Shown: positions 1-59,886 of the stretch, piece after piece
Numbering within the stretch: position 1 is the stretch's first letter
How the letters are laid out: each line of letters opens with the position of its first letter
Assembly (NCBI RefSeq): GCF_007120195.1
Contig: NZ_SKOG01000073.1
Location: forward strand, 1 to 59,886
Reading direction: 5' to 3'
Length of the DNA: 59,886 nt
Source of the DNA: Aquisalimonas sp.
GTDB taxonomy: Bacteria; Pseudomonadota; Gammaproteobacteria; Nitrococcales; Aquisalimonadaceae
Position numbers and translations under genes: made by a program
Notes under the pieces: model-generated
Seen by the model: only the letters and a program-made list of their open reading frames with translations
What the model was told of the DNA's origin: nothing
The model's database searches: none

Positions 1-9
1 CGCTACCCT

Positions 10-174
10 AGTGTCCTGTCCCGTAAATAAGTTGCGAAAATTGGCGTGGATCCTGACGGTTCCCGGCAAGGCGCGCCGACGAGGCGTAGCGGGCACTACG
101 GCGAGGAGGCGCAACGCCGCCAGGGGCCGTCAGGGCCGCGACAATCGTAACGTTATTTGCGGGACAGGACGCTA
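10..174. repeat. MITE-like imperfect palindromic element
   Basis: The two ends are inverted copies. The left end reads TAGTGTCCTGTCCCGTAAAT from base 9; the right end, on the opposite strand, reads TAGCGTCCTGTCCCGCAAAT. Complementarity continues inward through CCTGACGG and its partner, so most of the 165 bp can fold on itself. TA dinucleotides flank both ends. A further copy of CTAGTGTCCTGTC (bases 8-20) lies at 172-184, directly beside the lptE stop. There is no coding capacity. I read it as a non-autonomous insertion or its scar; the parent transposon family is not identifiable here. Confidence 0.55.
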
Positions 175-183
175 GTGTCCTGT

Positions 184-681
184 CTATTCGCCGACTGTCG
201 CCTGTACGCGTTCCGCCAACAAAAAGGCAATGTCGCGCCGCAACTCCTCCACCAATCCCTCCTCCCGTTCTTCACTACCAAGCACCTGCCCGCGATCGTA
301 ACGGAAGGCACGCACCTGCTCGAAGGTATCCGGACCCGCCAGGGTCTCACCATCGGCCGACTCGATGGACCAGCCCACCCGGTACCGCAGCTCGAACTCC
401 TCGATGCCACCATCGGCGGCCACACTGAGCTGCTGCCGATCCCGCCGCTCGCTCTCCAGGATCAACCGCGGGCCGTCGCCGCTCTCGCGCACGTCGGCGC
501 CCGCCGCACTGACGGCGCGGCGAACTTCCCGGGCAAGCCCGCCTTGTCCCACGCGACTGTCCACCACCACGGTCACGCCGTCCAGAGACGCCGCCCCTGG
601 AGCGGACCCACGCAGGTGCCAGCCGCAACCCGCCAGCGCAATAATGAGCAACGCTACCGTGATACGGCGCAGGCTGCGCAT
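184..681 (-). CDS. lptE: LPS-assembly lipoprotein LptE
   Basis: LptE is the outer-membrane lipoprotein that plugs the LptD barrel and helps insert lipopolysaccharide into the outer leaflet. The 165-residue product has a lipoprotein signal ending in LAGC with Cys19 as the lipidation site, followed by GWHLRG, the usual start of mature LptE. It begins 22 bp after the leuS stop behind a strong GAGGAGG ribosome site, giving the conserved leuS-lptE order. In many gammaproteobacteria holA follows; here a palindromic element starts at the lptE stop and the window ends, so holA cannot be assessed. The annotation rests on the lipobox, the size and the synteny. Confidence 0.9.
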   Translation of the reverse strand: MRSLRRITVALLIIALAGCGWHLRGSAPGAASLDGVTVVVDSRVGQGGLAREVRRAVSAAGADVRESGDGPRLILESERRDRQQLSVAADGGIEEFELRYRVGWSIESADGETLAGPDTFEQVRAFRYDRGQVLGSEEREEGLVEELRRDIAFLLAERVQATVGE

Positions 682-703
682 CGGCGGCCTCCTCAGCGGC
701 CCC

Positions 704-3160
704 TCAGTGGGCCACTACATTCACCAGTTTACCCGGTACCACGATCACCTTACGCACGGACTTATCGCTGATAAAACGCTGCACGTTGGGCTCCTCAAGC
801 GCAGCCGCCTCGATGACGTCGCGCCCGGCATCCGCCGGCACCTGGATGTTGCCGCGCAGTTTGCCGTTGACCTGCACCACGAGGGCCAGGGTGTCCTGGG
901 TCAGGGCCTGGGCGTCCACCTGCGGCCAGGCGGCATCCACCACCGGCCCCGCGTGGCCGAGCTCCGCCCAGAGGCGATGACAGATATGCGGCACAATTGG
1001 CGCCAGGATGAGCACCGCGGCCTCCAGGCCCTCCTGGAGGACAGCCCGGCCATGCTCGGTCTCGTCGTCGGCGGCCTTGTAGAGCGTGTTGATCAGCTCC
1101 ATCACCGCGGCAATACCGGTATTGAAGGTGTAGCGACGCCCCATGTCGTCGGTGGCCTTACGGATGGTCTCGTGGATCTTGCGCCGCGTCGCGCGCTGGT
1201 CATCCGTCAATGCGGACGCCTCCAGCGCCGGTGGACGCGGGCGGGTGGTATGCGTGCGCACCAGCTGCCAGAGGCGTTTGAGAAAGCGATAGCTCCCCTC
1301 AACCCCCGAGTCCAACCACTCCAGGGACTGCTCCGGCGGCGCCGCGAACATGGTAAACAGCCGCACGGTGTCGGCACCGTAGCGCTCAACCAGCGACTGG
1401 GGGTCCACGGTATTGCCCTTGGATTTGGACATCTTGGCCCCGTCCTTGAGCACCATGCCCTGGGTGAGCAGGTTGGTGAATGGCTCGCCCACGGCAATGA
1501 GCCCCTCGTCGCGCATGACCTTCTGGAAAAAGCGCGCGTACAGCAAGTGCAGGATGGCGTGCTCGATTCCGCCGATGTACTGGTCCACGGGCAGCCAGTA
1601 GCCCGCACGGTCGTCGATCATGGCCCGTTGATTGTCGGGGCAGGCAAAGCGGGCGAAATACCAGGATGACTCCATGAACGTATCAAACGTATCCGTCTCG
1701 CGCTCGGCATCGCCGCCGCAGTCCGGGCAGGTCGTGCGATACCACTCGGGCATGTGCTTGAGCGGCGAGCCGGCGCCGTCAAAGGAGACCTCTTCCGGCA
1801 GCTCCACGGGCAAATCGGCATCCGCAACGGGCACCTGCCCGCAGCGGGGGCAGTTGATCATGGGAATCGGCGCACCCCAGTAGCGCTGGCGGGAAACACC
1901 CCAGTCGCGCAGGCGGTAGTGGATCTGGCGTTCGCCGAGGCCCTGCGCCTCGACCCAGTCGGCTATGGCCTCGAAGGCCTGCTCGGAGGTCATGCCGGTG
2001 TAGTCGCCGGAGTTCACCAGCACACCGGTGTCGGTGAAGGCCTGGGTGCTGATATCCGCTGCGCCGCCACCGGCGGGGGCAATGACCGGGCGGATCGGCA
2101 GGGCGTGCTTGGTGGCAAAGTCCCAGTCCCGCTGGTCATGGGCGGGCACCGCCATGACCGCCCCGGAACCGTAGGTCATGAGCACGAAGTTCGCGATCCA
2201 GATCGGGATCTCTTCACCCGTCAGGGGATGCACAGCGCGCAATCCGGTATCCAGGCCCTTCTTTTCCAGGGTGGCCACTGTGGCCTCGGCGACACCGGCC
2301 TTGCTGCACTCTTGCACAAATGCAGCCACCTCTGCATTGCCCGCGGCCAGCTCGCGGGTCAACGGGTGCTCCGGCGCAAGACCCATATAGGTGACACCGA
2401 AGAGCGTATCCGGACGCGTGGTATAGACGCTCAAGGCCTCACCCCGTCCCTGGACCGGGAACTCCAGCCGCACGCCTTCGGAGCGGCCAATCCAATTGCG
2501 CTGCATTGCGCGCACTTGCTCCGGCCAACCAGGCAGATCCTCCAGCGCCTCAAGCAGTTCGTCGGCGTAGGCGGTAATCCGCAGGAACCATTGCGGGATC
2601 TCGCGGCGTTCCACCGTGGCACCGGAGCGCCACCCCTTGCCGTCGACCACCTGCTCATTGGCAAGCACGGTCTGATCAACAGGATCCCAGTTGACCGTGG
2701 CGACCGCCCGGTAGGCCAACCCTTTGCGATACAGCCGCGTGAACAGCCACTGCTCCCAGCGGTAATAGGAGGGGTCACAGGTCGCGAACTCCCGGGACCA
2801 GTCATAGCCGAAGCCCAGCTGCTTGAGCTGCTCGCGCATCGCCGCGATGTTCTCCCGCGTCCACCGGGCGGGAGGCACGTTGTGTTGCATCGCGGCGTTC
2901 TCCGCCGGCAGGCCGAACGCGTCCCAGCCCATGGGCTGGAGCACATTGCGCCCCTGCATGCGCTGGTACCGGGTCATAACGTCGCCGATGGTGTAATTGC
3001 GCACGTGCCCCATGTGCAGCTTACCGCTGGGATAGGGGAACATGGACAGGCAATAGAATGCCTCCCGCCCTGGCTCCTCCGTGACCCTGAACGTCTGGTT
3101 GTCTTCCCAGTAGCGTCGGGCTTCGGCTTCGATGATCTCCGGCTTGTAGGCGTCGTCCAT
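704..3160 (-). CDS. leuS: Leucyl-tRNA synthetase
   Basis: A class I aminoacyl-tRNA synthetase that charges tRNA-Leu. The 818-residue protein has the HIGH-type motif HMGH at residues 49-52, a CP1 editing domain, and the KMSKS loop seen as AKMSKSKGN. Two CxxC pairs (CPRCG and CPDCGG) about 45 residues apart form a zinc ribbon that E. coli LeuRS lacks. It ends in [13 protein letters not shown], typical of LeuRS. The frame is open upstream to 3295, but [14 protein letters not shown] is the conserved start; an ATG two codons earlier (3166) is also possible. It is followed by lptE, probably co-transcribed. Confidence 0.97.
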
Positions 3161-3296
3161 AGTCATCTTCGGCTCGTGGTATTCATTTGCATCGCAGACA
3201 AAGGCGCAAGTATACGGTAATCGGGCCATGGCTGCCGATGCGCGGGAACACACTGACCCGTCCAGGGCCTTGTGCGCCCGCCAGCAAAACCGCAAT

Positions 3297-3335
3297 CTAG
3301 TGTCATGTAACCGAAAATCGGTTACATGACACTAG
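3297..3335. repeat. Perfect 39-bp palindrome in the leuS upstream region
   Basis: Two exact 18-base arms (3297-3314 and 3318-3335) starting CTAGTGTCATG surround a 3-base AAA centre. It lies between the divergent starts of leuS and the zinc-ribbon gene, so it is not at the 3' end of either gene. The outer CTAGTGTC matches the ends of the element at 8-184. It could be a small mobile palindrome, an operator, or a cruciform-forming site. The inverted repeat is seen directly; its role is unknown. Confidence 0.85.
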
Positions 3336-3387
3336 AGAGACGCAGACGTTGTACGCCGCTTACGGCGCACCGCATCAGGGGACCAGC

Positions 3388-3912
3388 ATGAGTGAGCGCA
3401 AGGATTCCAAGGACCAGCGGCAGCTGGAAGGCTACGAAACAATGCTGCAGCGCGTCACCGACGCCCTGGAACAAGCGGGTGACGAGGCGCAGCCGCGGCT
3501 GCGCCAGGCACTGGACTGGGCACGCCAGAAGGCGGTGGACCTGAACGAGCTGACAGCCGAGGAGGCCGAGCGCATCAGCGAATACCTGCGCCGCGATGTC
3601 GAGGATGCGGCCCGCTTCCTGGACCGCGACAGTGATGGTGAAGACCTGCGCGGCTGGTTCCGCATGGACATGCAGCTCATCGGCTCCTGGCTGTACGACC
3701 GCTTCAGTACCATTGCCGACCGCACCCGCCTGGAGTGGTTGGAACTCAACCGCCAGTGGGAGGAGGCCGGTCACTACCACACAGGCGAGATCACCGGCCC
3801 CGGCGAGCTGCGCTGCTCCGCCTGCAACAAGGCCATGCATTTTAAGAACGCGGGACACATTCCACCGTGCCCCGGATGCCGGGGGACACGCTTCGAGCGC
3901 GTCACGGATTGA
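3388..3912 (+). CDS. YbeL-like zinc-ribbon protein (DUF1451 type)
   Basis: A 174-residue protein with a long, charged, helical N-terminal region and a C-terminal zinc ribbon: CSACNK followed about 20 residues later by CPGCRG. This matches the YbeL/DUF1451 family, whose biochemical role is not established. In E. coli ybeL is also divergent from leuS, and that synteny supports the call. The frame is open from a TTG at 3349, but the ATG at 3388 has an AGGGGACC ribosome site and begins the conserved MSERKDS region. The shared upstream region contains the 39-bp palindrome. Confidence 0.85.
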   Translation: MSERKDSKDQRQLEGYETMLQRVTDALEQAGDEAQPRLRQALDWARQKAVDLNELTAEEAERISEYLRRDVEDAARFLDRDSDGEDLRGWFRMDMQLIGSWLYDRFSTIADRTRLEWLELNRQWEEAGHYHTGEITGPGELRCSACNKAMHFKNAGHIPPCPGCRGTRFERVTD

Positions 3913-4019
3913 GGCGCGCCAGCGGGGCATTTCCGCCCGTCGCGGATCAGGCTAAAGTGTAGGCGTTTGACATGCAGCCGATCGGTGCACCCTGCAACCC
4001 CGTGGCCAAGGAGCCGGGC

Positions 4020-5015
4020 ATGACGTTTCCGTTACCTGCCGCCATGACAACGGACAGTGGCCAACCCCGCCGTCTGGGCGTCGAACTGGAATTCGCCGGC
4101 CTGGACCTCGAGACGATTTCGACCCAGGTGGCCTCGCTGTACGGTGGACGGATCATTCGCGACAGCCGGTTTTCTCACCGCATCACCGACACGCGCTGGG
4201 GCACCTTCACCGCGGAGATCGATACGGCCCTGCTCAAAGACGGCAGTTACCTGCAACTCCTTGAGCGTCTCGGCTTCAACGTGCACGAGCCCTTGCATCG
4301 TGAGCGCGTGGACGATCTACTGGCGCGCCTGGCCGGCACGGTGGTCCCCCACGAAATTGTCACACCCCCCATCCCGTTCGTTGACATCCACGAACTCGAG
4401 GCCCTGCGCGCGGCCCTGCAGACCGGTGAAGCACTCGGCACGCGGGCATCGCTATTCTACGCCTTCGGACTGCACCTCAACCCCGAGGCGGCGTCGCTCC
4501 GCACCGAGCACCTCGTGGCCATAATGCGCGCGTTCTTGTTGCTCTACGACTGGCTGCAGGTGCGGGGGGAGATCAACTGGGCGCGGCGTATTTCCCCCTA
4601 CATCAACGAGTTCCCGCACGCCTACCGGCGCTTGCTGCTGGATCCCGGCTATGAGCCGGATCAGGAGCGGCTGATCGCCGACTACCTCACACATAATCCA
4701 ACCCGTAACCGGGCGCTGGACATGCTGCCGTTATTCTGTTTCCTGGCCGGCGACCAGGCCGTGCGTGACGTGCCCGACGCGGACCTGGTCAGCCCGCGGC
4801 CCGCCTTCCATTATCGCCTGCCCAACTGCCGGGTGGACGAGGCGGACTGGACCCTGGCATCGGAATGGAGCGGCTGGGTCAGCGTGGAGTGGCTTGCCGA
4901 ACGCCCAGCACTGATGCGGCACATGGTGACCGCCTACCTCAAGAGGCGGCCACCCAGCCTGTCGCGGGTGGATCAGGAATGGGCGCTGGAGACTGAAGCC
5001 TGGCTACGCGAATGA
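4020..5015 (+). CDS. Putative amidoligase of the glutamine synthetase/GCS-like superfamily
   Basis: A 331-residue protein with an N-terminal LGVELEFAGLD segment whose spaced glutamates (Glu22, Glu24) resemble the metal-binding strand of the COOH-NH2 ligase (glutamine synthetase/GCS) fold. A later TAEIDTALL and the pattern E-INWARRISPYINEFPHAYRRLL fit the putative amidoligase family described by comparative genomics. Such enzymes are predicted to form amide or isopeptide bonds using ATP; no substrate is known. The ATG at 4020 is chosen because AAGGAG lies 6 bases upstream; an earlier ATG at 3972 has no such site. The end overlaps the next gene by 4 bases, so the two are probably translationally coupled. 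Confidence 0.8.
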   Translation: MTFPLPAAMTTDSGQPRRLGVELEFAGLDLETISTQVASLYGGRIIRDSRFSHRITDTRWGTFTAEIDTALLKDGSYLQLLERLGFNVHEPLHRERVDDLLARLAGTVVPHEIVTPPIPFVDIHELEALRAALQTGEALGTRASLFYAFGLHLNPEAASLRTEHLVAIMRAFLLLYDWLQVRGEINWARRISPYINEFPHAYRRLLLDPGYEPDQERLIADYLTHNPTRNRALDMLPLFCFLAGDQAVRDVPDADLVSPRPAFHYRLPNCRVDEADWTLASEWSGWVSVEWLAERPALMRHMVTAYLKRRPPSLSRVDQEWALETEAWLRE

Positions 5016-5821
5016 AACCAGTGGTTGGCGTTACGGGACCGGATCGCGGGGGCACGGCCGCCTGGCTGTGCTGCCGGTTCGCGGTCTGGCTGGCAGGCGG
5101 ACGCGCGGTTCGCATCACACCTGGGCGTCCAATGACCGCAGACGCCCTGGACGCCCTGATCGTCGGCGGTGGCGCCGACGTGGATCCGGGTCTCTACGGC
5201 GAGGAACCGGCCACTCCATCCATGCGCGCGCTGCGGCGCAGCAGCCGCAACCTGCCCCGGTTTCTCGCCACATTGGCCCTGTTTCCGCTGCTGTGGCTGC
5301 TACGACGGCTACTCAGTACAAAAGCGGCGGTCGGCGGGGATACGGACCGGGACCTCCTGGAAACGCGTCTCTTAGAGGAGGCCCTGGATTGCGGCCTGCC
5401 GGTCCTTGGGATCTGCCGCGGCGCGCAACTGCTGAACGTGGTCTGCGGCGGCACGCTCTACCAGGACTTGCGCGCGTTCTACAGCGAGACACCCAATTTA
5501 TGGACCATCTGGCCCCAGAAGCCGGTGCGGCTTCGGCCCCATAGCCGGCTCGCCCAGGCTCTGGACCGCACCTACTGCCATGTCAACTCGCTGCATCGCC
5601 AGGCCATTCGGGACCCAGGACCGCGGCTCGAGCCCGTCGGTCATGAGGACTCGGGGGTCATCCAGGCCATCGAGGACTCCAACGCCCCGTGTGTCCTGGG
5701 TGTGCAATGGCATCCGGAATACCTGCCGCAAAAGCGCGAGCAACGCGCCCTCTTTCGACACCTCATCGCCTGCGCGGCCGAGCACGTCCACGCCAATAAT
5801 GATTATTCAACTCGAGTATGA
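5012..5821 (+). CDS. Class I glutamine amidotransferase-like (PuuD/peptidase C26-type) hydrolase with membrane-helix insertion
   Basis: A 269-residue PuuD-like protein. The nucleophile elbow is GICRGAQ with Cys135, and the catalytic His-Glu is in VQWHPEY (His234, Glu236). These enzymes hydrolyse gamma-glutamyl amides or supply ammonia from glutamine. Unlike PuuD, about 40 residues are inserted between LYGEEP and the DTDRDLLE helix (residues 69-108), and they contain a strongly hydrophobic run at 84-101 flanked by arginines. That suggests membrane attachment. It overlaps the amidoligase gene by ATGA, so the two products probably act on the same compound. Substrate unknown. Confidence 0.82.
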   Translation: MKPVVGVTGPDRGGTAAWLCCRFAVWLAGGRAVRITPGRPMTADALDALIVGGGADVDPGLYGEEPATPSMRALRRSSRNLPRFLATLALFPLLWLLRRLLSTKAAVGGDTDRDLLETRLLEEALDCGLPVLGICRGAQLLNVVCGGTLYQDLRAFYSETPNLWTIWPQKPVRLRPHSRLAQALDRTYCHVNSLHRQAIRDPGPRLEPVGHEDSGVIQAIEDSNAPCVLGVQWHPEYLPQKREQRALFRHLIACAAEHVHANNDYSTRV

Positions 5822-5928
5822 GCACTTTTCAAGGCGGCGCTGCGCCGGGCGCTGAAGCCCCTTCCGGGGCCGCCGAGTCCGCATGTGCCGGGACCTGAGC
5901 AAGCGCACCCCCTCGTTACTTTCCACCC

Positions 5929-5948
5929 AGGCGTTATAATGAGCGCCT
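5929..5948 (+). promoter_or_regulatory. Candidate metH promoter with small inverted repeat
   Basis: A consensus -10 hexamer TATAAT is at 5935-5940, 43 bases before the metH ATG. The -35 region is poor. AGGCG (5929-5933) and CGCCT (5944-5948) form an inverted repeat around the -10 box that could be an operator. The rest of 5822-5982 holds GC-rich sequence with no other clear signal. Confidence 0.35.
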
Positions 5949-5982
5949 CCGATGAGTGTGCATCGCAACCACTTGAGACCGA

Positions 5983-9672
<3,690 letters not shown>

Positions 9673-9694
9673 ACGCGCGTCCCGGCGTTCAACC

Positions 9695-9719
9695 GCGAGG
9701 GGTGGCAGCACCCCTTCGC
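9695..9719. terminator. Hairpin between convergent metH and yihY-like genes
   Basis: GGGGTG (9699-9704) and CACCCC (9709-9714) pair around a GCAG loop, and flanking GCGA/TTCGC extend the stem imperfectly. It lies 22 bp after the metH stop and before the stop of the minus-strand gene, so it could serve both. No long T-run is present. Confidence 0.45.
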
Positions 9720-9737
9720 ATCTCCGGCAGCGACGCG

Positions 9738-10652
9738 TCAAAACGCCTCGTCTTCCACCAGCTCATTCCTGACGCGAACGGCCAGATTGCGCGGCACCAC
9801 GCGGCCGCCCCGGGCCACCAACAGTGTCTTGGTGAAGGCCGCGCCGAAGAGCAGGATGAGCGACGAGAAATACACCCATAATAACAGCACCACCAGTGAG
9901 CCCGCGGCACCATACGGCGAGGCCGGCGCCGCCAGCGTCAGATAGGTGGCGATGCCGTAGCGGCCGAGGAGGAACAGGACCGCGGTCAGCAACGCCCCGG
10001 GAATGACGTCGCGCCAGCTCACGACCACGTCCGGCAGGATGCGGAAGATCATGGCGAAGAGCAGCACGATCACGACCAGGGACAGACTGATCTCGGCTAT
10101 CGACACCGCGCTGGGGTGGACCGGGAGCCAGGCATCGGCAAAGCGGAGCACGGCCCGCAGCATGACCGTGAGCAGCAGCGAGACCAGCATGACGAAGCCG
10201 ATGATGATGACCACGACCAGCGACAGCAGCCGGCTCTTGAGGAGAATCAGCACGCTGCTGCGTGTCGGCCGCGCGATGACGCCCCAGATCGCATTGAGGG
10301 AGAGCTGCATCTGGGCAAACACTGTGGTGGCGCCAATCAGCATCGCCGCGATGCCAATGATGGTGGGCAGCCAGCCGGCCTGCTCCAGCCGCGATGCGGC
10401 GACGGCCTGTTCCACCGCTGCGGCGGCATCCGCACCGATGACGTCCTCCAGTTGATCGACGATTTCCCCCTGCGCCGCATCGGGGCCGAGCACGATGCCG
10501 ATCATGGTAATGGCAATAATCATCACCGGAGCCAGTGAAAAGAGGGTATAAAACGCCAGCGCCCCGGCATGGGCGAAGGCGTTGCCCTCCAGCCAGAGCT
10601 TGACGCTGTCCGTGAGCAGGCGCAGCCAATACTTGCCGATTGCAATCACCAT
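9738..10652 (-). CDS. YihY/BrkB (UPF0761) family inner-membrane protein
   Basis: A 304-residue integral membrane protein with about six hydrophobic segments. It has the family's N-terminal pattern NAFAHAGALAFYTLFSLAPVM and C-terminal SPYGAAGSLVVLLLWVYFSSLILLFGAAF (both shown here in part). The family was once mis-labelled RNase BN; its function is unclear, with proposed roles in envelope physiology or transport. It starts 34 bp after the stop of the RND pump gene and may be the last gene of the efflux run. The C-terminus is a short charged tail. Confidence 0.88.
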   Translation of the reverse strand: MVIAIGKYWLRLLTDSVKLWLEGNAFAHAGALAFYTLFSLAPVMIIAITMIGIVLGPDAAQGEIVDQLEDVIGADAAAAVEQAVAASRLEQAGWLPTIIGIAAMLIGATTVFAQMQLSLNAIWGVIARPTRSSVLILLKSRLLSLVVVIIIGFVMLVSLLLTVMLRAVLRFADAWLPVHPSAVSIAEISLSLVVIVLLFAMIFRILPDVVVSWRDVIPGALLTAVLFLLGRYGIATYLTLAAPASPYGAAGSLVVLLLWVYFSSLILLFGAAFTKTLLVARGGRVVPRNLAVRVRNELVEDEAF

Positions 10653-10686
10653 TACCCCCCGTGTCGTCGACGGTGTGACATGTCTG

Positions 10687-13600
10687 TCATCCCGGCTCCG
10701 CGGCCGGGCGCGCCCCCGTGAGCCAGCGCGTTAAGCCCACAGCGGCGGCACTGACCACCAGGTACAGGCAGGGCACCACGAGCAACGTCAGCACCATGCC
10801 CATCAGCAGTCCCCCAATGACGGTCAGCGCCAACGGCTGCATGATCTCGGTACCGGCGCCCATGCCGACGGCAAGCGGTGTCATGCCCAGCACCGTGGTT
10901 AACGTGGTCATCAGGATGGGGCGCAGCCGCAGGCCGCCTGCGGCGACGGTAGCCCGGGCCATGGACAGGGCCTGGTTGCGCCGGCCGATCTCGATGTACT
11001 CCACCAGCAGGATGGCATTGTTCACCACAATGCCGATGAGCAGGATCATGCCGATCAGGACCGGCGCCGAGACCACGCTACCCGTGGCCCAGAGCATTGC
11101 GGTCACGCCCACCATGGCCAGCGGCGCCGCGCTGATGATCACCAATGGGTTACTCAGCCGCTCGTACTGCACGGCCAGCACCACGAACACCAGGAAAACC
11201 GCAAGCAGGATCACCGTGCCCAGCTCGCGGTTGGTCTCCTGGATGGTCTCCCACTGACCGCCGTAGATCAGGCTGTACCCCTCAGGCAGCTCGAGATCGG
11301 CGAGGCGGGCATCCACCTGCGCCATGATGCTACCCACGTCGTTGAGATCGGTGTTGATGTCACCGCCGACGCGAACCAGACGGCTCTGGTTCTCCCGTTC
11401 GATATGCGCCGGGCTGTCGCCGAGTTCGAAACGGGCCACGTCACGGAGCTGAATCGGCTCCCCCTGATGGCGGAACAGCAGCAGATCCCCAAGGGTCTCG
11501 GTATCCTGGACGGCATCGCGGGGCAGGCGCACGCGAACGTCGTACTCCTGGTTCCGGGTCATGAAACGCGTGGCAACGGCGCCATCGACGGCATCGCGAA
11601 CGGACTGACCGACGTCCGCGACGCGCAGCCCAAAATCACTGGCCCGGGCCCGGTCCACCTCGATGCTGAGCATCGGGCTTTCGTCCTCGCGTGTCAGCTC
11701 GACACCCTCGAGCCCACGAATGCCTTCAAGCCGGGAGGCGATGTCCAGCGCCGCGGAGCGCATGGTGCCGAGGTCCTCGCCGACCACGCCGATGGTGAGA
11801 TCGTCACCCCAGGTGGCAAAGCGCAGCCCGTCGATGCGCGGTGGGCGGACACTGATGCGGGCACCGGGAATGTCCAGGGCATCCAATCGCCGCTGGGCCT
11901 GGGCCACCCACGTTCCCGCGGGCATGTCCGGCCGCTCGCCTGCGGGGACCAGCTGAACGCTGCTGCGGGCTGTTCCCGGGCGCTCATTGATCACCCCACC
12001 GCTTAAGTGTCCGCCCACAATGGTGAACAGGCTCTCCACGTGGGGCATCTGCCCCAGCTCCGCCTCCACCCGACGCTTCGCGGCGTCCGTCTCTTTGGGC
12101 GGCGTTCCTGGTGGAAGAAACAGGCGTACGTCGACGTTGCCGTCGTCAACCTGAGGCAGAAACTCCGTCCCAAGCTCTTGGAACACAGGCACCGAGGCCA
12201 CCATGGCCGCGGCGGCGGTACCCAGCACGGCCCAGCGCCAGCGCAAAATGCATGGCATGCGCCGGCGGTAGCCGGCGCGAGCCCGATCGATCACCCAGTT
12301 GAACGCCCGAAACGGCACCGTACCGCCAAGGTGGCTGCGGAAGCGGATGCCACCGAGCAGTGCCGCCAACATGGGCACCAGCGTCACGGCAGCAGCCAGG
12401 GTGGCGATAATGGCAAAGGAGATGGTAAGAATCAGCTCGCGGAAGATCAGCGCCGCAATCCCGGTGATCAGCAGAAATGGCAGCACCGCCGCCAGATTGG
12501 TCACGGTACCCGCAGTAATGGCGGAGATGACCTCGCGGGCGCCGTCGTGGGCGGCGTCCTTCGGCGACTTGCCCAGTTGCTCCCGGTGCCTGGAGATGTT
12601 CTCCAGCATGACGATGGCATTGTCCAGCAACAACCCGACACCGAGGGCGAGGCCACCCAGACTCATGATGTTCAGCGTCAGTCCGGCGGTGCCCATCATG
12701 GCGAACGTGGCCATGAGCGCGATTGGAATGGACAGGCCGATGACGAATGCCTTGCGCAGACTACCGAGAAACAGCAACACCGTAACCATCGCCAGGGTGC
12801 CGCCCAACAGCGCCGCTGTCGCCACACCGGAGACGGCGCCCCGCACAAAAAATGCCGGGTCGCGGGTGGCTTGGTAGCGAATGTCCTCCGGAATAAAGCC
12901 AGAGCGCTCCAGCCTCGCCATGGTCTCGTTCAGGCCGTCCACCACCTCGACCGTGTTGGCATCGGGCAGTTTGAAGGCGGAGACCTGGGCGGCGGCGGTG
13001 CCGTTCAGACGCGCCAGCACCCGCGGCTCGCGGAAGCCGTCGCGCACGTCCGCGACATCGCCAACGCGGACGTGCTGCGCTTGATTGCCGGGCATGGGCA
13101 TCAGCACATCGCGGATGTCGTCCGGTTTCTGGAACAAGCCGTCCGTTTTGGCCATCACGTCGAACGTGTCGGACGTCACCCAGCCGGCCGCGATGTCGGC
13201 GTTCTCCATGCTGAGCGCACTCACCAGGTCTGCGTGCGCCATCCCGTACGAGCGCAGCCGCTGCTGGTCGACCACCACCTCCATCTCACGCACCATGCCA
13301 CCGGCGGCCTCCACACCAGAGACGCCGTGCATGGCGATCAACTGCGGGACAAGCTCGCTATCCACCCAGTCACGCACGGCGGCCTCCGAGCGCACGGTAG
13401 AGCTGAAGCCAGCCTGCCAGACAGCGTCCTGGGAGGCGTCAAACTTATACAGTCGTGGCGGCTCGATATCCGCAGGCAGCTGCGTGCGGGCCAGCTCCAA
13501 ATGGCGCGAGGCATCCTGCAGCGCCAGGTCCAGATTCGTCCCGTATTCGAATATCAGGTTGACGTTGGTCCGCCCCTGGGAGGCACGGCTGTCGATGGTG

Positions 13601-13857
13601 ACCAGATTTTCCGTGGCTGCGAGATGGCGCTCCAGCACGCGGGTCACCTGCTGTTCCATCACTTCCGGCGCGACCCCGGGGTAATTCACGGTGACCCGGA
13701 TCTGGGGATATTCCACATGGGGGAGCAGATCCAGGGGGAGGCGATCCACAAAAAACAGGCCAAGCACGAACACCACCGAGGCCAGGGCCAGGGTGCCGAC
13801 GGGGCGTCGGATAGCGCTGTTGGCGGGGCTGCGCCTGTGTCGGGTCATCCGCTCCAT
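10687..13857 (-). CDS. RND (HAE1/AcrB-type) efflux transporter permease
   Basis: A 1056-residue inner-membrane pump of the resistance-nodulation-division superfamily that exports compounds using proton influx. It has the N-terminal signature VNYPGVAPEVMEQQVTRVLE, two periplasmic loops and twelve predicted membrane helices. TM4 carries the proton-relay aspartate in LLLDNAIVMLENISRHRE. The second half repeats the pattern (INNAILLVEYIE-like segment near residue 960). The adaptor gene ends 28 bp upstream and supplies the periplasmic partner. No outer-membrane channel gene lies nearby, so a shared TolC-like protein is likely. Substrate cannot be predicted. Confidence 0.93.
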   Translation of the reverse strand: MERMTRHRRSPANSAIRRPVGTLALASVVFVLGLFFVDRLPLDLLPHVEYPQIRVTVNYPGVAPEVMEQQVTRVLERHLAATENLVTIDSRASQGRTNVNLIFEYGTNLDLALQDASRHLELARTQLPADIEPPRLYKFDASQDAVWQAGFSSTVRSEAAVRDWVDSELVPQLIAMHGVSGVEAAGGMVREMEVVVDQQRLRSYGMAHADLVSALSMENADIAAGWVTSDTFDVMAKTDGLFQKPDDIRDVLMPMPGNQAQHVRVGDVADVRDGFREPRVLARLNGTAAAQVSAFKLPDANTVEVVDGLNETMARLERSGFIPEDIRYQATRDPAFFVRGAVSGVATAALLGGTLAMVTVLLFLGSLRKAFVIGLSIPIALMATFAMMGTAGLTLNIMSLGGLALGVGLLLDNAIVMLENISRHREQLGKSPKDAAHDGAREVISAITAGTVTNLAAVLPFLLITGIAALIFRELILTISFAIIATLAAAVTLVPMLAALLGGIRFRSHLGGTVPFRAFNWVIDRARAGYRRRMPCILRWRWAVLGTAAAAMVASVPVFQELGTEFLPQVDDGNVDVRLFLPPGTPPKETDAAKRRVEAELGQMPHVESLFTIVGGHLSGGVINERPGTARSSVQLVPAGERPDMPAGTWVAQAQRRLDALDIPGARISVRPPRIDGLRFATWGDDLTIGVVGEDLGTMRSAALDIASRLEGIRGLEGVELTREDESPMLSIEVDRARASDFGLRVADVGQSVRDAVDGAVATRFMTRNQEYDVRVRLPRDAVQDTETLGDLLLFRHQGEPIQLRDVARFELGDSPAHIERENQSRLVRVGGDINTDLNDVGSIMAQVDARLADLELPEGYSLIYGGQWETIQETNRELGTVILLAVFLVFVVLAVQYERLSNPLVIISAAPLAMVGVTAMLWATGSVVSAPVLIGMILLIGIVVNNAILLVEYIEIGRRNQALSMARATVAAGGLRLRPILMTTLTTVLGMTPLAVGMGAGTEIMQPLALTVIGGLLMGMVLTLLVVPCLYLVVSAAAVGLTRWLTGARPAAEPG

Positions 13858-13885
13858 GCAGTCTCGGCCGTTGCGCCGCTCCCGT

Positions 13886-14962
13886 TCAACTGCGCCACAT
13901 CACAATCCGCACGGCGTCCCCATCCTGCAGCTCACCGGGATTACTGGCAAGGACGATATCGCCCGCTTGCAGTCCATCGCGAATCTCCGTCCACTGCCCG
14001 CGGGTAACCCCAGGCTCAACGGCGCGGGCGACCAAATGATCCGCCTCGATCATGTACACGAACGGGCTGCCATTGCGTTCACCGACGGCATCGGCGGGCA
14101 CCGCCAGCACATCGGCGCGCTGGTCGATCGCCATACGGATGCGGCCGAGAAAACCGGGGCGCACGCCGCGCTCAGCGGCATCCCGGGGCAACGCCACTTC
14201 CACGGTAACGAGGCGAGTGTCCCTCGCTGCCATCGGGAACACCCGGCGCACCTCGCCGACCATGGGGTCATCCGGCAGGGCATCAAGGCGGATGGGCACC
14301 GGCGTTCCCTCGGTCAAGTGGACCACGTCCAGCTCCGAGACGCCGGGACGCATCACCAGCGCATCCATGGCCACCAACTCGAACAAGGTCTGCCGGGCAT
14401 CCACGGCCTCGCCGGGCTCCACGTAGCGCCCGGTCACCACGGCGTCCCGGGGCGCCTCCACACGACCGAATGCCAAGCGACTCTTCCACAGGCGTCGCTC
14501 GCTCTCGCCAACCAGCACCGCCGCCTCGTCACGCTGGAGCTCGGCGGCACTGGCGATCCCCTGCCCACGCAACTCCCGCGTGCGCTGGTATTGCCGGCGT
14601 GCATCCTCTTCCTGGGCGCGAGCCCGGTCCAGCTCCGCCCGCTCTTCCGAGACATCAAGGCGCGCCAGCACATCCCCCGCCTGCACGGCATCGCCCACCT
14701 CCGGCACAACCGCATCCAGGGTGCCGTGCGTCCGGCTGGCAAGCCGAATGCGCACCTTTGGCTCAACCGTGGCCGAGACAGATAGAGTCCGTGAGAGGTC
14801 CCGCGGTTCCAGTTCCACGGCGGCCACCGGCGTGGACCGGTTGTGAGCGCCGCCGGATGGCTCATCCGGACTCGCGCCGTCGCACCCACTCAGCCACGCC
14901 AGGCCAAAGGCCGACAGGAACACAAGAGGCACGTACCGGGAACGACGGCATCGGTGCGGCAT
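13886..14962 (-). CDS. RND periplasmic adaptor (membrane fusion) lipoprotein
   Basis: A 358-residue HlyD/AcrA-type adaptor. From the ATG at 14962 it has a lipoprotein signal ending LSGC, a biotinyl-lipoyl hairpin (VVPEVGDAVQAGDVLARLDV), a helical hairpin of about 60 residues, a beta-barrel and the membrane-proximal domain. An in-frame ATG at 15019 overlaps the stop of the preceding gene as TGATG and would add 19 residues before the signal peptide, so coupling could use either start. The lipobox position favours the shorter form. It links the pump below to an outer-membrane channel. Confidence 0.88.
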   Translation of the reverse strand: MPHRCRRSRYVPLVFLSAFGLAWLSGCDGASPDEPSGGAHNRSTPVAAVELEPRDLSRTLSVSATVEPKVRIRLASRTHGTLDAVVPEVGDAVQAGDVLARLDVSEERAELDRARAQEEDARRQYQRTRELRGQGIASAAELQRDEAAVLVGESERRLWKSRLAFGRVEAPRDAVVTGRYVEPGEAVDARQTLFELVAMDALVMRPGVSELDVVHLTEGTPVPIRLDALPDDPMVGEVRRVFPMAARDTRLVTVEVALPRDAAERGVRPGFLGRIRMAIDQRADVLAVPADAVGERNGSPFVYMIEADHLVARAVEPGVTRGQWTEIRDGLQAGDIVLASNPGELQDGDAVRIVMWRS

Positions 14963-15018
14963 GACTCGGTGGTTTCTCCCGCTTCGCGTCAATCGAACTC
15001 CCGGGAAGTCTGTGTCCA

Positions 15019-16077
15019 TCACTGTTGCAAGTCTGCGGTCCAGTCGGCAGCGTCCAAAAGTCGCCGCGCATCCACGGGCGTCAGCTGCAGACCATCCAGG
15101 CCTTCCAGATCATTGACCCGGATCATCGAGCGAATTTCCTCAACGTAGGCCTCACCACGCTCGGAATACCGGTGTAAGCCCGCCGCCAGCCGCGCCCCTG
15201 ACAACCCTACGCCTTCCGCCCGGCCTTGCTCGCGGCTCTCTCGCAGCCCGGCGTACGCATCACCCACGTTGATGGTATACAGATAGTTACGCACGGACGC
15301 GCGCAGATCCGGGAACACGCGCACGAAGTGCGTGGCACCGGCGACGCGGCGTTCCGGGACCAGCCCGCGATCCTCATGCCATGTCCACACGCCGAACAGG
15401 TTATTGGCCTCGCGGGTGAACCGCGACTGGCCCCAGCCGCTCTCGTTCGCCGCCTGCGCCAACGCCATGTCCGCCGGGACGGCATCCACGCGGCGCAGCA
15501 GTTCCTCGCGGAAGGCCGTGCTGTTGGAATCGCCCGCCACGCGGAAACGCGCGGCCACGGTCTGCAGCAAACGGTCCTCGCGCGAATTGGGCTCGATCTC
15601 ACCGCCGGCAAAAATCTCACCCAGGCGCTCGCGCGTCTTCAGCATGATCTGATTCTCGGCTACGATCAGCGGTAGCAGGGTGCGAAAGAACACGGACTTG
15701 CGTTCATCGACCGACAGCTCCCCGAGGGGCGGAAAGGCGCGCACAGCCAGGGCGGGCACCGTGTCGTTCGGCGGCCAGTCATAGTCAAGCGTCGCGAACG
15801 CACCCTGCAGTTGCGTCGCCGTCTCCGGCTGGATCGAGACCATGGGCGGCAGAATGTCCTGGCGCTCCCCATAGGTGATATCCGCTGGCAACTCCGGGAT
15901 ATCCTCGGGGAGTTCCTCGTCCTCATCCAGCAGCCCCGCCGGTGGCGGGGTCTCGGACTGCTGCTGCATCCCCCAGGCTGCCACAACAAACACCGCAGCG
16001 AGAGCGGCCAGGCCGAGCAGCGCAGGCCGCGTGCGACCCCCCAGCCGATGGAATGGCGACGTGTCCTGGTTTGTCAT
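15019..16077 (-). CDS. Bax-like glucosaminidase-domain protein
   Basis: A 352-residue protein with an N-terminal membrane anchor (about residues 18-37), an acidic proline-rich linker, and a C-terminal glucosaminidase domain. The domain shows ALAQAANESGWGQSRF with the expected catalytic Glu212 and NNLFGVWTW, both typical of E. coli Bax and related peptidoglycan hydrolases. It would act on murein from the periplasmic face. It begins behind AAGGAGG, 34 bp downstream of the HtrA-like gene, and its stop overlaps an in-frame adaptor start. This suggests one envelope-related transcription unit. Confidence 0.85.
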   Translation of the reverse strand: MTNQDTSPFHRLGGRTRPALLGLAALAAVFVVAAWGMQQQSETPPPAGLLDEDEELPEDIPELPADITYGERQDILPPMVSIQPETATQLQGAFATLDYDWPPNDTVPALAVRAFPPLGELSVDERKSVFFRTLLPLIVAENQIMLKTRERLGEIFAGGEIEPNSREDRLLQTVAARFRVAGDSNSTAFREELLRRVDAVPADMALAQAANESGWGQSRFTREANNLFGVWTWHEDRGLVPERRVAGATHFVRVFPDLRASVRNYLYTINVGDAYAGLRESREQGRAEGVGLSGARLAAGLHRYSERGEAYVEEIRSMIRVNDLEGLDGLQLTPVDARRLLDAADWTADLQQ

Positions 16078-16111
16078 GGTGCCTCCTTGTGTGGTTGCAG
16101 GCGGTTTGTGC

Positions 16112-17299
16112 TCATTGCGACCGCTCGGATTGACGGGCGCTCAGCGTCACTGCGACATCGCTGCGCTCCCCGTCACGAAGCAAGGTCAACGTCGCGCGGT
16201 CCCCGGGCCGGGTGGATTCAAGGCTCGCCAAAAGCTCGGCGACGCTGCCGATGCGCTGGCCGTTGATCGCCAACAACACATCACCCCCAACCGGAATCCG
16301 GTGCGCCCCGTAGCGGATTCGCCGCTGCTCGTCACCGCCCTGCAGCCCGGCGTCGGCGGCATGACTGCCCGACGCGACCCGTGTGATGAGAATCCCCCGC
16401 TGGACCGGGACATTGGTCGCCGCGGCCAGCCGGGGTGTCAGCGCCAGTCCCTGGATATCGATCCAGCCGCGGGAGACGCGACCCCCCTGGAGGATCTGCG
16501 ACACGATGCGGTCCACCGCATTCACGGGTATGGCCAGACCAATACCCACGCTGCCCGGCAGCGGTGAGATCATCATGGAATTGACGGCCACGACTTTGCC
16601 GCGCGTATTCAAAAGTGGCCCACCGGAGTTCCCGGGGTTGATCGCGGCGTCCGTTTGCACCAGATCCCGCATAATAAACCCGGAGGCGGTCTGAACGGGC
16701 CGGTTAAGGGCCGACACCACACCGGCGGTCAGCGAGCCCTCCAATCCGAACGGATTGCCCAGCGCAAACACGTGCTGGCCGACCTGCAATCTGTCGCTGT
16801 CCCCCGGCGTTAACGTGGTCAACTCCCGCCCTTGTGGGTCGAAACGCAGCACCGCCAGATCAAGCTCCGGATCCGAGCCGATGACCGCGGCGCGGTAATG
16901 GCTGCCGTCATAGAGCGTGACGACCAGACGTTGACCGCGTTGCACCACGTGGTGATTGGTCACCACTGTGCCGCGCTGGTCGATGATGAAGCCACTGCCG
17001 GTGCCGGCGTCCGGGAAGGCTCGGCCGAAGCGGGTCCGGTACGCGCTCAGGGAGGTGATATTGACCACGCCACGGATGCGATCGCGATGCAGCTGCACGG
17101 TATTGATTTCCTCGTCGCGCAGCCCCTCCGTATATAACGGCGGGCGCTGGGTGTCGACGGGGACGCCACGTGTAAACGGGAATTCAACCTGGTCCAGCAG
17201 TTCCGGCGCCGGCTGTACGCGCTCGACCGTAGCGCAGCCACCAAGGGCGACAAGCAGCAGCATCAGCACAGCATGGACGAGTCGGAATCGAAAGCGCAT
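16112..17299 (-). CDS. HtrA/DegQ-like serine protease, predicted lipoprotein
   Basis: A 395-residue S1C protease with one C-terminal PDZ domain. The catalytic triad is His117 (TNHHVV), Asp147 (LDLAVL) and Ser225 (GNSGGP). A lipobox LGGC places the lipidated Cys at 22. The next residue is Ala, not Asp, so outer-membrane sorting is expected. Most DegP/DegQ proteins are soluble and have two PDZ domains, so a lipidated single-PDZ form is less usual. The ATG at 17299 has AAGGA 8 bases upstream; the open frame to 17401 gives no signal peptide and is discarded. Probably first gene of the efflux/glucosaminidase run. Confidence 0.9.
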   Translation of the reverse strand: MRFRFRLVHAVLMLLLVALGGCATVERVQPAPELLDQVEFPFTRGVPVDTQRPPLYTEGLRDEEINTVQLHRDRIRGVVNITSLSAYRTRFGRAFPDAGTGSGFIIDQRGTVVTNHHVVQRGQRLVVTLYDGSHYRAAVIGSDPELDLAVLRFDPQGRELTTLTPGDSDRLQVGQHVFALGNPFGLEGSLTAGVVSALNRPVQTASGFIMRDLVQTDAAINPGNSGGPLLNTRGKVVAVNSMMISPLPGSVGIGLAIPVNAVDRIVSQILQGGRVSRGWIDIQGLALTPRLAAATNVPVQRGILITRVASGSHAADAGLQGGDEQRRIRYGAHRIPVGGDVLLAINGQRIGSVAELLASLESTRPGDRATLTLLRDGERSDVAVTLSARQSERSQ

Positions 17300-17418
17300 G
17301 TGGACAATCCTTGGCCAAACGCAATGTATGCTCAGGGTTACCAACCCGGAGTCGTCACGCAAGAGGCAACCGCTCCCGGGAGCGCGGGCTTTCCTCTCCA
17401 AGACGCGTTGCTCTCAGC

Positions 17419-17454
17419 TACAATGGCTCAGAACGAGCGCGGTCCCCGACCGCG
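17419..17454 (+). promoter_or_regulatory. Candidate promoter and leader hairpin of the thioesterase gene
   Basis: A TACAAT -10-like box lies at 17419-17424. It is followed by a perfect 7-bp inverted repeat, CGCGGTC (17438-17444) and GACCGCG (17448-17454), in the presumed 5' leader about 30 bases before the start codon. The -35 region is weak. Confidence 0.3.
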
Positions 17455-17484
17455 GGACCTCGGAGCCAGCAACGGGAGCCCACC

Positions 17485-17889
17485 ATGTCCAGCGACGCCC
17501 CCACCGGAGACTTGATGTTGCGAACGCTGGCGATGCCGGCCGACACGAACCCGTCGGGGGACATCTTTGGTGGCTGGCTGCTCTCGCAGATGGACGTGGG
17601 CGGGAGCCTACTGGCGGTGGATCATGCCCGCAGCCGGGTGACCACAGTAGCCGTGGAATCCATGAAATTCCACCTACCCGTCTACGTTGGCGATGTGCTG
17701 TGCTGTTATGCCAGCCTCAAACGCATCGGGCGGACATCCATTACCGTGGACGTTCAGGCCTGGGTCCTGCGCGGCGGCGCCCAACGGGACCGGCTACTGG
17801 TCACGGACGGCGTATTCACCTACGTCGCCATGGACAAGCAGGGGCGCCCACGCGCCGTGCAGGCAGCCGAGACAGGTACGGCGGGGTAA
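17485..17889 (+). CDS. Acyl-CoA thioesterase, YciA/hotdog family
   Basis: A 134-residue hotdog-fold thioesterase. It shows MPADTNPSGDIFGGWLLSQMD, the conserved YciA start with the catalytic Asp region, and then VTTVAVESMKFHLPVYVGD. YciA-type enzymes hydrolyse a broad range of acyl-CoAs and release CoA in the cytoplasm. Length equals the family's usual length. The ATG at 17485 follows CGGGAGCCCACC; the longer open frame from 17311 has no family similarity. It lies 3 bp before the threonine ammonia-lyase gene and begins a three-gene operon. Confidence 0.92.
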   Translation: MSSDAPTGDLMLRTLAMPADTNPSGDIFGGWLLSQMDVGGSLLAVDHARSRVTTVAVESMKFHLPVYVGDVLCCYASLKRIGRTSITVDVQAWVLRGGAQRDRLLVTDGVFTYVAMDKQGRPRAVQAAETGTAG

Positions 17890-17892
17890 CCC

Positions 17893-19137
17893 ATGGCAGT
17901 CACCATCGACACAATCCGCCGCGCCGCGGACAACATTCGCGGCAATGTGCAGTGCACGCGCTGTGAGCTGTCGCGGACGCTATCGTCCATGACCGATGCC
18001 GAACTGTATTTCAAGTTCGAGAACCACCAGTTCACAGCAGCCTTCAAAGAACGGGGCGCCCTGAACCGCTTGCTGGCACTGACGACAGACGAGCGCCAGC
18101 GTGGCGTCATCGCCATGTCCGCCGGTAATCACGCTCAAGCCGTTGCCTACCACGCCAGCCGCCTGGGCATTCACGCCACCATCGTCATGCCGCGGCACAC
18201 CCCGAACATGAAGGTCGAAAACACCCGCCGCTTCGGCGCGGATGTTTGGCTACAAGGCGCCGGGGTGGCCGAAGCCGGTGCCTTCGCCGAGCGGCTCGCG
18301 GCGGAACACCGCTATGTGTTCGTGCACCCCTATGACGATGACCACGTCATCGCCGGTCAGGGCACGGTTGCGCTGGAAATGCTGGCAACCGTACCGCAGC
18401 TGGATACCCTGGTCGTGCCTATCGGCGGCGGCGGGCTGATCGGTGGCATGGCGGTGGCCGCCCGGGCCGTCTCACCGGGGACCGAAGTGATCGGGGTCCA
18501 GACGACGCGCTTCCCGGCAATGAAGCAGGCGCTCGCCGGTGAGCCCATTGTTACGGGTCCGCCCACCATCGCTGAGGGCATCGCCGTGAAGGTGCCGGGA
18601 AAGCGCACGCTGCCGCTGGTCCGGGACCTGGTCTCGGACATTGTGCTGGTGGACGAATGGCACCTGGAGCAGGCGATATTGCTCCTGCTCGAAATTGAGA
18701 AGACCGTCGTCGAAGGTGCCGGAGCGGCGGGCCTGGCAGCCGTGCTGGCCCACCCCGAGCGGTTTCGGGGTCGGCGCATCGGCATCGTGCTCTGCGGCGG
18801 CAACATCGATCTGCTGCCGCTGTCGTCTGTCATTCAGCGGGGGCTGGTTCGCACGGAGCGGGTGGTGCGTGTGCGCGTGGGGGTGCCCGATGTACCGGGT
18901 GCCCTGGCGGACCTAACGCGGATATTGGCAGACCATAACGCCGGCGTGATTCAGATCGCCCATCAACGCCAGTTCACGGATCTGCCCCTGCGGTCGGTGG
19001 AGGTGGAAACCATCCTGGAGACCCTGGGCGCGGATCACACCCGTGAAATCATTACGGCGCTGCGGGATCACGGCTACGATCCGATTCTGCCCGATCAGAG
19101 CGATCTGCACCCGGACGAGCGGCGAAGCAACCCATGA
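17893..19137 (+). CDS. Threonine ammonia-lyase with C-terminal ACT domain
   Basis: A PLP enzyme that deaminates threonine to 2-oxobutyrate and ammonia. The 414-residue protein has the Schiff-base lysine Lys52 in TAAFKERGA (many homologues have GSFKxRGA), the phosphate loop GGGGLIGG, and MSAGNHAQAVAYHA. A single ACT domain at about 330-400 (VRVGVPDVPGALADLTRIL) suggests allosteric control. Length fits the short IlvA/TdcB-like class. The next gene overlaps its stop by 4 bases. A related 3-hydroxyaspartate or serine specificity cannot be ruled out from sequence. Confidence 0.85.
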   Translation: MAVTIDTIRRAADNIRGNVQCTRCELSRTLSSMTDAELYFKFENHQFTAAFKERGALNRLLALTTDERQRGVIAMSAGNHAQAVAYHASRLGIHATIVMPRHTPNMKVENTRRFGADVWLQGAGVAEAGAFAERLAAEHRYVFVHPYDDDHVIAGQGTVALEMLATVPQLDTLVVPIGGGGLIGGMAVAARAVSPGTEVIGVQTTRFPAMKQALAGEPIVTGPPTIAEGIAVKVPGKRTLPLVRDLVSDIVLVDEWHLEQAILLLLEIEKTVVEGAGAAGLAAVLAHPERFRGRRIGIVLCGGNIDLLPLSSVIQRGLVRTERVVRVRVGVPDVPGALADLTRILADHNAGVIQIAHQRQFTDLPLRSVEVETILETLGADHTREIITALRDHGYDPILPDQSDLHPDERRSNP

Positions 19138-20345
19138 GCCAGAAGCCGGGGTCCCGGCCGTGGCTGGCGGGCGCGGCCGCTGTCCTGGCGATTTTCACGG
19201 CGATCTTCGCCAGTAACGTGCCGACCCCGATGTATGCGGTCTGGCAAGCCGAGTGGGGATTCTCCTCGTCAGCGCTCACGGCGGTATTTGCTGTGTACGT
19301 GCTCGGCGTCGTCGCCACCCTGCCGGCCATCGGCGCCTTGTCTGACGTAGCCGGGCGCCGCGAGGTGCTCGTGCCCGGGTTACTGTGTATCGCGGCGGCC
19401 GGCGTCATATTCGCATTCGCGCCCAATATTTACTGGCTGGCCGCGGGACGCTTGCTCACCGGAATTGGTACGGGCGTGGTCACCGGCACCGCCACGGCCG
19501 CGCTGGTCGAGATGGATCCCGACAACAACTGGGCACGCTCGGCTGTCATTTCGGCCCTGACGCTGACCGCCGGCGCCACCACTGGACCGCTACTCAGCTC
19601 CGGGGCGCTGCATTTGGGCTACTGGCCACTGACAGCCCCGTTCCTAGTGGTCGTCTGCCTGGCGCTGGGGGCCATCGTCCTGCTCGCAACGGTTCGCTGG
19701 CCACGCCACGTGGGGCGACGCCAACCCGATTTCCGGTTGCGTCAGTGGCGCCCAACCCGGTTGAGCGTACCGCGGAATATTCTGGGCAGTTTCGCCTTCG
19801 CCGGCGCCGCCATGTGCCTGTCCTGGTCTGCAGGCAGCCTGTACGCTGCCCTGGGCCCCTCCCTGGCGGCGGAGCTGGTGGGCATCGGCGATCGCGCCCT
19901 GGCCGGTCTGTACGCCGCCGCCTTTCAGTTCGTCGCCGGTATTGGTCAGTTCACCGCCCGACGACACCATCCGCAGCAGCTGTTGTTGGCCGGACCCATC
20001 ATCCTGGCGACGGGAATGGCCGTCTGTGTCACCGGCATTGTGCTGACCTCGCCGTGGGTGTTCGCCCTGGGCACGATTAGCACGGCGTTCGGCGCCGGTG
20101 TCACGGCCATGGGCGCGGTGGCGACCATCAGCCGCGAAGCCCCGGCGGACCGGCGCGGTGAGGTGGTCTCCAGCTTCTACGTGCTGGCCTATCTGACCAT
20201 GGCCGCCGTGGTCCTGGGGGTGGGTAGCGCGAGTGACTGGGTCGGCCTGCAGTACACGATGATCGGCCTGGGTGGTCTGACCCTGGTGGCTGCAGGTATC
20301 GTCATCTTCACGGGGCTGCGCAGCGGTCGTGCCGGCGTCTACTAG
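19134..20345 (+). CDS. MFS transporter
   Basis: A 403-residue major facilitator with about twelve hydrophobic segments and a motif A in the first cytoplasmic loop (GALSDVAGRRE). Its start overlaps the ammonia-lyase stop by ATGA, so the two proteins are made together. The coupling suggests that it moves an amino acid, a 2-oxo acid or a toxic analogue related to the lyase, but no family signature fixes the substrate or direction of transport. Confidence 0.85.
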   Translation: MSQKPGSRPWLAGAAAVLAIFTAIFASNVPTPMYAVWQAEWGFSSSALTAVFAVYVLGVVATLPAIGALSDVAGRREVLVPGLLCIAAAGVIFAFAPNIYWLAAGRLLTGIGTGVVTGTATAALVEMDPDNNWARSAVISALTLTAGATTGPLLSSGALHLGYWPLTAPFLVVVCLALGAIVLLATVRWPRHVGRRQPDFRLRQWRPTRLSVPRNILGSFAFAGAAMCLSWSAGSLYAALGPSLAAELVGIGDRALAGLYAAAFQFVAGIGQFTARRHHPQQLLLAGPIILATGMAVCVTGIVLTSPWVFALGTISTAFGAGVTAMGAVATISREAPADRRGEVVSSFYVLAYLTMAAVVLGVGSASDWVGLQYTMIGLGGLTLVAAGIVIFTGLRSGRAGVY

Positions 20346-20377
20346 GCGCCCCGGACCCTGTGCGACATGCCGAATTC

Positions 20378-20403
20378 CATGACACTACACTGAGACAGGA
20401 CAC
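20378..20403. repeat. Fragments of the CTAGTGTC repeat family
   Basis: CATGACACTA (20378-20387) is the complement of TAGTGTCATG, an arm of the 39-bp palindrome at 3.3 kb. GACAGGACAC (20394-20403) is the complement of GTGTCCTGTC, the end of the element at 11-20. Both lie within 26 bp just before gloA. A decayed copy is the simplest reading. Confidence 0.45.
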
Positions 20404-20408
20404 ACGCC

Positions 20409-20849
20409 ATGCAATACCTGCACACCATGGTCCGCATCAGCGACCTTGACGAATCGCTGGAGTTTTACTGCAACCGGCTCGGAATGGTCGAGGTCAGCCG
20501 CAGGGAGGTGGAGGCGGGGCGGTTCACGCTGGTGTTCCTCGCCGCGCCAGAGGACGAAGAGCGGGCGCGCCGTGATCGGGCGCCCATGCTTGAGCTCACC
20601 TGGAACTGGGATCCGGAGGAGTACACCGGCGGGCGCAATTTCGGCCACCTGGCCTACCGCGTCAAGGACATCTACGCGCTGTGCCAGTCGCTGATGGACG
20701 CCGGCGTCACCATCAACCGCCCACCCCGGGACGGGCGCATGGCCTTCATCCGTTCGCCGGACGGCATCTCCATCGAGCTGCTCCAGCAAGGCGACCCTCT
20801 GCCGGAGCGCCAACCCTGGGCGTCCATGGAGAACGCCGGCACCTGGTAG
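20409..20849 (+). CDS. gloA: Lactoylglutathione lyase (glyoxalase I)
   Basis: Converts the methylglyoxal-glutathione hemithioacetal to S-lactoylglutathione in the cytoplasm. The 146-residue VOC protein keeps the four metal ligands in register with E. coli GloA: His5 (LHTMVRI), Glu62 (LELTWNW), His80 (FGHLAY) and Glu123 (SIELLQQG). The short form without the eukaryotic extra helices suggests the nickel/cobalt-activated class. It has its own upstream region, where the repeat fragments lie, and a strong hairpin follows. Confidence 0.92.
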   Translation: MQYLHTMVRISDLDESLEFYCNRLGMVEVSRREVEAGRFTLVFLAAPEDEERARRDRAPMLELTWNWDPEEYTGGRNFGHLAYRVKDIYALCQSLMDAGVTINRPPRDGRMAFIRSPDGISIELLQQGDPLPERQPWASMENAGTW

Positions 20850-20955
20850 CAGCGGACCGGCGGGACCGCGGTGATCGTTGCCGATCCGCAGTCAGGCGGC
20901 CGACGCCGCACCGGCGGCTGCCGGAATACAGCCGGAGCCACTCATGCACGCCGTG

Positions 20956-20989
20956 GTGTTCGGCGTGGGGGCAAGCCCGCGCCGAACAC
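20956..20989. terminator. Strong hairpin between convergent gloA and oxidoreductase genes
   Basis: GTGTTCGGCG (20956-20965) and CGCCGAACAC (20980-20989) are perfect complements. Inside them GGGC and GCCC pair around a 2-base AA loop, giving a long, nearly continuous stem. It sits 8 bp before the end of the minus-strand gene and 107 bp after gloA, so it probably ends transcription from both sides. No T-run is present. Confidence 0.6.
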
Positions 20990-20996
20990 ATGACGC

Positions 20997-22028
20997 TCAA
21001 GGGCGGCTAGGATCCTCGCTGACCTGGACCAGCAGCTTGCCGAAATTCTTGCCGCTCAGTAGCCCCTGGAATGCGGAGACGGCGTTCTCCAGCCCCTGGA
21101 CGATATCCTCGCGGTGTTTCAGCTTGCCGTCGCGCACCAGCGGCGCGACATTCTTGAAGAATTCCTTGCGCCGGTCGGCGTGGTCGAACTGGATAAAACC
21201 GCGGATCGTCAACCGCTTGGTGAGAATGTGGCGCATGAAACCGGGCAGCCTATCCGCGCCTGCCGGCGCATCGGCCTCGTTGTAGTGGGCGATGATGCCG
21301 CACACCGGAATCCGGGCGAATTCATTCAGCAGCGGCATCGCCGCCGCCTGCACCTTGCCGCCCACGTTCTCCCAGTACACATCGATGCCGTCGGGACAGG
21401 CCGCGGCGAGGTCCTGTTCAAAGCTCGCGGAACGGTGATCCACACAGGCGTCGAACCCCAATTCGTCGGTGACGAACCTGCACTTCTCCGGCCCGCCCGC
21501 GATTCCCACCGCGCGGCAACCCCACAGCCTGGACAGTTGACCGACCACCTGCCCCACCGCGCCGCTGGCGGCGGACACGGCGACCGTCTCCCCCTTCTGC
21601 GGCCGGCCGTGTTCCAAGAGCCCCGCATAGGCCGTAAAGCCGGGCATACCCAGGACGCCCACGGCGGTGGAGATCGGTGCCTCGTCCGGATTCAGCCGCT
21701 TCAGGCCCTTTGGGTTCACGGCGGCGTAGGCCTGCCAGCCGGTGTGGGCGAGCACCAGTTCACCCTGCTGCCAGTCCGGATGGTGGGATTCTTCCACCTC
21801 GCAGACAGTACCGCCCTCCATGACGCTCCCGACCTCCACCGACTGGGCGTAGGACTTGGAGGCGCTCATGCGGCCGCGCATGTAGGGGTCCAGGGACAGG
21901 TAAATGGTGCGCAGCAGGACCTCTCCGTCCGCCGGCTCCGGCATGGGGGCAGACTCGAGCTTCAGGTGGGATTCATCCGGCATGCCCTCCGGACGTGCTG
22001 CCAGAATGATGCGTTGGTTGTTGGCCAT
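20997..22028 (-). CDS. NADP-dependent MDR oxidoreductase (CurA/leukotriene B4 dehydrogenase type)
   Basis: A 343-residue zinc-free medium-chain reductase. It has the family N-terminus ending in LSLDPYMRGRM, the NADP-binding loop AASGAVGQVVGQ, and WENVGG. Relatives reduce alpha,beta-unsaturated ketones or aldehydes with NADPH. The open frame reaches 22253, but the ATG at 22028 has GGGGAG 9 bases upstream and begins the conserved MANNQRIILAARPEG. It is divergent from the universal stress gene, and the shared 212-bp region contains an FNR/Anr box. Confidence 0.9.
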   Translation of the reverse strand: MANNQRIILAARPEGMPDESHLKLESAPMPEPADGEVLLRTIYLSLDPYMRGRMSASKSYAQSVEVGSVMEGGTVCEVEESHHPDWQQGELVLAHTGWQAYAAVNPKGLKRLNPDEAPISTAVGVLGMPGFTAYAGLLEHGRPQKGETVAVSAASGAVGQVVGQLSRLWGCRAVGIAGGPEKCRFVTDELGFDACVDHRSASFEQDLAAACPDGIDVYWENVGGKVQAAAMPLLNEFARIPVCGIIAHYNEADAPAGADRLPGFMRHILTKRLTIRGFIQFDHADRRKEFFKNVAPLVRDGKLKHREDIVQGLENAVSAFQGLLSGKNFGKLLVQVSEDPSRP

Positions 22029-22139
22029 AAATTCAAACTCCCCCGCGACGGCCTGTGACGGATCCATGCTGTATCGCACCTGTACCATTGAGAATAGCAG
22101 CATTGGCAACCGCGACATGACCCATCCAGGCCGCCAGGC

Positions 22140-22153
22140 TTGATCTGCATCAA
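22140..22153. promoter_or_regulatory. Exact FNR/Anr box
   Basis: TTGATCTGCATCAA matches the full consensus TTGAT-N4-ATCAA on both half-sites. It lies about 94 bases before the universal stress start codon. A TATGCT box at 22181-22186 would place the site near -46, close to a class II activator position. FNR/Anr senses low oxygen through a [4Fe-4S] cluster and activates several Usp genes in Pseudomonas. Confidence 0.7.
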
Positions 22154-22240
22154 TGGACGCATGGCACCGCCATGCTGAACTATGCTGCAAACTGGAGGCG
22201 CCAGCGTGCCATCGACGCACGCGCCGTCGGAGGGCAACCC

Positions 22241-23200
22241 ATGGACATAACACCGAAGGATATCATCGTACCCGTGGACGGCTCCGACCACGCCGGCGCG
22301 GCGGCGCGATATGCAGCGCGGCTCGCCCAGGCCCTTACCGCGGATCTCCATTTGGTGCACGCCTTCCCGGGCTCGATCAAGCGGGTCATGGAGACCCTTG
22401 GCCGCACCCCGCGGCACGCCAGCGCCGAGCGCATGACCGCGGAGACATTCGAGACGCTGCGCAATGGCAGCGCCCGCCGGGCCTTCCAGCATGCGCGAAG
22501 TTATCTGCCCGCCGACAGTTCGATTACCGAGCATGTCCTCGACGGTGAGCCTTCGGAGGCCATTGCGGCATTCGTTGGTGATGGCCACGAGGTGCAGGTG
22601 GTGATGGGCCGTCGCGGCATCGGACGCGTGCGCGAATTATTCCTGGGCAGTGTCAGCGAGCGGGTGATCCTCCGGGTGCCTCAGCCGGTCACCGTGGTCA
22701 CCGCCGGACGGGAGGCGGGCGAGACACGGGACGGCAAGCCAGCGCCACTGGTGGTGCCGGTGGACGGCTCTGAGGCCGCGCACAGTGCCGTGGTGCACGC
22801 GGCCTCCCTGGCGCGCCACACCGGCGCGGCGCTGCATCTGCTGCACGCCTTCCCGGGACTCGGGTCGCTGGACCCGAGCCTCAACAGCACTATCTCGCTC
22901 ACCAACGCTGCTCCGTTATCGCGCCAAGAGCTGGGGGACATGGCGCGGCTCAGCGCCAATGAGGCGTTTGCGACGGCGCGCGCGGCGATCGCCGACTCGC
23001 CGGTGGAGATGCCACGGATTGTGGAGATCCGCCGGGAGGGCCTACCCGCGCGAGCGGTGACGGAGTACGTGCAGTCCCTGGGGACCGCCGAAGTAATCAT
23101 CGGGCGGCGGGGCCTGGGGCGCGTCCAGGGTGTGCTGCTGGGCAGCGTCAGCCAGCGGGTGCTGCACGGCGCGGAATGCCCGGTGACTGTGATCGGCTGA
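22241..23200 (+). CDS. Tandem-domain universal stress protein
   Basis: A 319-residue protein made of two Usp domains, about residues 6-150 and 165-319. Each starts with an IVPVDGSDHA/VVPVDGSEAA strand and ends with the ATP-binding pattern G-RR-G-G...GSVS-RV (GRRGIGRVRELFLGSVSERV and GRRGLGRVQGVLLGSVSQRV). Tandem Usps bind nucleotides and support survival under energy or oxygen limitation. The ATG at 22241 has GGAGGG upstream; the earlier ATG at 22172 is not supported. The FNR/Anr box suggests low-oxygen induction. Confidence 0.9.
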   Translation: MDITPKDIIVPVDGSDHAGAAARYAARLAQALTADLHLVHAFPGSIKRVMETLGRTPRHASAERMTAETFETLRNGSARRAFQHARSYLPADSSITEHVLDGEPSEAIAAFVGDGHEVQVVMGRRGIGRVRELFLGSVSERVILRVPQPVTVVTAGREAGETRDGKPAPLVVPVDGSEAAHSAVVHAASLARHTGAALHLLHAFPGLGSLDPSLNSTISLTNAAPLSRQELGDMARLSANEAFATARAAIADSPVEMPRIVEIRREGLPARAVTEYVQSLGTAEVIIGRRGLGRVQGVLLGSVSQRVLHGAECPVTVIG

Positions 23201-23232
23201 GGCACGGCAGGAGGGCGCGGACGGGCCGTGCC
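23201..23232 (+). terminator. Inverted repeat after the universal stress gene
   Basis: GGCACGGC (23201-23208) and GCCGTGCC (23225-23232) are perfect 8-bp complements with a 16-base loop, directly after the usp stop. It is plausible as a weak terminator or a transcript end stabiliser. Confidence 0.4.
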
Positions 23233-23250
23233 CGCTGGGCACTGAGCCGT

Positions 23251-23274
23251 TATACTGCCGCTTCACTCCGGCAG
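23251..23274 (+). promoter_or_regulatory. Candidate promoter and operator-like inverted repeat of the double uvrA gene
   Basis: A TATACT -10-like box (23251-23256) overlaps the perfect inverted repeat CTGCCG-N8-CGGCAG (23255-23274), 14 to 33 bases before the ATG. The spacing does not match a LexA site (CTGT-N8-ACAG). A different repressor or an mRNA hairpin is possible. Confidence 0.3.
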
Positions 23275-23287
23275 AGGCACAGCGCGC

Positions 23288-26200
23288 ATGTCCCGCGAGG
23301 TGATCCGCATCAAGGGCGCCCGCCAGAATAATCTCCGCAATCTCGATCTGGACCTGCCGCTGGGCGAGCTTGTGGTGGTGACCGGCGTGTCCGGCTCTGG
23401 TAAATCCTCGCTGGCCTTCGACACGGTGTACTCCGAGGGCCAGCGCCGCTACGTGGAGACGTTCTCGCCCTACGCACGGCAATTCCTGGACCGCATGGAC
23501 AAGCCCGCTGTGGACTCCATCGACGGCATTCCCCCGGCCATCGCCATCGACCAGAACAACCCCGTGCGCACGTCCCGCTCCACCGTGGGCACCATGACCG
23601 AGCTCAACGATCACCTGAAACTCCTGTTTGCGCGTACCGCACAGCTCTACTGCGGCGGCTGCGGGCACCGGGTGCAGCGCGACGACGCGGAGAGCATTGC
23701 CGCGCGGCTGCTGGCCCGGACGCAGGGGCAGCGCGCCATGGTCGTGGCAACCGTGGCCGTTCCCCAAGGGCTCACGCCGGGGGAGCTGCAGGGCCTGCTG
23801 GAGCGCCAGGGCTACACGCGCTTCCACGGGGTCAACGATCGCTACGTCGAGGTGGTGGTGGACCGGGTCCGCCTCGCTGCCGATCGCCGTGACCGCCTGG
23901 TGGATGCCCTGGAGGCGGGACTGCACCTGGGCCGCGGCAGCGTCGCCGTGCACCCGCTCGACGACGACCGCGCACCTTTAGCACCCTGGCGCTTCTCCGA
24001 GGATTTTCACTGCGCCGACTGCGATATCCACTATCAGGATCCGTCTCCGAGCCTGTTCTCCTTCAACTCGCCGGTGGGCGCCTGCGAAACGTGCCGCGGC
24101 TTCGGTCGCGTCATGGGCATCGACTACGACCTGGTCATCCCCGACCAGAGCCGCACCCTCGCCGAGGGTGTGATCCGCCCCTGGCAGTCCGGCCGCTCGG
24201 CAGAGTGCCAGCAGGATCTCATGCGTTACGCCCGACGCCGGGGCGTGGCCACGGACGTGCCCTGGAAGGACCTGCCTCAGGAAGACCGGGATTGGGTGAT
24301 CGAGGGCGAAGGCGGCTGGAATAGGGACTGCTGGTACGGCGTTCGCCGGTATTTCGACTGGGTGGAATCCAAGAGCTACAAGATGCACATGCGGGTACTG
24401 CTCTCGCGCTACCGCAGTTATGACCGTTGCCCGGACTGCGACGGTGCCCGCCTGAAGCCCGAGCCCTTGCTCTGGCGCGTGGGCGGCCATGACGAGGTGG
24501 ACCAGGTGATGCGGCGCGAACAACGCGCCCGACCGCGGGATTCGCGACTGGACCATGAGACCATGCTTGGCCTGCCCGGGCTGAACCTGCGGGACATGCT
24601 GCTCCTGCCCCTGGCCCGGTTGCAGGCCTTCTTCGCGGCCGTCCACCTGCCCACGCCCCTGGACGAAGCCGCGGCACTGCTGCTGGAGGCCATCGGCACG
24701 CGGCTGCGCTATCTCAACCAGGTAGGCCTGGGCTATCTCACCCTGGACCGCCAATCACGCACCCTCTCGGGCGGCGAGGTCCAGCGCCTCAATCTCACCA
24801 CCGCCCTGGGCACCTCCCTGGTCAACACGCTGTTCGTCCTCGATGAACCCAGCATCGGCCTGCATCCGCGGGACATGGGCCGCATCATCGAGGTCATGCA
24901 ACGGCTGCGCGATGCCGGCAATTCGTTGCTGGTGGTCGAGCACGACCCCGACGTCATGCGCGCGGCGGACCGCATTCTCGATATTGGCCCCGGCCCCGGG
25001 GAGCGCGGCGGCGAGGTGGTCTGCTTCGACACCCCGGACGCCGTGGCCGCCACCGCCGGCTCGCTCACCGGCGACTACCTGGCGGGCCGGCGCACCGTGG
25101 CTGCGGCACGCCCGCAGTCCCGTCGCGGTACTCCCACGCAATGGCTGCGCCTGCGCGGCGCCACGCAGCACAACCTGCAGGGGCTTGACGTGGACATCCC
25201 GCTGGGGCGACTGGTGTGCGTGACCGGCGTCTCGGGCTCCGGCAAGTCCACCCTGGTCACCGACGTGCTCCACAACGCCCTGGCCAAGCGCAAGGGCCGC
25301 CCGCCAACTGCAGCCGTCCAGGTCGAGATCCTCAGCGGCGACACCCAGATCGACGACGTGGCCCTGGTGGACCAGTCCCCCATCGGCAAGACCACCCGCT
25401 CCAACCCGGCCAGCTATGTGGGCGCCTTCGAGCCGATCCGCAAGGCCTATGCCGCGGAGCCCCTCGCCCGGCAACGGGGCTACAAATCGGGCACGTTCAG
25501 CTTCAACGGCGGCGCCGGCCGCTGCCCCACCTGCGGCGGTAACGGCTTCGAGCACGTGGAGATGCAATTCCTGAGCGATGTCTACATCCGCTGCCCGGAC
25601 TGCGACGGACGCCGCTACCGCGACGAGGTGCTGGCGGTCAAGCTGCCGCCGGCGCCCGGCCATGAGGATGACGCGCCCCGCTCGATCGCCGGCGCCCTGG
25701 AACTCACGGTCACCGAGGCCACGCGTTTCTTCGCCGACAACCGGGAGATCCTGAACCGCCTGGAGCCGCTGGAGGCCGTCGGGCTGGGTTACCTCAAGCT
25801 CGGACAGCCCGTGCCGACCCTCTCCGGCGGCGAGGCCCAGCGGGTGAAGCTGGCCGCCCACCTGGGCGAGGCCGCGCGGCGGCGCAAGGGCGGGGGCCGC
25901 ACCCTGTTCCTGTTCGACGAGCCCACGACGGGGCTGCATTTCCATGACGTGGCGGTGCTGCTGCGGGCCTTTGAACGCCTCCTGGATGGCGGCCACTCCC
26001 TGGTGGTCATCGAGCACAACCTGGACGTCATCGCAACATCGGACTGGCTCATCGACCTGGGACCAGAGGGCGGCGACGCCGGCGGCACCCTGGTCGCGAG
26101 CGGCACGCCGGAACACGTGATGGCGGTCGCGGATAGCCACACGGGCCGGGCTCTGACCAGCCGCGAGCACGGGGCGGTAATGCCTGCGGCGGCCCTGCCG

Positions 26201-28822
26201 GCGGTGGCCGAGGCGCCGCCGGCGTACCGGCTGCCCGACGCGATCACCATCCACCACGCGCGGGAGCACAATCTCAAGAACGTGGACATCCGCATTCCCC
26301 GCAACCGGCTGACGGTGATCACCGGGCTGTCCGGCTCCGGCAAGAGCACGGTGGCATTCGACATCCTCTTCAACGAGGGCCAGCGCCGCTACCTGGAATC
26401 CCTGAACGCCTACGCCCGGCAGATCGTCCAGCCCGCCAGCCGTCCCGACGTGGAGGCCATCTTTGGCATCCCGCCAACGGTGGCCATCGAGCAGCGCACC
26501 AGCCGCGGCGGACGCAAGAGCACCGTGGCCACGCTGACCGAGGTGCACCACTTCCTGCGCCTGCTGTATGTGAAACTGGGCACCCAGCACTGCCCGGACT
26601 GCGACCGGGCCATCGAGGCGCAGACGCCCGAGGCCATCTGCGCCCGGATCGTGGGGCATTACCGCGGCCGTGAGATCACGCTGCTGGCACCGTTGATCGT
26701 CGCCCGCAAAGGCGTCTACACCGACCTGGCCAAGTGGGCCGCCAACAAGGGCTTCGGCCACCTGCGGGTGGACGGCGACTACCTGTCCACGGCCGACTGG
26801 CCGCGGCTGGACCGCTTCCGCGAACACGATATCGAGCTACCCGTGGCCACGCTCAGCGTGAACCCGGCCGCAGAATCGACCCTACGCACGGCGGTGGAAC
26901 ACGCCCTGGAGCACGGCACTCACACGCTCAAGCTGGCCGCGGACGGCGACGCCGACGTGGTCTTCTCCAGCACGCGCGCGTGCCCCGGCTGCGGGCGCAG
27001 TTTCGAGGAACCGGACCCGCGGCTGTTCTCCTATAACTCCAAGCACGGCTGGTGCCCGGCCTGCTACGGCACCGGCCAACTCCTGGCCGGGTTCGACGCC
27101 GAGCAAAGCGGTGAGGAGCGCGCCTGGCGCAACGGCGAGGAGGAGCCGGTGACCTGCCCCGACTGCCAAGGTCATCGGCTCAACCCCGTGGCCCTGGCCA
27201 TGCGCTTCCGGGGGCAGTCCATCGCAACGCTGTCTCAACGCGCCGTAACCGCCGCGGCCCAGTGGGCCGAAGGGCTGGCCCTGGAGGGCCGCGAGGCCGC
27301 CATCGCCCGGGATATCCTGCCAGAGCTGCGTAGCCGGCTGGCGTTTCTCCAGCAGCTGGGGCTCGGCTATCTGGCCCTGGACCGGGCCGCGCCCACCCTC
27401 TCCGGCGGCGAAGCCCAACGCATCCGCCTGGCCGCGCAGCTGGGCTCCAATCTCCAGGGCGTGTGCTACGTCCTGGACGAGCCCACCATCGGGCTGCATC
27501 CGCGGGACAACCGCATGCTGCTGGATACCCTCCAGCGACTGGAAGGCAAAGGCAACACCATCGTGCTGGTGGAGCACGACGAGGACACCATCCGCCGCGC
27601 TGAGCATGTCATCGACCTGGGGCCCGGCGCCGGCGTGAATGGCGGACGCGTGGTGGCCGAGGGGACTGTGGAGGCGCTCCTGAAGCATCCCGACTCGGTC
27701 ACCGGCCGCGCACTGTCCAAGCCACTCAAGCATCCGTTGCGGGGTTCCCGGCGCGGCTTTCCGGCCGCAGCGACACTGACTGTACAGCAGCCCCGCCTGC
27801 ACAACCTGGCCGGCGCGGACGTGGACTTCCCGCTGCAGCGCCTGGTCTGCGTCACCGGCGTCTCCGGCAGTGGCAAGTCCTCCCTGGTTCGGGGCGTTCT
27901 GCACGCTGGCCTCAAGCGGCAAACCGGCCGGCGCCGCGGCGATCCGGCACCGACCCTGAAGGGCTGCGAGGCCATCATCGGCGCCCACCACGTCGACCGC
28001 GTTCTGGAAGTCGACCAGACCCCCATCGGCAAGACACCCCGGTCCTGCCCCGCCACCTATATCGGCTTTTGGGACGACATCCGCCGTCTGTACGCGGGCA
28101 CCGAAGAAGCGCGGCTGCGCGGCTACGGCCCGGGCCGTTTCTCCTTCAACACCAAGGACGGCCGCTGCCCCGGCTGCGACGGGCAGGGGATCAAACGCGT
28201 GGAAATGAACTTCCTGCCCGACGTCACCGTGCCCTGCGAGCTCTGCCACGGCCGACGCTTCACGCCGGAGACCCTGGCCGTCACCTACCGCAAGCGCTCC
28301 ATCGGCGATGTGCTGCGCATGAGCGTGGATGAGGCGGCCGATGGCTTCGCCGCCCACCCGAAAATACACCACGCCTTGGAGCTGCTGCAGGCCGTCGGGC
28401 TTGGCTATCTGACCCTCGGCCAACAAAGCCCGACGCTGTCCGGCGGCGAGGCACAGCGCATCAAGCTGGTCACGGAACTGGCCAAGGCCCGCGTTGACGG
28501 CAAGGGCCGCCAGCAGCCGCACACCGTCTACGTGCTGGACGAGCCCACGGTAGGGCTGCACATGGCGGATGTGGAAAAGCTCATCCACGTGCTCCATCGC
28601 CTGGTCGACGCCGGCAATACGGTGGTGCTCATCGAGCACAACCTGGACCTCATCGCCGAGGCGGACTGGCTCATCGATATGGGGCCGGAAGGGGGCGCGC
28701 ACGGTGGCCGGGTGGTGGCCCGGGGCGTGCCCGAGGACGTGGCCGCCAAGGACAGCTCGCATACGGCCCGGATCCTGCGGGAGTTTCTCGGCGATGGGCG
28801 GCAACAGCGGGCGGCGCAGTGA
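23288..28822 (+). CDS. Tandem UvrA-like protein, two UvrA halves fused (four ABC ATPase modules)
   Basis: UvrA is normally about 940 residues and dimerises to find DNA damage. This 1844-residue protein contains two complete UvrA-like copies joined near residues 960-985. Walker A motifs begin at residues 33, 647, 1013 and 1524 (G-SGSGKS), each with a matching LSGGE signature and a DEP(S/T)(I/T/V)GLH Walker B. Zinc modules of the UvrA type occur in both halves (CPTCGGNGFEHVEMQFL, CPGCDGQGIKRVEMNFL). The halves differ, so this is an old duplication, not a recent copy. It looks like a covalent pseudo-dimer. Long UvrA proteins exist in databases, but I know of no defined function for them. A separate canonical uvrA is expected elsewhere. 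Confidence 0.9.
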   Translation: MSREVIRIKGARQNNLRNLDLDLPLGELVVVTGVSGSGKSSLAFDTVYSEGQRRYVETFSPYARQFLDRMDKPAVDSIDGIPPAIAIDQNNPVRTSRSTVGTMTELNDHLKLLFARTAQLYCGGCGHRVQRDDAESIAARLLARTQGQRAMVVATVAVPQGLTPGELQGLLERQGYTRFHGVNDRYVEVVVDRVRLAADRRDRLVDALEAGLHLGRGSVAVHPLDDDRAPLAPWRFSEDFHCADCDIHYQDPSPSLFSFNSPVGACETCRGFGRVMGIDYDLVIPDQSRTLAEGVIRPWQSGRSAECQQDLMRYARRRGVATDVPWKDLPQEDRDWVIEGEGGWNRDCWYGVRRYFDWVESKSYKMHMRVLLSRYRSYDRCPDCDGARLKPEPLLWRVGGHDEVDQVMRREQRARPRDSRLDHETMLGLPGLNLRDMLLLPLARLQAFFAAVHLPTPLDEAAALLLEAIGTRLRYLNQVGLGYLTLDRQSRTLSGGEVQRLNLTTALGTSLVNTLFVLDEPSIGLHPRDMGRIIEVMQRLRDAGNSLLVVEHDPDVMRAADRILDIGPGPGERGGEVVCFDTPDAVAATAGSLTGDYLAGRRTVAAARPQSRRGTPTQWLRLRGATQHNLQGLDVDIPLGRLVCVTGVSGSGKSTLVTDVLHNALAKRKGRPPTAAVQVEILSGDTQIDDVALVDQSPIGKTTRSNPASYVGAFEPIRKAYAAEPLARQRGYKSGTFSFNGGAGRCPTCGGNGFEHVEMQFLSDVYIRCPDCDGRRYRDEVLAVKLPPAPGHEDDAPRSIAGALELTVTEATRFFADNREILNRLEPLEAVGLGYLKLGQPVPTLSGGEAQRVKLAAHLGEAARRRKGGGRTLFLFDEPTTGLHFHDVAVLLRAFERLLDGGHSLVVIEHNLDVIATSDWLIDLGPEGGDAGGTLVASGTPEHVMAVADSHTGRALTSREHGAVMPAAALPAVAEAPPAYRLPDAITIHHAREHNLKNVDIRIPRNRLTVITGLSGSGKSTVAFDILFNEGQRRYLESLNAYARQIVQPASRPDVEAIFGIPPTVAIEQRTSRGGRKSTVATLTEVHHFLRLLYVKLGTQHCPDCDRAIEAQTPEAICARIVGHYRGREITLLAPLIVARKGVYTDLAKWAANKGFGHLRVDGDYLSTADWPRLDRFREHDIELPVATLSVNPAAESTLRTAVEHALEHGTHTLKLAADGDADVVFSSTRACPGCGRSFEEPDPRLFSYNSKHGWCPACYGTGQLLAGFDAEQSGEERAWRNGEEEPVTCPDCQGHRLNPVALAMRFRGQSIATLSQRAVTAAAQWAEGLALEGREAAIARDILPELRSRLAFLQQLGLGYLALDRAAPTLSGGEAQRIRLAAQLGSNLQGVCYVLDEPTIGLHPRDNRMLLDTLQRLEGKGNTIVLVEHDEDTIRRAEHVIDLGPGAGVNGGRVVAEGTVEALLKHPDSVTGRALSKPLKHPLRGSRRGFPAAATLTVQQPRLHNLAGADVDFPLQRLVCVTGVSGSGKSSLVRGVLHAGLKRQTGRRRGDPAPTLKGCEAIIGAHHVDRVLEVDQTPIGKTPRSCPATYIGFWDDIRRLYAGTEEARLRGYGPGRFSFNTKDGRCPGCDGQGIKRVEMNFLPDVTVPCELCHGRRFTPETLAVTYRKRSIGDVLRMSVDEAADGFAAHPKIHHALELLQAVGLGYLTLGQQSPTLSGGEAQRIKLVTELAKARVDGKGRQQPHTVYVLDEPTVGLHMADVEKLIHVLHRLVDAGNTVVLIEHNLDLIAEADWLIDMGPEGGAHGGRVVARGVPEDVAAKDSSHTARILREFLGDGRQQRAAQ

Positions 28823-28844
28823 GCGACCACACCAACCACGCCGC

Positions 28845-29417
28845 TCACCCGTCCATTCTCCGCATCACGGCGTGCAGCCAGTCCCGCAGGTACCCACTCA
28901 TGCTGCGGCGGATCAGCAGCCGAAACGTCGGCGCCGCATCGAGCTGCCACAGCACCACCGAGGCGTGGGCGAGGCGGGTCTGGGCGCACTGCCCGGGCCC
29001 GAATTCTCGCGGGTGAATGTCAAGCGGTGTGCCGCGGGATAGCGCGTCACGGGCGCGCTCACCCGCCATCTGCACGGCCGCGTAACCCGCACCCAGGGCG
29101 GTTACCGCCGCGTGCTGAGTGCCCAAGGCATTGCGCAGGGCGGCAAGCCGGCCCGACGGACCCTCGGCGTCCACCACCGCCAGCCACTCGTCGGGCCCCA
29201 CCCAGAGCAGGTGCAGCCCCTCGCCCGGCGCCCAGGTGTTGGGCGTCACCGGTGGCGGGCAGCCCAGGGCCGAGGCCACGGCCTCGGTGAAGGCGGGGTC
29301 GCCGCCATTTCCCCGCACATTAAGAATCTCCCCGGGGGCAACGGCCTCCAGCCTCATCCCGGTAAAGGCCGGGAGGGCGTCATCCGTCAGCGGTGTCCGT
29401 GCAAGCGGTTCGGTCAT
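28845..29417 (-). CDS. soxG: Sarcosine oxidase, gamma subunit
   Basis: The small GcvT-like subunit of heterotetrameric sarcosine oxidase. The 190-residue product has GPDEWLAVVD, a GcvT-fold motif, and a C-terminal RSMSGYLRDWLHAVM typical of SoxG. It completes the alpha-beta-gamma-delta complex, which oxidises sarcosine to glycine, hydrogen peroxide and methylene-THF. It follows soxA with 4 bp between and is the last gene of the run. Its stop is 22 bp from that of the convergent double uvrA gene. Confidence 0.9.
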   Translation of the reverse strand: MTEPLARTPLTDDALPAFTGMRLEAVAPGEILNVRGNGGDPAFTEAVASALGCPPPVTPNTWAPGEGLHLLWVGPDEWLAVVDAEGPSGRLAALRNALGTQHAAVTALGAGYAAVQMAGERARDALSRGTPLDIHPREFGPGQCAQTRLAHASVVLWQLDAAPTFRLLIRRSMSGYLRDWLHAVMRRMDG

Positions 29418-29421
29418 GGCG

Positions 29422-32385
29422 TCACCCCTGCGGTGGTTCGTAGAAAGACGGCGCGGTCACCGTCACCGGGATGGCCCCCGCGTCCAGGTCCCAGGCAATG
29501 AGGCGTTCGCCGTAACGCTCGCGCCCGCCGTTGACCATAGCCAAGGCGAAACTGCGGCCGATGCGGGCACCGTAATAGCTGGACGTCACCCAGCCCTCCA
29601 GGGGCACAGGCGTGGTCTGATCCGGGTTGCGCACCAGCTGCGCCCCCTCGGGAACGATGGTTTCCGGATCCTCCGGCTGCAACCCCACGAACTGCGGCCG
29701 GTCCTCGCGCTGGAAGTCCGGGCGGGCCAGGGAGCGCTTGCCGAGGAAATCCTTGCGGTTGCTAAGCAGCCCGTGCATCCCCAAATCCAGCGGGCTCACT
29801 GACCCATCCGTGTCCTGGCCGACGATGATGAAGCCCATTTCCGCGCGCAGCACGTGCATGGTCTCGGTGCCGTAGGGGGTGATGCCGTACGGCTCGCCCA
29901 GCTCGAAGGCCTTCTCCCACAGCCAGAGCCCGTAGTCGGCGGGCACGCTCACTTCAAAGGTCAATTCGCCACTGAAGCTCGAGCGCTGCAGCCGGGCGGG
30001 GATCCCCGCCACGTGGCCTTCCCGCACGGACATGAACGGAAAGGCCTGCGGGTCGAGATCCACGTCCGTGCCCAGGTCCCGCACCAGGTCGCGACTGTAG
30101 GGCCCGGCCAGGGAGAGGGTCGCCCAGTGGTCGGTCACCGAAGTCAGATAAACCTCCAGCTGCGGCCACTCCGTCTGCAGCCACCGCTCCAGCCAGGCCA
30201 GTACGCGGGCCGCACCGCCGGTGGTGGTGTACATCAGATAGTGCTGCTCACCGAGCCGCGCCGTGACGCCGTCGTCGATCGGCGTGCCGTTCTCGTCCAG
30301 CATGATGCCGTAGCGGCAACGGCCCACGGCGAGCTTCTGCCAATTGTTGGTGTACACACGCTCGAGCAGCGTGACCGCATCCGGGCCCTGGATGTCGATC
30401 TTGCCCAGGGTGGAGTAGTCCAATGCGCCGATGCCGCGCTGGGTCGCCAGGCACTCGCGGCGGACCGCATCGTCCATGGACTCCCCCGGCCGCGGGTAGT
30501 ACCAGGCACGCTTCCACTGACCCACGTCCTCGAAGGTCGCGCCCCGGGCCACGTGCCACTCATGCATGGGAGTGTTGCGCACCGGCTGAAACAGCTCGCG
30601 CAGCTCTTCGCCCGCCAGGGCGCCATAGGTGACGGGCGTCCAGGCGGGCCGGAACGTCGTGGTCCCCACGGTTTCCAGGTCTGCGCCCAACAGTTCGGCA
30701 ACGATGCCGGCACCGACGATATTCCCCAGGCGCCCCTGGTCCGTGCCAAAGCCCATGATGCTGTAACGCTTGACGTGCTCGATGGAGCGGTAGCCTTCCC
30801 GAACGGCCAAGGCAAGGTCGCTGGTTTTGACGTCGTTCTGCAGGTCCACGAAGGCCGGTGCCTTGCCTTCCGGCGGTTGGGGCGCCCGCCAGAGCACCCG
30901 CAGCGCGCCCGGGACGGGATCGGCACCCTGCGTATCGGGCACCGCCGCGACCGCGCCCTCGAAGCCCAGTGCGCCGGCCGCGGCAGCCCCGGCGTGTGCA
31001 CCTGCCGCCAGCACCTCCGCCAGGTCAAAACGGCCCGCGCAGGCGCCGGCGGAGCGCACGTGCTCCGGCCCCGGCGCCGGGACCGGTGCGGCAAGGTCGT
31101 GGTCAAAACGCAGTGGTCCGCGGATGTGGGAGTGGAGGTGCACCGCCGGATTCCAGCCCCCGGAGACGGCGACCAGGTCGCAGTCCAGCCGTTCGTGGCG
31201 GTGCCGCGCGAGGTCACCCACCGTGACGGCGGTGACATGCTTGCGCCCGTGGGCACTGAGTACGGCACTGCCGGCGCGCACATCGACACCCTGCTGCCGC
31301 GCCGCGGCCGCCAGCGCGCCCGGCTCCTCCCGGGCATCGGCCACCACCACGGAAGCCCCGGCCGCCCGCAGCGCGGCGACGGTCGCGTAGGCGGAGTCGT
31401 TGTTTGTGAACACCACGGCCTTGCGCCCCGGTAGAACCCCGTAGCGGCGGATGTAGGTGGTCACTGCCGAGGCCATCATGATGCCGGGCCGGTCGTTATT
31501 GCCGAAGACAATGGGCCGCTCGATGGCGCCCGCAGCAATCACCAATTGCCGCGAACGCACGCGCCAATAGCGCTCTCGCGGCCCGGTGCGCTGCTGTGGT
31601 GGCACGTGATCCCCCAGGCGCTCCACAAGCCCGACAAAGCCGTGATCGTAGTTGCCGAACACGGCCGTTCGGGGCAGCAGGGTCACCTCGGGCATGGCAG
31701 CCAGCTCGGCGACCATGGCGTCAACCCAGACCAGTGCCGGCCCGCCATCAATACGCGCCTCGCTGGCGAGCAGACCACCGCCGAAGCGAGCCTGCTCGTC
31801 GGCCAGGATCACCCGCGCGCCGCCCCGCGCCGCACTCAGCGCCGCCTGCAGACCCGCCGGGCCGCCCCCGGCCACGAGCACGTCGCAATGGGCATTGCGA
31901 CGGTCATAGATGTCCGGGTCCGGCCCGTCGGGCGCATAGCCGAAGCCCGCCGCCGGACGGATCACCTGCTCGTAGCGTTCCCACCAGCCCCGGGGTGACA
32001 TGAAGGTCTTGTAGTAAAAACCCGCTGGCATGAACGGCGACAATGCACCCATCGCCGCAGCCGGATCCCGTTCGGGACGCCCCACTGCCGGCCGCGCCTC
32101 CAGCCCCTCGTAGAGTTCCGTCTGGGTGGCACGCCGGTCCGGCAGCGTCGCCGCACCACGGTCGATCTGCAGCAACGCATTGGGCTCCTCGGCACCATGG
32201 CCAACGATCCCCCGCGGGCGGTGCAGCTTGATGCTGCGGTTGACCACATTCACCCCGTTGGCCAGCAGCGCCGACGCCAGGGTATCCCCCGCATAGCCCT
32301 GCATCTCGCGTCCGTCGAAACGAAAGCCCACGGGCCGCTCGCGATCCACGAGGCCACCCTGCTCCAGGCGACGGGGCTGGTTCAT
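29422..32385 (-). CDS. soxA: Sarcosine oxidase, alpha subunit
   Basis: A 987-residue subunit. The N-terminal ferredoxin-like domain has the pattern DTLASALLANGVNVV. An NAD-binding Rossmann domain has VLVAGGGPAGLQAALSAARGG near residue 170. The C-terminal third is a GcvT-type aminomethyltransferase domain (YSTLGKIDIQGPDAVTLLERVYTN onward) that uses tetrahydrofolate to capture the methyl carbon as methylene-THF. Length matches the family's (about 965-1005). Its start overlaps soxD by 4 bases. It catalyses the folate-linked half of sarcosine breakdown in choline/betaine catabolism. Confidence 0.95.
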   Translation of the reverse strand: MNQPRRLEQGGLVDRERPVGFRFDGREMQGYAGDTLASALLANGVNVVNRSIKLHRPRGIVGHGAEEPNALLQIDRGAATLPDRRATQTELYEGLEARPAVGRPERDPAAAMGALSPFMPAGFYYKTFMSPRGWWERYEQVIRPAAGFGYAPDGPDPDIYDRRNAHCDVLVAGGGPAGLQAALSAARGGARVILADEQARFGGGLLASEARIDGGPALVWVDAMVAELAAMPEVTLLPRTAVFGNYDHGFVGLVERLGDHVPPQQRTGPRERYWRVRSRQLVIAAGAIERPIVFGNNDRPGIMMASAVTTYIRRYGVLPGRKAVVFTNNDSAYATVAALRAAGASVVVADAREEPGALAAAARQQGVDVRAGSAVLSAHGRKHVTAVTVGDLARHRHERLDCDLVAVSGGWNPAVHLHSHIRGPLRFDHDLAAPVPAPGPEHVRSAGACAGRFDLAEVLAAGAHAGAAAAGALGFEGAVAAVPDTQGADPVPGALRVLWRAPQPPEGKAPAFVDLQNDVKTSDLALAVREGYRSIEHVKRYSIMGFGTDQGRLGNIVGAGIVAELLGADLETVGTTTFRPAWTPVTYGALAGEELRELFQPVRNTPMHEWHVARGATFEDVGQWKRAWYYPRPGESMDDAVRRECLATQRGIGALDYSTLGKIDIQGPDAVTLLERVYTNNWQKLAVGRCRYGIMLDENGTPIDDGVTARLGEQHYLMYTTTGGAARVLAWLERWLQTEWPQLEVYLTSVTDHWATLSLAGPYSRDLVRDLGTDVDLDPQAFPFMSVREGHVAGIPARLQRSSFSGELTFEVSVPADYGLWLWEKAFELGEPYGITPYGTETMHVLRAEMGFIIVGQDTDGSVSPLDLGMHGLLSNRKDFLGKRSLARPDFQREDRPQFVGLQPEDPETIVPEGAQLVRNPDQTTPVPLEGWVTSSYYGARIGRSFALAMVNGGRERYGERLIAWDLDAGAIPVTVTAPSFYEPPQG

Positions 32386-32669
32386 AGTGCATCCTCCCGG
32401 TGCGGCGGTGCCTCATCCAGGCGATAGGCCGCGCGGATGGCATAGGTCGCCGTGTTGCGCTCGACGTTGAACCAGCGGCGGCAGCCGTGGGCGTGCAGCC
32501 ACTGCTCCCGGTGCCAGCCGCAGGGGTTGGTGCGCATGAATTGATAATCGGCCCATTCGGCGTCCGAGAGGCTCTCGGGCTCCCGGGGCCGAGCGATATG
32601 CGCCTCACCGCCGTAACTGAACTCGCTTTCGTCGCGCGGGCCGCACCAAGGGCACGGGATCAGCAGCAT
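32382..32669 (-). CDS. soxD: Sarcosine oxidase, delta subunit
   Basis: The 95-residue zinc subunit. Ligands Cys6, Cys9, His59 and Cys63 are at exactly the positions known from the crystal structures of heterotetrameric enzymes. The order soxB-soxD-soxA-soxG is canonical. It begins 20 bp after soxB and overlaps soxA. Confidence 0.95.
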   Translation of the reverse strand: MLLIPCPWCGPRDESEFSYGGEAHIARPREPESLSDAEWADYQFMRTNPCGWHREQWLHAHGCRRWFNVERNTATYAIRAAYRLDEAPPHREDAL

Positions 32670-32689
32670 GGGGTTTACCTCCGGTCCTT

Positions 32690-33940
32690 CTAATGCGCCA
32701 CCGCGGCGGCGCCATGCTCGTCCACGAGCGCCCCCGTCTCGAAGCGCTGCAGTGAAAACGGCTCGTTGATCGGGTGCGGCTCACCGGTTGCGAGCGTGTG
32801 CGCGAAGACCCAGCCGGAACCGGGGGTCGCCTTGAACCCGCCCGTCCCCCAGCCGCAGTTAAAGTACAGCCCCTTCACCGGTGTCTTGCCGATAATCGGC
32901 GAGGCGTCCGGGCAGGTGTCCACGATGCCGCCCCAGTGGCGCAGCAAGCGCATGCGGCTGAAGATCGGGTACAGCTCGACCAGGGCGGAGAGGAAATGCT
33001 CGATGGTCTGCATGCTGCCGCGCTGGCCGTAGCCGTTGTAGGCATCGATGCCCGCACCGATCACCAGCTCGCCCTTGTCCGACTGGCTGACGTAGACGTG
33101 GATGGCGTTGGACATGACCACAGTGTCCAGAATCGGCTTGATGGGCTCCGAGACCAGGGCCTGGAGAGGATGGCTCTCGATTGGCAGCCGAAAACCGCCC
33201 ATCTCCGCCAGCACCCCCGCGTGGCCGGCGACCACGACGCCGACGCGGTCGGCATCGATCGGCCCGCGGGAGGTGTCCACGCCCACCACGGAACCGTTTT
33301 CCCGCCGGATCCCAGTGACCTCGCAGTTCTCCACCACATCCACGCCCAGGGAATCCGCGGCGCGGGCAAAGCCCCAAGCCACGGCGTCGTGGCGGGCAAT
33401 GCCGGCACGGGGCTGCCAGGAGGCGCCCATGACCGGGAAGCGGATACCCGGATCCGTGTTGATAAACGGCACCCGTTTCTTGACCCCGGCCTGGTCGAGC
33501 ACCTCGCCGTCGATGCCGTTCAGGCGGTTGGCGTTGACGCGCCGGCGGATGTCGCGCATGTCCTGCAGGGTATGACCCAGGTTGAGCACGCCGCGCTGGC
33601 TGAACATCACGTTGAAGTTGAGATCAGCGGAGAGGCCCTCCCAAAGCTTCATGGACTGCTCATACAGGGCGGCGGAAGCACTCCAGAGGTAGTTCGAGCG
33701 CACGATCGTCGTGTTGCGCCCGGTGTTGCCGCCGCCGATCCAGCCCTTCTCCAGCACCGCGACGTCGGTGATGCCATGCTCGCGCGCCAAATAATAGGCG
33801 CTCGCCAGGCCGTGACCGCCACCGCCGACAATCAGCACCCGGTAGCGGCGCCGCGGTGCCGCTTGCCGCCAGGCCGGTTCCCAATGACGGTGTCCAGTCG
33901 CGGCGTGGCGGGCAATATTGAGTGCGGAATAGCGTTGCAT
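32690..33940 (-). CDS. soxB: Sarcosine oxidase, beta subunit
   Basis: The catalytic 416-residue flavoprotein. The FAD loop is [18 protein letters not shown] (residues 35-52). His184 in [10 protein letters not shown] corresponds to the histidine that carries covalent FMN in characterised enzymes. It oxidises sarcosine to the imine and passes the carbon to the folate domain of SoxA. It is preceded by 69 bp and the V4R-like gene. Confidence 0.95.
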
Positions 33941-34009
33941 GAAAACGCTCCCCTGGGTTGATTAAGTCGCGGGGTCGCAGCGCGGGACGCCGGGTGCGAT
34001 CTGCGCCGT

Positions 34010-34531
34010 TCAATCGTCGTCGGAGGCCACCGACGGCCGGATCACAAATTCGCAGGCCTCGGCACCGCCGGCGACGCAACAACGCTCTTCGGCAATGGCG
34101 AGGTAGTCCGGATCGCTGCAGGCCCAGTTCATGGCCCCTTCGAGCCAGGCAACGAATGTCCGGCAGGCCCGTGCTTCGGAGCCCGGCACCAGGGCGAACG
34201 GCGAGTTATATACACGCACCGCGGCGCCACAGTCGTCGGGCCGGCAGTAGAGCAGCTCGAACCGACCCCACCCCCGTTGCGACAGGTTCTCCAGGTAGCG
34301 TTCGACCACGGTCACGGGATCACTTCCCGAGCGCTGGGCTTCGGTTGCGCACCAATTGTGGGCCGACCGTCGCGCCACAGCTTGCCAGGCCGCCTCGGCT
34401 GGGCCGCCCGCGACCGTGCCCTGCAGTCGCGCCATGTCTTCCCGGGGAAGCAGGAGCATGGGTAGGCCGTCCATACGCCACTCGCCGGACGCCTCATCGA
34501 TTTCAACAGGAATACGGGTGACGGTTGCCAT
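34010..34531 (-). CDS. V4R-like (DUF5943-like) small protein upstream of soxB
   Basis: A 173-residue protein whose C-terminal half looks like a 4-vinyl reductase (V4R) domain: GAMNWACSDPDYLAIAEERC, then CCVAGGAEACEFVIRP, a typical V4R ending with cysteines that can bind a ligand or metal. Similar small proteins occur with dimethylglycine/sarcosine genes in Pseudomonas, as I recall, without a known function. The ATG at 34531 has GAGAGGG upstream; the longer frame to 34594 is not needed. First gene of the sox transcription unit. A sensor or ligand-carrier role is a guess. Confidence 0.7.
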   Translation of the reverse strand: MATVTRIPVEIDEASGEWRMDGLPMLLLPREDMARLQGTVAGGPAEAAWQAVARRSAHNWCATEAQRSGSDPVTVVERYLENLSQRGWGRFELLYCRPDDCGAAVRVYNSPFALVPGSEARACRTFVAWLEGAMNWACSDPDYLAIAEERCCVAGGAEACEFVIRPSVASDDD

Positions 34532-34879
34532 GGTGCCCTCTCGGCGCGCGCTGGTGCAGAAGTTGGCGGATCCACTCCGCGGCGTCCGGTCCACTCATCA
34601 GCAATGGACGCCTCCACCTAAGGTAGAGAAGGGGCGTCACTCCCCGCTGTCCGGCGGCGACGGCACCTTACCTACCTGCGACACCGGGCACGACGCCGGA
34701 TTTTCCCCTGGCGACATGGAGTTACGCCGTGACGCAGCAGAGCAACTGGTTGTCGCCCCCGAGGCGATGACACCCCACACGCGGCGCTACATTGCGGCCA
34801 ACGGTACGGCACGCCCCACGCACCCACAGACGTGCCGGCAGCCCGGAAGCCGACGCGGAGACCCCCGGAGGACGAGGCA
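34532..34879. promoter_or_regulatory. Divergent promoter region between the sox unit and the MTHFR-like gene
   Basis: 348 bp separate the two divergent start codons. I see the two ribosome sites (AGAGGG on minus, GGAGG at the plus-strand end) but no convincing -35/-10 pair, no clear palindrome, and no gene. Shared control of sarcosine oxidation and folate handling from here is plausible. Confidence 0.4.
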
Positions 34880-35809
34880 ATGTGGCAGGCGACAGCAGTG
34901 ACAACGAACGGAGCTGCCCGGGGCTGCGAGGCCCTGGCAGCGCCCCGGTACGAGCTGATCCCCATCGGCGGGATGATGGAGCAGGCCCGCCTGCTCCCGA
35001 CCGGGTCCACGATCACCGTGACCTGCTCGCCCAAGCACGGTATCGACACATCGCTGCGCCTGGCCGAATCCCTGATCGCTGAGGGCTATCACGCCGTTCC
35101 GCACGTGGCCGCCCGGCTGATCCATGGCAACGCGGAGCTGCAGACAATCCTCGACCGGCTGGCCCGCTCCGGCTTGCACGAGGTCTTCGTTGTCGGCGGC
35201 GACGCCCCGGCTCCCGCTGGCCCGTATCGCGGTGGCCGCGAGCTCCTTGAGACCATGGCGGCGATGAGCCCACGGCCCGAGATCATCGGCGTTCCGGCGT
35301 ACCCGGAGGCCCATGCAAGCATTTCGTCCGCGGACATGCAGGGCGCGCTGGACGTCAAGAACGAGCTGGCGGACTACGCGGTTACCCAGATCTGCTTCGA
35401 TGCACAGGTGATTCTGCTCTGGCTCGCGGCGCAGCAGCGGCGCGGCCTGAGACTGCCGGTGTATATCGGCCTGCCGGGGGTCATCGACCGGATGAAGCTC
35501 ATGGGGCTCGCCATGCGCATCGGCTTGGGGGCCTCCACGCGGGTGCTGCGACGTCAATCCGGGCTCGCCTCGCGCCTGTTCGGCGGCAGCACGTACCGGC
35601 CCGACGAATTGATCCAGGCGCTGGTCCCGGCATTCGATACGCCTGAAGGGCCCGGGCTAGCCGGGTTCCACATGAATACGTTCAACCAGGTGGAGGATAC
35701 CCTGGCCTGGGTGCAACGAACCGCCGAGGACCTCTGCCAGTGGCACGGTGTGACCAAGAACACCGAGCTACGCGCTGCAACGGCCCGGAACACCTCTGCC
35801 GGCTACTGA
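34880..35809 (+). CDS. Methylenetetrahydrofolate reductase-like protein
   Basis: A 309-residue flavin barrel of the MTHFR superfamily. It has a YELIPIGG first strand (MetF has FEFFPP, where the Glu is catalytic; Glu is kept here), then SPKHGIDTSLRLAESLIAEG, HVAARL (MetF has HxTC-like) and VGGDAP in place of RGD. It is more divergent than true MetF and resembles the MTHFR-like proteins encoded beside methylated-amine or demethylation genes. Divergent from sox, it probably reduces or disposes of methylene-THF made by sarcosine oxidase. The ATG at 34880 has GGAGG 8 bases upstream. A hairpin terminator follows. Confidence 0.8.
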   Translation: MWQATAVTTNGAARGCEALAAPRYELIPIGGMMEQARLLPTGSTITVTCSPKHGIDTSLRLAESLIAEGYHAVPHVAARLIHGNAELQTILDRLARSGLHEVFVVGGDAPAPAGPYRGGRELLETMAAMSPRPEIIGVPAYPEAHASISSADMQGALDVKNELADYAVTQICFDAQVILLWLAAQQRRGLRLPVYIGLPGVIDRMKLMGLAMRIGLGASTRVLRRQSGLASRLFGGSTYRPDELIQALVPAFDTPEGPGLAGFHMNTFNQVEDTLAWVQRTAEDLCQWHGVTKNTELRAATARNTSAGY

Positions 35810-35820
35810 CCCACTCGCGC

Positions 35821-35855
35821 CGTGACCCGAGGCGGCCTTGCCGCCTCGGGTCACG
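35821..35855. terminator. Perfect 15-bp hairpin terminator
   Basis: CGTGACCCGAGGCGG (35821-35835) and its exact complement (35841-35855) flank a CCTTG loop, 12 bp after the MTHFR-like stop and before the convergent nitroreductase gene. It can serve both strands. Confidence 0.75.
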
Positions 35856-35914
35856 CATTCACGCACATCCGCCTCCTCACGCCTAACCGTCTGTACGCGG
35901 GCGCTTGAGCCAAG

Positions 35915-36580
35915 CTACCGCACGTACCTTACGACATGGGTGATTGCGGCACGCTCCGTACGGTAGCGATTCACCGGATGGTGTTCGTCGGCATAACCGA
36001 AGGCGCAGCCGAATAACAGCTTGCGGTCGGCCGGGATCTCGAAATGGTCACGGATGAGATCCGGGTAGGCGGCGAGCGAGGCCTGGGCGATGGAGTGCAC
36101 CCCCTGGTCCAGGGCGGCCAACATGAAGGCGTGGATATACACGCCACAATCCACACCCCCGTAGAAGCCCAGGCTCTCGTGACAGAACACCAGCATGGCA
36201 TGCGGGGCACCGAAAAAGGCGTAGTTGCGAAGCGTCTGCCGTGTTCGCGCTTCACGGTCGTCCCGACCGATCCCCAGCGCATCGTAGAGCGCGGCCCCGC
36301 ATTGCTTGCGGCGCTCGTCATGCACACCCACATACTCCCGCGGGAAAGGCTGGTCAGGCTGGGCCGGTAGACGGGAGGCGGCGTGCTTGCAGAGCTGCTC
36401 GCGCAGGCGCTGCGTGGCCGACGGGGTCTGTGTGACAACCACCTCCCAGGGCTGCGTGTTGCACCAGGACGGTGATTTCTGCGCCACGTCGAGGATGTGC
36501 CGAATGATGCCGGGCGGCACTGGATCGGACAGGAACGCACGCGTGCTGTAGCGCTGTCGCATTAAATTCTCAAAGTTCAT
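35915..36580 (-). CDS. Nitroreductase family protein
   Basis: A 221-residue FMN-dependent nitroreductase. The N-terminal RQRYSTRAFLSDPVP and SPSWCNTQPWEVVVT bind FMN, and the C-terminal half has GVDCGVYIHAFMLAALDQGV and LLFGCAFGYADE. Members reduce nitro compounds, quinones or enones with NAD(P)H. The physiological substrate is unknown. Translation uses AAGGAG 6 bases before ATG. It is divergent from the LCAD-like gene. Confidence 0.9.
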   Translation of the reverse strand: MNFENLMRQRYSTRAFLSDPVPPGIIRHILDVAQKSPSWCNTQPWEVVVTQTPSATQRLREQLCKHAASRLPAQPDQPFPREYVGVHDERRKQCGAALYDALGIGRDDREARTRQTLRNYAFFGAPHAMLVFCHESLGFYGGVDCGVYIHAFMLAALDQGVHSIAQASLAAYPDLIRDHFEIPADRKLLFGCAFGYADEHHPVNRYRTERAAITHVVRYVR

Positions 36581-36716
36581 GCCGAACTCCTTGTCTATAA
36601 GGACCCGGTGACCGGCTCACACGTGCGCGCCAGCTCCCAGCCAAGCACCGCGGCAATCGACGCAGCGCCCGGCCGGGAGTAACCTCTGCGGATACCGGGA
36701 GTGAAGGAGAAAGACC

Positions 36717-37856
36717 ATGCTTGAGGCCAGCGAAATCGAGCTGTTCCGCGATACACTGCGGCGCTTTCTGGCCAACGAGATTGCGCCCCATTACGCCACC
36801 TGGGAGCAAGACAGGCTGTTCCCTCGCGAGGTCTGGAACCGCCTGGGCGAAAACGGGTTTCTTTGTGTGGACGTGCCGGAGGAATACGGCGGGTTTGGCG
36901 GTGACTTCCAGCTCTCCGCCGTGGTCGTCGAGGAGGTTGCCCGCATGGGCTTCGGCGGTTTGGCTACCAACATCTCCGTCCACTCGGATATTGTTGCACC
37001 CTACATTCTGCATCTCGGCACAGAGGAGCAGAAACGGGCTTGGCTGCCGCGAATGGTCAGCGGCGAGGCTGTAGGCGCCATCGGCATGACCGAGCCCGGC
37101 GCCGGCTCGGATCTCCAGGCCATGAAAACCCGTGCCGATGCGCACGCAGACGCGTTCGTCATCAACGGTCAGAAGACTTTCATCACCAATGGCTTCCACG
37201 CCGACGTTCTCATCCTGGCGACGAAGACCGACCCCAAGGCCGGCGCCAAGGGGATGACGCTTTTCACGGTGGACACCTCCCTGCCCGGCTTCGACCGGGG
37301 CCGCAAGCTGGAGAAGATCGGTCAGCACGGCTCCGACACAGCCGAGCTGTTTTTCCAGGATCTGCGCGTGGCCAGTGACCAAATCCTTGGCGGTGAAGGC
37401 CGTGGATTCGCCAATCTCATGACCGAGCTGCCGCGTGAGCGCTTGATTCTCGCCATTGGCGCCGTTGCCGCCTGCCGGGGCATGTTGGAGCGCACCATTG
37501 ACTACGTGCAGGAGCGCAAGGCGTTCGGCCAGGCGATTGGGGCCATGCAAAACACGCGTTTCGCGCTGGCCGATCTGCATTCCCAGATCGCGGTGAACCA
37601 GGCGTTCATCCGGCAGTGCACGGAGGAGTACAACCGGGGTGAGCTCACCACCACGAATGCCTCCATCGCCAAGCTCACCACCACGGACCTGCAGTTCCGG
37701 GTGGCCGATCAATGCCTTCAGTTCTTCGGCGGCTACGGCTATATGCAGGAGTACCCAATCGCCCGCGATTTCGTGGATGCCCGCGTGCAGCGCATCTATG
37801 GCGGCAGCAACGAGATCATGAAAGAGATCATCGCCCGCTCGATCCTGGGCCGATAA
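36717..37856 (+). CDS. Acyl-CoA dehydrogenase, LCAD/IVD-like
   Basis: A 379-residue FAD enzyme that forms the alpha,beta double bond of acyl-CoAs. It has the signatures GMTEPGAGSDL and QFFGGYGYMQEYPI. The C-terminal motif is YGGSNEI, where MCAD has YEGT with the catalytic Glu. A glutamate is instead present in ELPRERL, the position used by LCAD and isovaleryl-CoA dehydrogenase, so long or branched substrates are likely. It starts behind GAAGGAG. Neighbouring SDR, racemase and thiolase genes would complete a beta-oxidation of methyl-branched chains. Confidence 0.9.
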   Translation: MLEASEIELFRDTLRRFLANEIAPHYATWEQDRLFPREVWNRLGENGFLCVDVPEEYGGFGGDFQLSAVVVEEVARMGFGGLATNISVHSDIVAPYILHLGTEEQKRAWLPRMVSGEAVGAIGMTEPGAGSDLQAMKTRADAHADAFVINGQKTFITNGFHADVLILATKTDPKAGAKGMTLFTVDTSLPGFDRGRKLEKIGQHGSDTAELFFQDLRVASDQILGGEGRGFANLMTELPRERLILAIGAVAACRGMLERTIDYVQERKAFGQAIGAMQNTRFALADLHSQIAVNQAFIRQCTEEYNRGELTTTNASIAKLTTTDLQFRVADQCLQFFGGYGYMQEYPIARDFVDARVQRIYGGSNEIMKEIIARSILGR

Positions 37857-38012
37857 CCCCCCCGGGCTCTGCTTCTGCGCACAGGGCGAGCGTGCCGCTC
37901 ACCAGCCGCCACGGCCATGGATGGGCACTAAATCCTCGACGCGGGTGCAGTCGCGCGCCAGCTCCGGCACCGCAACCCGCGCCGCTCGCCCTTGGCTCCC
38001 TGCTCCTCGCCC

Positions 38013-38780
38013 CTACTTCGGCTGCATACGGATCGCCCCATCCAGTCGTATCGTCTCCCCGTTGAGCATGGTGTTGCCGATAATGGTCTCCACCAGTTGA
38101 GCGTATTCATCCGGCCGACCCAGTCGGGGCGGGAACGGCACACTCCTCCCCAAGGCTTCCTGCACCTTCTCGGGCATCGCCAGCAGCATCGGTGTCTCGA
38201 ACAGCCCCGGCGCGATGGTCATAACACGGATGCCGTACCGGGCCAGGTCCCGGGCGATGGGCAGTGTCATGCCGGCGACACCGGCTTTGGAGGCGGCGTA
38301 GGCGGCCTGACCGATCTGCCCCTCGAAGGCGGCGACCGAAGCGGTGTTGATAATCACGCCCCGCTCGCCCTCTTTATCCGGCGTGTTTTCGCTCAGCAGG
38401 GCGGCGGCCAGACGGGTCATATTGAAGGTACCCACCAGGTTGATCTGCACGACCTGATTGAACCGGCCCAGGTCGTGCGGGCCGTCCTTGCCGACGGTTT
38501 TTTCGGCGCTGCTCACGCCAGCACAGTTCACCAGCCCGTGCAGCGCGCCAAAAGTCTCTTTCGCGGCATCCACGCTGTGCTGGCCATCGGCCTCGCGGGT
38601 CACGTCGCAGCGCACGAAGTGCACCGCCCCGCTTAGCTCATGGGCAAGCTTGCCACCCCCCTCCTCGTTCATGTCCGCAACCACAACCCGGGCACCCCGG
38701 TCGACCAGGCGCCGCACCGTGGATTCACCCAGACCGGAGGCACCCCCCGCCACAAGAAATACACGCTCATTAATCTGCAT
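38013..38780 (-). CDS. SDR family 3-hydroxyacyl-CoA dehydrogenase (HSD17B10-like)
   Basis: A 255-residue short-chain dehydrogenase. The NAD site is [12 protein letters not shown], the cofactor Asp is in VVVADMN, and the catalytic motif is [20 protein letters not shown] with Ser, Tyr and Lys. The pattern [11 protein letters not shown] is typical of type II 3-hydroxyacyl-CoA dehydrogenase, which handles 2-methyl-3-hydroxyacyl-CoA. It is divergent from the racemase gene. Confidence 0.88.
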
Positions 38781-38960
38781 ATCACTCCCTCCACTCGATT
38801 GTCAGATCGCTCTGTCTGCCGCTGACGGCCGGAATCGGTGCAGGCGGGCCGCTTGACCCGCTCTGGAAAACGCTGGACTGTTGGCGCCACGCCCGCGCGC
38901 ACTCAGACTTGCCGAGACTCGGGCATTGCCCATCACATTACTGACTTGCGGAGGACACCC

Positions 38961-40106
38961 ATGGGCCCCCTCAAAGGCATCCGTGTTGTCGAAATGGCAG
39001 GCATCGGCCCTGGCCCATTCTGCGGGATGATGCTCGCGGACATGGGGGCGGAGGTATTGCGAATCGATCGCCTGGGCGCGGCTGCATTGCCGGTGGACGA
39101 TCCGGTCACCGCCCGGGGCCGGCGCTCCGTGGCACTGGACTTGAAACACCCCGCCGGCGCCGGCACCGTGCTGCAACTGCTCGAGCAGGCCGATATCCTG
39201 CTGGAAGGCTACCGTCCCGGCGTGATGGAACGCCTGGGCCTTGGGCCGGAGCCCTGCATGGAGCGCAACCCGCAGCTCGTCTACGGTCGCATGACGGGGT
39301 GGGGCCAGGACGGCCCCCTCGCCCAGGCGGCAGGGCACGACCTCAACTACATCGCCCTTTCCGGCGCGCTGCACGGTATCGGCCGCGCGGGCGAACGCCC
39401 GGTGCCCCCCCTGAACCTGGTGGGCGACTACGGCGGCGGTGCCATGATGCTCGCCTTCGGCGTCGTCTGTGCGGTGCTCGAAGCGCGCCAGTCCGGCAAG
39501 GGCCAAGTGGTGGACGCCGCCATGACCGACGGCTCCTCGCTGCTCATGAGTCTCTTCCACGGCCTCAAGGCCCAGGGATTGTGGAGCAGCGCGCGCGGCA
39601 CCAATCTGCTCGATGGCGGCGCCCCCTTCTACGACACGTACCCCTGCGCCGACGGCCGCCACATCAGCATCGGCGCACTGGAACCACAGTTCTACCGGGA
39701 ACTGCTCGAGCGCATCGGCCTCACCGGCGTCCCGGAGTGCGCGGAGCAAATGAACCAGAAGCACTGGCCCGCCATGCGCCAGCGCTTCGCGGCCGTCTTC
39801 GCCAGCAGAACCCGCGAGGAATGGTGCGAATTGCTCGAAGGCACGGACGTCTGCTTTGCCCCGGTACTGGACATGGATGAGGCCCCCGACCACTCCCACA
39901 ATCGGGCCCGCGGCACGTTCGTGCACCACGACGGCATGACCCAGGCGGCTCCCGCTCCGCGATTCTCCCGCACCCGCCCAGAACTCACCACCGGTGCCCG
40001 GAGGCCCGGCGAGGACACCGAGGCCGCCCTGGCGGACTGGGGCGTGGATGCGACAACGATCGGCGAACTGCTCGAGCTGGGTGTGTGCAGAGTCCCGACC
40101 GGGTAA
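38961..40106 (+). CDS. Alpha-methylacyl-CoA racemase (CaiB/BaiF family)
   Basis: A 381-residue family III CoA-transferase-like racemase. His126, Asp156 and Glu241 fall at exactly the catalytic positions of Mycobacterium MCR, arguing for racemase and not CoA-transferase activity. It inverts (2R)-methylacyl-CoA to (2S) so that acyl-CoA dehydrogenases can act. The ATG at 38961 follows GGAGG; the open frame to 38838 has no similarity. It leads to the thiolase gene after 249 bp, in which I see no gene. Confidence 0.9.
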
Positions 40107-40355
40107 TGCATCTGGACGGGGGCACGAGCCGGGTCGACAATACCAGGAGGAGCGCCCTGGCCGGTCCGTGTCTCTCCAGGGGCACGGTGCGGGGCGCATC
40201 CTGTGATGACCGGCTGGCTGCGGCCAGATGGGATGCTGTCGCGTGAACAGCGGCGCATCGGCCGCTTGACTGTGCGCAAAGGACTCGAGCCGCGCCCCAC
40301 GACCAGCCGCAACACGCAAACACCGGGCAGCCAGCCCGCCACCAGGAGAACTGGA

Positions 40356-41543
40356 ATGCAGGACGATCCGATTGTTATTGTCGGTAGCGCACGCACCCCC
40401 ATGGGGGGGCTGATGGGCGATCTCTCCGGCGTGGCCGCCACCGAGCTGGGCAGCCGCAGCATCGCCGCGGCCCTGGAACGCGCCGGCGTGCCTTTCGATG
40501 CCGTGGACGAGGTGTTCATGGGCAACGTCCTCCCTGCCGGCCTCGGCCAGGCCCCCGCCCGGCAGGCCGCGCTCGGTGCCGGACTGCCCCAGTCCGTCCC
40601 CTGCACCACCGTCAGCAAGGTTTGCGGCTCTGGCATGCGCGCGACCATGTTCGCCCACGACGTGCTTGCCCTTGGCCGCGGCCGCGTCACCGTCGCCGGC
40701 GGCATGGAAAACATGTCCCGCGCACCGTACCTGCTCGACAAGGCCCGCGGCGGCTACCGGCTCGGTCACGGCAAAATCACCGACCACATGTTCTTCGACG
40801 GCCTGGAGGACGCCTATGAGAAAGGCGAGCTGATGGGCCGCTTCGCTGAGCGCTGCGTCAGGCATTTCGGCTTCAGCCGCGAGGGCCAGGATGACTACGC
40901 CGAGGCCTCCCTGCGACGCGCACGCAAGGCCTCCGAGGATGGCACCTTCGAGGCCGAGATCACGCCGATTACCATCAAGGAGCGCCGCGGCGAGCGCTCC
41001 ATCAGCCGCGACGAGCAGCCCTGGAATGCCGCCCCGGAAAAACTGCGCACGCTGAAGCCGGCCTTCGACCCCCAAGGCACTGTGACCGCGGCGAACGCCA
41101 GCTCCATCTCCGACGGCGCCGCGGCGCTGGTGCTCATGCCACGCAGCGAAGCCGACAGGCGCGGCCTGGCACCGCTGGCCGTCATACGCGGCCAGGCCAG
41201 CCACGCGCGCGAGCCGCAGTGGTTTACCACCGCGCCCGTGGGGGCGATTAGCCAGTTGCTGGAACACGTGGGCTGGTCGGCCCATGAGGTGGATCTCTAC
41301 GAGATCAACGAGGCCTTCGCCGTGGTGGTCATGGCCGCCATGAAGGAACTGAGCCTCTCCCACGACGCGGTGAACGTCCACGGCGGCGCCTGCGCCCTGG
41401 GCCATCCGATCGGCGCCTCCGGCGCGCGCATCATCGTCACGCTGTTGAACGCGCTGCAACAACATGGGTTGAAAAAAGGCGTGGCATCGCTGTGCATCGG
41501 CGGCGGCGAAGCGACCGCCGTCGCCGTGGAGCGGCTGATCTGA
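40356..41543 (+). CDS. Acetyl-CoA C-acyltransferase (thiolase)
   Basis: A 395-residue thiolase. The nucleophile is Cys90 (SKVCGSGMRA), with the NEAFA loop, the base in GHPIGASGAR and the C-terminal Cys in CIGGGEATA. It cleaves 3-oxoacyl-CoA, or 2-methyl-3-oxoacyl-CoA, to acetyl- or propionyl-CoA. The ATG at 40356 has AGGAG 7 bases upstream; the earlier ATG at 40203 is unsupported. It is convergent with the crotonase gene across a hairpin. Confidence 0.92.
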   Translation: MQDDPIVIVGSARTPMGGLMGDLSGVAATELGSRSIAAALERAGVPFDAVDEVFMGNVLPAGLGQAPARQAALGAGLPQSVPCTTVSKVCGSGMRATMFAHDVLALGRGRVTVAGGMENMSRAPYLLDKARGGYRLGHGKITDHMFFDGLEDAYEKGELMGRFAERCVRHFGFSREGQDDYAEASLRRARKASEDGTFEAEITPITIKERRGERSISRDEQPWNAAPEKLRTLKPAFDPQGTVTAANASSISDGAAALVLMPRSEADRRGLAPLAVIRGQASHAREPQWFTTAPVGAISQLLEHVGWSAHEVDLYEINEAFAVVVMAAMKELSLSHDAVNVHGGACALGHPIGASGARIIVTLLNALQQHGLKKGVASLCIGGGEATAVAVERLI

Positions 41544-41617
41544 GCCGGACATCCTGGCGGCGCGCGAGCGGGTCGCTCTCACCGGGGGCAGCGGGACACC
41601 GGCTCGGGTCCGGGCGT

Positions 41618-41649
41618 CAGGTGCACCCGCCGAAGGCGTCATGCACCTG
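41618..41649. terminator. Hairpin between convergent thiolase and crotonase genes
   Basis: CAGGTGCA (41618-41625) pairs with TGCACCTG (41642-41649); inside, CGCC and GGCG close on a GAA loop. It lies 75 bp after the thiolase stop and 55 bp after the crotonase stop. Confidence 0.5.
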
Positions 41650-41703
41650 CCACTTCCGGTGGCGCTGGGGTCGATCGCCGGCACGTCGATGTCCATCGCT
41701 GCC

Positions 41704-42510
41704 TCACAGATCGCCGAAGTCCCCATGGCGGCCATGGCCGCGGGCGAATCGCGCGGCTCCGGCGACCCCTTCCCCGCGCAGGGCACACAGGCCACGCTCG
41801 TATTCGCCACGCAACGCCTCACCCACCGGCTGCCCGTGCTGCGCGTAGACGGACGCCCGGTCCATGCGCAAGCACAACTGTGGGAAACGGGTGAGTTCCC
41901 GGGCCAGGGTTTCGGCCGCGGCGCGCGCCTGACCATCCGGGACGACACGGTTGCACAGCCCCATGGCGTACGCCTCGTCGGCCTCGACGGTGCGCCCGGT
42001 GAGAATGAGGTCCAGGGCGCGGCCAAGCCCGACAATCTGCGGCAGCCGAACAGTGCCTCCGTCGATGAGCGGGACACCCCAGCGCCGGCAATAGACCCCA
42101 AAACGGGCGCTGGCTTCCATCACCCGAAGATCACACCACAGCGCCAGTTCCATGCCACCGGCCACCGCATACCCGGAGACGGCGGCGATCACCGGCTTAC
42201 TCAGGCCCAGCCGCGATGGCCCCATGGGGCCCGGCAAACCGGTGATTGTATCCGTGTCGCCGGGCGGCTCCAGCTCACTGAGATAGCCCCCCAGGGCACC
42301 GGTGGACACGGCCTTGAGGTCCGCCCCGGCACAGAAGGTGCCGTTGTCGCCGAACAACACGGCGACACTGGCCGCGTCGTCCGCCTCGAAATCCAGGAAT
42401 GCACGGTACAACGCCCGTGCGGTCTCCGGATCAACGGCGTTGCGGCTGTGGCGCCGATCCAGGATCACCGTGGTGACCCCGTCACGTGTTTCGCAGCGCA
42501 CTGTGCTCAT
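41704..42510 (-). CDS. Crotonase-family protein (divergent enoyl-CoA hydratase/isomerase)
   Basis: A 268-residue crotonase. The oxyanion hole is seen in FCAGADLKAV and VAGGMELALW, with a Glu at the first catalytic position. The second catalytic Glu of true hydratases (PEIxIG) is replaced in YCRRWGVPLIDGGT, so simple hydratase activity is unlikely. An isomerase, hydrolase or dehalogenase-type reaction is possible. Its start overlaps mmsB by 4 bases, and it ends the valine run. Confidence 0.8.
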   Translation of the reverse strand: MSTVRCETRDGVTTVILDRRHSRNAVDPETARALYRAFLDFEADDAASVAVLFGDNGTFCAGADLKAVSTGALGGYLSELEPPGDTDTITGLPGPMGPSRLGLSKPVIAAVSGYAVAGGMELALWCDLRVMEASARFGVYCRRWGVPLIDGGTVRLPQIVGLGRALDLILTGRTVEADEAYAMGLCNRVVPDGQARAAAETLARELTRFPQLCLRMDRASVYAQHGQPVGEALRGEYERGLCALRGEGVAGAARFARGHGRHGDFGDL

Positions 42511-43409
42511 TGCGACGGACGTCCACCGTGTTGCAGGAACTCGATGACGCTGGAAAAATCCTTATGACCATTGCCCGCGGCGTCATGCAGCGTGTAGATC
42601 GTGCGCGCGAGTGCCCCTAGCGGTGTTGCCTTGCCGTCCTTGAGCGCGGCCTCCATGGCGAGGCCCAGATCCTTAAGCATGAGCGCCGTGCCGAAGCCAC
42701 CGGTATACCCCCTGGACGCCGGGGTGCCATCCATGGCGTCAGGATGCGGATTGTAGCCGTTCAGCACCCAGTTGCCACCGGAACTCTGCTGCATGATCTC
42801 GGAAAGGGCTTTCGGATCCAGGCCCTCGGCGATGCCGAGGTTGATCGCCTCGGAGGTGCCGATCATGCTGATGGCGAGCAGCATGTTGTTGCACATCTTC
42901 GCCACCTGCCCGGCACCGGCAGGGCCGGCATGGAAAACCGCCCGCCCCATCATGTCGAGAATGGGCCGTGCCTGTTCCACCGGCCCGGTCTCGCCGCCAA
43001 CCATGAAGATGAGCTTCCCCGCCTCGGCCCCGGCGACGCCACCGGAGACCGGGGCATCGATCATGGGGCAACCGGCCTTGTCCGCCTCAGCGGCGACGGC
43101 ACGGGTGGTATCCGCATCGATGGTGCTGGAGTCCACCAGCAACGTTCCCTTGGCGACCGATGCCAGCAGCCCACCGCTGCCCTGGTAGAGATCACGCACA
43201 TGCTTGCCCGCGGGCAGCATGGAAATCACCACCTCAACCCCGCTTGCCGCTTCCCCGGCACTGGCACAGCCTTTCGCTCCTGCGCCAGTGAGCCGCGCCA
43301 CAGCCTCCGCCGAAAGATCGAACCCTTGCACGGTATGGCCGCCCTTGACCAGATTAGCGGCCATGGGGCCGCCCATGTTGCCCAGTCCGATAAAACCGAT
43401 CGTCGCCAT
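42507..43409 (-). CDS. mmsB: 3-hydroxyisobutyrate dehydrogenase
   Basis: A 300-residue NAD enzyme that oxidises 3-hydroxyisobutyrate to methylmalonate semialdehyde in valine breakdown. It has the Rossmann motif FIGLGNMGGPMAANL, the substrate motif DAPVSGGVAGAEAGKL and the catalytic Lys in AGQVAKMCNNM. Its product feeds mmsA, encoded upstream on the same strand. It lies 68 bp after the HIBYL-CoA hydrolase gene. Confidence 0.94.
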   Translation of the reverse strand: MATIGFIGLGNMGGPMAANLVKGGHTVQGFDLSAEAVARLTGAGAKGCASAGEAASGVEVVISMLPAGKHVRDLYQGSGGLLASVAKGTLLVDSSTIDADTTRAVAAEADKAGCPMIDAPVSGGVAGAEAGKLIFMVGGETGPVEQARPILDMMGRAVFHAGPAGAGQVAKMCNNMLLAISMIGTSEAINLGIAEGLDPKALSEIMQQSSGGNWVLNGYNPHPDAMDGTPASRGYTGGFGTALMLKDLGLAMEAALKDGKATPLGALARTIYTLHDAAGNGHKDFSSVIEFLQHGGRPSQ

Positions 43410-43477
43410 GGGATATTCTCTCCTCCGGGCCGTTTTATTGAGGGGGGCCTCCGGCCGACCGGCGCCCTGCCTTTGTG

Positions 43478-44602
43478 TTAGAGATCCGCCAGCGGGTGGG
43501 TATGGTAATCCGCCGGCAGCGTGAAATGCGCGTCGACGACCGCCTCGGAGACCTCCGCCAGTGACGGCACCGACCAGGACGGATTCCGGTCCTTGTCGAT
43601 GAGCAGCGCCCGGGCACCCTCACGGAAATCCGGGCCGCGCGATGCCTGCACGGCGATCCGCAGCTCGCGCTGAAAACACGCCGCAAGCGACAGGTGCCTG
43701 CCGCCCCGATACTGTCTGTCGAAGACGGCCTGGGAGACGGGACAGCCGCGCTTGAGGCCCTCAGCCGCAGACTTGAGCCATTCCTCGGTCTGCGCGCCGC
43801 GGTTGATGGCCTCGATGACGGCCGCGGGCGTGGCATGGTCGGTGAGCGCCTGGATCCGGGCAAAGCGGTCCATGAGTGGCGTCCCGCCGGTGGCGTCCTT
43901 ATCGCGCCAGATTCCGCCCAGCACCTGACTGGCGGTCTCGTGGCGCTCCCGCGCCATGCGACCCCAGCTGGCGGCGGCGAGCGCGTCGACGACGCGCTCG
44001 CGCTGGTCTGACTGGATGACGTAGTTGCCAAGCCCCACGGCAAAGATGTCCGTGGCGAAAATATGCTCACCGGTCAGGCCCAGGTAATAGCCCAGGCGCC
44101 CTGGCATGCGGTTGAGGAAGAACGTACCGCCGACGTCCGGGAACAGGCCGAGGGCCATTTCGGGCATGGCAAGCCGCGAGCGCTCGGTCACGATCCCGTG
44201 ACTGGCCCCGGCCAGCAGACCGACGCCGCCTCCCATGATGATGCCTTCCCCCCAACAGACAATGGGCTTTGGAAAGGTATGCAGGGTGTAATCCAACCGG
44301 TACTCCGAGGTGAAGAACTGCTCGGCCACCGGGCAGGGGTCGCCCACCGCGCGCTGGCGCATATCGTCGTAGAGGCCCACCACATCGCCGCCAGCGCAGA
44401 ATGCTTTGCCGCCGGTGCCCTCCAGGAACACCGCCGCCACCGTGTCATCGCCTGCCCATTCCTCCAGGGCCGGCTGCAGCCGATCGATCATGGCCTGGCT
44501 CAGGGCATTCAGGGCCCTCTCGGCATTCAGCCGCACCCGCATCAGGCGCTGGCCGTCGCCCGTCGGTACAGCTTCAATGACAACAGGCGCATCGGCCGCC
44601 AT
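43478..44602 (-). CDS. 3-hydroxyisobutyryl-CoA hydrolase
   Basis: A 374-residue crotonase-fold hydrolase that removes CoA from 3-hydroxyisobutyryl-CoA, which limits toxic methacrylyl-CoA. It shows FCAGGDVVGLY, GEGIIMGGGVGLL and PEMALGLFPDVGGTFFLNRM, all diagnostic of HIBCH. The start at 44602 overlaps the preceding stop as TGATG, with GGAGG 8 bases upstream; the GTG at 44617 is rejected. Confidence 0.93.
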   Translation of the reverse strand: MAADAPVVIEAVPTGDGQRLMRVRLNAERALNALSQAMIDRLQPALEEWAGDDTVAAVFLEGTGGKAFCAGGDVVGLYDDMRQRAVGDPCPVAEQFFTSEYRLDYTLHTFPKPIVCWGEGIIMGGGVGLLAGASHGIVTERSRLAMPEMALGLFPDVGGTFFLNRMPGRLGYYLGLTGEHIFATDIFAVGLGNYVIQSDQRERVVDALAAASWGRMARERHETASQVLGGIWRDKDATGGTPLMDRFARIQALTDHATPAAVIEAINRGAQTEEWLKSAAEGLKRGCPVSQAVFDRQYRGGRHLSLAACFQRELRIAVQASRGPDFREGARALLIDKDRNPSWSVPSLAEVSEAVVDAHFTLPADYHTHPLADL

Positions 44603-45378
44603 CAGCGATTCCTCCACTGCGGCTCACGCTTCTCCACAAAGGCGGCCATGCCCTCCTTTTGATCCTCGGTGGCGAACACGGAATGGAACACGCGCCGCTC
44701 GAAGCGCACCCCTTCGGAGAGCGTGGTCTCGTAGCTGCGGTTGACGGCTTCCTTCGCCATGCTAACCGCGACCCGCGAGAGCCCGGCGATCCGCTCGGCC
44801 GTCTTCATGGCCTCGTCCAGCAGCTGGTCGGCCGGAACCACGCGGCTGACCAGCCCGGAGCGCTCGGCCTCGTCGGCATCCATCATACGACCGGTGAGAC
44901 ACATTTCCATGGCCTTGGATTTACCCACGAAACGGGTCAGACGCTGCGTCCCACCCGCGCCTGGAATGGCCCCGATCTTGATCTCCGGCTGGCCGAACTT
45001 CGCCGTGTCCGCGGCAAGGATGAAATCGCACATCATGGCCAGCTCGCAGCCACCGCCCAGGGCGTAGCCACTGACGGCGGCGATAACGGGCTTGCGGCAG
45101 CGCGTCACGTCTTCCCAGCTCGCGGTAATAAAATCCTCGGTGTAGACATCGGCAAAGCTCTTGCTTTGCATCTCGCTGATGTCAGCACCGGCGGCGAAAG
45201 CCTTGTCGCTGCCGGTAATGACCATCACGGCCACATCGTTGTCCGCCTCGTAGGCCGCCAGCGCCTCGCCCAGCTCCCGCATCAGGGTACTGTTCAGGGC
45301 ATTGAGGACCTTGGGCCGGTTGAGGGTCAGTAGGCCAACGGCACCGCGTTTCTCAGCACGAATGGTTTCAAAAGCCAT
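44602..45378 (-). CDS. Enoyl-CoA hydratase (methacrylyl-CoA hydratase in valine degradation)
   Basis: A 258-residue hydratase with both catalytic glutamates: Glu112 ([11 protein letters not shown]) and Glu132 ([17 protein letters not shown]). Its position between isobutyryl-CoA dehydrogenase and HIBYL-CoA hydrolase points to methacrylyl-CoA, though such enzymes are often broad. It ends with TGATG coupling to the hydrolase. Confidence 0.93.
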
Positions 45379-45429
45379 GATGTCCCCAGTCTCGGTTAGT
45401 AAATGGTGCTGCCGAGGCCACCCGCCGCC

Positions 45430-46590
45430 TCAGGCGAGAAGGTTCTCGCTGCCCGGCGCCAGCAGGCGCCGGGCGATGATCACGCGCATGATTTCGTTGG
45501 TCCCTTCGAGTATCTGATGCACGCGCACGTCGCGGACATGGCGCTCCAAGGGGTATTCCCGAATGTAGCCGTAACCGCCGTGGATCTGCAGCGCCTCGTT
45601 GCAGATGCGAAAGCCGAGGTCGGTGGCCAGGCGCTTGGCCATGGCACAATACGTGCTGGCCTCCGGATGCTTGGCATCCAGGCGCGCAGCGCCCAGACGC
45701 ACCATCTGCCGGGCGGCCACCAGCTCCGTGGCCATGTCCGCCAGCTTGAACTGCACGCCCTGGAATTCGCTAATGACCCGGCCGAACTGCTTGCGCTCGC
45801 GGGCGTAACGCAGGGATGCGTCCAGGGCGGCGGCGGCCGTGCCCACGGAGCAGGTGGCAACATTGAGCCGCCCGCCGTCGAGGCCGCGCATGGCGATCTT
45901 GAAGCCCTCGCCCTCCGCGCCCAGGCGGTTGGCAGCCGGCACGTAGACGTCCTCAAAGGTAATGCCACGGGTGGGCTGGCTGTTCCAGCCCATCTTGCCT
46001 TCCTTACGCCCGTAGGTAATACCGTCCGAATCGGCCGGCACGGCGAAGGCGGTCACCCCGGAGGGGCCACTGCCCCCGGTGCGCGCCATGACCACCAGCA
46101 GGTCGGTCTCGCCGGCGCCGGAGATAAACGCCTTGCTGCCGTTGAGGCGGTAACCATCGCCATCGCGCGCCGCCTTGGTCCGCAGGGAGGCGGCATCGGA
46201 ACCGGCCCCCGGCTCGGTCAAGCAGTAGGAGGCGAGCATGTCGCCGCTAGTAAGCTGCGGGCACCAGCTCTCGCGTACCGCCCCCGTGCCAAAGGTCGCG
46301 ACCATCCAGGTCGCCATGTTGTGGATGGTGATGTAGGCCGTGGTGGACGTACAGCCGCCGGCCAGCGCCTCGAAGATAATGGTGGCGTCGAGCCGCGAGA
46401 GTCCGAGGCCACCGACGTCTTCCGGGCAGTAGACACCACAGAAGCCCAGTTCCCCGGCCAGCCGCAGGGTCTCCACCGGGAAAACGCACTGCTCGTCCCA
46501 CCGTGCCGCATTGGGCGCGAGTTCGCGATGGGCGAACTCGCGCGCGGTCTCCTGGAATGCGAGCTGGTCGTCGTTGAGTTCGAAATCCAT
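45430..46590 (-). CDS. Isobutyryl-CoA (short branched-chain) dehydrogenase
   Basis: A 386-residue acyl-CoA dehydrogenase. The signatures are CLTEPGAGSDA, the FAD loop IHGGYGYIREYP and the catalytic Glu in ILEGTNEIMR. It oxidises isobutyryl-CoA to methacrylyl-CoA; the neighbours mmsA, HIBCH and mmsB support this choice over a generic role. It starts 55 bp after the mmsA stop. Confidence 0.92.
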   Translation of the reverse strand: MDFELNDDQLAFQETAREFAHRELAPNAARWDEQCVFPVETLRLAGELGFCGVYCPEDVGGLGLSRLDATIIFEALAGGCTSTTAYITIHNMATWMVATFGTGAVRESWCPQLTSGDMLASYCLTEPGAGSDAASLRTKAARDGDGYRLNGSKAFISGAGETDLLVVMARTGGSGPSGVTAFAVPADSDGITYGRKEGKMGWNSQPTRGITFEDVYVPAANRLGAEGEGFKIAMRGLDGGRLNVATCSVGTAAAALDASLRYARERKQFGRVISEFQGVQFKLADMATELVAARQMVRLGAARLDAKHPEASTYCAMAKRLATDLGFRICNEALQIHGGYGYIREYPLERHVRDVRVHQILEGTNEIMRVIIARRLLAPGSENLLA

Positions 46591-46645
46591 GCGACCTCCC
46601 GCTCGAACGACGGGGCAGCAGTGGGCGACCGCCGCCCCGACGGTG

Positions 46646-48163
46646 TCACCGCAAGTTGATGGTCATGTTTGGCCCGGTCGGCAGATCGGATTCCGGCCAG
46701 CGGCTGATCACCGTGCGCGTCTCGGTATAAAATCGGATGGCCTGCTTGCCGTAGGCGTGCAGATCACCGAAAAACGAGTGCTTGCCACCGGTGAACGAAA
46801 AGAACGGTGCCGGCACGGGGATGGGCAGGTTCACGCCCACCTGGCCGACCTCGGTCTCGTGCTGGTACTTGCGCGCCGCCGCGCCGGAGCGGGTAAAGAT
46901 GGAGGTGCCGTTGCCGTATGGGTTGGCATTGACCAGCTCAATGGCCTCCTCGAGGGTGTCCACGTGCATGCACAACAGGGCCGGGCCGAAGATCTCTTCC
47001 TTGTAGACCGTCATGTCAGTGGTGACCTCGTCGATCAGGGTCGGCCCCACCCAGTTGCCATGCGGGTAGCCATCAACGGTGCAGCCACGGCCGTCCAGCA
47101 GGAGCTTTGCGCCTTCCGCCTCGGCGGTACCGATGAGCCGCTCCACGCGTTCCTTGGCCGCGGGGCTGATCAGCGGGCCGAAGGCGGCGTCCGGGTCACT
47201 GGACGGTCCGGGGCGGATGCTGCTCACCGCCTCGCGGATTCCATCCATCCAGCCGCGGGTCTCCTCGCCCACGAACACCGCCGTGGAGATGGCCATACAG
47301 CGCTGGCCGGCCGCGCCGCAGGAGGCCCCCACAAGCTGGTTGATCACCTGCTCCTTGTTGGCATCGGGCATGACCACCATGTGGTTCTTGGCCCCGCCCA
47401 TGGCCTGCACGCGCTTGAGGTTATGCGTCCCCGTCCGGTAGACGTGGGTCGCCACCGGCACGGAGCCGACAAAGGAGATCGCCTTGGTGGCCGGGTGCTC
47501 GAGAATATGATCCACCTGCTCCTTGCGACCATGCACCACCTGCAGCGTTCCTGCAGGGAAGCCCGCCTCATGAAAGAGTTCCGCCAGGCGGGTCGGGGTC
47601 AAGGGGTCCTGCTCCGAGGGCTTGAGCACAAAGGTGTTGCCGCAGGTCACCGCCAGAGGGTACATCCACAGCGGGATCATGGCCGGGAAGTTGAAGGGCG
47701 TGATCCCGGCGCACACCCCAATGGGATGGACCATGCTGTGGGTATCCACGCTGTTGGCGACGTTCTCCGTCGTCTCGCCCATCATGAGCGTGGGCATGCT
47801 GCAGCCGTGCTCCACCACCTCGATGCCGCGCCAGACATCGCCCTTGGCATCGGCCATGGTCTTGCCCGTCTCCCGCGCAAGGATCTCGGCAAGCTCATCG
47901 TGGTGCTGCTTGAGCAGGGCCTGGTAGCGCATGAGGCACCGCGTGCGCTCCTGTACCGGGACATGGCGCCAAGTCTTGAACGCCTCCTCCGCGGCCGCAA
48001 ACGCCTTGTCCATTTCTGCCTTGGTGGTTACCGGCGCGCGGCCGATGACCTCCTGGGTCGCGGGGTTGGTCACGTCGATCCACTCCCCCGTGGTGCTCTG
48101 CACGAACTCGCCATTAATCAGCAACGGCACGCTCTGCGCTGCTGAGTCGCGTACTGTACTCAT
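46646..48163 (-). CDS. mmsA: CoA-acylating methylmalonate-semialdehyde dehydrogenase
   Basis: A 505-residue aldehyde dehydrogenase that converts methylmalonate semialdehyde to propionyl-CoA, the last step of valine breakdown. The catalytic Cys is in [11 protein letters not shown], and the family pattern MGAKNH appears as [14 protein letters not shown]. The ATG at 48163 follows GAGGAG; a GTG-type start at 48178 is rejected. It is the first gene of the valine run, and two hairpins separate it from the PaaK-like gene. Confidence 0.95.
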
Positions 48164-48177
48164 AGTCTCTCCTCGCA

Positions 48178-48213
48178 CCCTGCCTCTGCAGGGATTGGCT
48201 GCTGACAGTCAGC
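48178..48213 (-). promoter_or_regulatory. Paired hairpins in the mmsA leader
   Basis: On the minus strand a short palindrome GCTGAC-T-GTCAGC (48201-48213) is followed by CCCTGC-AGAG-GCAGGG (48178-48193), and then the mmsA ribosome site. Together they could be an attenuator, a processing site or a terminator for the upstream ABC unit. Confidence 0.4.
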
Positions 48214-48227
48214 GACAGCGGTGAGGC

Positions 48228-49493
48228 TCAGTCGAACGAGCGCTCGTCCGCGATCACCTTGCCGTCGTTGGGCAGCTCGCCGGCGCCCTTGATCTGCACT
48301 TGGCCGCGCATCTTGGTGACGGCCTGCAATGTCTCCGCCACTTGCCCGGCAAACGCGGAATCCGAAATTGTAGACTCTACCTGCAGGCTCATGGCGTCCT
48401 TCTCATTGTCCCGGGTCACGACCAACCGCGCCCGGCTGATCTCCGGGTGCCGGGCCATGATGGTGTTGATTTGCTCAGGGGTGACGAACATGCCTTTGAC
48501 CTTGGTGGTCTGGTTGGCGCGCCCCATCCAGCCCTTGATGCGCGGCGCCGTCCGCCCGCAGGGGCTGGGACCAGGCAGGAACGCAGTCAGATCGCCTGTG
48601 GCAAACCGGATGACGGGGAACGCACCGGCGCGCAGCACAGTGACCACCATCTCGCCCACCTCGCCTGCGGCGACGGGATCACCGCTACCGGGGCGAACCA
48701 CCTCGAGGAGTACGTCCTCGTCGGCGATCAGCCCGTCCAGCGATTCGGATTCAAAGGCCACCAACCCCAGTTCGGCGGTGGCGAACGCCTGCAGCACTCG
48801 CACGCCGCGTCCACTCATCTCCTGCCGCAGAGCGCCGCTGAGTGGCTCGCCGCCCACAAGCGCGCGGTCGATGGAGGATACATCACGCCCGAGCTCTGTG
48901 CCCTTGTCCAGCAATGCCTTGAGAAACGATGGGGTGCCGCCATAGACTTGCGGCCGCAGCCGTTCGATGGCCTCCACCTGCACATCGGTATTACCGATGC
49001 CTGCCGGAAAGACCGGACAACCCACCGCGCGGGCCCCACTGTCCATCATCATGCCCGCCGGGGTCAGGTGGTAGGAGAAAGTGTTGTGCACGAGTTGTCC
49101 AGGGCGCAGCCCGGCTGCCCAGAATGCACGACCGAAACGCCAGTAATCGCCCTTGGTCTCGGCGGCCTCGAAAATGGGCCCCGGCGACTGGAAGACATGG
49201 GCGAGTTCGCTCATGGGGGCCGCCTCCATCCCTCCGAACGGCGGATCTTCGGCCTGGCGTCCGGGGATGTCCGCCTTGCGTGTCAGGGGCACCCGCGCCA
49301 TGTCGGCAAGGCTCTGGATGGACTGCGGTTCCACATCCGCAAGCGCCTGCCCCCAGTAGCGGGAGCGCTCGCGCGCGTGTTTCAGCACCTCGCGGACCGT
49401 GCTCAGCTGTTCGGCGAGCCGTTCATCCACGGGGCGTGCCTCGCGCGCGTCATAATACGGATGCTCATTCAAAGGCTCCAACTCCTTATGCAT
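48228..49493 (-). CDS. PaaK-like phenylacetate-CoA ligase family protein
   Basis: A 421-residue adenylate-forming enzyme of the PaaK family. It shows the PaaK-type AMP motif near GGEPLSGALRQEM, ATGDLTAF, and the hinge GWMGRANQTTKVKGMFVTPEQI followed by the C-terminal lid. It would activate a carboxylic acid, perhaps aromatic, to its CoA thioester. It is 20 bp after the ATP-binding ABC gene, so it is part of the importer unit, which also begins with a FadD-like ligase. Substrate unknown. Confidence 0.85.
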   Translation of the reverse strand: MHKELEPLNEHPYYDAREARPVDERLAEQLSTVREVLKHARERSRYWGQALADVEPQSIQSLADMARVPLTRKADIPGRQAEDPPFGGMEAAPMSELAHVFQSPGPIFEAAETKGDYWRFGRAFWAAGLRPGQLVHNTFSYHLTPAGMMMDSGARAVGCPVFPAGIGNTDVQVEAIERLRPQVYGGTPSFLKALLDKGTELGRDVSSIDRALVGGEPLSGALRQEMSGRGVRVLQAFATAELGLVAFESESLDGLIADEDVLLEVVRPGSGDPVAAGEVGEMVVTVLRAGAFPVIRFATGDLTAFLPGPSPCGRTAPRIKGWMGRANQTTKVKGMFVTPEQINTIMARHPEISRARLVVTRDNEKDAMSLQVESTISDSAFAGQVAETLQAVTKMRGQVQIKGAGELPNDGKVIADERSFD

Positions 49494-49513
49494 GCCATTG
49501 GCCGCCTGCGCGC

Positions 49514-50341
49514 TTAGGCAAGCCAGCGCTTCCGGCGGCGGTAGTGCTTGACGTTGCGGAAGCTCTTGCGGGCCTCCCCGGACCCCACACCCAAATAGAA
49601 CTCCTTGACGTCGGCATTCTCTTTGAGATCGGTGCCGGTGCCGTAGAGGACCACACGCCCGTTCTCCAGGATGTAGCCGAAGTCGGCGTGCTTCAGTGCA
49701 ACGTTCGTGTTCTGTTCCGCGACCAGGAAGGTCACTTTCTCATCTTTGCGCAGGCGCGAGACGATGTGAAAGATCTCCTCCACCAACTGTGGCGCGAGCC
49801 CCATGGAGGGTTCGTCGAGCAGGATCATGCGCGGCTTGGCCATCAGCGCCCGCCCCAGCGCCAGCATCTGCTGCTCGCCGCCGGAGGTGTAACCGGCCGT
49901 GGATTTGCGCCGCTCCTTCAGGCGCGGAAAGTATTCATAGACGCGCTCGATTTCGGACAGCGCCTCGGCCCCGCTGATCTTGCGGCTGTAGGACCCCACC
50001 ATGAGATTCTCTTCGACGCTCAGGTGCTCGAAAACCCGCCGGCCCTCCATGACGTGAGACAGGCCACGCTCCACACGGGCCGGCGCGGGCATGTGGCTGA
50101 TGTCCTCGCCGTCGTAGGTGAGCGAGCCGCGGGTGATCTCACCCCGCTCCCCGGTCAGCAAACCGGAGATGCACTTGAGCGTTGTGCTCTTGCCGGCACC
50201 GTTACCGCCGAGCAACGCCACAATATCGCCTTCCCTCACGTGCAGGGACACGCCCTTGAGCACCAGAACCACGTGGTTGTACACCACCTCGACGTTCTGC
50301 ATATCCAGGAGCGGTGCCGCCTCGCCGGTTTGCTCCGCCAT
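49514..50341 (-). CDS. Branched-chain amino acid-type ABC transporter, ATP-binding protein (LivF-like)
   Basis: A 275-residue ATPase with Walker A GGNGAGKST, signature TSGGEQQMLALGRAL and Walker B MILLDEPSMGLAP. This is the LivF side of a Liv-type importer. A 30-residue basic tail (RKSFRNVKHYRRRKRW) exceeds the usual LivF length. A strong hairpin precedes it after the binding-protein gene. Confidence 0.92.
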   Translation of the reverse strand: MAEQTGEAAPLLDMQNVEVVYNHVVLVLKGVSLHVREGDIVALLGGNGAGKSTTLKCISGLLTGERGEITRGSLTYDGEDISHMPAPARVERGLSHVMEGRRVFEHLSVEENLMVGSYSRKISGAEALSEIERVYEYFPRLKERRKSTAGYTSGGEQQMLALGRALMAKPRMILLDEPSMGLAPQLVEEIFHIVSRLRKDEKVTFLVAEQNTNVALKHADFGYILENGRVVLYGTGTDLKENADVKEFYLGVGSGEARKSFRNVKHYRRRKRWLA

Positions 50342-50363
50342 TGACTTGCCTCCCGTGTCGCCC

Positions 50364-50392
50364 GCCGCCGGGCGCGATACGCGCCCGGCGGC
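50364..50392 (-). promoter_or_regulatory. Perfect 13-bp hairpin after the binding-protein gene
   Basis: GCCGCCGGGCGCG (50364-50376) and its exact complement (50380-50392) close on a 3-base loop, in the 63-bp gap between the binding-protein stop and the LivF-like gene. It has no T-run and lies inside the unit. It is more likely a 3' stabiliser or partial terminator that raises binding-protein levels, as at malE-type genes. Confidence 0.65.
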
Positions 50393-50404
50393 ACCTTCAG
50401 GGCT

Positions 50405-51727
50405 TCAGTCGCACTCCCGCACCTCGATGCCTTCGCTCTCGGCGAAGCTCTCGGCGGACTCCCGATACATCGGGAAGACCCGCTCCAGGTCAGGCTCCAT
50501 GAAGTCGGTCAGGGCGTTCCAGCTCTCACCATCCCACTGCTGGATCTGGGCCAGACCACCGCCCTCGTGATCCTCGCAGGTGACGTTGATTGGTGGCATC
50601 AGCCCGGCCATGCCAAGCTCTTCCGTGCGCTCCTCATCGACGGTCAGCTGATTCCAGGCCCATTTGGTCTCCTCGCGGCCCATCACCTCGCCTTCGCCGA
50701 ACTCTTCCTGCGCTTGGCGCCAGGCTTCCACGATGTAGGCGGCGTTAATCAAGCCGCGGTTGTAGGCGATGTTGCCGATCTGGTCACCGCCACCCGCCGC
50801 GTTTCCGGCATCGAAGACGTGCTCTTGCAGCTCGTCATAGATCGGGTAGTCACGCCCGGGACCGTGGAAGGTCACCGCCTTGTAGCCCACGGCAGCACTG
50901 CCTGCCGGCCGCACGGCATCATCCTGGGCGGCATAGATGCCGCCAATGATCCGTTCACGGTCGATACCCATCGACGCGGCGGTGCGGATTGCCGTGGGGT
51001 TCATGACGCCCCAGCCGTACAACGACACCCAGTCCGGCTGCATACGCCGGATCTGCGTCCAGACCGAACGCTGCTCCACGCCGGGGGGCGAGATGGCCAT
51101 TTCCTCAAGGGTGAAGCCGTACTCTTCGGCGTAGCCGCGGAACAGAGCCAGGGGCTCACGGCCGTAAGCGGAGTCGTGGTAGGCGTGTACGAGGGTCTTC
51201 CCCTCCAGGTTCTCCCAACCGCCTTCCTGGTCGGCGATGTACTGCATTGTCACGGTGGAGCTGGACCAATAGGTGGTGGGCACCATGAACACCCAGTCCA
51301 TCACGCGGCCATCCGCCGCGTCCGCACGGCCATACCCCATGGAATGGACGACGATGTTGTCCCGACGGGCGCGGGGGATCAGCGCATAGGTAATCCCCGT
51401 GGACAGCGGCGCAACCACAGTGGCACCGTTGCCACGGCCCTTGAGCCGCTCATAGCACTCCACGCCGCGGTCGTTTGAATAGGCCGTCTCGCACTCCTCG
51501 AGCCGGATTTGTACGCCGTTGATCCCACCGGTGGCGTTGATCAGGCTGGCGTAATCGGCAAAGCCGTCGGCAAAACCGACACCGCTGGGGGCAAAAGGAC
51601 CGGTGCGATACACCAGACTTGGCAGATACTGTTCATCGGCCTGCGCCTGGGCAGCGAACAGGCCGGTCATGCCGATGATCAGCCCCATACCCACCGCGCC
51701 GAGCTTTCGGGTTATCGAAAATGTCAT
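50405..51727 (-). CDS. Liv-type ABC transporter substrate-binding protein
   Basis: A 440-residue periplasmic binding protein. A Sec signal peptide spans residues 1-30 with cleavage at AQA-DEQ. The body matches the periplasmic binding protein type 1 (LivK/HbdA-like) fold, with the opening PSLVYRTGPFAPSGVGFADGF. The set near two CoA ligases suggests an organic acid ligand, not leucine. The ATG at 51727 has GGAGGAGAG upstream. Cys residues near 75-85 and at the C-terminus could form disulfides. Confidence 0.9.
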   Translation of the reverse strand: MTFSITRKLGAVGMGLIIGMTGLFAAQAQADEQYLPSLVYRTGPFAPSGVGFADGFADYASLINATGGINGVQIRLEECETAYSNDRGVECYERLKGRGNGATVVAPLSTGITYALIPRARRDNIVVHSMGYGRADAADGRVMDWVFMVPTTYWSSSTVTMQYIADQEGGWENLEGKTLVHAYHDSAYGREPLALFRGYAEEYGFTLEEMAISPPGVEQRSVWTQIRRMQPDWVSLYGWGVMNPTAIRTAASMGIDRERIIGGIYAAQDDAVRPAGSAAVGYKAVTFHGPGRDYPIYDELQEHVFDAGNAAGGGDQIGNIAYNRGLINAAYIVEAWRQAQEEFGEGEVMGREETKWAWNQLTVDEERTEELGMAGLMPPINVTCEDHEGGGLAQIQQWDGESWNALTDFMEPDLERVFPMYRESAESFAESEGIEVRECD

Positions 51728-51742
51728 TGCTCTCTCCTCCAT

Positions 51743-51796
51743 GCGGGTTTCGGGACCCGCCTTGTGCTCCGGATACCACGGCAATCGGACCGTGGT
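51743..51796 (-). promoter_or_regulatory. Two hairpins upstream of the binding-protein gene
   Basis: GCGGGT-N6-ACCCGC (51743-51760) and ACCACGG-N8-CCGTGGT (51775-51796) are both perfect inverted repeats in the 108-bp gap between the permease and binding-protein genes. They could process or protect the binding-protein message. Confidence 0.45.
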
Positions 51797-51835
51797 CACA
51801 CCCTAAAAACCGCTCCGGGCCGGGCCTCCCCCGAA

Positions 51836-52894
51836 TCAGTACGGGAAGGGCCACAACCGCAACTTCTGCTTTGCGATGCTCCATAAGCGGGCAAGCCCGT
51901 GGGGCTCGACGATCAGGAAGAAGATGATCAGCGAACCGAAGATGAAGATCTCGATGTAACTGATCATCGCCGTACCCAACGGCAGTCCAAGGGCGCCGGG
52001 TATGACGTTCAGCAGGATCGGCACGATGACCACGAACGCTGCACCCAGGAAACTGCCCAGAATGGAACCGAGACCGCCGATGATGACCATGAACAGGACA
52101 TCAAAGGACGTGTAGATGTCGAACGCCTCGGCCTCCAGCTGCCCCAGGTACAGATAGGCCCACAGGACACCGGCGATGCCAACGAAAAAGGAGCTCACGG
52201 CGAAGGCCTTGAGCTTGGTGATCATCGGCCGGATGCCGATGATCTCCGCGGCCACGTCCATGTCCCGTATGGCCATCCATTTTCGCCCAGTGGCACTGCG
52301 TACCAGGTTCTTGGCGACGAGCGCCATGACGATCAGCACGGCCAGTGCGAACAGGTAACGGTCCACCGGGGTGTCGACGCGCCAGCCCAGGATCTCGATG
52401 GTCTGCGCCGAGATCACGCCCGTGGGGCTGTAGCCAACGAACCAGGGCCGCTGCAACAGCCAGATCAGGAAGAACTGGGCTGCCAGCGTGGTCACCGCCA
52501 GGTAGAACCCCTTGATGCGCAGTGCCGGCAGACCGAAAAGAATCCCCGCCCCCGCGGCAATCAGCCCCGCGAGGATGAATGCCACCAGCGGCGGCATATC
52601 CGGGATGCGCGCCATCAGGTTCCAGGCGGCGAAGGCCCCGACTGCCATGAAACCACCGGTTCCGAGCGAGATCTGGCCGCAATAGCCCACGAGGATATTC
52701 AGCCCGATGGCCGCCAGGGAGTAGATCAAAAACGGCAACAGCAGCGCCTGGATGACGTAATTGGAGACGAAGAACGGGATCGCCACCGCAATAAGGATTG
52801 CCAGGATGACAAAGTAGAGGTCCTGCTTGATCGGCAGAATGGCCTGGTCGGCGGCGTAGGTCGTCTTGAACTGTCCGGATTCGCGATACAGCAT
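51836..52894 (-). CDS. Liv-type ABC transporter permease (LivM-like)
   Basis: A 352-residue inner-membrane permease with about ten hydrophobic segments. It has the LivM patterns NILVGYCGQISLGTGGFMAVGA and ALRIKGFYLAVTTLA, plus the EAA-like loop IRDMDVAAEIIGI (all quoted in part). The ATG at 52894 has AAAGGA upstream; the frame open to 52966 is not needed. It starts 4 bp after the other permease gene. Confidence 0.92.
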   Translation of the reverse strand: MLYRESGQFKTTYAADQAILPIKQDLYFVILAILIAVAIPFFVSNYVIQALLLPFLIYSLAAIGLNILVGYCGQISLGTGGFMAVGAFAAWNLMARIPDMPPLVAFILAGLIAAGAGILFGLPALRIKGFYLAVTTLAAQFFLIWLLQRPWFVGYSPTGVISAQTIEILGWRVDTPVDRYLFALAVLIVMALVAKNLVRSATGRKWMAIRDMDVAAEIIGIRPMITKLKAFAVSSFFVGIAGVLWAYLYLGQLEAEAFDIYTSFDVLFMVIIGGLGSILGSFLGAAFVVIVPILLNVIPGALGLPLGTAMISYIEIFIFGSLIIFFLIVEPHGLARLWSIAKQKLRLWPFPY

Positions 52895-52898
52895 GCCG

Positions 52899-53795
52899 TT
52901 AGATCCTTTCGATGATCTTTTCGCCAAACATGCCCTCGGGGCGATACACCATGAACGCCATGGCAATCACATAGGCAAACCAGTTATCGATGCCGCCGCC
53001 GATGATGGGCCCGAGGTAGACCTCGGCGAGGGATTCGCCGGCGCCGATAATCAATCCGGCGATAATGGCCCCGTGAATCGACGTGAGCCCGCCCAGCAAC
53101 AGCACTGGCAGCGCCTTGAAGGCCACATCGACCATCACGGGCTGGACACCGAGGTTGCCACCCCAGACCACACCCGCGACTACAGCCACGAACCCGGCGA
53201 TGGACCAGACCACCACCCAAACCGTACTCAGGCGAATACCAACGGCCTGCGCCGCCTGGTGATCATCCGCCACGGCGCGCAGCACCCGCCCCATGCGCGT
53301 TCGCTGGGCAAAGAGCGCGAGCAGCAATACCAGGACCAGCGCAATGCCCCCGGCAACCAGATCGTAGCTCTGAAACAGCATATCGCCGACGAAGATCGGA
53401 TCCTGCGGGATGCCGATATCCAGTGACCGGGAACGACTCCCCCAGATCATTTCGGCAAAGCCGATCAGGGCGAAGAAGATGCCGATCGTGGACATGAACA
53501 TGATGATCGGCTCCTGGTTCACCAGGGGCCGCAGCACCACCCGCTCGATGATCCAGGCAACGCCAATCATCAACACGATCGTGAGGGGGATCGCGAGCCA
53601 GAACGGCACGCCGTAACGCTGATGCATGCCGGCGATGAACATTGCGGCAAACAGCACCATGGCGGCCTGTGCGAAGTTGAAAATACCGGAGGCCTTGAAA
53701 ATCAGCACGAATCCGAGCGCCACCAGGGAATACATCATTCCCGCGAGGAGCCCACCGACCAGCACCTCCAGGAAAAACGATAATTCGATCGGCAT
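52899..53795 (-). CDS. Liv-type ABC transporter permease (LivH-like)
   Basis: A 298-residue permease with about eight membrane segments. Its N-terminus GGLLAGMMYSLVALGFVLIFKASGIFNFAQ is typical of LivH (here in part), followed by the loop RAVADDHQAAQAVGI. It is separated by only 2 bp from the LivG-like gene and 4 bp from the LivM-like gene. It forms the transmembrane channel with the LivM-like subunit. Confidence 0.92.
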   Translation of the reverse strand: MPIELSFFLEVLVGGLLAGMMYSLVALGFVLIFKASGIFNFAQAAMVLFAAMFIAGMHQRYGVPFWLAIPLTIVLMIGVAWIIERVVLRPLVNQEPIIMFMSTIGIFFALIGFAEMIWGSRSRSLDIGIPQDPIFVGDMLFQSYDLVAGGIALVLVLLLALFAQRTRMGRVLRAVADDHQAAQAVGIRLSTVWVVVWSIAGFVAVVAGVVWGGNLGVQPVMVDVAFKALPVLLLGGLTSIHGAIIAGLIIGAGESLAEVYLGPIIGGGIDNWFAYVIAMAFMVYRPEGMFGEKIIERI

Positions 53796-53797
53796 GA

Positions 53798-54619
53798 TCA
53801 GGCCCCCTCTTCCTCGCTTGTCCCCAGGTAGGCTTCGATCACGCGGGGGTTGGAACTCACCTCTTCCGGTGAGCCCTCGCCGATCTTCTCGCCATGATCG
53901 AGCACAACGATGTGGTCCGAGAGATCCATGACCACGGCCATATCGTGCTCAATCAAGCAGATGGTCATGCCGAACTCGTCGTTCACATCGAGGATGAAAC
54001 GGGCCATGTCCTGTTTTTCCTCCAGGTTCATGCCCGCCATGGGCTCATCGAGGAGTAGCAACTCAGGCTCTGCCGCGAGTGCCCGACCCAGCTCCACGCG
54101 CTTTTGCAGGCCGTAGGGCAGCGTGCCGACCGGCGTCTTGCGGTGCTGCTGGATCTCCAGGAAGTCGATGATCCCCTCGCAAAACTTGCGGTGCTCCATC
54201 TCCTCGCGCTGCGCGCGCCCGAACCAGATGGCGTTTTCCAGTAACGTGGCCTTGGCCTTGAGGTGCCGCCCAGTCATGATGTTGTCGAGCGTACTCATAC
54301 CCTTGAACAGGGCGATATTCTGAAAAGTCCGTGCAATCCCCTGCGTCGCCGCCTGGTACGGGCGCATGCGCTTGCGGGGGGCGCCCTTGTAGGCAATGGT
54401 GCCGCTGTTTGGATGGTAGAAGCCGTTGATGCAGTTGAGCATCGACGACTTCCCGGCACCGTTGGGTCCGATAATCGCGAAGATCTGTTGACGCCGGACC
54501 TCGAAACTCACCTCTCGAAGTGCCCGCACACCGCCAAAGGCGAGATCCACGTTCTCGACCTTCAGCAGGATCTCGCCCGCCTGGCGGTGACCGGGCTTCG
54601 GTTCTGGTTGGGCTGCCAT
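53798..54619 (-). CDS. Liv-type ABC transporter, ATP-binding protein (LivG-like)
   Basis: A 273-residue ATPase with Walker A GPNGAGKSS, signature LPYGLQKRVELGRAL and Walker B LLLLDEPMAGMN. The signature reads YGLQ instead of SGGQ, as is common in LivG. It pairs with the LivF-like ATPase. It starts 5 bp after the acyl-CoA synthetase stop, with its ribosome site inside that gene's end. Confidence 0.92.
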   Translation of the reverse strand: MAAQPEPKPGHRQAGEILLKVENVDLAFGGVRALREVSFEVRRQQIFAIIGPNGAGKSSMLNCINGFYHPNSGTIAYKGAPRKRMRPYQAATQGIARTFQNIALFKGMSTLDNIMTGRHLKAKATLLENAIWFGRAQREEMEHRKFCEGIIDFLEIQQHRKTPVGTLPYGLQKRVELGRALAAEPELLLLDEPMAGMNLEEKQDMARFILDVNDEFGMTICLIEHDMAVVMDLSDHIVVLDHGEKIGEGSPEEVSSNPRVIEAYLGTSEEEGA

Positions 54620-54624
54620 GGGCC

Positions 54625-56580
54625 TTATCCTGCCTTGCTCATGTATTGGTAGGTGGTGGCGTCACTGATGCGCAGATCCGCCGCGAGCACCCCGGTGCTG
54701 CCGTCCTCATAAGTGACAGGCGCCTCCACGTGCACACGGTCGTCGCCCCGATATAAGGCCTCGATGAGATTCTGATAGCGCTCGTTGATAATGCGCCGGC
54801 GGACCTTGCGCGTGCGCGTGATTTCACCGTCGTCCGGGTCCAGCTCCTTGTGCAGGATGAGAAAGCGCGTGATCTGGATGGGGACCAACTCCGGATCGGA
54901 AGCCAGATCCCGATTCACCGCCTCGACTTCCTCGCGGATCAACGCATAGACCTCTGTGCGACCCGCCAGATCGACGTAGCCGGTGAACGAGATGTTCTCG
55001 CGTTCGGCCCAGTTGCTAAGCGCCTCGAAGTCGATATTGATGAACGCGGTCACGGAATCGCGCTCGTGCCCGAACGCCACCGCCTCCATAATGTGGGGGT
55101 GGAACTTGAGCTTGTTTTCCACAAACTTCGGGCTGAACATCGTGCCGTCGTTAAGGCGGCCAACATCCTTGGCGCGATCAATGATGCGCAGGTGACCATC
55201 CTGGGTGAACATGCCGGCATCACCGCTGTGCACCCAGCCGTCGGAGGTCTTGGTCTTCCGGGTCTCCTCGTCGTTCTTGTAGTAGCCCATGAAGACGCCC
55301 GGGCTGCGGTAGAGTACCTCCCCGTTCTCATCGAGCTGGATCTCCACGCCTTCCCCGGGCGGTCCAACCGTGTCGGCCCGGACATCGTCATCCTTTTGCA
55401 GACACAGGTACACGGAACACTCCGTCTGGCCGTAGAGTTGCTTGAGGTTGATGCCGATCGATCGGAAGAAATCGAAAATGTCCGGGCCAATGGCCTCGCC
55501 TGCAGTATAGGCGACGCGAATGCGCGAGAAACCCATGACGTTGCGCAGCGGCCCAAAGACCAAGGCATTCCCGATGGCGTAATTGATGCGGTCGGCGCTG
55601 GACACTGCCTTCCCCTCCAGGATGCGCACACCCACCCGGCGCGCCAACGCCAGGTAATAGTGGAACATCTTCTGCTTGACGCGGCTGGCATCCTCCATGC
55701 GTACCATGACGCTGGTGATCAGGTTCTCCCAGGTCCGCGGCGGGGCAAAGAAATACGTGGGCCCGATTTCGCGCAGATCCGACATCACGGTATCCGGGGA
55801 TTCCGGACAGTTCAGGCAGAACCCGGCGAGGAATCCCTGGCAGTACGTTAGGAAGTGATCCCCCACCCATGCCATGGGCAGATAGGCCAGGGTTTCGTCC
55901 TTCTCGGTGAGGTGATCGAAGGCCACTGCATGCTGGGCCGACTTGAGCAGATTGTCGTAGCTGAGCATCACCCCTTTCGGGCGACCGGTGGTCCCGGAAG
56001 TATAGACGATCACCGACAGGTCCTCACCCTGGCCCTTCGCCGCCTCGGATTGGAAAAAGCCCTTGTTCGAGCGCGCGTACTCACGGCCACGTTCCTGGAT
56101 CTGCTGCAACGAATACAGGAAGGGATAATCGTAGCCCTGCAGCCCGCGCGGGTCCTCGTAGATTACCGCCTCGAGCTTCGGCAGCCGGTCCTTCACGGAC
56201 AGGACCTTGTCCACCTGCTCCTGGTCCTCGGCGACCACGAATCGCACATCCCCGTGGTCGAGCACGTACTGCATTTCCTCACCGGCCGAGTCTTGATAGA
56301 CGGGCACCGGGACGGCACCCATGGCTTGGGGGGCAGCAAAGGCCCAGTACAGCTGTGGCCGGTTATTACCGATGATGGCGACCTTGTCGTCGCGCGCAAC
56401 TCCAAGCGTCTTGAACCCACCGGCCAGGGCCTCGACCTCATCGAGCACCTCGCTCCAGGTCCAGGTCTGCCAGATACCCAAGTCCTTCTCGCGCATGGCG
56501 GGCCGGTTTGGCCGCGTTTGCGCGTTATGCATAAGGAGCTTGGGGAACGTATCGTTGCGGTTGCTATTGGTTGCCGCCAT
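54625..56580 (-). CDS. Long-chain acyl-CoA synthetase-like AMP-binding protein
   Basis: A 651-residue adenylate-forming ligase of the FAA1/long-chain acyl-CoA synthetase class. Motifs include VYTSGTTGRPKGVMLSYDN, YGQTECS, and GWVHSGDAGMFTQDGHLRIIDRAKD, with the C-terminal DGEITRTRKVRRR. It has no signal peptide. It is the first gene of a unit with a Liv-type importer, so uptake and CoA activation of the same acid are probably linked. ATG at 56580 follows GAGGAG. Confidence 0.9.
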   Translation of the reverse strand: MAATNSNRNDTFPKLLMHNAQTRPNRPAMREKDLGIWQTWTWSEVLDEVEALAGGFKTLGVARDDKVAIIGNNRPQLYWAFAAPQAMGAVPVPVYQDSAGEEMQYVLDHGDVRFVVAEDQEQVDKVLSVKDRLPKLEAVIYEDPRGLQGYDYPFLYSLQQIQERGREYARSNKGFFQSEAAKGQGEDLSVIVYTSGTTGRPKGVMLSYDNLLKSAQHAVAFDHLTEKDETLAYLPMAWVGDHFLTYCQGFLAGFCLNCPESPDTVMSDLREIGPTYFFAPPRTWENLITSVMVRMEDASRVKQKMFHYYLALARRVGVRILEGKAVSSADRINYAIGNALVFGPLRNVMGFSRIRVAYTAGEAIGPDIFDFFRSIGINLKQLYGQTECSVYLCLQKDDDVRADTVGPPGEGVEIQLDENGEVLYRSPGVFMGYYKNDEETRKTKTSDGWVHSGDAGMFTQDGHLRIIDRAKDVGRLNDGTMFSPKFVENKLKFHPHIMEAVAFGHERDSVTAFINIDFEALSNWAERENISFTGYVDLAGRTEVYALIREEVEAVNRDLASDPELVPIQITRFLILHKELDPDDGEITRTRKVRRRIINERYQNLIEALYRGDDRVHVEAPVTYEDGSTGVLAADLRISDATTYQYMSKAG

Positions 56581-57159
56581 TACATCAGCTCCTCGCAGGC
56601 ATCGACGGGATGCGGCCCACGGCCACGTGCGGGCTCGTGGGCCCGAGACTCACCGGACAACGTGAAAGGACAGTGGCTGGACAACGGATGGGCACGAATT
56701 CGCCCCCCGGGAGCGGGACCAACGGCCTCGAAGACGGCGTGCCGCATCGCGGACTCTCCTCCGGCTTTATGCAGGCCATTTTGATTATTGGCTGCACTTA
56801 TAATGATTATTACGGGTTCAGGGTACGGACTCCGGCAACAAATGCAAGGCCTGCCGTGCCCTTGATGCAGCCGCATGGACACCGCGCTGCACCTGCGCAC
56901 ACCGCGACCTGGATCCGCCCGGGCGCGCAAACACCCCGGCGCCGCCGGTATCCCCGGATTCACACAGTCATGGTGGCAGGGTCCCAAGAGCGTGCGCGCG
57001 GACCCGAAGCGCACGTCGACAAGGCCGGGCCACTGCGCGCGCGGCCCGGGGCGCTGGTCGGGGATCTTGCTCCACGCACAGCGAACAGCCAGTTTATTCT
57101 ATGGTATTCAGACAGGCACTGGTATTTGATGAACCGATTGCCCTGGAGGAGACCGCACC
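56581..57159. promoter_or_regulatory. Divergent intergenic region of the acyl-CoA synthetase and ACAD genes
   Basis: No convincing gene in 579 bp. An AT-rich patch with TATAAT at 56799-56804 stands out in GC-rich sequence and is a candidate promoter; its -35 is unclear. CCGGGCC (57025-57031) and GGCCCGG (57043-57049) form a hairpin in the presumed ACAD leader. TGGTATT occurs twice at about 57098-57126. An undiscovered regulator site is likely here. Confidence 0.4.
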
Positions 57160-58365
57160 ATGGATTTCCAGCATTCGCCGCGCGTGCAGGACCTGCAGCA
57201 GCGGCTCACCGCGTTCATGAACGAGCACGTCTACCCCAACGAGCACGCCTTCAATCAGCAGGTGAAGGAACAGCGCTGGAAGTCTCCGGCGGTTCTGGAA
57301 ACGCTCAAGGCCAAGGCCCGGGAGCAGGGGCTCTGGAACCTGTTCATGCCGGACGCAAACTACGGCCCGGGGCTCGCCAACATCGAGTACGCGCCGCTGG
57401 CGGAGATCATGGGGCGGGTGTTCTGGGCCGCCGAGGTGTTCAACTGCAATGCCCCGGACACCGGGAATATGGAGGTGCTCCTCAAGTACGGCACCGAAGA
57501 GCAGCGGCAGCGCTGGCTCATCCCCCTGCTCGCCGGCGAGATCCGTTCTGCCTTCGCCATGACCGAACCCGCCGTGGCCTCGAGCGACGCCACCAACGTG
57601 GAGACCTCCATCCTGCGCGACGGCGACGACTACGTGATCAATGGGCGCAAGTGGTTCATTACCAACGCCATGCACGAACGCTGCGCGATCTTCATCGTCA
57701 TGGGCAAGTCCGACCCGGACAACCCTAACCGCCACCTGCAGCAGACGCAGATCCTGGTGCCGCGTGACACCCCAGGGCTCTCCGTGGCACGACCGCTGAG
57801 CACGCTGGGCTACTACGAGGAGCCGGGCGGGCACGCGGAGGTCGTGTTCGATACTGTCCGGGTGCCAAAGGAGAACCTGCTGCTGGGTGAGGGCCGCGGT
57901 TTCGAGGTGGCCCAGGGCCGCCTGGGGCCGGGCCGTATTCACCACTGCATGCGCCTGATCGGCGCGGCGCAGCGGTCGCTGGAGTTCGCCTGCAAGCGGG
58001 TGGAGGGCCGGGAGGTGTTCGGCCGGAAGCTGAGCCAGCAGGGCTCGGTGCGGGAGGCCATCGCCGTAATGGCGTCAAAGGTGGAGATGTGCCGCCTGTT
58101 GACGCTGCGGGCCGCCGACAAGATGGACAGCGAGGGCACCAAGGAGGCGCGGGATCTGATTGCCATGGCCAAAATCATGGTTCCCCAGCTAACCTCGGAG
58201 GTTCTGGACATGGCCATCCAGATGCACGGCGCCGGCGGCCTGAGCGAGGATTACTTCATGGCGGAGGCGTTCAACTACGCCCGCTGGTGCCGCATGGCGG
58301 ACGGGCCGGACCAGGTGCACATGATGTCCCTGGGCAAGCAGGTCATCCGCCAGTACAGCAACTAA
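57160..58365 (+). CDS. Acyl-CoA dehydrogenase of the ACAD10/11 type
   Basis: A 401-residue FAD enzyme. It has MTEPAVASSDATNVETSI and GRKWFITNAMHERCAIFIVMGK, diagnostic of the ACAD10/11 group, and MADGPDQVH in place of the usual YEGT motif. Bacterial members with a partner kinase help convert 4-hydroxyacyl-CoA via a phosphorylated intermediate; LvaC of Pseudomonas putida is an example. The kinase gene follows after 12 bp. ATG behind GGAGGAG. Confidence 0.88.
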   Translation: MDFQHSPRVQDLQQRLTAFMNEHVYPNEHAFNQQVKEQRWKSPAVLETLKAKAREQGLWNLFMPDANYGPGLANIEYAPLAEIMGRVFWAAEVFNCNAPDTGNMEVLLKYGTEEQRQRWLIPLLAGEIRSAFAMTEPAVASSDATNVETSILRDGDDYVINGRKWFITNAMHERCAIFIVMGKSDPDNPNRHLQQTQILVPRDTPGLSVARPLSTLGYYEEPGGHAEVVFDTVRVPKENLLLGEGRGFEVAQGRLGPGRIHHCMRLIGAAQRSLEFACKRVEGREVFGRKLSQQGSVREAIAVMASKVEMCRLLTLRAADKMDSEGTKEARDLIAMAKIMVPQLTSEVLDMAIQMHGAGGLSEDYFMAEAFNYARWCRMADGPDQVHMMSLGKQVIRQYSN

Positions 58366-58377
58366 GGAGGACGCGGC

Positions 58378-59397
58378 ATGAACGATTCCGTCGACCAGCT
58401 GAACCTCAACCGCCTGCAGCCCTACCTGGCCGAGCGCATCCGCGGATTCGGTACGATCGAGGAATGCAGGAAGTTCTCCGGCGGCCAGTCCAACCCCGCC
58501 TTTTTGCTTACCACCGGCGGCGGCCGCTATGTCCTGCGGCGCAAGCCGCCTGGCGAGCTGTTGAAATCCGCCCATGCCGTGGACCGCGAGTACCGCGTCA
58601 TGAAAGCCCTCGGCGACACCCCGGTACCGGTGCCGCGCATGCGCCTGCTGTGCGAGGACGAGGACGTAATCGGCTCCATGTTCTACGTCATGGAGTTCGT
58701 CGAGGGGCGCATCCACTGGAACGCGGCGCTGCCGGAGTGCAGCCCGGGGGAGCGCAGCGCCATCTACCACAACATGGTGGGCGTGTTGGCGGCGATTCAC
58801 AACGTGGACGTGGAGGCGGTCGGGCTTGGCGATTTCGGTAAGCCGGGCAATTACTTCACGCGCCAGCTCAACCGCTGGAGCAAGCAGTACTACGCCTCGG
58901 AGACGGAGAAGAACCCGGCCATGGACGCACTCATCCAGTGGCTCGAAGCCAACATGCCGGAGGATGACGGCCGGGTGTCGCTGATCCACGGCGACTACCG
59001 CATCGACAACCTGATCATTCACCCGGAGACACCGGACATTCTGGCGGTGCTGGACTGGGAACTCTCAACCCTGGGCCACCCCTGGGGCGACATCGCCTAC
59101 CAGTGCATGCAGCTGCGCCTGCCTCCGGATGCCGCCATCCCCGGCCTGGGAGAGCTGGACCGCCGAGAGCTGGGGATCCCTGCGGAGGACGAGTACGTCG
59201 CCGCCTACTGCCGGCTCACCGGCATCTACGAGATTCCAAACTGGAACTTCTATATCGTCTTCAACTACTTTCGCCTGGCGGCCATCCTCCAGGGCATCCG
59301 TAAACGGGCGCTGGACGGCAACGCCTCCAGCGAGAGAGCGTTCGAGTACGGCAACATGGCGCGGCCGCTCTCCGAGACCGCCGTGCAATTGATCTGA
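58378..59397 (+). CDS. Aminoglycoside phosphotransferase-fold kinase (ACAD10/11 or LvaA type)
   Basis: A 339-residue APH-fold kinase. The glycine-rich start FSGGQSNPAFLLTT binds ATP, the catalytic loop is LIHGDYRIDNLIIH and the metal Asp is in AVLDWELSTLGHP. This pattern is that of the N-terminal kinase domain of ACAD11 and of LvaA, which phosphorylates 4-hydroxyvaleryl-CoA. Here it is a separate protein, preceded by AAGGAGGACG. With the upstream dehydrogenase it probably opens a 4-hydroxyacyl-CoA route; the chain length is unknown. Confidence 0.88.
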   Translation: MNDSVDQLNLNRLQPYLAERIRGFGTIEECRKFSGGQSNPAFLLTTGGGRYVLRRKPPGELLKSAHAVDREYRVMKALGDTPVPVPRMRLLCEDEDVIGSMFYVMEFVEGRIHWNAALPECSPGERSAIYHNMVGVLAAIHNVDVEAVGLGDFGKPGNYFTRQLNRWSKQYYASETEKNPAMDALIQWLEANMPEDDGRVSLIHGDYRIDNLIIHPETPDILAVLDWELSTLGHPWGDIAYQCMQLRLPPDAAIPGLGELDRRELGIPAEDEYVAAYCRLTGIYEIPNWNFYIVFNYFRLAAILQGIRKRALDGNASSERAFEYGNMARPLSETAVQLI

Positions 59398-59498
59398 GCC
59401 ACCCGAGGAGAGTCGATAACTACAGGGGTTGAGCTGCTCCGGTCCCGACGATCCAACCGCCGGTGCACCGGCCAATCATCGCCGCAGCGCTGTTCCGG

Positions 59499-59627
59499 GG
59501 ACTGCTGCAAGCCGGCGTGAACTGCTCGGTCGTTGCGTTGCGGCTCGGCCACGAATCAGTTCCACCGGCCCAGGTCTAGTTGCACGCGCACTTGGCGCTC
59601 AAGGAGGCCGCACTGATGACGGCGCCT
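59499..59627 (+). pseudogene. Tyrosine recombinase C-terminal remnant
   Basis: One frame reads GLLQAGVNCSVVALRLGHES, then a stop at the TAG at 59577-59579, then LHAHLALKEAAL. This matches the C-terminal end of small IS/transposon-type tyrosine recombinases, LLQAGVD-SVIALWLGHESV-TTQxYLHA-LALKE. The TAG falls exactly at the catalytic tyrosine. Upstream, no Arg-box is recognisable, so the gene is deleted as well as stopped. Confidence 0.7.
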
Positions 59628-59637
59628 ATGAGCAAGG

Positions 59638-59721
59638 CTCGCGCACACCATAGAAGACCCCATCAACCGGATCGACCAACTCTTGCCCTGGAATATGCAG
59701 GAGTTCCGGCCGGTCGACTGA
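59638..59721 (+). pseudogene. IS66-family transposase C-terminal remnant
   Basis: The frame LAHTIEDPINRIDQLLPWNM ending EFRPVD and stop TGA (59719-59721) resembles the end of IS66 TnpC proteins (D-INRIDELLPWN). An in-frame TGA is directly upstream, so only this tail is left, next to the recombinase remnant. Confidence 0.5.
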
Positions 59722-59886
59722 GCAAGCCGAAGTACATCGTCAACGCGGTGGCCGGACGGGTACATACATCCTGAAGATTAGAAAGTAAATATTCACACTC
59801 TTTCACGCCACTATTCCGCAGCCCCAAAAGCGACACCTCCCTAGTCTAGGCCTCAGCAGTCAATCAGCCGACTCTGCTTGGCTGCC
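59722..59886. other. Terminal stretch without gene
   Basis: No ORF with recognisable product. The sequence becomes more AT-rich from 59777 (AAAGTAAATATTCACAC) and the window ends. It may continue the mobile-element remnants. Confidence 0.4.

Follow-up and report, generated by a model that had tools for sequence, protein, structure and literature searches.

The amidoligase and hydrolase genes that overlap in a 59,886 nt stretch of an Aquisalimonas sp. genome (contig NZ_SKOG01000073.1, analysed whole and called the window below) form a pair that is kept across relatives, and the hydrolase belongs to a branch marked by a conserved helical insertion. We propose, at a little short of an even chance, that the pair constitutes a two-enzyme cycle for a gamma-glutamyl (or closely related) amide at the cytoplasmic face of the membrane. 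The sequence-only reading that preceded this analysis had described an amidoligase-fold gene overlapping a PuuD-like gene by ATGA; the coordinates and the overlap were correct, and both proteins scored above their Pfam cut-offs. The locus comprises the following features.

3349-3912: DUF1451 zinc-ribbon gene, upstream of the pair
4020..5015, + strand: Amidoligase_2 (PF12224) gene, a glutamine-synthetase-fold carboxylate-amine ligase of 331 aa (Pfam, AF2 model)
5012..5015, + strand: ATGA start/stop overlap of the amidoligase and hydrolase genes, 4 bases (sequence)
5012..5821, + strand: Peptidase C26 / class-I glutamine-amidotransferase-like hydrolase gene with helix insertion, 269 aa (Pfam, AF2)
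5207..5335, + strand: hydrolase insertion, approximately residues 66-108, with no counterpart in PuuD/lin1909 or insert-free relatives
5252..5314, + strand: predicted hydrolase helix, residues 81-101, with hydrophobic core 84-97 and P92 and R98 inside (DSSP on the AF2 model; column counts)
5303..5305, + strand: hydrolase R98, kept in 60/60 insert-bearing rows
5414..5416, + strand: hydrolase nucleophile Cys135 (GICRGAQ), invariant in 95 alignment rows
5711..5719, + strand: hydrolase His234-Pro235-Glu236, part of the triad, invariant in 95 alignment rows
5983-9672: cobalamin-dependent methionine synthase (MetH) gene, 161 bases downstream of the pair

The first protein matched PF12224 with 203.8 bits, against a Pfam cut-off of 22, and is the single match to this family in a profile search of the whole genome. 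The only other Pfam match at E up to 1 was a sub-threshold YqjK; the same search gave no match to the glutamine-synthetase family, and none to the Mur-ligase family was found by Pfam search. The AF2 model (mean pLDDT 90.8) aligned with glutamine synthetases at Z up to 12.7 (rmsd 3.5, 216 residues aligned); Foldseek was weak by itself for this protein, with a best E of 3.9e-3. Both glutamates of the GxExE motif, E22 and E24, were invariant in an 87-row alignment (87 of 99 rows, with near-copies, contig ends and broken starts omitted), as were R17, R189, R229, R260 and R266. The amidoligase is a PF12224 member with the glutamine-synthetase catalytic fold, and ATP-dependent amide formation is its predicted activity. 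The frame is open upstream as far as 3972, and the alignments of relatives begin at the ATG at 4020.

The second protein scored 140.7 bits against Peptidase_C26 (cut-off 20.5) and 50.8 bits against GATase in Pfam. The structure closest to its AF2 model (mean pLDDT 91.1) was E. coli PuuD, at Z 29.2 and rmsd 2.7 over 226 aligned residues, with SpuA at Z 28.1 and lin1909 at Z 27.8. Chains of these three proteins spanned Z 26.6-29.2, and the best fold match outside them was CTP synthase at Z 22.2. The difference between the two Pfam scores and the gap in Z lead us to regard the protein as a C26 hydrolase rather than a synthetase-type glutaminase. The Pfam score and the PuuD match agree with the earlier PuuD-like assignment, and the active-site residues that had been read as intact (C135, H234 and E236) were all invariant in an alignment of 95 of 102 rows, from which near-copies, contig ends and broken starts were omitted. 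In NCBIfam, the protein fell below the cut-offs of the PuuD equivalog NF008471 (66.3 against 266 bits) and of the gamma-glutamyl-CDP-amidate hydrolase NF045546 (33.6 against 250 bits). The hydrolase is not PuuD, but it may work like PuuD.

Five matches to the C26 profile were found in the genome. The second full-length C26 protein (224.8 bits; L143, and L176 3431-4201 on the minus strand) is encoded elsewhere and is without the insertion, and the other three matches scored 28-40 bits and covered profile positions 96 onward. The second gene adjoins an ATP-grasp-like gene (L176 2245-4201; label read from the translation by eye).

Sequence alignments with PuuD and lin1909 skip hydrolase residues ~66-108. 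Across relatives, the corresponding region is 31-49 residues long in 61 rows and 5-7 residues long (14 in L076) in 35 rows. DSSP on the AF2 model gave a short helix at 71-77 and a long helix at 81-101, the latter of moderate confidence (pLDDT blocks of 79, 87, 82, then 60), and the core at 84-97 is followed by Arg-Arg. The ~40-residue hydrophobic-helix insertion foreign to PuuD, proposed from the sequence, was thus upheld by the skipped alignments, the modelled helix and the retention of R98 in relatives. R98 was present in 60/60 and P92 in 52/60 insert-bearing rows, a count over all 61 such rows except L079, which a length filter removed, and this degree of conservation argues that the insertion is more than chance. 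Before the insert, strand 48-51 runs into the glycine loop G52-G54, and after it R113, D114 and E117 are invariant. The insert helix would therefore emerge near the active-site loop, outside the PuuD-like core. The model predicts a separate helix here, and PuuD and lin1909 are without the segment; there was thus no sign that the hydrophobic stretch lies in the soluble core, a placement that would have counted against the sequence-only reading.

Insert-bearing and insert-free hydrolases were split by one branch with support 93/90 in a 96-row tree, in which bootstrap was not fully settled (0.987) and L087, L079, L023 and L078 formed long branches. The tree was built without the insert columns from 96 of 102 rows (L024, L025, L026, L029, L045 and L072 out), and the insert label required one change, against a shuffled mean of ~29. 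Insert-bearing rows came from Pseudomonadota, Bacteroidota, Balneolota, Thermodesulfobacteriota, Acidobacteriota and Verrucomicrobiota. On the amidoligase tree (90 rows), the label required six changes against a shuffled mean of 27, so that clean co-inheritance of the insert with the amidoligase is not supported. At the thresholds applied, no position in the amidoligase told partners with the insert from those without it.

The sequence-only reading would have been in difficulty had homologues never kept the pair; retention was found instead in 22/22 loci of related genomes and 26/29 survey loci. The amidoligase was present in 22 of 59 related genomes (the window's own included), each time with the hydrolase directly downstream. 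In profile surveys, it was found in 15/274 genomes of the window's class and 15/299 of its phylum, and the hydrolase adjoined it in all but three of the distinct loci (L125, L141 and L142, with no C26 gene beside the amidoligase within the flanks examined). The class and phylum draws have genomes in common with each other and also with the earlier sets: L110 corresponds to the window, and L111 and L122 come from the same genomes as L018 and L023. Four of the 26 pairs in these amidoligase-queried surveys were insert-bearing. A contig scan with the insert-bearing hydrolase as query, which over-samples insert-bearing rows and of which the best 80 loci were kept, found the amidoligase next door in 77 (the misses being L071, L072 and L079). 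Insert-free relatives retain the same pair. Over 99 pairs, the two genes overlapped by up to 49 bases or lay up to 69 bases apart, and amidoligase and hydrolase were separate frames in the loci read.

On plasmids of Dinoroseobacter shibae and Qingshengfaniella, an 'amidoligase family protein' adjoins a 'gamma-glutamyl-gamma-aminobutyrate hydrolase family protein'; a Xanthobacter plasmid record, whose gene table is incomplete, lists a C26 gene but no amidoligase. With P0001, tblastn gave no match at E 1e-3 among 50,697 phage records. Several single loci showed irregularities. L072 lies at a contig end. L142 contains one in-frame TAG, and the amidoligase match L112 in G274, an insert-bearing locus, contains one in-frame TGA, which may mean that the gene is broken, that the sequence has an error or that the frame ends there. 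In L079 (5989-7388), the insertion of the C26 protein is shorter and no amidoligase was detected; a DedA/TVP38-like membrane gene (label read by eye) overlaps the C26 gene downstream.

In 2008, Iyer, Burroughs and Aravind used gene neighbourhoods to predict a pair of PF12224 amidoligase and glutamine amidotransferase-like thiol peptidase (PMC2588565). The ligase family, the partner type and the conserved proteobacterial neighbourhood described there are the same as here, so the pair is not undescribed, as had been suggested; the accompanying statement, that such pairs were predicted by genome comparison and have no assigned substrate, agrees with that source. The portions of the paper used here mention neither a helix insertion in the peptidase nor a YqaA/DedA partner, and among the matches listed in our literature search no paper joined an amidoligase to YqaA/COG1238 or to a hydrolase membrane helix. 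The link to YqaA and the branch of hydrolases with the insert may be new, a claim of novelty that the literature supports weakly. The same paper describes Pup ligases of Plesiocystis and Rhodopirellula with a four-helix membrane insertion, proposed as a tether to the cytoplasmic face; in that description the insertion sits in the ligase and comprises four membrane segments, whereas here it sits in the hydrolase.

We examined the neighbouring genes for a fixed third partner, calling frames crudely as the longest non-overlapping ones. Downstream, 36 of 42 same-strand first frames were scanned, and 13 of the 36 proteins matched VTT_dom, a typical one having ~142 residues; that of L061 was 41% identical to E. 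coli YqaA, a COG1238-type DedA protein. By tblastn, a YqaA-like gene lay within 185 bases downstream of the hydrolase in 19/96 rows, namely 12/35 insert-free and 7/61 insert-bearing ones. All seven have an insert that lacks the Pro and come from Halieaceae or a close neighbour. The gene was absent next door in the remaining 54 of 61 insert-bearing rows, among them L063, which ends at a contig edge; in L082, a YqaA-like gene 2.2 kb away was left out of the count. Six of the 29 survey loci had the gene, all of them insert-free and one with a partial match. A recurrent third partner therefore exists in many relatives, but no YqaA-like (VTT) gene lies beside the pair in the window; five VTT matches occur elsewhere in its genome.

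Other neighbours were more sporadic. A GlnE-type protein lay directly downstream of the pair in 3/36 scanned loci (L027 and L051 confirmed singly), and upstream, where 65 of 73 first frames were scanned, a gamma-glutamyltranspeptidase was the first gene, on the opposite strand, in 3/65 (L031, L033 and L046). Among the loci of 20 insert-bearing relatives (~0.7-1.5 kb flank), DUF1451 was found upstream only in L006, and MetH downstream in seven (L003-L006 from the window's genus, and L018, L019 and L021 from its order). The DUF1451/MetH neighbourhood looks like local synteny; for MetH, a genuine connection with the pair may be the alternative. On D. shibae pDSHI02 (L127 1114-4351), the pair is immediately preceded by homocysteine S-methyltransferase-family and dihydroneopterin aldolase genes. 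A folate link, drawn from MetH in the window and from FolB and homocysteine methyltransferase in Dinoroseobacter, was set aside because no folate family recurs among the first-neighbour Pfam families listed (25/35 and 25/104).

The sequence-only reading had offered a membrane-tethered pair as one possibility. Over 19 residues, the Kyte-Doolittle mean of the window's insert peaks at 1.6, right at the threshold for a membrane span. Homologous inserts exceeded this value in 26/60 cases and in 0/9 from Bacteroidota, whose inserts are mostly aromatic and basic and moderately hydrophobic. PuuD aligns across residues 1-265 of the hydrolase model, on both sides of the insert. An ordinary single-pass transmembrane anchor is unlikely, since a crossing at this point would split one alpha/beta domain and since the Bacteroidota inserts are not span-like. 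The insert, with its proline and invariant Arg, is better explained as a helix that is monotopic, lies on the surface or re-enters the membrane. Given the Bacteroidota inserts and the borderline value in the window, the helix could also be a protein-docking helix.

The computation showed the families and folds, the active sites as intact, the retention of the pair, the conservation of the insert and the linkage to YqaA; from these we infer the bond, the order of steps and the membrane contact of the proposed cycle. The amidoligase would couple an amine to a glutamate-like carboxylate at the expense of ATP, and the C26 hydrolase would remove the amide by way of an acyl-enzyme at Cys135, together with His234/Glu236. 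The 21-residue hydrolase helix, with its conserved Pro and invariant Arg, would lie in or dip into the inner leaflet, monotopic rather than spanning. The helix follows the active-site glycine loop in the sequence, a position from which it could give the hydrolase access to an amide that is hydrophobic or bound to the membrane. In helix-less relatives, the downstream YqaA/COG1238-type DedA protein, present in about one third, would supply the same membrane link in another form. The membrane theme appears twice, as hydrolase helix or as membrane-protein gene, and this speaks for a substrate located within or at the membrane.

C26 hydrolases and gamma-glutamyl cyclotransferases are unrelated, yet both release gamma-glutamyl groups. 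Firmicute neighbourhoods place the same ligase family with an Aig2 gamma-glutamyl cyclotransferase (PMC2588565), and phage LUZ24 is annotated with an amidoligase (gp18), an L-glutamine-D-fructose-6-phosphate aminotransferase (gp19), a RimK-like ligase (gp21) and a gamma-glutamyl cyclotransferase (gp22). In these firmicute and LUZ24-like phage systems, the ligase family is the same by annotation and the cleaving partner is not C26; gamma-glutamyl release, as the property shared by the two partner types, favours a make-and-cleave cycle over ammonia feeding. The gamma-glutamyltranspeptidase gene upstream of three scanned loci points the same way. A gamma-glutamyl amide, as judged from the partner families, is the better supported of the two bonds suggested by the sequence-only reading. 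Nothing beyond the membrane theme speaks for the other, a peptidoglycan-like substrate.

GatD feeds ammonia to MurT, a Mur-ligase relative, and the locus could encode a glutamine-dependent amidation complex of this kind, in which the C26-like subunit would hydrolyse glutamine to supply ammonia and the amidoligase would amidate a carboxylate. GatD-MurT is a known peptidoglycan amidation pair (PMC3267633, PMC5871853) and resembles the present one in combining a class-I GATase-fold subunit with an ATP-dependent ligase, there for a cell-envelope substrate; it differs in its ligase, since the partner here has no Mur-ligase match. The gene overlap suggests a fixed complex, and the hydrolase has the class-I glutaminase fold with a full triad. 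Class-II-type glutamine amidotransferases adjoin the amidoligases of LUZ24 (gp19) and of the related phage UFV-P2, which lists PF12224 together with such a protein (ORF25; PMC3890496), and this arrangement fits ammonia feeding at least there. However, the closest folds of our hydrolase are hydrolases by a clear margin, the firmicute cyclotransferase partner is ill-suited as an ammonia feeder (PMC2588565), and 3/29 survey amidoligases were without a hydrolase within the flanks examined. We consider an amidation complex unlikely, yet the explanation retains some weight.

It is also rather unlikely that the pair is a soluble PuuA/PuuD-like system handling a small amine, with a helix that docks the hydrolase on the amidoligase or dimerises it and never touches the membrane. 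The PuuA/PuuD and SpuA gamma-glutamyl-polyamine pathway likewise joins a glutamine-synthetase-fold ligase to a C26 hydrolase, and our hydrolase is close to PuuD and SpuA in sequence and in fold (Z 28-29). Docking would also suit the invariant Arg, which is probably typical of specific contact, and the Bacteroidota insert, and the occasional downstream GlnE-type genes point to nitrogen metabolism. The two systems differ in that the ligase here belongs to PF12224 without a glutamine-synthetase Pfam match and in that PuuD has no insertion. Against docking on the amidoligase, insert-free relatives keep the pair, so that pairing does not require the helix, and no amidoligase position tracks the insert state of its partner at the thresholds used; the YqaA-like membrane partner in about a third of insert-free rows fits poorly with a soluble system. 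A ligase and thiol peptidase acting on a glutathione-like peptide or secondary metabolite, as in the 2008 proposal that amidoligases are likely involved in peptide formation during the synthesis of glutathione or related peptides (PMC2588565), appears very improbable. The E. coli yqaA gene adjoins gshA, the glutamate-cysteine ligase gene, on the same strand (L109 3884-5941), an adjacency that again puts a DedA gene next to one for a gamma-glutamyl ligase, would suit such a pathway and may be coincidental; no peptide-synthesis family recurs among the listed first-neighbour families (25/35 and 25/104).

Returning to the membrane-face cycle, a more specific form of it can be considered. The function of COG1238 proteins is little known, and they may move uncharged or positively charged lipids (PMC10127716). 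This suggested movement agrees with a hydrolase that would act at the membrane surface next to an amide ligase, and it leads us to speculate, as an improbable but concrete case, that the amidoligase caps a lipid amine with a gamma-glutamyl group, that the DedA-type YqaA carries the capped lipid to the other side of the inner membrane or releases it from there, and that the hydrolase, docked by its helix, takes the cap off again. If true, this lipid-capping cycle would provide a substrate class for PF12224, for helix-bearing C26 enzymes and for COG1238 DedA proteins. The PF12224 branch, the insert-bearing C26 enzymes and the COG1238 DedA proteins would become linked, and one metabolite or lipid comparison could inform all three.
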